From the IMG/VR virus record IMGVR_UViG_3300030104_006867, positions 1 through 37,028 of that record: 37,028 nt of DNA; one strand, 5' to 3'. This DNA comes from a virus. Shown here in pieces: positions 1-37,028 of the stretch. The translations under genes were made by a program, and so were the position numbers. Each line of letters starts with the position of its first letter. Position 1 is the first letter of the stretch. Under the pieces are notes generated by a model. The model was not told the origin of the DNA. It did not search any database and saw only the letters and a program-made list of their open reading frames with translations.

Positions 1-19
1 ATACACCTTTTTTAGTCAT
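1..19 (-). CDS. Start of a downstream gene, cut by the window edge
   Basis: Only the first six codons are present (MTKKGV), so no function can be given. The start is well supported: a perfect GGAGG ribosome binding site at 28-32 lies 8 nt before the ATG at 17-19. It follows the 870-aa fibre gene by 13 nt and probably continues the same tail-fibre operon. Confidence 0.6.
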
Positions 20-32
20 TATTCAGACCTCC

Positions 33-2645
33 TTATGATACGATCTGTGAACCAGATGCAGTGATTTCTAATCTATCTGCCACGTTTGCATATGCTCGAA
101 GTTTATATCCCGTTGCAAGGTACTTCGGTTGCTCACAAATCTCAATTGTTGAGTCAGCAGGGACCACCATATCATATACGAGATATGATTGAACATTATT
201 ACTTCCATCTGACCAGTAAACTCTTGCTTTTACGTCATTCGATCCATCATTGTTACAAAGAAGAATACTCTGAACAACAGAAGGATAAGAAGATGAAGTA
301 TAAAGATCAGTATCCGTAGCAGCAGAGGAAAGTGCGATCTGAGCATCCCAGAGAGCAGTATCCTCTTTTTCCTCTACAATAATGGTTGCTTCTAATGCTG
401 AGCTAGAACTTCCTTTAAGTTCAATTGTTTCACTTGGGCCTAGAACTTTTGGTTGCTTGAGCAATTCAACTGCTGAACCTGCAGGAACTGGTATGGTATG
501 TGCAAAGGAGAAGTTTGTTTGCATCTCACCACTAACCGTAACCTCAGATGCACTGATATTACATATATGAATAGAGTGAACCACTGTTCGGATAGTAGCA
601 GTTGCACTTGCAGTGTATGCAGTTGCCATTGATGCCGTAACATCATACTGAGTCGCACCACTGATACTAGTATTAAACTGACCAGAACCACCAGCAGCAA
701 TACCAGTAAGTTGTGAACCGTCACCAATGTAAGTTGTGACACCAACAGCAGATCCAACGGTTGCACCTGTTCCTACAGCATCCTTGGTAAAGATTACATT
801 CGCAATATTGGCCGAATCTCCACTGTTACCAATGTAGATCTTCCCACCCATGTTAGCATGAGAAGTACACTGATAGTAAAGTATATCAGGTGCATCAAAC
901 TGAACATCCCATTCTAAAGTTGTTCCATCACCAGCATCATTGTTAGTAACACCATCATTATATGCTGTTCCTGCTGAACCATTTGGATCACTTTGGATTC
1001 TAAATGGATGACCACCCGATGAGTTTACAAAGTTATATCTCTTTCCTCTCTGTAAGTATATTGTAGGATCACTCTCTGCTCCAGTAAGTCCTGGTCCATC
1101 GAAGGTGTAATGATCACTACCACTTGCACCTAAAGTCCATGAACCAAATGCACCAGAGAAACTAGTTGCATATTGAATACCACTAACCGTTGAGCCGACA
1201 CTTAGAGTCTCAAATTTTTTGGAATTATCATAATAGAGTTCTACGGCTCCGTCATGATTACATCTAAGAAACTCGTCACCATAATCACTCGCTTCAAAAT
1301 GAATATCGTCAGCAACTATCCTTAATTTGCCAGTGGTATTCCTAATAATACTATCTGTACGATCATGGTGGATGTCTAAATCTCCATCATTCCCGAATTT
1401 AGCTTTAACATTGTCCCTAAAGGTTAAGGTATCAGCAGAAGCATCAAATGTAATGGAGGTAACACCTGCCTGAGATCCTTGGAAGTTAACATCACTATTT
1501 TGGAACGTGCTAACACCACTGAGGACAACACCACCAAGAAGTTTTGCCTCAGTGCTTGTAATAATATTATCTGTAGACGCAACACCAGTTAGTCCTGAAC
1601 CATCACCAGTGATAACACCAACCACTGATATACCACTAGGATTGACTTCCAGTGACTTGGTTCCACCAGCAACAATGTTTACATGATCAGCAGCAGGTTG
1701 AATTAAACCAGTGTTTGGATCACCTGTAAAGAATATACTTGCTTGTGAAGTTGTACCACCAGTGTATCCAATCGCACCAAAAGCATTATCCCCATACTTA
1801 CTTAAAAACTTACCACCTTGATTAAATGGTGCAGCATCTACCCATTGAGCACTACTACTATCATCATAGTATATGAATAGTCTTGCTAGAGTTGAGTTAT
1901 ACCAGAGGTCACCATCACTAGGGCTTGAAGGGGCACTATCTGATGCAGTTACGGATGCTCCTCCTCCTCCACCACCTTGAATAAAGATAGTAGCAATACC
2001 AACATCAGTGTTGAACAACACATCACTAACACCTGTACCAACAAAATTGACTTGAGTGAAACCAAATCCAACTAATCCACTTGCACCTAGTCCATCACTA
2101 CCTGTGCTTCCGATACCAATTCCAAGACCTTTAAGTTGAGAACCATCACCAATATAAGTTATAACTCCTACAGCTCCCCCAATTGTTGCTCCTGTTCCCA
2201 CTGCGTCAGGAGTGATGACTAAATTTGCAACGGTGCTGATACCTGTATAGTTTAGATGAGTGCCGTTTGCTCTGGTTACAATACCAGTTGGAATATTCGC
2301 AGTGCCGATTACATCTAAACTACTTACGGTGGCAACTCCACTAATATAAAGTTCACTTAATGTGCCAAGACTTGGTATCGTTGTTACACCAGTTATATTT
2401 AAATTACCTACCTGTGCATTATGAGCAACAACAGTGGTAACAATACCCGTTGTGCCGTTAAGTGTAACTATTGTACCAACACCAGTTACACTTAAATCTG
2501 TTGCCGCTATACCACCGATTACGTCTAGATCTGTTGCAGGAATAGTGCTTCCAATACCAACCCTGTTGGTCGTTGCATCTGCAAATATTAGATCGGTGTT
2601 TACTTCTAAACCGTTCTTTACTACGAAATTCTTATTTACAGCCAT
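33..2645 (-). CDS. Tail-fibre-like virion protein with an embedded cupredoxin-like domain (870 aa)
   Basis: A large, low-complexity, Gly/Thr/Val-rich protein of the kind that forms cyanophage tail fibres. It contains repeated modules of the pattern VGVxTYIGDGSQLxG (two copies of a roughly 30-residue unit) and a related GDGSGLTG copy. Residues about 507-605 look like a small blue-copper domain: His546, then the cluster Cys593-x2-His596-x2-Met599, the same ligand order as plastocyanin and amicyanin. The C-terminal ~200 residues contain two similar beta-rich segments and may be a receptor-binding or trimerisation tip. A TATAAATA late promoter lies 32 bp before the ATG, so it is probably a late gene. 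The fibre role is inferred from composition and context. The copper-domain reading rests on visible ligand residues only. Confidence 0.7.
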   Translation of the reverse strand: MAVNKNFVVKNGLEVNTDLIFADATTNRVGIGSTIPATDLDVIGGIAATDLSVTGVGTIVTLNGTTGIVTTVVAHNAQVGNLNITGVTTIPSLGTLSELYISGVATVSSLDVIGTANIPTGIVTRANGTHLNYTGISTVANLVITPDAVGTGATIGGAVGVITYIGDGSQLKGLGIGIGSTGSDGLGASGLVGFGFTQVNFVGTGVSDVLFNTDVGIATIFIQGGGGGGASVTASDSAPSSPSDGDLWYNSTLARLFIYYDDSSSAQWVDAAPFNQGGKFLSKYGDNAFGAIGYTGGTTSQASIFFTGDPNTGLIQPAADHVNIVAGGTKSLEVNPSGISVVGVITGDGSGLTGVASTDNIITSTEAKLLGGVVLSGVSTFQNSDVNFQGSQAGVTSITFDASADTLTFRDNVKAKFGNDGDLDIHHDRTDSIIRNTTGKLRIVADDIHFEASDYGDEFLRCNHDGAVELYYDNSKKFETLSVGSTVSGIQYATSFSGAFGSWTLGASGSDHYTFDGPGLTGAESDPTIYLQRGKRYNFVNSSGGHPFRIQSDPNGSAGTAYNDGVTNNDAGDGTTLEWDVQFDAPDILYYQCTSHANMGGKIYIGNSGDSANIANVIFTKDAVGTGATVGSAVGVTTYIGDGSQLTGIAAGGSGQFNTSISGATQYDVTASMATAYTASATATIRTVVHSIHICNISASEVTVSGEMQTNFSFAHTIPVPAGSAVELLKQPKVLGPSETIELKGSSSSALEATIIVEEKEDTALWDAQIALSSAATDTDLYTSSSYPSVVQSILLCNNDGSNDVKARVYWSDGSNNVQSYLVYDMVVPADSTIEICEQPKYLATGYKLRAYANVADRLEITASGSQIVS
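703..789 (-). repeat. Repeat module copy 2 in the 870-aa fibre gene
   Basis: Encodes a module of the form DAVGTGATVGSAVGVTTYIG followed by DGSQLTG. It is a diverged copy of the module at 2131-2219. DNA identity is clearly visible, with most differences at third codon positions. Confidence 0.75.
2131..2219 (-). repeat. Repeat module copy 1 in the 870-aa fibre gene
   Basis: Encodes DAVGTGATIGGAVGVITYIG followed by DGSQLKG, paralogous to 703-789. A shorter related GDGSGLTG segment lies between the two, and another occurs in the 1962-aa protein (VVGIVTATSFKGDGSGL). Confidence 0.75.
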
Positions 2646-2676
2646 TTTGGGTTCACTCTCCCCCGTTATTTTTTAT

Positions 2677-2684
2677 TATTTATA
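2677..2684 (-). promoter_or_regulatory. T4-type late promoter TATAAATA
   Basis: A perfect TATAAATA on the minus strand, overlapping the stop codon of the 522-aa gene and 32 bp upstream of the 870-aa fibre ATG. T4-like phages use this motif with the gp55/gp33 system for late transcription, and gp33 is encoded in this window. Confidence 0.7.
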
Positions 2685-4248
2685 CTGCTTCAATCTTAAT
2701 CGTACCTACTTTTTTATCGTTTCCTCCAACAGTTCCCGTGGCCGTCCCAAGTCCATCAAATCCAACTCCTCCTCTATTAATATTACCACCTAAAGCACCA
2801 CCTCCACCACCAGCAGAACCTCCACCACCAGCAGAACCAGCATTGAATTGATAGTTTAATCCTGCTTTATATCCTCTTATTACCGTAGAATTGTTAAAAT
2901 TAACAGTCTTTTGACCATCCTTTCCTGTAAAGAACGTCGTTGATCCAATAGATACACAAGGTGCGATTCCCTGAGTTTGCCAATAATCACCAATGGTACA
3001 TCTAGAAACTCTACCACCAGTGCTATTGTTAATCGCATCACTAAAATTAGTGGTGCTTCCTGCGTATAATCCTTCAAGTGTTAGGTTGGGATTAAATCCG
3101 ATACCACCCCCTGTGCCTGGTGTAGGAGAATTACCACCACTGCTACCACCAGATCCACCACCACATGCGACTAATAACTCACCTCCTTTATAGAAGAATG
3201 ATCCACCCCCACCTGCACCATTATTAGGATTTGGAGCATTGCCACCTGATGGCCATATTGCTGCACCTAAATTAGCAACATACTCTTGACCCTTTTCGAG
3301 TGTTAAATTAAACGTGCTTGTTCCACCATCCTTTCCTGTCTGCAAAGAACCATCCTCCCCTGCAGCACCTGCTAATGTTATCTTAACACTTATATCATCC
3401 TCTGGTGCATAAATTGAATATATTCTATTCCAATTTGATGTGACAGCGATACCTACTTCATCAGGAATTATTTCAAGGTCTTCATCTACTAAATCAACTT
3501 CTTGAGTGCTGTGTAAGGTGGCATTCACATCAAACTCTTCAATATAGAGAACCTTTCTGTCAGTTGAAGCAACAACATTAAAGTCAACTGTATCAGAATT
3601 CAATGGAGAATTAGATGCACTTGGATGAGATACAACACATCTAATCGTAGATACTCCTATAGTGTCTGAGGAGATAGTAAGGGAAGTGGTTGCTGATCCT
3701 GCAATAATGGTGCTATCAGTTAGATCACTACCATCTTGTTGCCACTGATAAACAAGAAGATTGTCTGTGCTATCGGTGGTTGTTGCTGTAATATTAAATT
3801 TAGCATTAGCATCAACAACAACGGTTGATATTCCTGGTTGTGATGTAATTGAGATGGTAGGTCTAACACCTAATCCTACTGTATCAGAAAGAAATGGTTG
3901 ATTTAAAGCAGTTCCTGTTGATCTACCAACACCATAAGCTGATGCCACATACTTTGTTTCCAAATAAAATTGCCTTCCAGTATCATCAGGGTCAACTAAT
4001 CCAGTTAGAGTAAGAGTGGTAGCGATACCAACATTAGCTGTTGATCCTGATCCTATCGCACCAACACCTATCTCATACCACTGATAAGATAAATGTCCTG
4101 TGCCTACAGGAGTTGCCGTGACAATTCCTGTAAAAGATACTGATGATTCAACAGTTACAATTCCTACAGGTTCTTGTAAAAATGATAATGTTGGTCCGTT
4201 TAGATCAAGAGTAGTGGGAACACTACGGAATACCTTAAATCCTATCAT
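2680..4248 (-). CDS. Ig-like and glycine-rich tail adhesin (522 aa)
   Basis: Residues about 17-108 and 130-230 look like two Ig-like beta-sandwich domains. Both have a YQW core, followed by the alternating hydrophobic strands usual for phage Ig-like decorations. From about residue 290 the protein becomes very glycine-rich (AGGGGSFFYKGGELLVACGG and later runs of G), ending in a short beta segment. This resembles the glycine-rich receptor-recognition domains of T-even adhesins and other phage tail tips. The ATG overlaps the stop of the upstream 1962-aa gene (ATGA), so the two are probably translationally coupled. A role in host recognition is inferred. It could instead be a baseplate-attached decoration. 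Confidence 0.65.
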   Translation of the reverse strand: MIGFKVFRSVPTTLDLNGPTLSFLQEPVGIVTVESSVSFTGIVTATPVGTGHLSYQWYEIGVGAIGSGSTANVGIATTLTLTGLVDPDDTGRQFYLETKYVASAYGVGRSTGTALNQPFLSDTVGLGVRPTISITSQPGISTVVVDANAKFNITATTTDSTDNLLVYQWQQDGSDLTDSTIIAGSATTSLTISSDTIGVSTIRCVVSHPSASNSPLNSDTVDFNVVASTDRKVLYIEEFDVNATLHSTQEVDLVDEDLEIIPDEVGIAVTSNWNRIYSIYAPEDDISVKITLAGAAGEDGSLQTGKDGGTSTFNLTLEKGQEYVANLGAAIWPSGGNAPNPNNGAGGGGSFFYKGGELLVACGGGSGGSSGGNSPTPGTGGGIGFNPNLTLEGLYAGSTTNFSDAINNSTGGRVSRCTIGDYWQTQGIAPCVSIGSTTFFTGKDGQKTVNFNNSTVIRGYKAGLNYQFNAGSAGGGGSAGGGGGALGGNINRGGVGFDGLGTATGTVGGNDKKVGTIKIEAV

Positions 4249-7200
4249 GCGAAGTTCTGTCCTCCGATAACTCCATATAGTCCAGAAGTTGTAATATTGT
4301 CACCATCAAATAACATGAACGAATAGATGTCAGATTTTAGTCCTACCTGCGTCACCTCAGGCACGACTCCACCAGGAAATAGAACAGGAATAGATGTTCC
4401 ACTATTATCTTTGAAGGTTCCTATTCCAACTGAATATCCAGTAGAGTCTTGTTCTATCTTGATTGTAAATGCAGTTGCTCCAGATGGTGGGTTCGTTACT
4501 TTAAAGTTGGTGATTGCCTCATCAACAGTAAGAGTAAATGTTTGAGATATTGCAAGATCAAGAGTTACAACACCACTTGATGATGACACAGAGCCTGGAC
4601 TTTCAAAGTATGTTTTAAATCTTGTCGATCCTTCTAGATCAATATCTGCTCGTGGAACTAGTGTTCCTAATCCAACACTGTTTGTTTTAATTGAAACTCC
4701 TGTTCCAACATTTAAAGTGGTTGCGGTAATAACACCTGCGTTAATTTTACCAACAGATGATGTCTGTAGATCAAAGTTGGTTGCAGTAAGAACACCAGTG
4801 ACTTGAAGATCCTTAGTAGTAGTAAATCCTGCAAAGACTGCATTGTTTCTTACATTTAAGGCTGTGGTTCCTATTCCAGTGATACCCACATCTAGAATGA
4901 AATGTGGTTCAGAGTTACCGATACCAAATCGTTTTGTTGCTGTGAGGATTGGAGCATAACCAGCAGAGTTACCCGAACCAACATTCTCCAAGAGACTATC
5001 TGTTGGAAGATTATTCAACCCAGAACCATCACCTTTGAAGCTAGTAGCAGTTACGATACCAACAACATTTACATTACCAATCGCATGAAGTTTATATCCG
5101 TTGGCAGTGGTGCCAATACCCACACCAGTTCCATCTACTGAGAATAAGGATGAACCAGCACCAACCTGAAGTGTATTCAAACCAGGTGATGTTGTTCCTA
5201 TACCTAATTGATCGAAGACTCCAATGTCAAGTGTCTTGGAAATACTAATATTACCAAAGCGATACCAATCATTATCTGTTGTATAAACCCAACCAGTGTA
5301 TCCACCTTTAGTTGGATTAGCAAAATAAGTTATGTCACCTGGATTTCCTGCGAGTGAAGGAGTTCCAACACCGATTGTTTGTTTTCTAGAAACTGTTGCA
5401 TCACCTTGCAAGAACAATGAATTAGATTCAATACCCTTACTTGAGGTTGATGTAAGTTTATTATTGAAGATTACTGGGCCATCAAACTCAGATATGATGT
5501 TAGCATTTGGACCACCCTCAACTCTTAGTGATCTACTAATCGATGCCTCAAGTGGAGTCAGAACATCAAATCCAATGTTAATTCCACTCTCTGATGCGTC
5601 CTCTCCTGTTGTTGTAGGAATAGGTGCATCAAATACTTCCTCCTGACCCGTGGCAGAACTTACTTTCTTGTTACCAATATAGAAGTCACCAGCATCATTC
5701 ATACCAGTGTAAACATTCACACCACCATCTTTCTTAGTTGATTGAGAAAGCAGTTCCTCCTGTGCAGTCAAACTACGATCTTGTTTATCAGGAAGTGCAG
5801 TGGAGTAATTACCAGGCCCAAATCCAACATACTCAAACGTCTGACCTGATGCACGAATAATAGAGTTTCTTCTAAACTCAATCGGACGGCACTTTACTTT
5901 CTTAATAACTGTGTTTATCGCATATGTTGATGCTTGTGTCCCCTGTGCTCCTCTGAACACAGTGATTGGATTGCCAGTAACAGTAGACTTAACACGAACT
6001 ATCTCAGATCCAACCTCTAAGAAATCACCAATATTAATATCAAGGTCACCTATGTTCGTGATAGAAAGACTTGTCGTGGATTCTGTTAAAACAGCAGAGG
6101 ATAATGTAGTTGTAATACCAGCGTATTCAGCAACTTGTCTACCACCTAAGTTTTCATTATCCACTGAGATGTTACCACCAGCAGATGCGTATCCAAACTT
6201 ATAAGCAAACATTGTGCCATCAGCATCAGGAGCTGTGGTTCCCACACCTATGTTTACGTTGAATGAATTTTGATCATTTACTTTTTTAACAATAAAATCA
6301 CCACGATATAGTGGTCTATCGGATCCACCCAATTCAATCTTATTGTCAACTGACAGTCCATGTCTTTGTGCCGTCGTGACAACACCTACACCCGTTACTT
6401 TATTGTAATTAAATGCGGTTACGTTCAATGCTTGTCCAGTCACATGAACTGATGCAGCAGCGAGGTTTGTTAATCCTATTCCAGCAGAGCTAGAAGCTCC
6501 GATGGTTGAAGCAGATGCAACTTGGAATTGTTTTGTTGCTCCAGTATCAATACCAGTTATTCTGTATAAACTATTAAATTCATCATTACTGTCAGGCACT
6601 ACACCTTTAACCTCTACAGTATCTCCGATATTATCGTAGATTGCGGTAACGGTTACTATACCAGTGATGTGTCCAGATGTGGTAGCAATTCCGACAACAT
6701 TTAAAGAATCACCGATGGCGTATGAACTACCACCATCCATGATTTTAACATCGACAATGTTACCAGCAGCATTGATTTCTACCCTACCTGTCGCAAAATT
6801 ACCTTGAGTTGATATACCACCAGCAGAAACTAAGTTTGCATTATATAAGAATCCAGCAGATCCTGATCCATATCCAGTACCACTACTTGCGATACCAACT
6901 GAAGTTACTCTGTTCAATCCATGATCTATTGTGCTAAAGAAGGTATGTGCTGTTCCAGCTGAGTTAGAGGTAAGAGCAGTGATTCCAAATCCAATGCTAA
7001 GATCAAAGATCGCCTCATCTATTGTTTCTTTTGTAATACTATGCTGAAGATTATCTATTACAACTTGACCAATTGGATCAGGTAATGCGTAAGATGTTGC
7101 TTCCTTGCAATCAGATTTTGGATTATCTCTGTTTAATTGTGGATAGAGATTTTGAATTGGTTGTGAGTATTTTTCTGTAGAGAAAGGACTCGCTGTTGGT

Positions 7201-10133
7201 TTGTTTGAAGCATTAGTAACCAATAAATGATAGATACCATCCTGAATACCAGCAACATACTCTTGAATTTGTTGTGCTCTGTAAACTTGGAATGTACCAG
7301 GAAACTTTTTCTGAGTAAATGTTGGAAGACTTGTGGTCCTAGAGTCAATATTGTTTGTTATTGTTCCTGGCCCAAGGGTGCTCGTAAGTGTAACAGTAAA
7401 CTCTCTTGCACTACTTACACCAGAAACATTAAATGTTCCATTAAATCCTGAATTAGCAGTTCCAACTGGATTTTCCGTGCTTGTTATGTTTTTAACTTCT
7501 ACTTGAGCACCAGTTTTTAAACCATGTGGCAATTCAGATAAGAAGTGTGCGGTGTTACTTGCCCACCGTGCGTTTGATATGAAACTAAAGTTTCTTTGCT
7601 CATTTTCATTACTCAAACTAACAGCAGTAGGACTAAAGTATGATGCTACCTCTGCGTCAGTTGCACCAGTTACAGTTCCAGAATCCTCTATGATATATCC
7701 ATCAACTGGAGGTCTCGCAGATGTAATTCCAGTTCCTGATGGAATGACATAACGAGCACGATATACACTGTCTATGATATTTCTTGTGTCTGGAGTTCTC
7801 TTGATAAACGATCTAGGTGTAGCATCACCAAGAGTTGTCGATCCTAATCCAACAACAGTAGAGAATATATCATTATCTGTTGCAGCAGTTCCTACAGTGA
7901 CATACCACTGACTTTCATTTATATCAAATTGTATGGGATGTCCTATATCACCAGCGATTTTATCAGAAACTCTACTGGTTACATGTAAAATACCACCTTT
8001 ATTATTAATGGTTAAAGCATCACCAGCCACAGCATCATTAAGTGTTTGACCAATTTTAATTTGATCATTACTTACACCAGATGTGATTGCAAAGTAAACT
8101 CTATTTGAATCTAAACCATCAGGTAAGTGTCCATTCTCACTAATGACACGAATACTTTCACCCTCTATCAAACTGTGGTCTTCAGTAAGGGTTAGTATGT
8201 TTGAAGTTATACTACTAACTCCAGCAGCTCTCCCCACCTCAAATGATTTTTCAAATGATAATTGAGTATCAGAGAGTTCTGTATTCGGCATAATGATTCT
8301 TGCCGAATGCTCATTAGTAACTCCTGATGCATCAGGTATTAAAACATTTAATTTATCATTTACTTTCGCACCAACTCTGTAACCTTCTATAACACTACTT
8401 GGTTTTGCATCTGGGTTAGTTTGATTATATAAGTATAGACGACTCGTTGATCCCACACCAACAGCAGTTCCCGTTTTTTTAACATCTATCGCATCATACT
8501 CAATTGCAATTTCAGAAGATTCTATTTGTTTTGGTGGAATTATATGAGTAATATATCCAACATCATCTCTTGCAAATGCGTCTTTTTTGAAACCCTCTGA
8601 TACTAATGATTTTGCACCAAAGTTAGAGTTAGAGTTTGTAACAGATAAATCACCACCAGTTTCAGATAGCAAATGTTGAGCATATCCAATTGCAAATACA
8701 GATACTATCTGTATGACAGAATCATTACTTGCCTTAATATGGAAATTTCTATAATTTGGTTTATATACCGCCCTTGAATCTGAATTTAGATTTTCATTAC
8801 CTGCTACCGTGCTATCTTTATACTGTCCCTCTGTTGCGTTATACTTTACAAAAGCATTATTATCTTTTTGTAGACCAATACCAGTATATTGTGCCACAAC
8901 CATTGATTTAAATCCTGTGGCCTTATTTCCATCAGCATGAAGACCACACATACCAAAGACAGATCTTAATGATATATTGAATACATATGGAGATGCAGAA
9001 GTGACAGTATCAACTTGAAGATTAACTGAAGATCCTGTTACAGATGGTAATGGGTTTAATGGTGAATTTAATACTTTATATTTAAACTCTGTTGTTCCGT
9101 TTGCATTTGTAGTAACAACATCACTAACAACAAATTGTCCACTATATCCATCAGCAGTGATACCACTTACTTGGAACGCAGTGTCTACGTCTAAACCTTC
9201 TATTGCATCCTCTAATTCAACGGTAATAACTGTTGATGAGGTTGCTCCATCACCCGCTTTAATACTAGAAATACCAACTGTCCCTCCAGTTGGTCCAACA
9301 ATTCTATATTCATCAATTTTTGGTTGAATATCAAGACCTGATGATGGATAGTCAGGTTCAATCTCTCTACCAGATGATGGACCATACGCCAAACCAACTT
9401 TTTCATAGAACATATCAAGATCGGTTCTTGCAGCATCAAAGTTTGATATAAAGGCATCATCAATTTTTACATTATTGACACCATCTGCATATTCAAAGAC
9501 TGTTAGTTTATGGTGTGAAAAATTAGGAACAAACTTATTTCCAGTGTAATCCTTATAAACAGAACCGTTGGGATCACCATCAAAAACGGTAAATTGCCAC
9601 ATATAGCAGGTTCCAGTCAATCTGAAAATAGCAGATCTCTCAATATCTGCATTTTCTGGATTTGGAACGTATTTTGGTCTAATTTTTGTTTTTCTTAAAT
9701 CTAATCCAACAATAGAAGTACCACGAGGCATAATAACTCCCCCGAAGACACTATTCATCTTATAAAGTGCATTATCCTCAGTTGCTAAATCATAGTTTGT
9801 TGTCAAAGACCATGCAGAGAAGTTATCAGAACTACTACCATCTCTGAGTCTAAAATTATCTGTTCCATCTGGAATCCACCCTGGCCTATTGTCTACAATA
9901 TGCTCACCAGGATATAGAAGAATTGTTGTCTTACTAAATCTATCGTTATCTAATCCTTTCTGATATGAAAACCTTGCCGCTTCAATAAGAGCTCTTTGAA
10001 TGGTTTTAAATGGACGGGTTAATGAATTTCCTTGATTCTCAATACTATCTGTGGCATCCAAATCATTTGGATTAACGTACAGAATATTGCCACGAACATT
10101 CTTCAGGAAATTATCTAGACGACTGAGAGGCAT
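4245..10133 (-). CDS. Giant tail-fibre/baseplate virion protein with pectin-lyase-like start (1962 aa)
   Basis: The largest gene of the window. Residues 15-60 carry ILYVNPNDLDATDS followed by PFKTIQRALIEAARF, a typical entry into a right-handed beta-helix of the pectate-lyase type. The long middle part is a chain of beta-rich, Gly/Val/Thr segments. The last ~400 residues contain the VGIGTT and FKGDGSGL-type modules also found in the 870-aa fibre. No catalytic residues of a lyase can be recognised, so a structural or receptor-binding role is more likely than enzyme activity. It lies between the 522-aa adhesin (ATGA overlap) and a 128-bp intergenic region that carries a late-promoter-like box. 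Similar very long proteins are common in cyanophage tail modules. Confidence 0.7.
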   Translation of the reverse strand: MPLSRLDNFLKNVRGNILYVNPNDLDATDSIENQGNSLTRPFKTIQRALIEAARFSYQKGLDNDRFSKTTILLYPGEHIVDNRPGWIPDGTDNFRLRDGSSSDNFSAWSLTTNYDLATEDNALYKMNSVFGGVIMPRGTSIVGLDLRKTKIRPKYVPNPENADIERSAIFRLTGTCYMWQFTVFDGDPNGSVYKDYTGNKFVPNFSHHKLTVFEYADGVNNVKIDDAFISNFDAARTDLDMFYEKVGLAYGPSSGREIEPDYPSSGLDIQPKIDEYRIVGPTGGTVGISSIKAGDGATSSTVITVELEDAIEGLDVDTAFQVSGITADGYSGQFVVSDVVTTNANGTTEFKYKVLNSPLNPLPSVTGSSVNLQVDTVTSASPYVFNISLRSVFGMCGLHADGNKATGFKSMVVAQYTGIGLQKDNNAFVKYNATEGQYKDSTVAGNENLNSDSRAVYKPNYRNFHIKASNDSVIQIVSVFAIGYAQHLLSETGGDLSVTNSNSNFGAKSLVSEGFKKDAFARDDVGYITHIIPPKQIESSEIAIEYDAIDVKKTGTAVGVGSTSRLYLYNQTNPDAKPSSVIEGYRVGAKVNDKLNVLIPDASGVTNEHSARIIMPNTELSDTQLSFEKSFEVGRAAGVSSITSNILTLTEDHSLIEGESIRVISENGHLPDGLDSNRVYFAITSGVSNDQIKIGQTLNDAVAGDALTINNKGGILHVTSRVSDKIAGDIGHPIQFDINESQWYVTVGTAATDNDIFSTVVGLGSTTLGDATPRSFIKRTPDTRNIIDSVYRARYVIPSGTGITSARPPVDGYIIEDSGTVTGATDAEVASYFSPTAVSLSNENEQRNFSFISNARWASNTAHFLSELPHGLKTGAQVEVKNITSTENPVGTANSGFNGTFNVSGVSSAREFTVTLTSTLGPGTITNNIDSRTTSLPTFTQKKFPGTFQVYRAQQIQEYVAGIQDGIYHLLVTNASNKPTASPFSTEKYSQPIQNLYPQLNRDNPKSDCKEATSYALPDPIGQVVIDNLQHSITKETIDEAIFDLSIGFGITALTSNSAGTAHTFFSTIDHGLNRVTSVGIASSGTGYGSGSAGFLYNANLVSAGGISTQGNFATGRVEINAAGNIVDVKIMDGGSSYAIGDSLNVVGIATTSGHITGIVTVTAIYDNIGDTVEVKGVVPDSNDEFNSLYRITGIDTGATKQFQVASASTIGASSSAGIGLTNLAAASVHVTGQALNVTAFNYNKVTGVGVVTTAQRHGLSVDNKIELGGSDRPLYRGDFIVKKVNDQNSFNVNIGVGTTAPDADGTMFAYKFGYASAGGNISVDNENLGGRQVAEYAGITTTLSSAVLTESTTSLSITNIGDLDINIGDFLEVGSEIVRVKSTVTGNPITVFRGAQGTQASTYAINTVIKKVKCRPIEFRRNSIIRASGQTFEYVGFGPGNYSTALPDKQDRSLTAQEELLSQSTKKDGGVNVYTGMNDAGDFYIGNKKVSSATGQEEVFDAPIPTTTGEDASESGINIGFDVLTPLEASISRSLRVEGGPNANIISEFDGPVIFNNKLTSTSSKGIESNSLFLQGDATVSRKQTIGVGTPSLAGNPGDITYFANPTKGGYTGWVYTTDNDWYRFGNISISKTLDIGVFDQLGIGTTSPGLNTLQVGAGSSLFSVDGTGVGIGTTANGYKLHAIGNVNVVGIVTATSFKGDGSGLNNLPTDSLLENVGSGNSAGYAPILTATKRFGIGNSEPHFILDVGITGIGTTALNVRNNAVFAGFTTTKDLQVTGVLTATNFDLQTSSVGKINAGVITATTLNVGTGVSIKTNSVGLGTLVPRADIDLEGSTRFKTYFESPGSVSSSSGVVTLDLAISQTFTLTVDEAITNFKVTNPPSGATAFTIKIEQDSTGYSVGIGTFKDNSGTSIPVLFPGGVVPEVTQVGLKSDIYSFMLFDGDNITTSGLYGVIGGQNFA

Positions 10134-10163
10134 CTTATTTGCACTATGAGTTCTGTTATGACT

Positions 10164-10171
10164 TATTTATC
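10164..10171 (-). promoter_or_regulatory. Late-promoter-like box GATAAATA
   Basis: GATAAATA on the minus strand, one mismatch from TATAAATA, 31 bp upstream of the 1962-aa gene. It is in a true intergenic gap and at the same distance as the perfect box at 2677, which supports it. The same 8-mer also occurs by chance inside a coding region, so confidence is moderate. Confidence 0.45.
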
Positions 10172-10207
10172 ATAGGAGAGTCCCGTGTTTAAAAAAGTAA
10201 TGAGGTC

Positions 10208-10228
10208 AAAAAATTTGGCGAATTTTTT
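10208..10228. terminator. Possible AT-rich hairpin/terminator in the 10134-10261 gap
   Basis: An 8-bp inverted repeat AAAAAATT-TGGCG-AATTTTTT. On either strand the 3' arm gives a T-run. The stem is weak (A/T only), so termination is uncertain. The rest of the 128-bp gap shows only the GATAAATA box. Confidence 0.3.
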
Positions 10229-10261
10229 TCCCGACTTTTTTGAAAATGAAAGCTATTTTTC

Positions 10262-10453
10262 CTACAGGGGATCTGAATACGACAATTGATCTTCGGGACA
10301 TTTATCACGAACAACACGCAACACATTCATAAATTCATCAACGGTGTCACAATTTACGACCCTTTCTCTTCCCTCCTCAGAATATAGATATATTCTACGT
10401 TGAATTGTATCCACAACACAACGAGAAAGAAGATCTTTATCTTCTGGTTTCAT
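10262..10453 (-). CDS. Small conserved-type hypothetical protein (63 aa)
   Basis: Not recognised. A charged, probably alpha/beta protein with a single VDTIQRRIYLYSEEG segment and two or three cysteines; no membrane segment or signal peptide. It starts at an ATG 30 bp downstream of the 77-aa gene and is the last gene of the hub-fibre group before the intergenic region. Codon use and strand match its neighbours. Confidence 0.55.
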   Translation of the reverse strand: MKPEDKDLLSRCVVDTIQRRIYLYSEEGRERVVNCDTVDEFMNVLRVVRDKCPEDQLSYSDPL

Positions 10454-10483
10454 AAAATAATTATACCATTACGATGCATTGTA

Positions 10484-10717
10484 TCATATATCATCCTTAA
10501 TGTCAAGGGGTTCACCCATTATCACATAATAGCAGTTTACGGGCAGTCCATTTGTTTGAAGATGAACCTCAAGACCCTGAACTCTCTTTACTATTAATCC
10601 TTGATTGGCACCTATCTCCGTTAGGTGAACCGTGACTGTAGATAAATCAACTAATTTTTCCCACTCATCAGGTAAATTAATTAGATCTTTTTGAGATCTA
10701 CCATGTATGATTTCCAT
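10484..10717 (-). CDS. Free-standing tail-fibre C-terminal-type domain (77 aa)
   Basis: The whole protein aligns with residues about 241-320 of the 351-aa protein encoded at 12333-13388. Shared positions include GR, LP-x2-W-x2-LVD, TV-x-LT-x-IG, L-x-VK, NC-x-Y and GE-x2-DI. This beta-rich domain occurs at the C-terminus of many phage tail-fibre proteins. Here it stands alone, with its own ATG 2 nt after the stop of the 537-aa gene, so it is probably co-translated with that protein. Possible roles are an accessory tip subunit or an assembly chaperone. Either role is inferred; the homology is directly visible. Confidence 0.6.
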   Translation of the reverse strand: MEIIHGRSQKDLINLPDEWEKLVDLSTVTVHLTEIGANQGLIVKRVQGLEVHLQTNGLPVNCYYVIMGEPLDIKDDI

Positions 10718-10719
10718 AG

Positions 10720-12333
10720 TTATTTGTTATCTATAATATTTAAAGCAGTTGAAATACCCAAAACATCTTTCAATCTAATTTGGACATCCACCTCTTCATT
10801 TAATTTAGTTAGTGCCTGTCTCATTCCCCATATTCTAATACTATATTCATCATTTCTTTGTGCTCTCAATGCGTTGGTGGTTTCAATTAATATGTTATTG
10901 TCCCCCTCATCTGCCAAAAATGCAGTTTCAGCAGTGCTTGATATACCAAGTTTTTCCGTCACAGTATTCGCAACACCTGTAGAACAGTCTGACAGAGTTT
11001 GATAAAGCTGAGCAAAATCACCATCTGTAATACTAGAAAGTTGATCTCCCTCCACTGCAGCTGATCCACCACCTGCTCTCATGGGTTGACTTGCAAACCC
11101 AACTGGATAATACATTTTACCACCACCAACCTTAGGTTCCTCCACAGGGCCTGCTAATGGATCGCCTCTATCATTAAACTCCACAATGAACCCTGCCTCG
11201 TTAGGATCCCATGATTGCGGAACCTCAGGTTGTCCCGTTACATCTAATTTAATCGAAACTCCTGTGCCAACGGTGCTTGTTGATAATATTCCAACCTCCT
11301 GCGGCACAAAAGGATCAGTATCAAATCCATTTTGCGTAAGTCCACCTGGATTTTGAGCAGGAGACATTACATCTCCAAACCTATCGGTCAATGGTCTATT
11401 TGGTAATATAAATTTTGTTCTACCTTCATTTGCAAATTCATCAGGATCGCCTATGACTTTAAATGAGGTGAAAGTGTTATCATTGAGTTTAATATCTTTA
11501 TTTGATGTTTGATCAACAGTAAGTATGTTAACAAGTTGAGAGTTAGTATTGATACCAGTTAAATTTGGAACAACAGATAAATCCACTGATGCTGTTGCAA
11601 TACCAGTTATCTTCGCAGTGCCAGAAAATATTGCGGGATCATCAGGAATCACTATGTTACCCAAACCAAATGACTCTGAGAGACCTGCACCTAATGGTTC
11701 CATCACAGTTATAATAGAACCAGATTGAGCTATGGTTCCTATGAAACTGGATTTAAAAGTATCTCCTATATCTCTTGCATAAGGTTCATTATAAACTTGA
11801 AGTGCATACTTATGTCTAATATCAAAACCAAACTTTGATCCGTTAATAGTGGTGGTGAGTCCAGTCGATCCTAAAATTGTTGAAGTGCCTGTATTATCGA
11901 CCCCAAATCCAATGTCAGCTGCAGTATTAACAGGGAAGGATTGTAATTGTCCACCTCCACCAGGAGTAATTACGGTGATAGTGGTTGTTCCAACTCCAAC
12001 CTTATCAGCGTATCCATCGGTGTTTAATTTTATGCATCTTAAATCATATTCATCAGTTCCTTCACCATCATCGCTAAATAAAACCACTTGCCAAACTAGA
12101 TCACTTCGACAACCAGAGTCAAGTCTACCTTGATAAGCTTCTTCTACTTCTTGAAAGCTATCATTAACTTTTTTTGCCTCAGTTACTAAAACAGTATCTA
12201 AATTACTAATTGCATAATCATAGTCTGTTTTCTCATTATCAAGAATTACTATTTGATCCTGCAACACCGTGATTTGTTCTAATTTTCTTTCTAGTACATC
12301 ACTAGCTTTTTGCACCAAATCAGACGATAACAT
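10720..12333 (-). CDS. Virion structural protein, tail-fibre region (537 aa)
   Basis: The N-terminal ~70 residues form a likely coiled coil (SDLVQKASDVLERKLEQITV and onward), typical of a trimeric attachment stalk. A long beta-rich region follows with Gly-rich turns (VITPGGGGQLQSF) and then a helical C-terminus. No enzyme motif is seen. The ATG shares one base with the stop of the preceding 351-aa gene (TAATG), and the 77-aa fibre-domain gene follows 2 nt after its stop. It may be a fibre or a fibre-baseplate connector; I do not recognise a T4 counterpart. Confidence 0.6.
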   Translation of the reverse strand: MLSSDLVQKASDVLERKLEQITVLQDQIVILDNEKTDYDYAISNLDTVLVTEAKKVNDSFQEVEEAYQGRLDSGCRSDLVWQVVLFSDDGEGTDEYDLRCIKLNTDGYADKVGVGTTTITVITPGGGGQLQSFPVNTAADIGFGVDNTGTSTILGSTGLTTTINGSKFGFDIRHKYALQVYNEPYARDIGDTFKSSFIGTIAQSGSIITVMEPLGAGLSESFGLGNIVIPDDPAIFSGTAKITGIATASVDLSVVPNLTGINTNSQLVNILTVDQTSNKDIKLNDNTFTSFKVIGDPDEFANEGRTKFILPNRPLTDRFGDVMSPAQNPGGLTQNGFDTDPFVPQEVGILSTSTVGTGVSIKLDVTGQPEVPQSWDPNEAGFIVEFNDRGDPLAGPVEEPKVGGGKMYYPVGFASQPMRAGGGSAAVEGDQLSSITDGDFAQLYQTLSDCSTGVANTVTEKLGISSTAETAFLADEGDNNILIETTNALRAQRNDEYSIRIWGMRQALTKLNEEVDVQIRLKDVLGISTALNIIDNK

Positions 12334-13388
12334 TATTCTTTTCCTCCAGTATCATAGGTGTATCCTGCAATTGATGAGTGGGTGCTATCACCTGGATAAT
12401 CTTTTGGAGATTCTCCCACATACTCAGGAATATTTTTTTCAATATCTTTTCTCTCGCCATAAACATGATAAAAACAATTTGCCTGTATTAAATTATCAGA
12501 CGAAAGAATAATTTTATTTTCTATAATCTCTTTCACATGTAAAGATAAGTCTGGTTTACCTATTGGCGTGAGACTTACCGTGATTGAATCGGGATCAACT
12601 AATCCACTCCAATACTCTGGTAATTCTATCACATTTTTATTTTTAAGTCTACCTCTAACATAAACGTCTGACGTAGGGCCCTCTAAACAAACATGAGACA
12701 GTCTATGTCCTTTTTTCGTAGGGTGTTCAATGTCAAATTTTTTATTTTTTAATGCATGACCAGTAAAAATTTTACCTATCGCCACCTTTGCTTTTGTTAG
12801 TGGGGCAGTAGTGATTGATGCTTGTGTTCTCACGCTCGCACCAGTTTCCGCACCTGTTGTTGCTTCCACACCATTCCTTATCTCCGCACCAGCTTTTACT
12901 CTTGCACCAGCAGAGACATACGCTCCTGTCAAAAATTCATTTGTCAAAAGAATTGTAGTGGGAGATGCAATATTGATGGTCGAACTATTAACAACAGTCA
13001 TTATTAATGAGTTGACTGTAACTCCAACCATATCTAATGGTCCCTTGGTTATATCACCTAACTGAACATCTAATGGTGTTGGTGGACTCGGTGGTACTCC
13101 AAAATTACTAACCTTAAACAATCCAATACACTTTGCCGCAAGAGGATTCATGACTGGATTAGGTCGTGAAACCATCAATGCAGCATCTGGAATCTCAGGG
13201 ATAATGAAAGATGTTGGATTACCTATAAGGACCACACCATTGGCATATATTGAGCCTGGAATAGCAGATGGACCTATCCCAAGGTTTATTGGATCTCTAC
13301 CAGGTAAAATAGGACTCTCATTTAATCCTGGTAGTGCAGAGGATACTGTTAATTGATTTCCTACATGAACATCGGTAAACTGAGACAT
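12333..13388 (-). CDS. Tail-fibre-like structural protein with conserved C-terminal domain (351 aa)
   Basis: The N-terminal part (VHVGNQLTVSSALPG and onward) is beta-rich and Pro/Gly-rich. Residues about 150-200 are an Ala/Thr/Val stretch with repeated short beta turns (SAGARVKAGAEI). Residues about 220-330 form a recognisable C-terminal fibre domain: GHRLSHVCLEGP, VYVRGRLKNKNVIELPEYW, then TVSLTPIG. A copy of the last part is encoded alone at 10484-10717. The gene lies 4 nt after the 209-aa spike-like gene and shares a TAATG junction with the 537-aa gene. The domain is common in short phage fibres; the receptor or partner is unknown. Confidence 0.6.
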   Translation of the reverse strand: MSQFTDVHVGNQLTVSSALPGLNESPILPGRDPINLGIGPSAIPGSIYANGVVLIGNPTSFIIPEIPDAALMVSRPNPVMNPLAAKCIGLFKVSNFGVPPSPPTPLDVQLGDITKGPLDMVGVTVNSLIMTVVNSSTINIASPTTILLTNEFLTGAYVSAGARVKAGAEIRNGVEATTGAETGASVRTQASITTAPLTKAKVAIGKIFTGHALKNKKFDIEHPTKKGHRLSHVCLEGPTSDVYVRGRLKNKNVIELPEYWSGLVDPDSITVSLTPIGKPDLSLHVKEIIENKIILSSDNLIQANCFYHVYGERKDIEKNIPEYVGESPKDYPGDSTHSSIAGYTYDTGGKE

Positions 13389-13392
13389 TTTC

Positions 13393-14022
13393 CTACCCTC
13401 CCACTATATTTTTTGCCAATTTTGTTATTGATTCAGTCCACTGAAGAATAGACAAGTTACCTGTACCAGGTATTCTAAGAGCATCAGCACCCTCAATAGT
13501 TTGAACATCACCACCCTCTATTTTAATATTACCTAAGGAGGCTACATTCATAGAATTTTTACCACTCACACCACAAGAGTCACCAGCGTCCATTTTAATT
13601 TTATCAGATTTTCCAACTATTTGAGACCCTCTAAGATTAACATAACCAGTTTCTTTTCCGTCACCAGTGGCAATTAAGTCTACGTTTTGAGCAGACAAAA
13701 CTATCTTTCCTCTCGGTGCATGAATAATCACATCTCCATTTTCAGCATACCATAATCCTGCCATACCATTATCAGATCCTGTATATGCAGCTGGTCTCTC
13801 GCCACACATAATTTCAAAGACAGCAGGAGCACTATTTATTATGCTACCCTTCAATTTACCAGTTTGTTGTAACCCAATATAATGAGCCCTTTTAAATCCC
13901 ATAGGAAAAATATTACGAAGCATCACAGACATCTTGGCATTATTTCTAGCGACAGCTCCAAGAAATAATCCACCCTCAGTGGTATTAAAATTTTGTTGTT
14001 GAGTTACTTTAGTTTGAGACAT
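13393..14022 (-). CDS. Beta-helical baseplate spike-like protein (209 aa)
   Basis: Residues about 96-185 have the short, alternating strand pattern of a beta-helical needle (DVIIHAPRGKIVLSAQNVDL, then repeated G-x-IK and NI-x-I turns). This resembles the C-terminal spike of T4 gp5 and VgrG proteins, but is encoded separately. The N-terminal part may bind the hub. It shares a TAATG junction with the gp5-like hub gene directly upstream, which supports a hub or spike role. No zinc- or iron-binding tip motif of the PAAR type is seen. Function is inferred from repeat pattern and position. Confidence 0.5.
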   Translation of the reverse strand: MSQTKVTQQQNFNTTEGGLFLGAVARNNAKMSVMLRNIFPMGFKRAHYIGLQQTGKLKGSIINSAPAVFEIMCGERPAAYTGSDNGMAGLWYAENGDVIIHAPRGKIVLSAQNVDLIATGDGKETGYVNLRGSQIVGKSDKIKMDAGDSCGVSGKNSMNVASLGNIKIEGGDVQTIEGADALRIPGTGNLSILQWTESITKLAKNIVGG

Positions 14023-17000
14023 TATCTAACGGTGGTTCGAGCAGCAGGGCCAACATTTCCAACACAATCAACCACCTGCACAACAGGGGTTTCAGGATCA
14101 GCATCAGGAATTTGATCTGGTCTGAGACATTTTATGACAGGGATCAAAACAGCATTGTATCCAGTACTGGTATTTATTCTAACATCTGGCATTGATGTAA
14201 ATCCAGCACCAGATCTTGTAACGGTTATGTTTTGAATTCTACCATCAGACCTTGATATCACTGCTTGAGCACCATTATCAGGAATAATTTCAACGGTGTC
14301 ATTTACAGGATCATATCCAAATCCCTCATTGTCTATTACTATTTCATCTAATGTGCAAATCAAAGGATAAGTTGGTGTTTTTGTGTCATCAAAATCCTCT
14401 GGTATTGTTGAAGGGCAAGCAGGTGCTGAAAGTGTAACAGATATATCACCATTTCCAAAAGTTCCCCAATCCTCATCATCCATGAGATCTTTCATTATAT
14501 CATCAAGATTTAAATTCTTTCCTTTTCCATTAGTGTTATTTGCGAGGAAGTTTCTTATGTCAGCGTCTGTGTATCCCAAGAACTTAGCTCTTGTATAATC
14601 CTTTGTGTATCCAAAGTATAGATCACCATCACCATTATTACTTCTGTTTATATTTAGAACATTATATGATAAAATACTGTAAAAAGTCTCTGCTGATACT
14701 TTATTAGCAACTGGATATGGATCAAGAGATGATTTTATAATTTGATTGTAAGGATTTCTAACTACAAAAGCAACTCCAGCAGGATTAAAATCCCACAAAT
14801 TAGTAGTAGCTAATTTTTCGGGATCTTTATGTGGTAAATTTTCAATCGTAACCGTCAATTGATGAATTCCAGGTTCAACGTCACCAGCATAAGCAGCAAA
14901 AATAGACACGTTATGAGATTGGAACTCTGTTGTTTGAGCCAATTCAACTCCATCCCAAGAGACTGTTGCTTTATTATCTGATTGAAATTCAATTTGATAT
15001 TTTCCACCAAAAGTGGCATCGATCTCCCAAATTGCAGTGTGTGCTCCAAGTAATGCCTTTGTGTTTGATGGATACACCGCATAATTTTTCATGAAGGGTG
15101 ACCATAAACCTTCAACACCTCTAGGGAGATTATCAGCTGACCTCACCCAAGGAGTTTGTTGTGCGATGGGATCAATTCTTGGGTCATCTTTCAAGTTACC
15201 AACTCTATACAAAATATTATTGTCTTGATCATAAATTTGAGGTATCTCGGTAAGACTAGTTTGAGTAAAAGTTCCCACAGTTTCATTATTATATCTAAAT
15301 TTCCATTCATCATCAAGAATAGAATTATCATTAGGATTTGTATCTGTTTGTTCGACACCAAACTTCTCCCAATCCCACCTTTCATCTATTAGAGCGATGT
15401 TAGTAAAGTCAACCGTTCTATCTCCAGTTGTATTTAAACCAACAGGAAAATTCTTCATGTCATTTAATACAATGCCACCAGTTGATCCGATCCCAGTTAT
15501 GGTGCATCCTGGCAAGTCATTCTCGTTAAAACCATCATCAATACAAACTATCGGTTTTCCTGGTAATTGTATACAGTCACCATAGTATAAAATGATAATA
15601 TCATCGTAATTAAATCTAACCCAATCACCATTTCTTCTTTGAACAACAGTTTGGCATCGATTAGCCCATGTTCTATTCATTCCACCAGTAGACCCATCTG
15701 GTCGGAACATGTATCCATATCCACCATCACGAATTACAACTTTGGTTACACCCACAACTGTATCTTCAGTGTCTGTATCAACACTTGATATGATGTTTAC
15801 AATATCTCCAACTTCATATGAGGATCCTTTATTATTGATCGATAGTAAAGTGATACCTCCAGTATCAACGGTTTCAATATCAAGAGTTAATCCAGATCCA
15901 CTACCACCAGTTGTGCTTTGATTAGTTGATCCTGCTACATATCCACTACCACCAACTAAATTCTTTAATGTCAAAGCACCACCACTTGCATCGACGGTCT
16001 CGATCTCGACAGTTGCATTTTTACCATTCCTGTTAAATCCTACAAAATCTGGATCGTCAATTACATTTATTTTGGCTCCCATACCAGAGTGGTTTATACA
16101 ATAATAATATAAGGTATTTGGTGTATTGTTGTTGACGATTATTCTAGAATACGCAATCTCTGTTCCAGGTATTCCATCAATAGTAACTCCCCTTTCATAC
16201 TCTACACCACCATTCCAAGTTCCATTATCTGTCTCAGAAAATCTCAATTGATGAGTTTTATTTGTCTCATCCTGTTGATCAAAAATATATGTATTGCCTC
16301 TAATAAATGTTAATACTCTTTGTTGTCTACCATCAACGACATATTTATTACCACCACTTGTTTTTTTAACAGTAACAATAAATGTCACTCCTATCCCCGT
16401 CCCAGATCCTTGACCAAATTGACCTCCAGTTAATTCACCACCAGTGCCATCACCAATTGTTGTTCCTGCTCCAACATTTGTAGTTCCTATTCCTGTTCCG
16501 ATTCGAGTAGTTTTACCAATACTGACATCACCCCATCCCCCTCTTCCACGACCACATCTATCATCAAATTCAACGTTAGGTGTTGAAGAATATTCTCCAG
16601 GTAAAATTATATCAACACTGAATAATGATCCTGCTGTATCAACAATGGCATTGCCAGTGGCACCTGATCCATTTCCTCCCCAGAAAAGAACATCTGGTAA
16701 TCCACATAACAAAGGCCCTGTGTCGCACTTTTGTCCAGTAATATCTACTGCAGTATCAAGAGCATCTTGAGGATCAAAGAAGAATTCATATTTCTCAATA
16801 TCATCAGGAACATTTGTTATATCTCTAAACTTTTGTCCAACTTTTTTTGCTTTATCAAATACACTTTTAATATCAATTTTAATTTTATTTGGTTTACCCC
16901 CATCTATTGGATTCCATGCACTTGCCTCCTCAGGGCCACCTTGAGTAAATTCGCATCTTAAAAGTGATAAAATAGATTCTAATACATCACCAATGGCATT

Positions 17001-18281
17001 TAAAAAATCAACTCCTGCTAGTGCAAATCCAGATAACTTACTCATTATCCCAGTTATACCACCCAACACCCCTTGAATTAATGCGGATATTTGTCCTACT
17101 ATTTGACCTATAAATGTTCCTACAAAATTTTCAATTAAACATGAAGTTACATTTACTATTTTGTCAAATACAACCTCTATCGCATTTCTTATCAAATCTC
17201 CTAGATTAGCTATCAACAAGTTAAAAGCACAAGATATTCCTTTTAAAATTAATGCTATTATTTCATTTTGTTTGAATCTCCCTGTCGCTGGAAAAGCACC
17301 CTTGACTGCATTCCATATTGAGTTGAATTGTGCAAGTAATTTTTCTTTTACATTTTCAATTATTTCTTTCATCCACTCTGCCATCTGTTTGGCACCCTTA
17401 TTTATTTCATCCTGAAAAGAATCTAAACTCTCTTGTGCTGCGTTAAGATTACCAATTCCAACTCTAAGTAAACCGCCTAATCCTGTGGTTGATAGTCCTA
17501 TAGGTATACCATCTGCACCAGTGCCTCTTGGATTACCGTTTTCATCAAAACCTAAACTTTGATTAAAATTTAAAAGTTTTGCCTTTAGAAGATCAATATT
17601 TTTAATTACCCCCTCAAATGCTTTACCAATTCCCACGACAGAATTATCACTATTATCTTTGCCCTTAACTGTAGGGATTACAATATCAGGGTCTAAAGCA
17701 AATGAATCTTGATTCCAATCAAATAGACTTGCATCAGTATAATTGTATATCTCTCCGAAATTTTTACCCGATAAATTTGCATACCCAGTCCAAGCCTCAT
17801 TGTAAAGGGTGTTTGGAATTAAAAATGCTTGAGTAGTAAGATCAAATCCACTAACGGGTTCATACTTCGTAGTTTTCTTTATCTGTGGATCTGATATGGT
17901 ATTCGGAACAACCCTGTCAATAAAATATTCTTCCGTGTCAGTGTCCATGTAAACATAAACATAACTTCCACGAGGGAGAATTTGATTCCCTGTGGACTCA
18001 CCCCTTAACCCTGATGTGTGATATTGAGGATATGCCCAAGAAAATCCTCCAGTCGGAACAAATTTCCCGTCATCCTCAGTAAATAATTTTATTTTGTATC
18101 GAGGATATATTACCTTAGGGTTTGGATTATCCTCACCATCATTATATTTTGTCTTTTGAAGAGTCTCTATGTAACTTGCATTATCATCTATCTGAGCTAA
18201 CTCTAGCTTTGTTTTGCCAGTGTGCTCTTCAATAAGTTTTTTTATTAACCTAGCTTGTTGAGAATCTAAATTAATCGTCAT
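14022..18281 (-). CDS. Giant gp5-like baseplate hub protein with cupredoxin and PA14-like domains (1419 aa)
   Basis: Residues 58-125 look like the OB-fold of phage hub proteins: YPRYKIKLFTEDDG, then GGFSWAYPQ, a Gly-rich loop and ILPRGSYVYVYMD. Residues about 290-450 are hydrophobic and helical (IGQIVGQISALIQGVLGGIT), unusual for a hub. Residues about 640-740 form a cupredoxin-like domain with His677 and Cys728-x2-His731-x2-Met734. Residues about 1080-1170 resemble a PA14/lectin beta-sandwich (KYQIEFQSDNKATVSWDG, then GIHQLTVTIEN). No lysozyme domain is visible, unlike T4 gp5. The start ATG lies inside the last codons of the CP12-like gene upstream (11-nt overlap). It follows the gp27-like gene, matching a hub role. 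The gp5 assignment is an inference from fold pattern and order. Confidence 0.6.
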   Translation of the reverse strand: MTINLDSQQARLIKKLIEEHTGKTKLELAQIDDNASYIETLQKTKYNDGEDNPNPKVIYPRYKIKLFTEDDGKFVPTGGFSWAYPQYHTSGLRGESTGNQILPRGSYVYVYMDTDTEEYFIDRVVPNTISDPQIKKTTKYEPVSGFDLTTQAFLIPNTLYNEAWTGYANLSGKNFGEIYNYTDASLFDWNQDSFALDPDIVIPTVKGKDNSDNSVVGIGKAFEGVIKNIDLLKAKLLNFNQSLGFDENGNPRGTGADGIPIGLSTTGLGGLLRVGIGNLNAAQESLDSFQDEINKGAKQMAEWMKEIIENVKEKLLAQFNSIWNAVKGAFPATGRFKQNEIIALILKGISCAFNLLIANLGDLIRNAIEVVFDKIVNVTSCLIENFVGTFIGQIVGQISALIQGVLGGITGIMSKLSGFALAGVDFLNAIGDVLESILSLLRCEFTQGGPEEASAWNPIDGGKPNKIKIDIKSVFDKAKKVGQKFRDITNVPDDIEKYEFFFDPQDALDTAVDITGQKCDTGPLLCGLPDVLFWGGNGSGATGNAIVDTAGSLFSVDIILPGEYSSTPNVEFDDRCGRGRGGWGDVSIGKTTRIGTGIGTTNVGAGTTIGDGTGGELTGGQFGQGSGTGIGVTFIVTVKKTSGGNKYVVDGRQQRVLTFIRGNTYIFDQQDETNKTHQLRFSETDNGTWNGGVEYERGVTIDGIPGTEIAYSRIIVNNNTPNTLYYYCINHSGMGAKINVIDDPDFVGFNRNGKNATVEIETVDASGGALTLKNLVGGSGYVAGSTNQSTTGGSGSGLTLDIETVDTGGITLLSINNKGSSYEVGDIVNIISSVDTDTEDTVVGVTKVVIRDGGYGYMFRPDGSTGGMNRTWANRCQTVVQRRNGDWVRFNYDDIIILYYGDCIQLPGKPIVCIDDGFNENDLPGCTITGIGSTGGIVLNDMKNFPVGLNTTGDRTVDFTNIALIDERWDWEKFGVEQTDTNPNDNSILDDEWKFRYNNETVGTFTQTSLTEIPQIYDQDNNILYRVGNLKDDPRIDPIAQQTPWVRSADNLPRGVEGLWSPFMKNYAVYPSNTKALLGAHTAIWEIDATFGGKYQIEFQSDNKATVSWDGVELAQTTEFQSHNVSIFAAYAGDVEPGIHQLTVTIENLPHKDPEKLATTNLWDFNPAGVAFVVRNPYNQIIKSSLDPYPVANKVSAETFYSILSYNVLNINRSNNGDGDLYFGYTKDYTRAKFLGYTDADIRNFLANNTNGKGKNLNLDDIMKDLMDDEDWGTFGNGDISVTLSAPACPSTIPEDFDDTKTPTYPLICTLDEIVIDNEGFGYDPVNDTVEIIPDNGAQAVISRSDGRIQNITVTRSGAGFTSMPDVRINTSTGYNAVLIPVIKCLRPDQIPDADPETPVVQVVDCVGNVGPAARTTVR

Positions 18282-18540
18282 ACACTCTACACTCTAATGC
18301 ATCTGGATGATTGTCACAATAGACCTCCAAATGTTGATCTTCATGCCTTGTATGCCAATCATTAATCTTTGCGTCATTTTCATCAACTTCATCCTCACTA
18401 TGAGCATGAAATGCATCGTTATGTAATTTTAAATCTTCCTTAGTATATTCGATCATACCATGATTGATATGTTCTTTATGATCTTTGGGATCAATATAGA
18501 CCTCATGGTCTAAATCGTGATCTGGTGTATTAGTTGTCAT
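18271..18540 (-). CDS. Small acidic, His-rich protein with a CP12-type C-terminal tail (89 aa)
   Basis: The C-terminus reads YCDNHPDALECRVYDD, with Cys75 and Cys84 spaced C-x8-C. This matches the C-terminal disulfide loop and tail of CP12, the part that binds Calvin-cycle GAPDH. The N-terminal CP12 cysteine pair and the central AWDAVEEL motif are absent. Instead residues 1-70 are acidic and rich in histidine (12 His in the protein), which could bind metal. The start at 18540 is preferred because GGAG lies 9 nt upstream; an ATG at 18555 lacks a ribosome site. The gene sits between the gp27-like and gp5-like genes and overlaps the latter by 11 nt, so it could alternatively be a virion or assembly factor. 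The resemblance is seen; the function is inferred. Confidence 0.6.
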   Translation of the reverse strand: MTTNTPDHDLDHEVYIDPKDHKEHINHGMIEYTKEDLKLHNDAFHAHSEDEVDENDAKINDWHTRHEDQHLEVYCDNHPDALECRVYDD

Positions 18541-18544
18541 GGGT

Positions 18545-19942
18545 TTAATCTCCATCGAGTTTTGTACCGAATGAATCTCTTACTAAATTCAGACCAGTGA
18601 AAGCACTTGTAACATCACCATAGTGGCATAAGTCTGCTATCATATATATACCACTTTTTCTTGTTCGACTACCAAGATTTAATTTACGGCTAGTAAGTGA
18701 GGGAAATTCACAATAGATTAGATCACCAGCACGTAATCCTAAATTAGCATCGATGACAATTGTTAAACTAGTGGTAAGTTTTTGTCTAAAATTTTGATGA
18801 GATTGTTGAATTGTTTCCTTAACATTATACGCCTCTTTCTCTGTTTTTTCAACCTGAAGTTTGAGGTTATCACCACCTACAACTGTTTGTCCAACAGGAA
18901 CTCTTGTTCTTTTTCTTGCTGTTGGGAAAGGATTTCCTTCCTCATCACAAAAATCTGGATTTATTTTTGGTAAAGCACGACCTGCTATCACACTATTACC
19001 ATCACCTTTAGCAGAGAGTTTGAGAACATCATATTCTTTTGAAACATTATTAAATGTTTCTATTTGAGTTGAATACGCACCATCTTCAAAATTTTTTAAT
19101 CCACTGATGCTCATTGTGATTTTTGATTTGATTATTTTCCCATCATATCCCTCAGGTAGATCTTCACCAGTTTCACTATTTTCTACAAAATTAAGTATTT
19201 TTCTTCCTGTTGAATCTTTTATCTCTGGAAATACTCCCTCTGTTTTAAACATTTGATCTACAGATCTAAAGTTATATCCACCTGATGTTTGCCAAAAAAG
19301 ATAACCAGAACTTTTTCCTTTTGCAGATTCACCATTGATCTGCATCTCAGGTATGGCAATGCTTTGCAAATCTAAAATCATCTCAAAAGGATTTCTATCC
19401 ATCCCTCTTCCATGATATTCATTTATGGTTTTATCAATAAAAGATTTATTCCATTTAGGAGTTTTTAAATTATGTTTTAATATTGCAACGACAGATTCAT
19501 GTATTTTACCACTGTACAATGCATTTGAATTACATCTATTACTTACTAAAGTATTGTTATAAGCCTCCTTAGAAACAATCGTCATGGTATAACTAGAATT
19601 TGCAAAAGTTTGATCCTCATTTCCAACATAATCAACTCTAAGATCATCTTCATCTGTTAAATTAATTTGATTTCCAAATTCATCCTCAATATGAAATTTA
19701 ATTGTTTCTGTTCCTTGCCCAAATCCACCCTCCAATAATCCAACGGTTGCCTTACCATTATCAACAGGAACTGTATTTCCAGTATCAATAATCCTTGCGG
19801 TTATTTCAACAAAAGGCATGAAAATACTTTCTCTATATTCTAAAATAGGGAGACCCTCTCCACTGAGAGAAATTGATTTATTTTCATCATCATTTGATAT
19901 GATTTCAAAAGTTTTAATTTTTAACGGATCTCTTGAATGCAT
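18545..19942 (-). CDS. gp27-like baseplate hub protein (465 aa)
   Basis: Mixed beta-rich protein with the layout of T4 gp27 and related tail hub proteins (T4 gp27 is 391 aa). An N-terminal beta region (LEYRESIFMPFVEITARIID) is followed by a central helical part. A segment GYLFWQTSGGYNFRSVDQMF is typical of hub proteins. The C-terminal barrel has LRAGDLIYCEFP and ends with SGIYMIADLCHYGD and a final strand. Its place directly after the tape-measure-like genes and before the gp5-like protein matches hub gene order in myoviruses. The ATG shares a base with the upstream stop (TAATG). The assignment rests on pattern and order; identity with gp27 needs a profile comparison. Confidence 0.55.
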   Translation of the reverse strand: MHSRDPLKIKTFEIISNDDENKSISLSGEGLPILEYRESIFMPFVEITARIIDTGNTVPVDNGKATVGLLEGGFGQGTETIKFHIEDEFGNQINLTDEDDLRVDYVGNEDQTFANSSYTMTIVSKEAYNNTLVSNRCNSNALYSGKIHESVVAILKHNLKTPKWNKSFIDKTINEYHGRGMDRNPFEMILDLQSIAIPEMQINGESAKGKSSGYLFWQTSGGYNFRSVDQMFKTEGVFPEIKDSTGRKILNFVENSETGEDLPEGYDGKIIKSKITMSISGLKNFEDGAYSTQIETFNNVSKEYDVLKLSAKGDGNSVIAGRALPKINPDFCDEEGNPFPTARKRTRVPVGQTVVGGDNLKLQVEKTEKEAYNVKETIQQSHQNFRQKLTTSLTIVIDANLGLRAGDLIYCEFPSLTSRKLNLGSRTRKSGIYMIADLCHYGDVTSAFTGLNLVRDSFGTKLDGD

Positions 19943-22086
19943 TATTCCTCTTCTTCAACTGGCAAAATAAAGTTATTATTATTTATTTCAACCGTATTAT
20001 AATATGGATACAATTCAATGTCACCCGTATCCTTTATAGATTTTGATTTTAATAAATCTATCGCAAAATTACCTCCAAAATAACCTCTATTATCAAAATC
20101 AAATAGGTCACCTGTGAAAAAATCAGCAGTTCCAGCAAGACCTCTCATAAAACCTTTTGGTCTTGGTTTTGTTTTATCTCCGACTATTATTTTTGTTAAT
20201 TTCTCTTGTGCTTTTTCTTTGGGTGTCTTGGGAATTAATTTATCCTTGTCAATTTTTGTTGGTGGATCAGGAGGAAATAATCCCAAAGGATCCCACCACC
20301 TTCTTCCCTTTTCACGATTTTCCTTTAACTTTTTCTCTGCAGAATTCTCATCATCTGTCAAAGAATCTAAAAGAGGTACTTGAATACCTTCATCTTTACC
20401 CTCCTCAAATCTTTTTGATTTTTTGGTTTTTTCTATAGTTTGAGTGCTAGGTTTTTTATTATTAAATATTGTTTCATAAAGACCAGCACCAAGAAAATCA
20501 CCTGCAATTCCACCACCAATGGTGGTAAAGAGTGCAAAGGGCCCACCAATAATTGTTCCGATAAAACTACCTAATGCTCCACCAGTTGCTCTAAAAGCTG
20601 CTTTTGCTGGTTTATCACCAAAAACAAACCAACTTATAAGAAAATCAAGAAACGCACCAATAAAAGGTATGGACTTAAGTGGTCTCTTAATGATTTTTTT
20701 AAATATTGGAGTATTAAATGCTTTACGAAGACCACCCTTCTTTCCATCTCTAATGATTTTTACACCAATTTTTCTGAATTGATCATTTAGCACTCTAAGT
20801 GGTAATTTTCTTCTATCTAATATGGGAACCTTAGTAAATTGTTGACTTGTTGATCCTTTTACCGCATCCATCGCAAGATCAACTTTCGATCTTGGAATAG
20901 GAACTTTTCTAAATTGTTGAACACCCTTGACAACTTTTCTTGATACCTCTGTGCCTCTTTTTTGAAAGAATTTACTTTTAAAGTTTACTTTAAAAATGGA
21001 TTTCCCAGTAATTGGATCAAATTTTGATAGTAAGTTCTCTGCTTTTGCTAACCCTGCTTTACCAAACACTCTTCTTGCTCTACTGTAACCAAATCTCTTT
21101 ACATATCTGGCCACCGCCTCTGGTTTAACACCTTTACCACCAACTCTAACAAATCCACGAGTCACATTTGACAGTGCTCCCCCTGCTCCTCCTGCTCCAA
21201 TACCACGACCTACGTTGCGAAAAGGAATTGTTCCAAGACGACCCCCTCTTGCTAATATACGCAATCTACGAAGAAGATTGATGGAATTTTTTCCACCAAC
21301 TACCCCAATAATAGACGCTATAAGTGCTCCATTAATTGCAATTCTAAGAAGATTATTAAATTTTTCAACCTGAGGAATAAGACCATCTGCTTCTGTTTGT
21401 ATTCCAACTAATTCTCCTGCACGAGATACCAATGCTTGTGTCTGATCAACTCTTATAAAAACTTCATCTATGACATTAGCAATTGTATTTAATACAAAAC
21501 CACCAAACTTTACAATCCCATCTGCAGATTTTGCAAGTATTGTTCCAATCTCTGCAAGGGATGGAAGGAATGGAACAATTCTATTAAGAATAAATCCAGC
21601 TGCTAAGAAGGTGAGAAAATTAGTAATTGATTTAAAAATATTTCCTCCACCAGGAATCATCCCCTTTATGATCCCCAAAGGAGATCTAGACGGTTTATTG
21701 TCTTCTTGTTGTTCTTCCCTTAACCTTCTCCTCTCATCTGCTTTTTGTTTTCTTTTATCTAAAAATTCTTTAAATGCTAGAGACGATCTAAGTTTAAATA
21801 TACCAAATATTAATTTTAATTTTTCTATGGTATCTTTTATATTTCCATCTTTAGAAGATCCGTCACCCTCAGGTGTTAAAGATTTAATTAGAGTTGGACT
21901 TACCATAGTCCTTCTAATTATGGCAGTCTTAGGACTTGATATTTTTTCATTTTTTTTCTCGTCAACATTCATCCCCATCATTTTTCTGACAGAGGATCTT
22001 CTCTCTTCAATTTTTTTCTTCTTTTTTGGGTTTCTAGACTTTACTATATTTTTAGCTAGAAACAAACCAGTTGAAAGTATTCCCAT
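19942..22086 (-). CDS. Second tape-measure-like tail protein with hydrophobic segments (714 aa)
   Basis: The N-terminus is strongly basic (SRNPKKKKKIEERRSSVRKM). A charged coiled-coil-like stretch follows, then a hydrophobic segment at about residues 150-185 (ITNFLTFLAAGFILNRIVPF), another near 255 and a Gly-rich one near 500 (GSFIGTIIGGPFALFTTIGG). A charged region plus ITNFL-x4-G-x-I/L-N core is also present in the 705-aa protein encoded next to it, suggesting tandem paralogues. Long, partly helical proteins with membrane-like segments in this position are usually tape-measure or DNA-injection proteins. The ATG shares one base with the preceding stop. Which of the two is the real tape measure cannot be decided here. 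Confidence 0.5.
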   Translation of the reverse strand: MGILSTGLFLAKNIVKSRNPKKKKKIEERRSSVRKMMGMNVDEKKNEKISSPKTAIIRRTMVSPTLIKSLTPEGDGSSKDGNIKDTIEKLKLIFGIFKLRSSLAFKEFLDKRKQKADERRRLREEQQEDNKPSRSPLGIIKGMIPGGGNIFKSITNFLTFLAAGFILNRIVPFLPSLAEIGTILAKSADGIVKFGGFVLNTIANVIDEVFIRVDQTQALVSRAGELVGIQTEADGLIPQVEKFNNLLRIAINGALIASIIGVVGGKNSINLLRRLRILARGGRLGTIPFRNVGRGIGAGGAGGALSNVTRGFVRVGGKGVKPEAVARYVKRFGYSRARRVFGKAGLAKAENLLSKFDPITGKSIFKVNFKSKFFQKRGTEVSRKVVKGVQQFRKVPIPRSKVDLAMDAVKGSTSQQFTKVPILDRRKLPLRVLNDQFRKIGVKIIRDGKKGGLRKAFNTPIFKKIIKRPLKSIPFIGAFLDFLISWFVFGDKPAKAAFRATGGALGSFIGTIIGGPFALFTTIGGGIAGDFLGAGLYETIFNNKKPSTQTIEKTKKSKRFEEGKDEGIQVPLLDSLTDDENSAEKKLKENREKGRRWWDPLGLFPPDPPTKIDKDKLIPKTPKEKAQEKLTKIIVGDKTKPRPKGFMRGLAGTADFFTGDLFDFDNRGYFGGNFAIDLLKSKSIKDTGDIELYPYYNTVEINNNNFILPVEEEE

Positions 22087-24203
22087 TATGTCACCGATAA
22101 TCCGCTATCTAATCCTAAAGCCATAAGTGTCATAGATCTTCTTGGAGAGATAGTTGTAATGTCAAAATATGGGAGTGTGCTCTCTCTTTCTTGAATTGTA
22201 TCTTTTGATTTTGATCTCCCTTTAATGGCAGGTAAAACAATAGTTTGATTGTTTACTGATACTATAGGAGGAGATATGGGAACACCCTTTGTGGATTCCT
22301 CTTTTAAAATTGACTCTATAAATGTTGCTTTCTTAACAGGGGAATCTCCTGGCTTTGGTAAATCTTTTGGTGGTGGAGAGAATTTCTTCCCTTTAAATGG
22401 GTCTTCAAATTCCTGATATGGTGATCCACCTTTTCCTGTTGCTAAAGATAACAACGATGCTAATATCGCTGATCCTTTTGGTCTTATATTACCAGGTCCA
22501 GCACCCCCTCTATTGGGAAGAAATCTACCAGTATCAGGATAATATTTTATAGGGGTAGAAGGCCCTTGATTTGCAGCAATTTGAGTTCCATCTAATTGTA
22601 TATCAGTAAAATTATTACTAGAACTAGAACTAGATCTGTTACTAACTAAACCACCCTCAGAAAAATATTTGACAAATTTATTATCAGTAAAATTATTACT
22701 AGAACTAGAACTAGATCTGTTACTAACTAAACCACCCTCAGAAAAATATTTGACAAATTTATTATCAGTAATATTCTTCATAGATTTATTAAATCTATTA
22801 TTATTAACTGTGTTAAATAAATTACCTTTTGAGTATTTTTTCAAATTTAAACTGTTAACTAAACCACCATCTGAATATTCATTCATGAATGTTGACATAT
22901 TAGTTTCACTATCATCTGAGTATTGATTCATAACTGTTGATGTATTAGTTTCACTATCATCTGAGTATTGATTCATAACTGTTGGTATGTTAGTTCCACC
23001 ACCAGCAGCATTCATACTCTTTAACGTATCAACACCATACTTTTGAACTGCTCCTTTGCTCATGATAAACTCACCAGGAGTTAACATCGCAGGGACTGTA
23101 TCCTTATTACCAGATCCAGGAACTTTTCCACCTTTATTAAATTCTTGAAATCCAACTGTTCCCTGAAACTCCTTCATAAAACCATCACCAGTAAAAGTTC
23201 CCATATTAGGTTTTGCTTTTACATCAGAAAATCCACTTCCAGATTCTTTCTCATCACCAGTATCTCCTTCTTCCTCATCACCAGTATCTTCTCCTCCCCC
23301 TATGATTTTCTGTGTTGATTGATTCTGTGCCTTTGATAAATTTTCTACCTCTTTATTTTTACTCAACATATTATTAAGTAGTAATCCTCCTCCCACCAAA
23401 GTGGCTGCCGCAGCAGACGCAAGGGGATTCGCTGCTATCAAAGCAATCAATTTTGGTATCGCAAACGCTAATGTTTGTACCATACCTCTAATCAAAAGTC
23501 TTACAGGTGATAAAAGGGTGAGACCTAAAGCTATTAAAGCAGGATAAAAGTTTCCTACAAATCTTCCTATTGCTTCTACTTTTCTTTTATTATTTGGATC
23601 ACTAAACCAAGAGAGAACCTTATTAATAAGATATCCTATAACAGTCGCTGATAAAAAGTTAGTTATTCTGTCAATAATATCCTCAAAAGGTTTTACTAAT
23701 GAGGAGGTTAATTTTTTAGCGACCCCTAAACTAGATTTTTTAATTTTTTCTAAATTTTTTTCTCTGTTTATTCTCCTCTGTATTTGTTCATCTTTATCAT
23801 CTTGTCTATCTTGATTTTTTTCCCTTTTAAAATCTAAAGAAATTACTTTTAAGATAGCGTCCAAAATATTGTTAACTCTTCCAAAATCTTGTTTTTGAGA
23901 ATCCTCCTCTTGTGCTGCTGGCAAGAGTGATTTAGGATTCACTCTATTTGCAGATACCGATCTTCTAGAAAATAATTTATCAACATTTACTCTCCTTCTT
24001 TTTTCTCTGAGTGCCTTGAGTTCATCTCTTAATATTCTTGACCTTGGACTGTCTCCCTGATTGGCAACCTCAAGAGTATTAATACCCTCGATCAACGCAG
24101 ACATGTATGTTTTCTCTGCATTATCAACAGCATAAACATCTACTGGTTCTATTCCAAGATCCAATAGAATTTTTGAAATTTCTGGTTTAGCCGTTACTGC
24201 CAT
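22086..24203 (-). CDS. Tail tape-measure-like protein (705 aa)
   Basis: It starts directly at the stop of the gp26 frameshift extension (TAATG), the position of the tape-measure gene in many tailed phages. Charged helical regions to about residue 170 are followed by ITNFLSATVIGYLINKVLSW and further hydrophobic helices (ALIALGLTLLSPVRLLIRGM) to about 280. Around residue 360-390 is the motif GGKVPGSGNKDTVPAMLTPG followed by EFIMSKGAVQKYG, a recurring motif of phage tape-measure proteins. The linker after it contains fresh tandem repeats and several (Y/F)S(D/E)GGLV units. A Pro-rich C-terminus follows. T4 gp29 (590 aa) would be the counterpart by role; sequence identity to it is not visible by eye. 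Confidence 0.6.
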   Translation of the reverse strand: MAVTAKPEISKILLDLGIEPVDVYAVDNAEKTYMSALIEGINTLEVANQGDSPRSRILRDELKALREKRRRVNVDKLFSRRSVSANRVNPKSLLPAAQEEDSQKQDFGRVNNILDAILKVISLDFKREKNQDRQDDKDEQIQRRINREKNLEKIKKSSLGVAKKLTSSLVKPFEDIIDRITNFLSATVIGYLINKVLSWFSDPNNKRKVEAIGRFVGNFYPALIALGLTLLSPVRLLIRGMVQTLAFAIPKLIALIAANPLASAAAATLVGGGLLLNNMLSKNKEVENLSKAQNQSTQKIIGGGEDTGDEEEGDTGDEKESGSGFSDVKAKPNMGTFTGDGFMKEFQGTVGFQEFNKGGKVPGSGNKDTVPAMLTPGEFIMSKGAVQKYGVDTLKSMNAAGGGTNIPTVMNQYSDDSETNTSTVMNQYSDDSETNMSTFMNEYSDGGLVNSLNLKKYSKGNLFNTVNNNRFNKSMKNITDNKFVKYFSEGGLVSNRSSSSSSNNFTDNKFVKYFSEGGLVSNRSSSSSSNNFTDIQLDGTQIAANQGPSTPIKYYPDTGRFLPNRGGAGPGNIRPKGSAILASLLSLATGKGGSPYQEFEDPFKGKKFSPPPKDLPKPGDSPVKKATFIESILKEESTKGVPISPPIVSVNNQTIVLPAIKGRSKSKDTIQERESTLPYFDITTISPRRSMTLMALGLDSGLSVT
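22601..22771 (-). repeat. 81-bp perfect tandem duplication (2.1 copies) in the tape-measure-like gene
   Basis: Two identical 81-bp units (22601-22681 and 22682-22762) plus the first 9 bases of a third. Each encodes 27 residues with the pattern KFVKYFSEGGLVSNRSSSSS. Identity at third codon positions points to a recent duplication, in frame. Confidence 0.9.
22866..22997 (-). repeat. 45-bp tandem repeat in the tape-measure-like gene
   Basis: Two almost identical 45-bp units (22891-22935 and 22936-22980) with degenerate flanking partial copies. Each encodes 15 residues of the form TVMNQYSDDSETNxS. In frame, and upstream of the 81-bp repeat in the protein. Confidence 0.85.
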
Positions 24204-24394
24204 TACATTGATGCTTGTTGTTGCTGTTGTCTAAGTTTTTCTTCCTCTAGATGTGCTCTGAGTAACTCAACATAGACATCCCGTTCCCACGGCATCATAT
24301 TTTCAATCTCAGTTAATGAGTATTTATGATACTGCATCAAAGAAAAGTTTAATTTAAAATAATTCTCTAGATCCATGTGGACTAGAGCTATCCG
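24203..24394 (-). CDS. gp26 -1 frameshift extension / 57-aa ORF before the tape-measure gene
   Basis: An ORF in the -1 frame relative to gp26. It is open from the slippery site through an ATG at 24376 to a TAA at 24203-24205 that overlaps the tape-measure start. After the slip it reads RIALVHMDLENYFKLNF and onward, containing YSLTEIENMMPWERDVYVEL and ending in a Glu/Gln-rich helix. The ATG at 24376 has no ribosome binding site and lies in the loop of the predicted hairpin, so independent translation looks poor. Expression as a 301-aa gp26 fusion is more likely. This matches the G/GT tail-assembly chaperone arrangement of lambda-like phages. Function is inferred; the frame relation and signal are read directly. 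Confidence 0.7.
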   Translation of the reverse strand, partial: RIALVHMDLENYFKLNFSLMQYHKYSLTEIENMMPWERDVYVELLRAHLEEEKLRQQQQQASM

Positions 24395-24400
24395 AAAAAA
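24365..24400 (-). promoter_or_regulatory. Programmed -1 frameshift signal (U UUU UUC plus hairpin)
   Basis: On the minus strand the gp26 frame contains T TTT TTC at 24400-24394, two codons before its TAG. After a 6-nt spacer (24393-24388) comes a 9-bp hairpin at 24387-24365: CTCTAG/CTAGAG, then TCC/GGA with one bulged T and loop ACAT. The heptamer form, spacing and stem are those of known -1 frameshift sites. Confidence 0.75.
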
Positions 24401-25107
24401 CTTGTTAACCCTTCCAAAACTACCTCATTTTTAACTTTGGTATTTGGATTAGTAATTGTCACTGTGTGAGATAGTTTGGGCATGGTCTCAAAAAATTTCT
24501 CAATATCTTTAAATTGAGAGGAGTTCATAGACTCAAGAAATGAATTTACTTCTTTCTTGGTGCAGTCAGATGTAGTCCAAACCTCTTCTTCATTATAAAT
24601 TTTATCCATACAAGATGCAATCAATTCAAAGGATTGATCCATAACATTGTCTTCCTTAAAATCAAAATTATTTTTTATAAACTCATCTAATGAGGGATAC
24701 TTCATTTCCATCATCAAATTATCATCTAATTTAATTTTATTAGTATGATTTTCATCCCTCTGTATGGCGATATCATCAATGGCAATTGTCACTGGCACAG
24801 ATGTTTTTCCGTCATCAGGGCAAATTATATTTACCTCAATATCCTCCCCTACAGATTTTCCTCTAATGTTTAAAAAGAGATATTCAATATCAAATGTTGG
24901 AAGGATTTCTATTTTAACACCCTTAGTTAAAACACATGACTTAAGAACATTTTTTATGGCTGTCGTCATCTCTTTTGTATTCTCACTCTCTAGTGCAAGA
25001 ACTAGAAGTTTTTCTTCCTTAACTAAAAATGGTCTATATTGAATAGTCTTTCCAGTTGATGGTAATTCCAACTCATAAGTTGGTGTTGCAATTTTTGGTA
25101 ATGGCAT
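24388..25107 (-). CDS. gp26: gp26-like baseplate hub / tail assembly chaperone (239 aa)
   Basis: Starts MPLPKIATPTYELELPSTGK, with YRPFLVKEEKLLVLALE soon after. This is the recognisable core of the T4 gp26/gp51 family of baseplate hub and hub-assembly proteins. Length (239 aa) is close to T4 gp26 (208) and gp51 (249). The C-terminus LTSFFG contains the slippery codons TTT TTC just before the TAG stop. So two products are likely: gp26, and a 301-aa fusion with the downstream ORF. It lies right before the tape-measure-like gene, as tail chaperones do. A GATAAATA box lies 22 bp before the ATG. Family call is from sequence pattern; the chaperone role is inferred. Confidence 0.75.
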   Translation of the reverse strand: MPLPKIATPTYELELPSTGKTIQYRPFLVKEEKLLVLALESENTKEMTTAIKNVLKSCVLTKGVKIEILPTFDIEYLFLNIRGKSVGEDIEVNIICPDDGKTSVPVTIAIDDIAIQRDENHTNKIKLDDNLMMEMKYPSLDEFIKNNFDFKEDNVMDQSFELIASCMDKIYNEEEVWTTSDCTKKEVNSFLESMNSSQFKDIEKFFETMPKLSHTVTITNPNTKVKNEVVLEGLTSFFG

Positions 25108-25128
25108 GTCGTTTCACTTCAGTAAATT

Positions 25129-25136
25129 TATTTATC
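25129..25136 (-). promoter_or_regulatory. Late-promoter-like box GATAAATA before gp26
   Basis: One mismatch from TATAAATA, overlapping the stop of the tail-tube-fold gene and 21 bp upstream of the gp26 ATG. Same variant and orientation as the box at 10164. Confidence 0.45.
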
Positions 25137-25818
25137 AAGCAACTCCAGCAGTGCTCCCAGCTAAATCATTAGCACCAATTGTTTCATCTGTTGGTAGTTC
25201 TGGTAGTGTCCTAACATAATAGCGAGAAAAATTAAAATTAACAGTGCATCTTAATAATTGAGAAGCATCATAAGTAACAGGCATTGAATTTATACTAATA
25301 GGATATGCTTTTTCAAAAGTATATTGCAGAAAACCACCATAATCTTTTTCAAATTTATTGATATAAACTTTGCCTTGATATTGTATAGGAAATTTAACTC
25401 TATAATTGTAATCAGGTCTTCCCAATTCACTCGTGGATCTTTCACTATAATTATCATTATCAGGATCATTAACAATATATCCAATATATTTTTCAAAAAA
25501 AGTTATCAAATGATAATCAGTATCAACATAAAAAGTAAATGAGGAGGTTGCATCATACTGTCTTCTATATGCATGTCTCTCAGTAACACCAGTTGCATCA
25601 TTAAACATCTCATGAGTTGCTAATGAGGTTCCTGGTAGTGCTGCCTCCGTGCAAGATAAGGATATGAATTCACCATCTCTTTCCTTCAATTTTAAATCAT
25701 TTTGAATTAAGTCAACAGGAACCGCAAACCAACATTGATAATGTGATGTAAGTGCAGGTCGTAAAATACTTGACTTTAAATTCGATAAGATTTTTTTATT
25801 TGGCCGTGGTGTTGGCAT
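25135..25818 (-). CDS. Tail-tube-fold protein, candidate baseplate-tail tube connector (227 aa)
   Basis: Contains the linear pattern of tail tube and tube-initiator proteins: ILRPALTSHYQCWFAVP, then LSCTEAALPGTSLATHE, GVTERHAYRRQYD, TFYVDTDYHLITFFEKYIGY, and a final AYPISINSMPVTYDASQLL strand pair. The CTEAALPGTS segment parallels CKATALPAG in T4 gp19. Its position between gp26 and the plus-strand gp48 suggests gp54 (tail-tube initiator), but T4 gp54 is longer (320 aa), so gp19-like or gp54-like cannot be separated here. It is divergent from gp4, with only 32 bp between the two starts. Confidence 0.55.
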   Translation of the reverse strand: MPTPRPNKKILSNLKSSILRPALTSHYQCWFAVPVDLIQNDLKLKERDGEFISLSCTEAALPGTSLATHEMFNDATGVTERHAYRRQYDATSSFTFYVDTDYHLITFFEKYIGYIVNDPDNDNYSERSTSELGRPDYNYRVKFPIQYQGKVYINKFEKDYGGFLQYTFEKAYPISINSMPVTYDASQLLRCTVNFNFSRYYVRTLPELPTDETIGANDLAGSTAGVA

Positions 25819-25819
25819 C

Positions 25820-25827
25820 TATAAATA
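25820..25827 (+). promoter_or_regulatory. Late promoter TATAAATA for gp4
   Basis: Perfect TATAAATA on the plus strand in the 32-bp divergent gap, 23 bp before the gp4 ATG at 25851. No equivalent box faces the minus strand here. Confidence 0.75.
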
Positions 25828-25850
25828 TTACTACTGATATATTATGTATA

Positions 25851-26303
25851 ATGGGAGAAAGTAAAAAGAGTTTATTCAAACCCTCTTTTCCCAAAAAATA
25901 CAAGGGAAATCCAAATAATATTATATGTCGCAGCACTTGGGAAACCAAATTCTGCAACTATTGTGATCTAAATGAGAATGTTCTTGAATGGGGTAGTGAA
26001 GAGTTTTATATTAAATACGTTTCTCCTATTGATAATCGAATGCATCGTTATTATCCTGACTTTATTATCAAAGTAAAAGAAAGCACTGGTCAGATTAAAA
26101 CCTATGTGATTGAGGTAAAACCAAAAAAGCAAACTCGACCTCCTAAAAAAAGAAAAAAAGTAACTCCATCATATCTCTATGAATGTAAAACCTATGCAGT
26201 TAACACGGCTAAATGGGCAGCAGCAAGAGATTTTTGTAATGATAGAAAAATTGAATTTAAAATCATCACCGAACAAGAGCTAGGAATATATCATGGAAGA
26301 TGA
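25851..26303 (+). CDS. gp4: Head completion protein gp4, nuclease-like (150 aa)
   Basis: With the ATG at 25851 the protein is 150 aa, exactly the T4 gp4 length. This start follows the late promoter, while an upstream in-frame extension would cross it. gp4 completes DNA-filled heads before tail joining and has a TnsA/PD-(D/E)XK nuclease-like core. Here the matching residues are STWETKF (Glu31), RYYPDF (Asp70) and YVIEVKPKK (Glu88, Lys90). A basic segment KPKKQTRPPKKRKK follows and could contact DNA. It overlaps the next gene by 11 nt. Family call is strong; nuclease activity is inferred from residues. Confidence 0.85.
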   Translation: MGESKKSLFKPSFPKKYKGNPNNIICRSTWETKFCNYCDLNENVLEWGSEEFYIKYVSPIDNRMHRYYPDFIIKVKESTGQIKTYVIEVKPKKQTRPPKKRKKVTPSYLYECKTYAVNTAKWAAARDFCNDRKIEFKIITEQELGIYHGR

Positions 26304-26691
26304 ATTAGAAGGTTACTTTGAACAATATGAACAACAAGTAGGTGATAATCGAATCGCATCTATCATGGATGATTTAAAATCCACAAGTGATCCAGAAGAT
26401 ATGATGCTATTAATCATAGATGTTTTGAAAGATACTGAGGTGATTCCTGATGTGGGACAATATTATACGTTCATATATAATGCTAAGACTCCTGAATTAA
26501 CATATGATCAACATCCCCTCATCGCATGTGTTGATGTTCAACGATGGGGATTTAGAGGGTTAAATTATCATTGGGGTGACTTTAAAAATTATACTTGGGA
26601 AGAAATAGCAGGTGTGTTACATGTGGTTCGACCCAGTGAGATAAATGATCTTCGTAATATATCATACGGATACTTCAAAACTTCCCTATAA
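26293..26691 (+). CDS. Conserved-type hypothetical protein between gp4 and gp48 (132 aa)
   Basis: Not recognised with certainty. It is acidic at the N-terminus (MEDELEGYFEQYEQQ), probably helical to residue 55. A Trp/Tyr-rich globular part follows (VDVQRWGFRGLNYHWGDFKN), ending in SYGYFKTSL. There is no membrane segment. The ATG is nested in the last codons of gp4, so the two are probably translated together. Its stop overlaps the late promoter of gp48. Context suggests a head- or tail-completion role, but nothing in the sequence shows it. Confidence 0.6.
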   Translation: MEDELEGYFEQYEQQVGDNRIASIMDDLKSTSDPEDMMLLIIDVLKDTEVIPDVGQYYTFIYNAKTPELTYDQHPLIACVDVQRWGFRGLNYHWGDFKNYTWEEIAGVLHVVRPSEINDLRNISYGYFKTSL

Positions 26692-26694
26692 ATA
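26687..26694 (+). promoter_or_regulatory. Late promoter TATAAATA for gp48-gp53
   Basis: Perfect TATAAATA overlapping the end of the 132-aa gene, only 13 bp before the gp48 ATG. The expected start of transcription would leave a leader of less than about 10 nt. Confidence 0.7.
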
Positions 26695-26707
26695 ACTAAA
26701 AAGATAA

Positions 26708-28120
26708 ATGTCTCAGTTCCTCAATTTAAATAGTGAACAGAATAATGTGTATGATCTATCCAAAGATATTCCAGTTTTACTTGATGGAAAATTTTATACA
26801 AACGTAAAGCAAACCTCAAATTCAAATTTTGAGGTAACTGTTTACAATCAAGAATTTAAGGATGGTGAATTATTAACCACTATAGTCGGAGTTAGAAATG
26901 AGGAGGGAGAATTTTTTGTAACTGCAGATAATGATTCATGGAAAAACAATAGTGATATAATAAATGCTATATCAAAAAATCAAACAGAAAAATTAAAAGA
27001 TGATTTTAGTTTAACTGCAGAACAAAAAGGATTTTACAATATTGCAACTGGAAATAACAACACGGCAGAGGATGGTGAGGTTATTGGGGAAAATGAAGAT
27101 GGAGAAATCGATATTGAAAGGGGTGGTACGGTATTAAATGAAACTGAAATTTCGGATGGGGATAATGCAAGAAGAAAAAGATATGAAAATTTAGCTTACC
27201 CAATAGCATTAAAAAGTGAGAGGAATAGACAAGATAGAATAAAATTTACTCAAGAATTTGTGACTAAAACAGAGATTAGTCTGACGGGTTCCCTTGAGAG
27301 AAGAAATCCATTTAAAAGACAGAGAACAAAAATAGATGGTTCAGTTATTTTACCAATCACCGAGGGTATCGCTGATCAGACAGGTGTAGATTGGAGAGGT
27401 GGACAATTAAATCCAATAGCTGGACTAGCAGCACAAGGAGCAGTGGACATATTCAATAGGGCTGGAGAGGGAGGAAGCATACTCGGTGCATTTGAAACTG
27501 CGAAAGATGAACTTAGAAAGACTTTAGCAGAGAAGGATACAGGTTTTAGAGATGCTTTAAACATTTACTTAGCTCAAAAAGCAACTGGTGCTCAAGGATT
27601 ACTATCAAGGGCAACTGGAGCAATTCTTAATCCTAACTTAGAGTTACTTTTTGGTGGTCCTAAATTAAGAGACTTTGGTTTTACTTTTAAACTATCTCCT
27701 AGAGATCCAGATGAAGCAAGACAAGTTAAAAAAATAATTAGATTTTTTAAACAAGGAATGTCCGTTAAAACTTCTCAAACAAATGTTTTTCTAAAAACAC
27801 CAAATACATTTAACATAAACTATGAAATTTTTTCACCCAACACGAACAGCTTTATTGATCATCCATCCATCAACAGAATAAAAAGATGTGCCCTATTGAA
27901 CTGTGTTGTCCAATACACTCCTGATGGATCATATATGACATATGATGACCCTGCTAAAACAATGACATCATATCAATTAACACTATCCTTTAGTGAGTTA
28001 GAACCTATATATGATGAGGATTATACAGATCTAGATAGAGGAGGAAGCCGTCGTGGACTTAATGATTCAGCAGCAGAAACTGGTCTTCCTAACAATGACT
28101 CAGCAGGAATAGGTTTCTAA
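26708..28120 (+). CDS. gp48: Baseplate tail-tube cap gp48 (470 aa)
   Basis: The C-terminal half carries the gp48 signature: FTFKLSPRDPDEARQVKKII, RFFKQGMSV, FLKTPNTFNINYEIF, and near the end YMTYDDPAKTMTSYQLTLSF followed by SELEPIYDEDY. gp48 caps the baseplate and starts tube growth together with gp54. The protein is longer than T4 gp48 (364 aa). The extra length is an N-terminal beta-rich region and a charged insert (about residues 115-150). It has its own late promoter and is followed by gp53 after 1 nt. Confidence 0.8.
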   Translation: MSQFLNLNSEQNNVYDLSKDIPVLLDGKFYTNVKQTSNSNFEVTVYNQEFKDGELLTTIVGVRNEEGEFFVTADNDSWKNNSDIINAISKNQTEKLKDDFSLTAEQKGFYNIATGNNNTAEDGEVIGENEDGEIDIERGGTVLNETEISDGDNARRKRYENLAYPIALKSERNRQDRIKFTQEFVTKTEISLTGSLERRNPFKRQRTKIDGSVILPITEGIADQTGVDWRGGQLNPIAGLAAQGAVDIFNRAGEGGSILGAFETAKDELRKTLAEKDTGFRDALNIYLAQKATGAQGLLSRATGAILNPNLELLFGGPKLRDFGFTFKLSPRDPDEARQVKKIIRFFKQGMSVKTSQTNVFLKTPNTFNINYEIFSPNTNSFIDHPSINRIKRCALLNCVVQYTPDGSYMTYDDPAKTMTSYQLTLSFSELEPIYDEDYTDLDRGGSRRGLNDSAAETGLPNNDSAGIGF

Positions 28121-28121
28121 A

Positions 28122-28787
28122 ATGGCTTCATACTTTTCTTACGTTCCAGAATTTGAATATGTGAGTCGGTTCCATCACTCTAAAATATCACAGTATATTA
28201 ATGTAAAAAATTTATTTAAAAGGGGAAAAATTAAGTCAGATATATTTGAAGACTTAATGTTTTTTGAGAAATACAAAATCATAGGTGATGATCGACCTGA
28301 TAATGTTGCGGCACAAGTGTATGATGATTCCTCTTTAGATTGGGTAATTTTATTATCAAATAACATAACTAATATTCAATCTGAGTGGCCTCTTGAACAC
28401 AAGTCCTTTCAGAATTTTTTATTTGATAAGTATGGATCCGAGGAAAATCTTCAAGGTATTCATCACTATGAAACAACAGAGGTTAGAAACACTAAACGAA
28501 CAATTATTATTCCTAAAGGTTTAGAAGTTCCTAAAGATTATTCAGTTGAATTTTGGGATGAAAGAATTGGAAAGTCTACAACAGTTTCAAACATAACCAC
28601 ACCTATAACAAATTATGTTTATGAATTGAATATTGAAGATAAAAAAAGAAATATATTTTTATTGAAACCAAACTTTTTAAATATTGTTATTACCGATTTA
28701 GAGGCAGCAATGTCATACAAAAAAGGTTCTACTCAATATAAGAGCAGAACCTTGGTTAAAGGAGAAAATATTAAACTTTACTCCTAA
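28122..28787 (+). CDS. gp53: Baseplate wedge protein gp53 (221 aa)
   Basis: Recognised by the gp53 family pattern: SYFSYVPEFEYVSR at the start, MFFEKYKIIGDDRPDNVAAQ followed by VYDDSSLDWVILLSNNI, and the C-terminal stretch. T4 gp53 (196 aa) joins baseplate wedges around the hub. The gene starts 1 nt after gp48 and ends directly against the gp32 stop codon on the other strand (no gap). Confidence 0.85.
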   Translation: MASYFSYVPEFEYVSRFHHSKISQYINVKNLFKRGKIKSDIFEDLMFFEKYKIIGDDRPDNVAAQVYDDSSLDWVILLSNNITNIQSEWPLEHKSFQNFLFDKYGSEENLQGIHHYETTEVRNTKRTIIIPKGLEVPKDYSVEFWDERIGKSTTVSNITTPITNYVYELNIEDKKRNIFLLKPNFLNIVITDLEAAMSYKKGSTQYKSRTLVKGENIKLYS

Positions 28788-29696
28788 TTATTCTTCAGCA
28801 AGACGTTGAAAATATGCTAATGTATCCTCCTCATCTTCATTTACTGAAGCAGGAGCTGAGGCAACAACAGGTTCTGGTTTGCGAGAACTGAAGTCAGGAG
28901 CATAAGAACCACGACTGTTATCTTCATCCACAACCTCTTCGTCTACACGACGTGCAGGTTGTTTGTTACCTAAAACATAATCCAAACGCTTCTTCAAATC
29001 TTCATATGATTTGAATTGGTCTGGTGCTGTGACAGCAGATAGTGAATACTGCTTCTTCCATAATGCTTCTAATGCATCGTCATCATCTAGTAAAGGTGAT
29101 ACTTTATCGAACTCTGATTTATCATAGTTCCAGTAACCATCCTTCTTCACGATCTTCAACTTGAAGTTTGCACCTTGCCAGAAGTCAAAAGGATTGATTG
29201 GAGTTTCATCCTCAAACTCTGGTTGCATTGCTTCCATGACCTTATCAAAGATCTTCTTACCAAACTTGTATAAGAAAACCTTACCCTCGTTCTGAGGATT
29301 AGTAGGATCTTTTACAACGTAGATGTTTGCATAGTAAGAGAGTTTACGTTTCTGCTTACGAACTACATCCTTATCAGATTCATTACCACTGTTCCATAAC
29401 TCACGATTATATTCGGAGACAGGATCTTTACCACCTGTTGTGGTCAAAGAGTTTTCAATGTACCATCCACCTGGCCCTTGAAATGCATGTGAATACATTT
29501 TTGACCAAGGAATATCCTCTCCATCGGGAGCAGGAAGAAAACGGATAACGGCATAACCATTACCAGTTTTATCAAGTTCTGGTTTCCAAAGGCGGTCATC
29601 ACCACCTCCACCATTGTTCATCTTCTCCACCTCTTTGACTAATTTAGAAGTCAAAGATCCTAGAGAGGATTGTTTTTTTAAGTCTGAAAATGACAT
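28788..29696 (-). CDS. gp32: Single-stranded DNA-binding protein gp32 (302 aa)
   Basis: Coats ssDNA in replication, recombination and repair. The N-terminus SFSDLKKQSSLGSL is the cooperativity domain. The OB-fold core begins at about residue 35 (RLWKPELDKTGNGYAVIRFL) and contains GPGGWYIENS and NPFDFWQGANFKLKI. A basic KQKRKLS motif (about 114-120) resembles the T4 LAST motif. The C-terminus is acidic (NEDEEDTLAYFQRLAEE), as needed for partner binding. The zinc-binding cysteines of T4 gp32 (Cys77, 87, 90) are replaced, although the His is kept (His70). A consensus sigma70 promoter lies just upstream. Confidence 0.92.
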   Translation of the reverse strand: MSFSDLKKQSSLGSLTSKLVKEVEKMNNGGGGDDRLWKPELDKTGNGYAVIRFLPAPDGEDIPWSKMYSHAFQGPGGWYIENSLTTTGGKDPVSEYNRELWNSGNESDKDVVRKQKRKLSYYANIYVVKDPTNPQNEGKVFLYKFGKKIFDKVMEAMQPEFEDETPINPFDFWQGANFKLKIVKKDGYWNYDKSEFDKVSPLLDDDDALEALWKKQYSLSAVTAPDQFKSYEDLKKRLDYVLGNKQPARRVDEEVVDEDNSRGSYAPDFSSRKPEPVVASAPASVNEDEEDTLAYFQRLAEE

Positions 29697-29734
29697 TTAG
29701 ATTTTATTGAGATTTGGCTTGTGTGTACCTTGTT

Positions 29735-29763
29735 ATTCTAATACCACTAAAATTTTTTGTCAA
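29735..29763 (-). promoter_or_regulatory. Early sigma70-type promoter for gp32
   Basis: TTGACA (29763-29758), a 17-bp spacer, and TAGAAT (29740-29735). A perfect -35 and five of six -10 bases at ideal spacing. The -35 box lies in the last codons of the upstream 111-aa gene. Confidence 0.7.
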
Positions 29764-30082
29764 TCTCTTTCTTCATCATAGTCACCATATTATTCATATT
29801 AGCAAATAAGATGTTCATATCGACATTAGTGGGGAGTCCCATTTGGACAGCACCTTTTATGATACTCTCCTTCATCTCCTGTGCCTCTGGATCATCAGAT
29901 AAACTAACACGAGTATAAAGAACTCGTTGTTTATTCAACAATCTCTCCAGAATGGACACATGATATAATTGATCCTCTTTAGACATTGTGGGAAACTTAA
30001 ATACATTTGCATAAACTTCTTCTTGAAGTTCTTGTATCTCAGTCATCTCCGCACGAACAACATTTGAATCGAAAAAACTCAT
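29747..30082 (-). CDS. DUF1825-like small protein in the dsbA position (111 aa)
   Basis: Begins MSFFDSNVVRAEMTEIQELQ and continues as an all-helical protein with LERLLNKQRVLYTRVSLSDD and a C-terminal NMNNMVTMMKKEI helix. This is the pattern of the DUF1825 family, shared by cyanobacteria and their phages. Function is unknown. In T4 the gene between gp33/gp59 and gp32 is dsbA, so a DNA-binding or recombination role is possible by position only. Overlaps the gp59 stop by 4 nt (ATGA). Confidence 0.65.
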   Translation of the reverse strand: MSFFDSNVVRAEMTEIQELQEEVYANVFKFPTMSKEDQLYHVSILERLLNKQRVLYTRVSLSDDPEAQEMKESIIKGAVQMGLPTNVDMNILFANMNNMVTMMKKEIDKKF

Positions 30083-30666
30083 AAAATTATTTCCTTAAGG
30101 ATCTTTTTATAACGAGGTACATCTATATTTAGGAAAGGTTTGTATTTTTTAATTTTCCTACTGACGGTTTCCCATACAGGGTCATTTAATTTTTTATCAA
30201 AGTTCTTTCCATATTCAAATATTCTATCATAGATTACTAAAGTTTCAAGTGATATGTCTCCACCAAGATATCCTTTTAACACTGGTGGGTGTCCCCTTGA
30301 ACAATCAAATATATCTTTCAACTCCTTTCCTTCAAATAAACTATTAGTTTCTTCTTTGAAAGTGTATGATAATGATTGAACTTTCTTTTTCCAATCGGTG
30401 TATCTACCCTCACCCTCTCTTATCATCTCACCAATCCACATTGTGCCAGGATCAGTAGAGCTTACGAAATTAGAAACAAAAAAATCCTCTATCTCTTTAT
30501 CATTCTTTTGTCTTGCAAACTTCTCAAACCAAAATCTATCTTTTCTCTTGTAAAAGGCTTGAACAGTTGCTCTGGTTTTACCACGATACTTATGATAGTC
30601 ATAATGATCTTTAGTAAAGTGATTCTTCAGAGACAAATAACAACGATAAGCATCAAAGGGCATCAT
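30079..30666 (-). CDS. gp59: Helicase loader gp59 (195 aa)
   Basis: All-helical protein matching T4 gp59 (217 aa), which loads the gp41 helicase onto gp32-coated forks. Matches include an N-terminal YRCYLSLKNHF segment, then KRKDRFWFEKFARQ and FFVSNFVSS (T4: RRDKYFFQKLSEK and LIFISNLVA). The C-terminal half has ISLETLVIYDRIFEYGKNFD and ends KYKPFLNIDVPRYK (T4: KAYRKILNIDSQKAK). The ATG shares a base with the gp33 stop (TAATG); a second ATG follows immediately. Its partner gp32 is two genes downstream. Confidence 0.85.
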   Translation of the reverse strand: MMPFDAYRCYLSLKNHFTKDHYDYHKYRGKTRATVQAFYKRKDRFWFEKFARQKNDKEIEDFFVSNFVSSTDPGTMWIGEMIREGEGRYTDWKKKVQSLSYTFKEETNSLFEGKELKDIFDCSRGHPPVLKGYLGGDISLETLVIYDRIFEYGKNFDKKLNDPVWETVSRKIKKYKPFLNIDVPRYKKILKEIIL

Positions 30667-30923
30667 TAAAAAATCAATTTTGCACGGGAGGTTCTTTTTA
30701 AAAAATTTAGTTCCTGTGCTTCATATTTAATCTTTTCCTTCAAAGGTTTTGATATGAGTTTAGGAACTGATTCTAAATCAATAGCATTTTGTTCACAGAA
30801 ATGAATAATCGCATCGATATAATTCATCTCTTTATTTTCATACACAAGAGTTTCAATCTCCTGTGCAAATCTAGCAGGGCAGAAGAATTTACTTTCTAGT
30901 GCTTTTTCTAGTTCATTCTCCAT
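30666..30923 (-). CDS. gp33: Late-transcription coactivator gp33 (85 aa)
   Basis: gp33 bridges RNA polymerase and the sliding clamp to activate TATAAATA late promoters. The core FAQEIETLVYENKEMNYIDA followed by IIHFCEQNAI corresponds to IIEKMVEEFGMSYLEATTAF in T4 gp33. The C-terminus ends in a hydrophobic KLIF, comparable to the clamp-binding LDFLL tail of T4 gp33. The start at 30923 (MENELEKAL) is nested in the last codons of the exonuclease gene. It is shorter than T4 gp33 (112 aa) at the N-terminus. Its target promoters occur in this window (2677, 25820, 26687). Confidence 0.8.
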   Translation of the reverse strand: MENELEKALESKFFCPARFAQEIETLVYENKEMNYIDAIIHFCEQNAIDLESVPKLISKPLKEKIKYEAQELNFLKRTSRAKLIF

Positions 30924-31596
30924 TAGATGACCCAGTATGGTGATGTACAAATTCTTTTATATAACGAACTAGAAGTCTAATATAGTCGTCTTTGTTCCTT
31001 TTGTCAAATACTTTTACTTCACCACCAGGTGTTACCATAATAGTGATGAGTTTTTTGACAGGAATTTTTGTCAACTCATAGTACGCAGCAGCATAGAAAG
31101 TTTCCTGCACGAAATAATTTTCTAACCACTTTTCTGGCTTGATCTTATCTGATGTTTTAAAATCTATTACTGCTAACTCCCCCTCATACTCCCCAATGCA
31201 ATCAACTCTTCCTGCAAGACCCAGATATTCAGAGTAAAGAGTTCTTTCTATTGCATGAATATTATTTATCTTATCTAGATATGGTTTAGAATGATGAAAC
31301 ATGAACTCAGTAAGAGGTCTGAATTCTCTCCAATCCATTTCCAAATTCATTAAATATGCCTGTGCTGCCTCATGATAATCTGTTCCACGAGTAGTTGCCT
31401 TCTTCGTAATCTGATTTGCCTTTTCATTTCCAACTCTTTTTCTCCACTCTACAAAAATTTGACGATTGTAAAATGAAGTTACTGAAGTGATGGAGGGAAC
31501 CCAATCACCATTTGGAAGTTCGTAGAGTCTACAACCAGGAGTTTCTTTTTTATTTAATTCAAGATCACCAAGATAATTACAATGCTCAAAGATCAT
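30913..31596 (-). CDS. PD-(D/E)XK exonuclease, MGME1/RecB-like (227 aa)
   Basis: A single-domain nuclease of the RecB/Cas4/MGME1 type, which degrades DNA ends or ssDNA. Visible motifs in order: TSVTSFY (40-43), RGTDYHEAAQ (70-79), AGRVDCIG with Asp132, AVIDFKTSDK with Asp145 and Lys147, then QETFYAAAYYE. All catalytic positions are present. Phage relatives are often annotated as mitochondrial genome maintenance exonuclease. It sits between phoH (ATGA overlap) and gp33 (11-nt overlap). Likely roles are host DNA breakdown or recombination. The family is clear; the substrate is inferred. Confidence 0.8.
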   Translation of the reverse strand: MIFEHCNYLGDLELNKKETPGCRLYELPNGDWVPSITSVTSFYNRQIFVEWRKRVGNEKANQITKKATTRGTDYHEAAQAYLMNLEMDWREFRPLTEFMFHHSKPYLDKINNIHAIERTLYSEYLGLAGRVDCIGEYEGELAVIDFKTSDKIKPEKWLENYFVQETFYAAAYYELTKIPVKKLITIMVTPGGEVKVFDKRNKDDYIRLLVRYIKEFVHHHTGSSNGE

Positions 31597-32345
31597 AAAC
31601 CAAGTCCCAATTTTGCGAGTAGATATTCTTTACATAGACCTGATCTAACAATATCATCAACACCAAATTCAATGATGTTAACTGATGGCATGACACGGAG
31701 AATCTTCATGAAATCATGAATACCATTCCTTTCATTTTGTTTTATCAAGTCAGTTTGAGTTGCATCACCACAGAACATTATTTTTGTATCTGTGCCAACT
31801 CTTGTCATTATACTATCAAGTTCATGATAATTCAAGTTTTGAAATTCATCAACAATAATTACAGCTCTGTCTAAAGTAGTTCCACGAATGAATGATGTGC
31901 TCCAAAAATCTATTGTGTCTTGTGCTTTAAGATTGCCATAAAGCATTTCAAAATCTGCATCTGTTGGCATCTCAAACATATACTTTACCATATTTTTATA
32001 TGGTATTTGATATAAGAATGATTTATCATCATGATCACCAGGTAAAAATCCTATTTCTCGTGTTGCAACAAGAGATCTTACAATGTAGATTTTATTATAT
32101 GGTGTATGTGGATCTAAGACATCACTTAAAGCATTATAAAGAGTGATAAAAGTCTTACCAGTTCCTGCTGCACCATAGGCAACAATGTTTTTACCATCCT
32201 CATAGGATTCAAATAATACTTTTTGATTACTAGTGAGAGGCTCAATGTCTCTCATCATGTCAGTATTAATTGGTTTCTTTCTCTTCATTTGTTTAGACGT
32301 TAATCCAACGCCTATCGGTTGATCTCCTTTCTTTTTTCTTGACAT
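31593..32345 (-). CDS. phoH: PhoH-family P-loop ATPase (250 aa)
   Basis: Walker A GAAGTGKT at residues 58-65, Walker B IIVDEFQN at 163-170, and a GDATQTD sensor-like motif near 195. IVRSLVATREIGFLPGD is a PhoH hallmark. PhoH proteins are helicase-like ATPases found in almost all marine cyanophages. In bacteria they are linked to phosphate stress and RNA metabolism, but the role in phages is unsettled. The N-terminus is basic (SRKKKG). No Pho box is recognised in front of it. It precedes the exonuclease with an ATGA overlap. Confidence 0.9.
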   Translation of the reverse strand: MSRKKKGDQPIGVGLTSKQMKRKKPINTDMMRDIEPLTSNQKVLFESYEDGKNIVAYGAAGTGKTFITLYNALSDVLDPHTPYNKIYIVRSLVATREIGFLPGDHDDKSFLYQIPYKNMVKYMFEMPTDADFEMLYGNLKAQDTIDFWSTSFIRGTTLDRAVIIVDEFQNLNYHELDSIMTRVGTDTKIMFCGDATQTDLIKQNERNGIHDFMKILRVMPSVNIIEFGVDDIVRSGLCKEYLLAKLGLGL

Positions 32346-32348
32346 AAC

Positions 32349-32594
32349 TTATGTGATAGGTCTTACTGTAGAACCAGGTTGCTTAGATACGTTACTTAGT
32401 ATCGTATTCCAAGAGGGATGTTTTTTAATTAACTTGTCCCCAAACTCTCCAACCTCTCCAACTCCAGCAACTCCTTTTGACCAATCTTTATCCCAATCTG
32501 GATTTTCTTTTCTCCAATCATCATATGCCGTCATTGACATACGAATCTCTTTAGTTTCTCCAGTCTTCAAATTTTTAACAGGGTAAGTAGGCAT
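32349..32594 (-). CDS. Small conserved cyanophage-type protein, FmdB-like start (81 aa)
   Basis: Begins MPTYPVKNLKTGETKEI, reminiscent of FmdB/CxxC regulators, but without any of their zinc-ribbon cysteines. Then AYDDWRKENPDWDKDWSKG and GDKLIKKHPSW, a pattern I associate with small cyanophage proteins. No function is known. It lies 3 nt before phoH and 24 nt after thyX. Confidence 0.65.
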   Translation of the reverse strand: MPTYPVKNLKTGETKEIRMSMTAYDDWRKENPDWDKDWSKGVAGVGEVGEFGDKLIKKHPSWNTILSNVSKQPGSTVRPIT

Positions 32595-32618
32595 ATCGTA
32601 ACAATAGGGGTTAATTAT

Positions 32619-33260
32619 TTAGAACCAATCAAGTGCTTGAGCGATGGTGGGAAACTCTACTTTAAAAATTTCTCTACACATCTCTGCAATTTCCATGTGT
32701 TCTTTTTGTGTTCCATGTGCAGATCTAAGATCAATGTAATGCACCCATGACCTTATACTTCCAGTCATGTATATGCGTGTAGGAGTGGCAAGTGGTAACA
32801 CAAATCTAGCACACTCCTTTGCCACACCTTGTCGAAGTAACTCATTGTAAAGATCCATTCCAGAAGCAAAATGATTAGCAATAGTTTTTTGAAGTGCTAA
32901 CTTTCTTTCTTCAGGTATGTTATCAATAGAGTTTTGTCTGTTCTTAGAGTCTTGGCTACGAAGATCTGGAATTGGAATTACTTGATTTAAAAGATTAGTA
33001 TCAGCATATCTTTGAGAGAACTCTTGATATGTAAATGATCTATGTCTTAGTATCTGAGCAGCAAGGCCTCTAGTGGTATTAATTTCCACCGTCATAAATG
33101 CCTGTTCAAAGACAGACCAATGACCATGTTTTATACAATATTTAAGTAGTCCTGCAAAGTTATCATTGTCCTGATTCTTAGGATTACTAACACGAGCAAC
33201 ATATGCCATATGTTGTTCAGCATCAGGAGTGACACTTACAAGTTTAACATTTTGTGACAT
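32619..33260 (-). CDS. thyX: Flavin-dependent thymidylate synthase ThyX (213 aa)
   Basis: Makes dTMP from dUMP with FAD, NADPH and methylene-tetrahydrofolate. The ThyX motif RHRx7S is complete: RHRSFTYQEFS at residues 72-82, followed by QRYA. A second conserved segment is TGSIRSWVHYIDLR, which contributes to dUMP and FAD binding. The start at 33260 is chosen because it lies 1 nt after the upstream stop (TGAAATG); an in-frame extension would run through the upstream gene. Length is normal for the family. It would supply thymidine for an AT-rich genome. Confidence 0.93.
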   Translation of the reverse strand: MSQNVKLVSVTPDAEQHMAYVARVSNPKNQDNDNFAGLLKYCIKHGHWSVFEQAFMTVEINTTRGLAAQILRHRSFTYQEFSQRYADTNLLNQVIPIPDLRSQDSKNRQNSIDNIPEERKLALQKTIANHFASGMDLYNELLRQGVAKECARFVLPLATPTRIYMTGSIRSWVHYIDLRSAHGTQKEHMEIAEMCREIFKVEFPTIAQALDWF

Positions 33261-33261
33261 T

Positions 33262-33429
33262 TCAGTCGGGGTAACCATCGTCATCAAAGACCTCATCGTA
33301 ATCTGTTGGTGGTGCGGAAAATGTATCCGACTTGGTGTATGAGTTTACATCAGAGTATATTTCCGACTCTAACTCCTCTACAATCTCTTTTAAAGCTCTC
33401 ACTAAAACTTTTAGTTTACCTTTATTCAT
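33262..33429 (-). CDS. Small acidic hypothetical protein before thyX (55 aa)
   Basis: Unknown function. A basic/hydrophobic N-terminal helix (KGKLKVLVRALKEIVEELES) is followed by a disordered, very acidic tail (YDEVFDDDGYPD). The ATG at 33429 overlaps the upstream stop and has a GAAG-type ribosome site; an earlier TTG at 33444 is less likely. Coupled to thyX by a 1-nt gap. Confidence 0.55.
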   Translation of the reverse strand: MNKGKLKVLVRALKEIVEELESEIYSDVNSYTKSDTFSAPPTDYDEVFDDDGYPD

Positions 33430-33676
33430 TAGATCTTCTATCAATATCAGTCATGGTTTGACCAGACATGAAATACTTTTTAATTACATCTATCTGATCT
33501 TGATATTTTGCGATAGTATCTATTTCTTTTTCTATGGATTCTAAGATGTCAGTATGTTCACCAACACCTGCAGGATGCTCTAGATAAATTTCAATGTTTG
33601 CTTTATGTTTTGCAATGTCACCTTGAGCATGTGCTATCAATGCTCTTAGTATTTGCTCACGCATGTGTAGTGCCAT
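33422..33676 (-). CDS. Small helical conserved cyanophage-type protein (84 aa)
   Basis: All-helical pattern REQILRALIAHAQGDIAKHK, then VGEHTDILESIEKEIDTIAK. Similar proteins are common beside cyanophage metabolic genes, without a known function. It is the first gene behind the sigma70-type promoter at 33697-33725, so probably leads an early thyX operon. A second ATG at codon 5 (MREQ) is an alternative start. Confidence 0.65.
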   Translation of the reverse strand: MALHMREQILRALIAHAQGDIAKHKANIEIYLEHPAGVGEHTDILESIEKEIDTIAKYQDQIDVIKKYFMSGQTMTDIDRRSNE

Positions 33677-33696
33677 AAGTTACACCATTTTTTACA

Positions 33697-33725
33697 ATTA
33701 TACATTAAAAAAGGGGGTATGTAAA
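33697..33725 (-). promoter_or_regulatory. Sigma70-type promoter overlapping a terminator
   Basis: TTTACA (33725-33720), exactly 17 bp, then TATAAT (33702-33697). Eleven of twelve consensus bases. The -35 box lies in the loop of the terminator hairpin at 33707-33734. It would drive the 84-aa gene and thyX. Confidence 0.7.
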
Positions 33726-33734
33726 CCCCCCTTT
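33707..33734 (-). terminator. Intrinsic terminator
   Basis: On the minus strand AAAGGGGG, a 9-nt loop, CCCCCTTT, then further T residues. An 8-bp stem with a T-run, just after the stop of the 47-aa DUF4278-like gene. It would end transcription of the upstream small-gene cluster. Confidence 0.8.
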
Positions 33735-33737
33735 ATC

Positions 33738-33881
33738 TTAACTGCAAGGAATTGCCTTGCTTTTCACTTTAATTCCACGATACATTAGATCGTGATTACG
33801 AGTTTGTTGATGCTCTTTTATGAGCATTTCTCTGTACTCTTCAGTGTCGTATTCGACACCACGATAAGTGACTTTTGCCAT
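33738..33881 (-). CDS. DUF4278-like small protein (47 aa)
   Basis: Translation MAKVTYRGVEYDTEEYREML and onward to DLMYRGIKVKSKAIPCS. Two YRG repeats in a short protein are the hallmark of DUF4278, a family of cyanobacteria and cyanophages with no known function. A clear ribosome site GGAGA lies 8 nt before the ATG. It is followed directly by the terminator at 33707-33734. Confidence 0.75.
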   Translation of the reverse strand: MAKVTYRGVEYDTEEYREMLIKEHQQTRNHDLMYRGIKVKSKAIPCS

Positions 33882-33912
33882 TGGCTTTCTCCAAAGGTAG
33901 GGTGGATTAAAC

Positions 33913-33939
33913 CCGTTCCTTCAGTCGGCTTTTGCGTCC
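33913..33939 (-). repeat. 27-nt repeated intercistronic element, copy A
   Basis: Shares the blocks CCGTTCC, AGTCGGCTT and TTGCGTCC (plus-strand order) with copy B at 34094-34120, with small changes between blocks. Copy A encodes the last residues of the 52-aa protein (EDAKAD) and lies ahead of the 47-aa gene. Confidence 0.6.
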
Positions 33940-34079
33940 TCAAAGCATCCTGGTTCAGTGCTCTGTGCCACAATCTGAACTAATTCAGATTTTGGAGTCT
34001 CGGTATGCTGTCGGTATATCTGATCGACAAGACCTGTGGCATACTCACAAGACAAGAGACTGGCGATAAGAATTTCCAT
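33921..34079 (-). CDS. Small protein with hydrophobic N-terminus (52 aa)
   Basis: Begins MEILIASLLSCEYATGLVDQ, with a short hydrophobic stretch that might be a weak signal or membrane helix, then a helical region, then GCFEDAKAD. Small proteins starting MExLIASL are, as I recall, frequent in cyanophages; function unknown. An ORF extension to 34154 exists but would overlap the promoter at 34145-34173, so 34079 is preferred. Bases 34080-34144 would then be an untranslated leader containing repeat copy B. No strong ribosome site is seen. Confidence 0.5.
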   Translation of the reverse strand: MEILIASLLSCEYATGLVDQIYRQHTETPKSELVQIVAQSTEPGCFEDAKAD

Positions 34080-34093
34080 GAGGATGAACGAAT

Positions 34094-34120
34094 CCGTTCC
34101 GAGTCGGCTTACTTGCGTCC
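34094..34120 (-). repeat. 27-nt repeated intercistronic element, copy B
   Basis: Counterpart of 33913-33939, located in the leader of the 52-aa gene, 15 nt before its ATG. On the transcript it reads GGACGCAAGTAAGCCGACTC then GGAACGG. Confidence 0.6.
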
Positions 34121-34144
34121 CTTTTGGGATGAACGATTGTGTTA

Positions 34145-34173
34145 ATACTAACACATGTATATTATATAGTCAA
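34145..34173 (-). promoter_or_regulatory. Possible sigma70-type promoter
   Basis: TTGACT (34173-34168), 17-bp spacer, TAGTAT (34150-34145): five of six and four of six consensus bases. It lies in the gap between the 81-aa and 52-aa genes and would start a leader of about 60 nt that contains repeat copy B. Confidence 0.45.
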
Positions 34174-34184
34174 GTAGTTATGTA

Positions 34185-34430
34185 TCAGTCGATACCTTTT
34201 AGGGGTTTTCCTTTTGGATCAAGCAAAGATGCTTGAAATAAATTTGATTTTCTGAGTTTATTAATTTTTTTATACTCTTTAACAAGTTTGTTTACCTCCT
34301 CTTTTGAAATATTTGCTATGAGTTCCTCTCCCTTAAACCCCTTTCCCTTTTTTTCAATAAATTCATTTATGTTATTTTGAATCTCACCCTCTATGATATC
34401 ATGAATTTGTTTTTCAATTTCATCAGTCAT
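34185..34430 (-). CDS. Small charged helical hypothetical protein (81 aa)
   Basis: Not recognised. Acidic N-terminal helix (TDEIEKQIHDIIEGEIQNNI), a Lys-rich middle part (EEVNKLVKEYKKINKLRKS) and a short basic end LLDPKGKPLKGID. It could be a DNA- or RNA-contacting helix-rich protein. The ATG overlaps the 3' end of the 110-aa gene by 8 nt, so probably coupled. Confidence 0.6.
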   Translation of the reverse strand: MTDEIEKQIHDIIEGEIQNNINEFIEKKGKGFKGEELIANISKEEVNKLVKEYKKINKLRKSNLFQASLLDPKGKPLKGID

Positions 34431-34755
34431 TGTCTCTTAACCTCCTTTTTCTTTTCTTTCTTTCAGGTGGTTTTAAATTCCACATACCAGGACTAACTGT
34501 GCCAGAACCATAATCAATCGCTTTCACTGAATTTGGCCCATAAATGTCGTAATACCTATCAAAGACATTAACTGCCTTAGCAGCACGAGTCACATCTAAA
34601 CACTCTTGTCCTTCATAAACATATCTTACTAAAAAGGCATCAGTTGGAAAAGATTTGTCATCTGCTTTTTCCTTTGTTGTTCTTTCTAAAATCACATGAC
34701 ACTGATACTCTTCCGTTTTTTTTACCGAAGGTGCTTTGCCTACTGGTGCTGTCAT
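34423..34755 (-). CDS. Hypothetical protein with basic C-terminus (110 aa)
   Basis: The start at 34755 makes an ATGA overlap with the upstream DUF6433-like gene and is preferred to an upstream in-frame codon. Contains YQCHVILERTTKEKADDKSF, then FLVRYVYEGQECLDVTRAAK, and ends in a strongly basic tail (PPERKKRKRRLRDND), which could bind nucleic acid. Function unknown. Confidence 0.65.
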   Translation of the reverse strand: MTAPVGKAPSVKKTEEYQCHVILERTTKEKADDKSFPTDAFLVRYVYEGQECLDVTRAAKAVNVFDRYYDIYGPNSVKAIDYGSGTVSPGMWNLKPPERKKRKRRLRDND

Positions 34756-35243
34756 GAACGACCTCCCCACTGTATATCAGGATAAGATTGCCTTACTATA
34801 TCATAAGTTACAGAATACTTATCCTCAAGTGCTTTATCTTTTACTAAGACAAGAATTTTAGCCTCCTCTGGATGCAAACCCTCAAGCATTTGAATGAACA
34901 TAGTTTCTCTACGAAGAGCAGATAAACCATCATTACCACCTTTCACAAAATGATATAAGTTTTTCCATTCTCTACGCAGAGAGGTGTGATCAGTACCAAC
35001 GGGAACTTCATTTTCTTTATATGGAACATTACCCTCTGGTAACAGAGAGACAACCGTTTGATCAAAGTTCCATATAAGAATAGACTTTAGAGCATCACTT
35101 TCATACTCTTTTAAAATTTCTATTTTTTTTGCTTTGGTTCTCTGTTTGCTAACAAGTTCAAGAACCTCATGTGCAAAAGGATTAGGGGGAAGTTTAACCC
35201 TTGCCTTCTTCCTAGTCGTCGTCTTCTTCGTCGTTGATGTCAT
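34752..35243 (-). CDS. DUF6433-like protein (163 aa)
   Basis: After a Thr/Lys-rich start (MTSTTKKTTTRKKARVKLPP) the core reads NPFAHEVLELVSKQRTKAKK, LKEYESDALKSILIWNFDQT, VSLLPEGNVPY, and RRETMFIQMLEGLHPEEAKI. This is the pattern of a cyanophage family named DUF6433, function unknown. The ATG at 35243 is preferred over an upstream TTG. The first 32 bases overlap the end of the 78-aa membrane protein gene in another frame. Confidence 0.7.
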   Translation of the reverse strand: MTSTTKKTTTRKKARVKLPPNPFAHEVLELVSKQRTKAKKIEILKEYESDALKSILIWNFDQTVVSLLPEGNVPYKENEVPVGTDHTSLRREWKNLYHFVKGGNDGLSALRRETMFIQMLEGLHPEEAKILVLVKDKALEDKYSVTYDIVRQSYPDIQWGGRS

Positions 35244-35448
35244 AATGGTTTTCAATTCTTAGGGCTACAATTTCATCGGGAAGAACATTCCCATTGGAGT
35301 CAAACATCTCTGGATGAGAGTAGACTACTGGTGGAGTAGTTTCATATGAGTGTTGTCTTGCCATCCATCCTATCATACCTCCCACCAATAATGCAAGAAT
35401 AGACACGATTGTTGTAAGTGTCAATGTTACTACTAGTGTTTCTGACAT
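35212..35448 (-). CDS. Small single-pass membrane protein (78 aa)
   Basis: Residues about 5-29 form a transmembrane helix (VVTLTLTTIVSILALLVGGM). An ARQHSYETTPPVVYSHPEMF segment and an acidic tail (NDEEDDD) follow, probably cytoplasmic. A strong ribosome site GGAGGAG precedes the ATG. Small membrane proteins with the SHPEMFD-type segment recur in cyanophages; function unknown. Confidence 0.7.
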   Translation of the reverse strand: MSETLVVTLTLTTIVSILALLVGGMIGWMARQHSYETTPPVVYSHPEMFDSNGNVLPDEIVALRIENHYDINDEEDDD

Positions 35449-35468
35449 GGCACTCCTCCTAGAGATTG

Positions 35469-35675
35469 TTATTTTTTTCGGATGTCCAAGTAAAAATTAA
35501 AGTGAAATACAATTTCTCTATTCCAAAGAGCAATTAGATTTCCAAATTTTATCTGGAATGTTTTTGGTGGGTCTGGTTTCTTCCTCCTATTTCTAAGTAG
35601 TAATTCAACTCCACGATTAATTTCGGGTTTGTTTTTATTTAGAGACTTTTTTTCGTCTTCCAGGTTTTCGGTCAC
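35469..35675 (-). CDS. Small conserved cyanophage-type protein, GTG start (68 aa)
   Basis: The C-terminus KTFQIKFGNLIALWNREIVF followed by HFNFYLDIRKK is a pattern I associate with a conserved small cyanophage protein of unknown role. The start is judged to be GTG at 35675, because a perfect GGAGG (35687-35683) lies 7 nt upstream. An ATG at 35693 would put that site inside the gene. It overlaps the end of the 121-aa gene by 41 nt. Confidence 0.65.
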   Translation of the reverse strand: MTENLEDEKKSLNKNKPEINRGVELLLRNRRKKPDPPKTFQIKFGNLIALWNREIVFHFNFYLDIRKK

Positions 35676-36000
35676 GACTATACCTCCATGCATCTTCTAG
35701 TATACCGTACAAGTATGCTTTTATTTTTCTTGCTTGCGGCTTTGGTATGTGACCATATGCTTCACGTAATTGTTTGTGATCACTATCAGCACCACCCTTG
35801 ATATACTCTTCTAACTCTAACACCTGTTCTGATATTTCCGCAGCAGTAGAACTTTCGATGAAAGCGTCTATCTCAACCTTCTTTGTTTTACGATATTCTA
35901 AAAATTTATAAAATTTTAATTGCATTTTGCCATCAAACGCAAGTTCAATGGCATGTTCAATCATATCGTATACGTTTTCAAAATCGTCTATCTTTTTCAT
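35635..36000 (-). CDS. Hypothetical helical protein (121 aa)
   Basis: Not recognised. Helical pattern with DMIEHAIELAFDGKMQLKFY, an acidic central part, LREAYGHIPKPQARKIKAYL and a basic C-terminus (RDRKPGRRKKVSK). The basic end suggests nucleic-acid contact. The ATG shares a base with the glutaredoxin stop (TAATG). Confidence 0.6.
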   Translation of the reverse strand: MKKIDDFENVYDMIEHAIELAFDGKMQLKFYKFLEYRKTKKVEIDAFIESSTAAEISEQVLELEEYIKGGADSDHKQLREAYGHIPKPQARKIKAYLYGILEDAWRYSRDRKPGRRKKVSK

Positions 36001-36239
36001 TAGACTAATTTGTTCTCCTTTAGATACTTAACTGTTTCGGTGCATCCACCGATGTGTTGCATGTCATTTACTACAACTTGAGGGAAGGTAGATCCATTTC
36101 CAAATTTAGAATAGAATCCTGGCCTATCAAAGTCCCTATCAAGTTTATATATTACATGCTCCAACTTTGATAACTTTAACACCTGATCAACCTTATCGCA
36201 ATAAGGACAACCATTTTTAGAGTAAACAGTAAATCTCAT
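36000..36239 (-). CDS. Glutaredoxin (79 aa)
   Basis: Thioredoxin fold with the dithiol active site CPYC at residues 11-14, the cis-proline loop TFPQVVV (Pro53) and GGCTE at 64-68 for glutathione binding. Length is normal for a phage glutaredoxin. It reduces disulfides, for example in ribonucleotide reductase, using glutathione. No reductase gene is in this window. A third cysteine (Cys66) in GGCTE could affect redox behaviour. Located 16 nt after talC and coupled to the 121-aa gene. Confidence 0.88.
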   Translation of the reverse strand: MRFTVYSKNGCPYCDKVDQVLKLSKLEHVIYKLDRDFDRPGFYSKFGNGSTFPQVVVNDMQHIGGCTETVKYLKENKLV

Positions 36240-36255
36240 GTTTGTTATTCTCGTG

Positions 36256-36900
36256 TTAATTGTTTACGCTGTCCCAATCTTTTTGAAATAGATCAAGACC
36301 TTTATCAGTAAGCACATGATTATACATTTTCTCAAAAACAGTTGGAGGCATTGTCACAATATCAGATCCAACTGCAAATGATTTAGAGACACTTGAAACA
36401 TCTCTCAACGATGCTGCAAGAACTTTTGTGGTAACAATATGTTCTCTGTAAATAGAAGCAATCTCTGCCACTAGATTCACTCCACCAAAAGAATTGTCAT
36501 CAACCCTTCCAACAAAAGGAGAAACATAAGATGCACCTGCTTTAGCAGCCAGAATCGCCTGTGCTGCACTAAAAATCAAAGTGACATTAACTCTTATATT
36601 CTGTGATGCAAGATGCTTACAAACGCTTAAACCGTCAGGTGTGCAAGGAACTTTAATCGTGGCAGCATTTCCAAATTTTTTAGACAAACGCAACCCCTCA
36701 GATTTCATCTCCTCTGCATCACCTACAACTTCCATACTCACGTCAGTAATACCAGCATCAATCAACTCTTGATACACATCCTCTGGATTTCTACCACTCT
36801 TCATGATAAGAGTTGGGTTGGTAGTAATACCATCTATCAATCCAGTTTTAAAGTGTTTGATAATGACTTCAGTGTCAGCAGTATCTAAAAATATTTTCAT
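36256..36900 (-). CDS. talC: Transaldolase TalC (214 aa)
   Basis: Small transaldolase of the TalC/fructose-6-phosphate aldolase type: MKIFLDTAD start, DGITTNPTL (23-31), the Schiff-base lysine Lys83 in TIKVPCT, and the VTLIFSAAQA and SPFVGRVDD segments. Its length fits the family (about 215 aa). It belongs to the pentose phosphate pathway. In cyanophages it is thought, with CP12, to shift host carbon from the Calvin cycle to NADPH and ribose production. The ATG at 36900 gives the canonical start; a longer reading to 36948 would run into the upstream terminator. Confidence 0.94.
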   Translation of the reverse strand: MKIFLDTADTEVIIKHFKTGLIDGITTNPTLIMKSGRNPEDVYQELIDAGITDVSMEVVGDAEEMKSEGLRLSKKFGNAATIKVPCTPDGLSVCKHLASQNIRVNVTLIFSAAQAILAAKAGASYVSPFVGRVDDNSFGGVNLVAEIASIYREHIVTTKVLAASLRDVSSVSKSFAVGSDIVTMPPTVFEKMYNHVLTDKGLDLFQKDWDSVNN

Positions 36901-36930
36901 TAGAATGATGTAGTATAAAAAAGTATCTAT

Positions 36931-36962
36931 AAAAAAGAGACCCTTCACTTTGTGAGGGTCTC
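36931..36962 (-). terminator. Intrinsic terminator upstream of talC
   Basis: On the minus strand GAGACCCT, loop CACAAAGTGA, AGGGTCTC, then TTTTTT. It would end transcription of the gene to the right of the window, about 30 nt after that gene's stop. No convincing sigma70 promoter for talC was found in 36901-36930. Confidence 0.85.
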
Positions 36963-36990
36963 CATATTGTATCAGATTGTTTGAGTTTTA

Positions 36991-37028
36991 TCAACCTTTA
37001 AAGTGCATTACCTCTTGGTAATACTTCT
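36991..37028 (-). CDS. Possible C-terminal end of a gene cut by the window edge
   Basis: The frame ending in a TGA at 36991-36993 reads KYYQEVMHFKG. It is placed just before the terminator, where a gene end is expected. Too short to identify. Confidence 0.35.
   Translation of the reverse strand, partial: KYYQEVMHFKG

What the first reader, a model, noticed from the sequence alone, without database searches (positions are those of the whole stretch)
830..1130. Cupredoxin-like domain with complete type-1 copper ligands in a tail fibre
Residues about 507-605 of the 870-aa fibre have His546 and Cys593-x2-His596-x2-Met599, the plastocyanin/amicyanin ligand order, in the expected beta context. A copper site in a virion fibre would be unusual: it might bind copper, stabilise the fold, or mimic a host electron carrier.
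Basis: partly seen in the sequence, partly recalled or inferred. Interest (0 to 1): 0.74.

Follow-up and report, generated by a model that had tools for sequence, protein, structure and literature searches.

The report
Copper-protein fold in marine phage fibre
A tail-fibre protein of a marine cyanobacterial virus carries a module built like the blue copper proteins, with all four copper-holding residues; the same module, nearly always intact, occurs in tail proteins of hundreds of marine viruses, so their particles may carry copper, although nobody has measured it.

Summary
The 870-aa fibre (window 33-2645, -) holds a cupredoxin domain (825-1142, -) with His546 and Cys593-x2-His596-x2-Met599. 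AlphaFold2 is confident (pLDDT 95.2), the PDB fold matches are cupredoxins, and the family profile recalls plastocyanin, amicyanin and copper nitrite reductase. A second domain with the full ligand set lies in another virion ORF (16056-16364, -).

The domain is a common module of marine phages: 351 of 50,697 phage records, nearly all cyanophages, a few Pelagibacter and Methylophilales phages. Of 282 different complete copies, 280 keep the set (276 HCHM, 4 with axial Leu); two lose His, Cys and His together. Most copies have one Cys, so a disulfide does not explain it. Copper binding is very likely but unmeasured.

The nearest cellular relatives are C-terminal domains of bacterial proteins (one with a CHRD domain), not plastocyanin, so electron-carrier mimicry is disfavoured. 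Best reading: a copper-locked beta-sandwich module for fibre stability or host contact; redox- or light-gated adsorption and copper cargo remain open. No description was found in the open-access library.

The parts
33..2645 (-). 870-aa tail-fibre protein (P0001) of a T4-like marine cyanophage
   Evidence: PHROG tail-fibre families; neighbours are T4-like tail genes
825..1142 (-). cupredoxin domain of the fibre, about residues 502-607
   Evidence: extent from the A6 profile match (E-value by construction, it is a row of A6); independently PHROG_677 9e-35, AF2 pLDDT 95.2, PDB fold matches to copper proteins
1008..1010 (-). His546, first copper ligand
   Evidence: aligns with the N-terminal His ligand of plastocyanin
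867..869 (-). Cys593, thiolate ligand
   Evidence: alignment with plastocyanin; conserved in 33 of 35 non-redundant copies
858..860 (-). His596, second His ligand
849..851 (-). Met599, axial ligand (Leu in 4 different copies)
2127..2207 (-). fibre linker repeat, first copy (residues 147-173, DAVGTGATIGGAVGVITYIGDGSQLKG)
702..782 (-). same linker repeat just C-terminal of the cupredoxin domain (residues 622-648)
14022..18281 (-). 1419-aa virion ORF carrying the second cupredoxin-like domain
   Evidence: PHROG hits to tail lysozyme and baseplate families
16056..16364 (-). second cupredoxin-like domain (C-x2-H-x2-M plus upstream His)
   Evidence: H, C, H and M invariant in 37 aligned rows; AF2 pLDDT 88.2; PDB fold matches mixed Ig-like and plastocyanin, none at E<=0.001
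16251..16253 (-). His677 of the 1419-aa ORF, predicted ligand
16080..16100 (-). Cys728-x2-His731-x2-Met734 of the 1419-aa ORF, predicted ligands

Best explanation
The fibre carries a genuine cupredoxin module with a type-1 copper site of amicyanin-like spacing. Shown by sequence and fold prediction: the fold, the ligand set and strong conservation of the ligands. Inferred: each subunit binds one copper ion through His546, Cys593, His596 and Met599, and copper locks a compact Greek-key beta-sandwich. Inferred and least certain: the module is an outward-facing unit of fibre and baseplate proteins, shuffled between positions, that gives a stable surface for contact with the host or with other virion parts. 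Copper would be taken up in the host or from seawater after lysis.
For: AF2 pLDDT 95.2, pTM 0.88; the 50 listed PDB fold matches are cupredoxins, multicopper oxidases or other cupredoxin-fold proteins. Profile against PDB sequences: CuNIR 7e-5, plastocyanin 1e-4, amicyanin 2e-3. Retrieval with segments that exclude the ligands, plus tblastn of phages: 35 non-redundant copies, median identity 43%, 33 keep HCHM and the two exceptions lose His, Cys and His together; 31 of 35 have one Cys, so no disulfide within the domain. Over all sources 280 of 282 different complete copies keep the set. Axial Leu, seen in 4, is a known type-1 variant (own knowledge). The module sits at different places: end of gp9-like proteins, start of fibres, middle of others; here a fibre linker repeat follows it directly and another copy lies upstream.
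Against: No metal measurement exists. PF00127 scores 16.5 to 17.1 bits, below its 21.2 cut-off. TM-scores to solved cupredoxins are only 0.42-0.59. Ligand geometry was not measured. Some cyanophages do without the domain (P-SSP7). Nothing here tests stability, surface exposure or host contact.
Confidence: 0.55

Rival explanations
1. The site is a redox switch: the oxidation state of copper, set by light, superoxide or the cell surface, changes fibre conformation or affinity and so gates adsorption.
For: Some cyanophages do not adsorb in the dark (PMC7238727); model fits suggest near-zero dark adsorption of P-HM2 but not of P-SSP7 (PMC7112961). P-HM2 has five domain matches, some weak, and P-SSP7 none.
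Against: P-HM1 has about as many matches and its dark behaviour could not be read here (one search failed). S-PM2, light-dependent by my own recollection of Jia et al. 2010, has one weak match. Podovirus and myovirus differ in much else. The domain also occurs in phages of non-photosynthetic hosts.
Confidence: 0.12
2. Copper cargo: the fibre presents copper that a host surface protein for copper uptake recognises, as proposed for iron in HxH fibres.
For: The same idea exists for iron-binding HxH motifs of phage tail fibres (PMC11705849). The module is found in marine phages, where trace metals are scarce.
Against: A buried type-1 site does not release or display copper easily (own knowledge). 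No receptor is known.
Confidence: 0.1
3. The ligands are kept but the site holds zinc or no metal in the virion; the residues are conserved for folding or assembly.
For: No metal data. Type-1 sites expressed in bacteria can be filled with zinc (own knowledge).
Against: His, Cys and His, about 50 residues apart, are kept together and lost together; axial Leu is tolerated, as in copper sites.
Confidence: 0.15
4. The copper site protects the virion, for instance by reacting with superoxide or sequestering toxic copper near the host.
For: Surface-ocean setting; copper sites can react with superoxide (own knowledge). No tool result bears on it directly.
Against: No direct evidence; few copies per virion expected.
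Confidence: 0.05
5. The domain mimics host plastocyanin and docks to its partners.
For: Same fold and ligand order; hosts are mostly cyanobacteria.
Against: 2-7 bits against phage plastocyanin versus 51-114 bits against bacterial relatives; present in phages of Pelagibacter and Methylophilales; several of these phages carry a separate true plastocyanin gene.
Confidence: 0.03

Closest known systems
Type-1 cupredoxins (amicyanin, plastocyanin, rusticyanin, type-1 domain of copper nitrite reductase)
   Same: Fold, ligand order and aligned ligand positions, amicyanin-like C-x2-H-x2-M loop
   Different: Part of a virion structural protein, no known redox partner; sequence below the Pfam cut-off; copper not shown
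PHROG_677, gp9-like baseplate wedge tail fibre connector of T4-like cyanophages
   Same: Its C-terminal domain is this domain (9e-35)
   Different: Here the domain lies inside an 870-aa fibre, not at the end of a roughly 400-aa connector; the PHROG description does not mention copper
C-terminal domains of bacterial proteins in Flavobacteriaceae, Rhodanobacteraceae and others
   Same: Same domain, 39-57% identity, all ligands kept in the 31 copies found
   Different: Cellular proteins where the contig is truly bacterial; one has a CHRD domain; function unknown too
HxH iron-binding phage fibres (T4 gp37 type)
   Same: Metal site proposed in a tail fibre (PMC11705849)
   Different: Different fold, metal and ligands; no HxH in this fibre

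Membership tests
type-1 cupredoxin | Greek-key cupredoxin fold | tested here: met
   AF2 pLDDT 95.2; Foldseek against PDB: 68 matches at E<=0.001, the listed ones all cupredoxin-fold, TMq 0.42-0.59
type-1 cupredoxin | His ... Cys-x2-His-x(2-4)-Met ligands | tested here: met
type-1 cupredoxin | ligand side chains clustered at bonding distance | not testable with these tools
   no coordinates are returned; only the sequence alignment of ligands with plastocyanin
type-1 cupredoxin | binds copper, blue colour, redox activity | not testable with these tools
   needs purified protein
Pfam PF00127 Copper-bind | score over the gathering cut-off of 21.2 bits | tested here: not met
   16.5, 16.8, 17.1 bits; not filed as a member of this Pfam family
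Plastocyanin (petE) | specific similarity to cyanobacterial or phage plastocyanin | tested here: not met
   2-7 bits against phage-borne plastocyanins
PHROG_677 gp9-like connector | match over the C-terminal domain | tested here: met
   121.8 bits, profile positions 306-409 of 412
PHROG_677 gp9-like connector | whole protein is a roughly 400-aa connector ending in this domain | tested here: not met
   870 aa with more than 260 aa after the domain; the protein is a fibre that shares the module

The most novel reading that the evidence does not exclude
Marine phage virions are copper proteins: one or more type-1 sites per fibre or baseplate subunit make the tail redox-active, and the redox or light state of copper gates adsorption to the host.
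Probability: 0.1. Interest if true: 0.92.

Novelty: new variant of a known kind. Interest (0 to 1): 0.68.

Why it matters
If the sites are filled, many marine cyanophage particles carry stoichiometric copper, which would add a metal to virion chemistry and to the ocean copper budget, and give a concrete, mutable handle on fibre function. No paper I could find describes type-1 copper in a virion structural protein. It also shows that an annotated connector family (gp9-like) has an unrecognised, strongly conserved metal site.

Tried and rejected
Chance motif: 0.01 expected, 2 seen. Disulfide as the reason for the Cys: single Cys in 31 of 35 copies. Retrieval bias (the first scan used ligand peptides as seeds): repeated with ligand-free segments. 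Plastocyanin capture from the host: rejected by scores. Plasmid spread: no match in plasmids. A light-adsorption correlation was considered and left open because P-HM1 and P-HM2 look alike. Viral and cellular copies interleave in the tree, but few columns make it weak.

Full report
Observation. The fibre ORF is 33..2645 (-), 870 aa. C-x2-H-x2-M is seen twice in 22 window proteins against 0.01 expected, both with an upstream His.

Setting. Neighbours include gp32, gp59, gp53, a baseplate tail tube cap, PhoH, ThyX and a transaldolase. The gp32-like protein is closest to single-cell marine virus records and then to Synechococcus T4-like phages. The window is a fragment of a T4-like marine cyanophage; the host is inferred.

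Fold. From 44 rows of window and IMG/VR loci AlphaFold2 gave pLDDT 95.2, pTM 0.88. All 50 PDB matches listed are copper nitrite reductases, rusticyanins, plastocyanins, multicopper oxidases or other cupredoxin-fold chains such as factor V and a chain of a respiratory supercomplex; TMq is 0.42-0.59. Predicted structures of viral proteins match at TMq up to 0.96 in P-SSM2, S-SCSM1 and S-SKS1. The family profile recalls type-1 copper proteins, and its alignment to plastocyanin places all four ligands on the known ones. Pfam PF00127 stays below its cut-off.

Distribution. tblastn finds 351 of 50,697 phage records at E<=0.01: 267 Synechococcus, 55 cyanophage, 19 Prochlorococcus, 4 marine, 4 Methylophilales, 1 Pelagibacter, 1 uncultured. 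The gp32 of this window finds 377 Synechococcus and 61 cyanophage records, so the domain is in a large share of such phages; this is a rough comparison. It forms the end of gp9-like connectors and parts of other fibres. In whole records 24 of 25 named phages have at least one match and P-SSP7 none; some matches are weak or partial. Most of the 25 were chosen because they hit, so this is not a prevalence.

Ligand conservation. The first viral scan used ligand peptides as seeds, so I repeated it with segments before and between the ligands. With the tblastn phage hits this gives 135 different copies and 35 at 70% identity; 33 keep HCHM, one is FAVM, one DRTI. Over all loci there are 285 different copies of 80 aa or more: 276 HCHM, 4 HCHL, 3 cut off before the Cys, FATM and FAVM one each. 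That profile was built without the two ligand-less rows and may miss some degenerate copies; one search shows a few such weak matches.

Second domain. Window 16056-16364 (-) in a 1419-aa virion ORF has H677, C728, H731 and M734. In 37 aligned rows these four are invariant, but that scan had a ligand peptide among its seeds. AF2 pLDDT is 88.2. Its PDB fold matches mix Ig-like domains and plastocyanins with none at E<=0.001, so its assignment rests on the profile and the ligands.

Relatives in cells. 28 genome contigs have relatives, all 31 copies with HCHM; one of the two search patterns included the Cys-His loop, so this is partly by construction. One Flavobacteriaceae-type protein has a CHRD domain over its cut-off. 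Some contigs are probably phage DNA: the L129 protein is nearly identical to gp9 of phage S-SSM7 (L092; sequences; tree). Whether the bacterial proteins are secreted was not tested.

Mechanism. Shown: fold prediction, ligand set, conservation. Inferred: copper, stability, host contact. No paper on this was found in the open-access library, which lacks most subscription journals; the light-adsorption papers only motivate a test. Against plastocyanin mimicry stand the scores and the non-photosynthetic hosts.

Noticed in passing
window 16056-16364 (-): Second cupredoxin-like domain with full ligand set in a 1419-aa virion ORF.
   Followed up: yes
window 2680-4248 (-): 522-aa ORF next to the fibre with a glycine-rich C-terminal half, resembling glycine-rich phage adhesins (resemblance from memory).
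   Followed up: no
L081:3420-3719 and L094:2977-3276 (phage S-B43): Tail-fibre copies that lost His, Cys and His together but kept the rest of the domain, a natural ligand-free control.
   Followed up: partly
L129:1643-2395: A contig filed under a Gammaproteobacteria MAG encodes a protein almost identical to phage S-SSM7 gp9: probably phage DNA binned into the MAG.
   Followed up: no
L108-L110, L113-L115, L117, L118, L120, L121, L123, L124: Flavobacteriaceae proteins end in the same cupredoxin domain; the one tested (L109) has a CHRD domain, and no Pfam cupredoxin family passes its cut-off on the domain.
   Followed up: partly
BFVD matches: 'Beta-sandwich proteins' of pithovirus-like and marseillevirus-like metagenomic viruses match the fold.
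   Followed up: no
L104, L105, L107: Planctomycetota, Neomarinimicrobiota and Rickettsiales MAG contigs with close copies, not checked for being phage.
   Followed up: no
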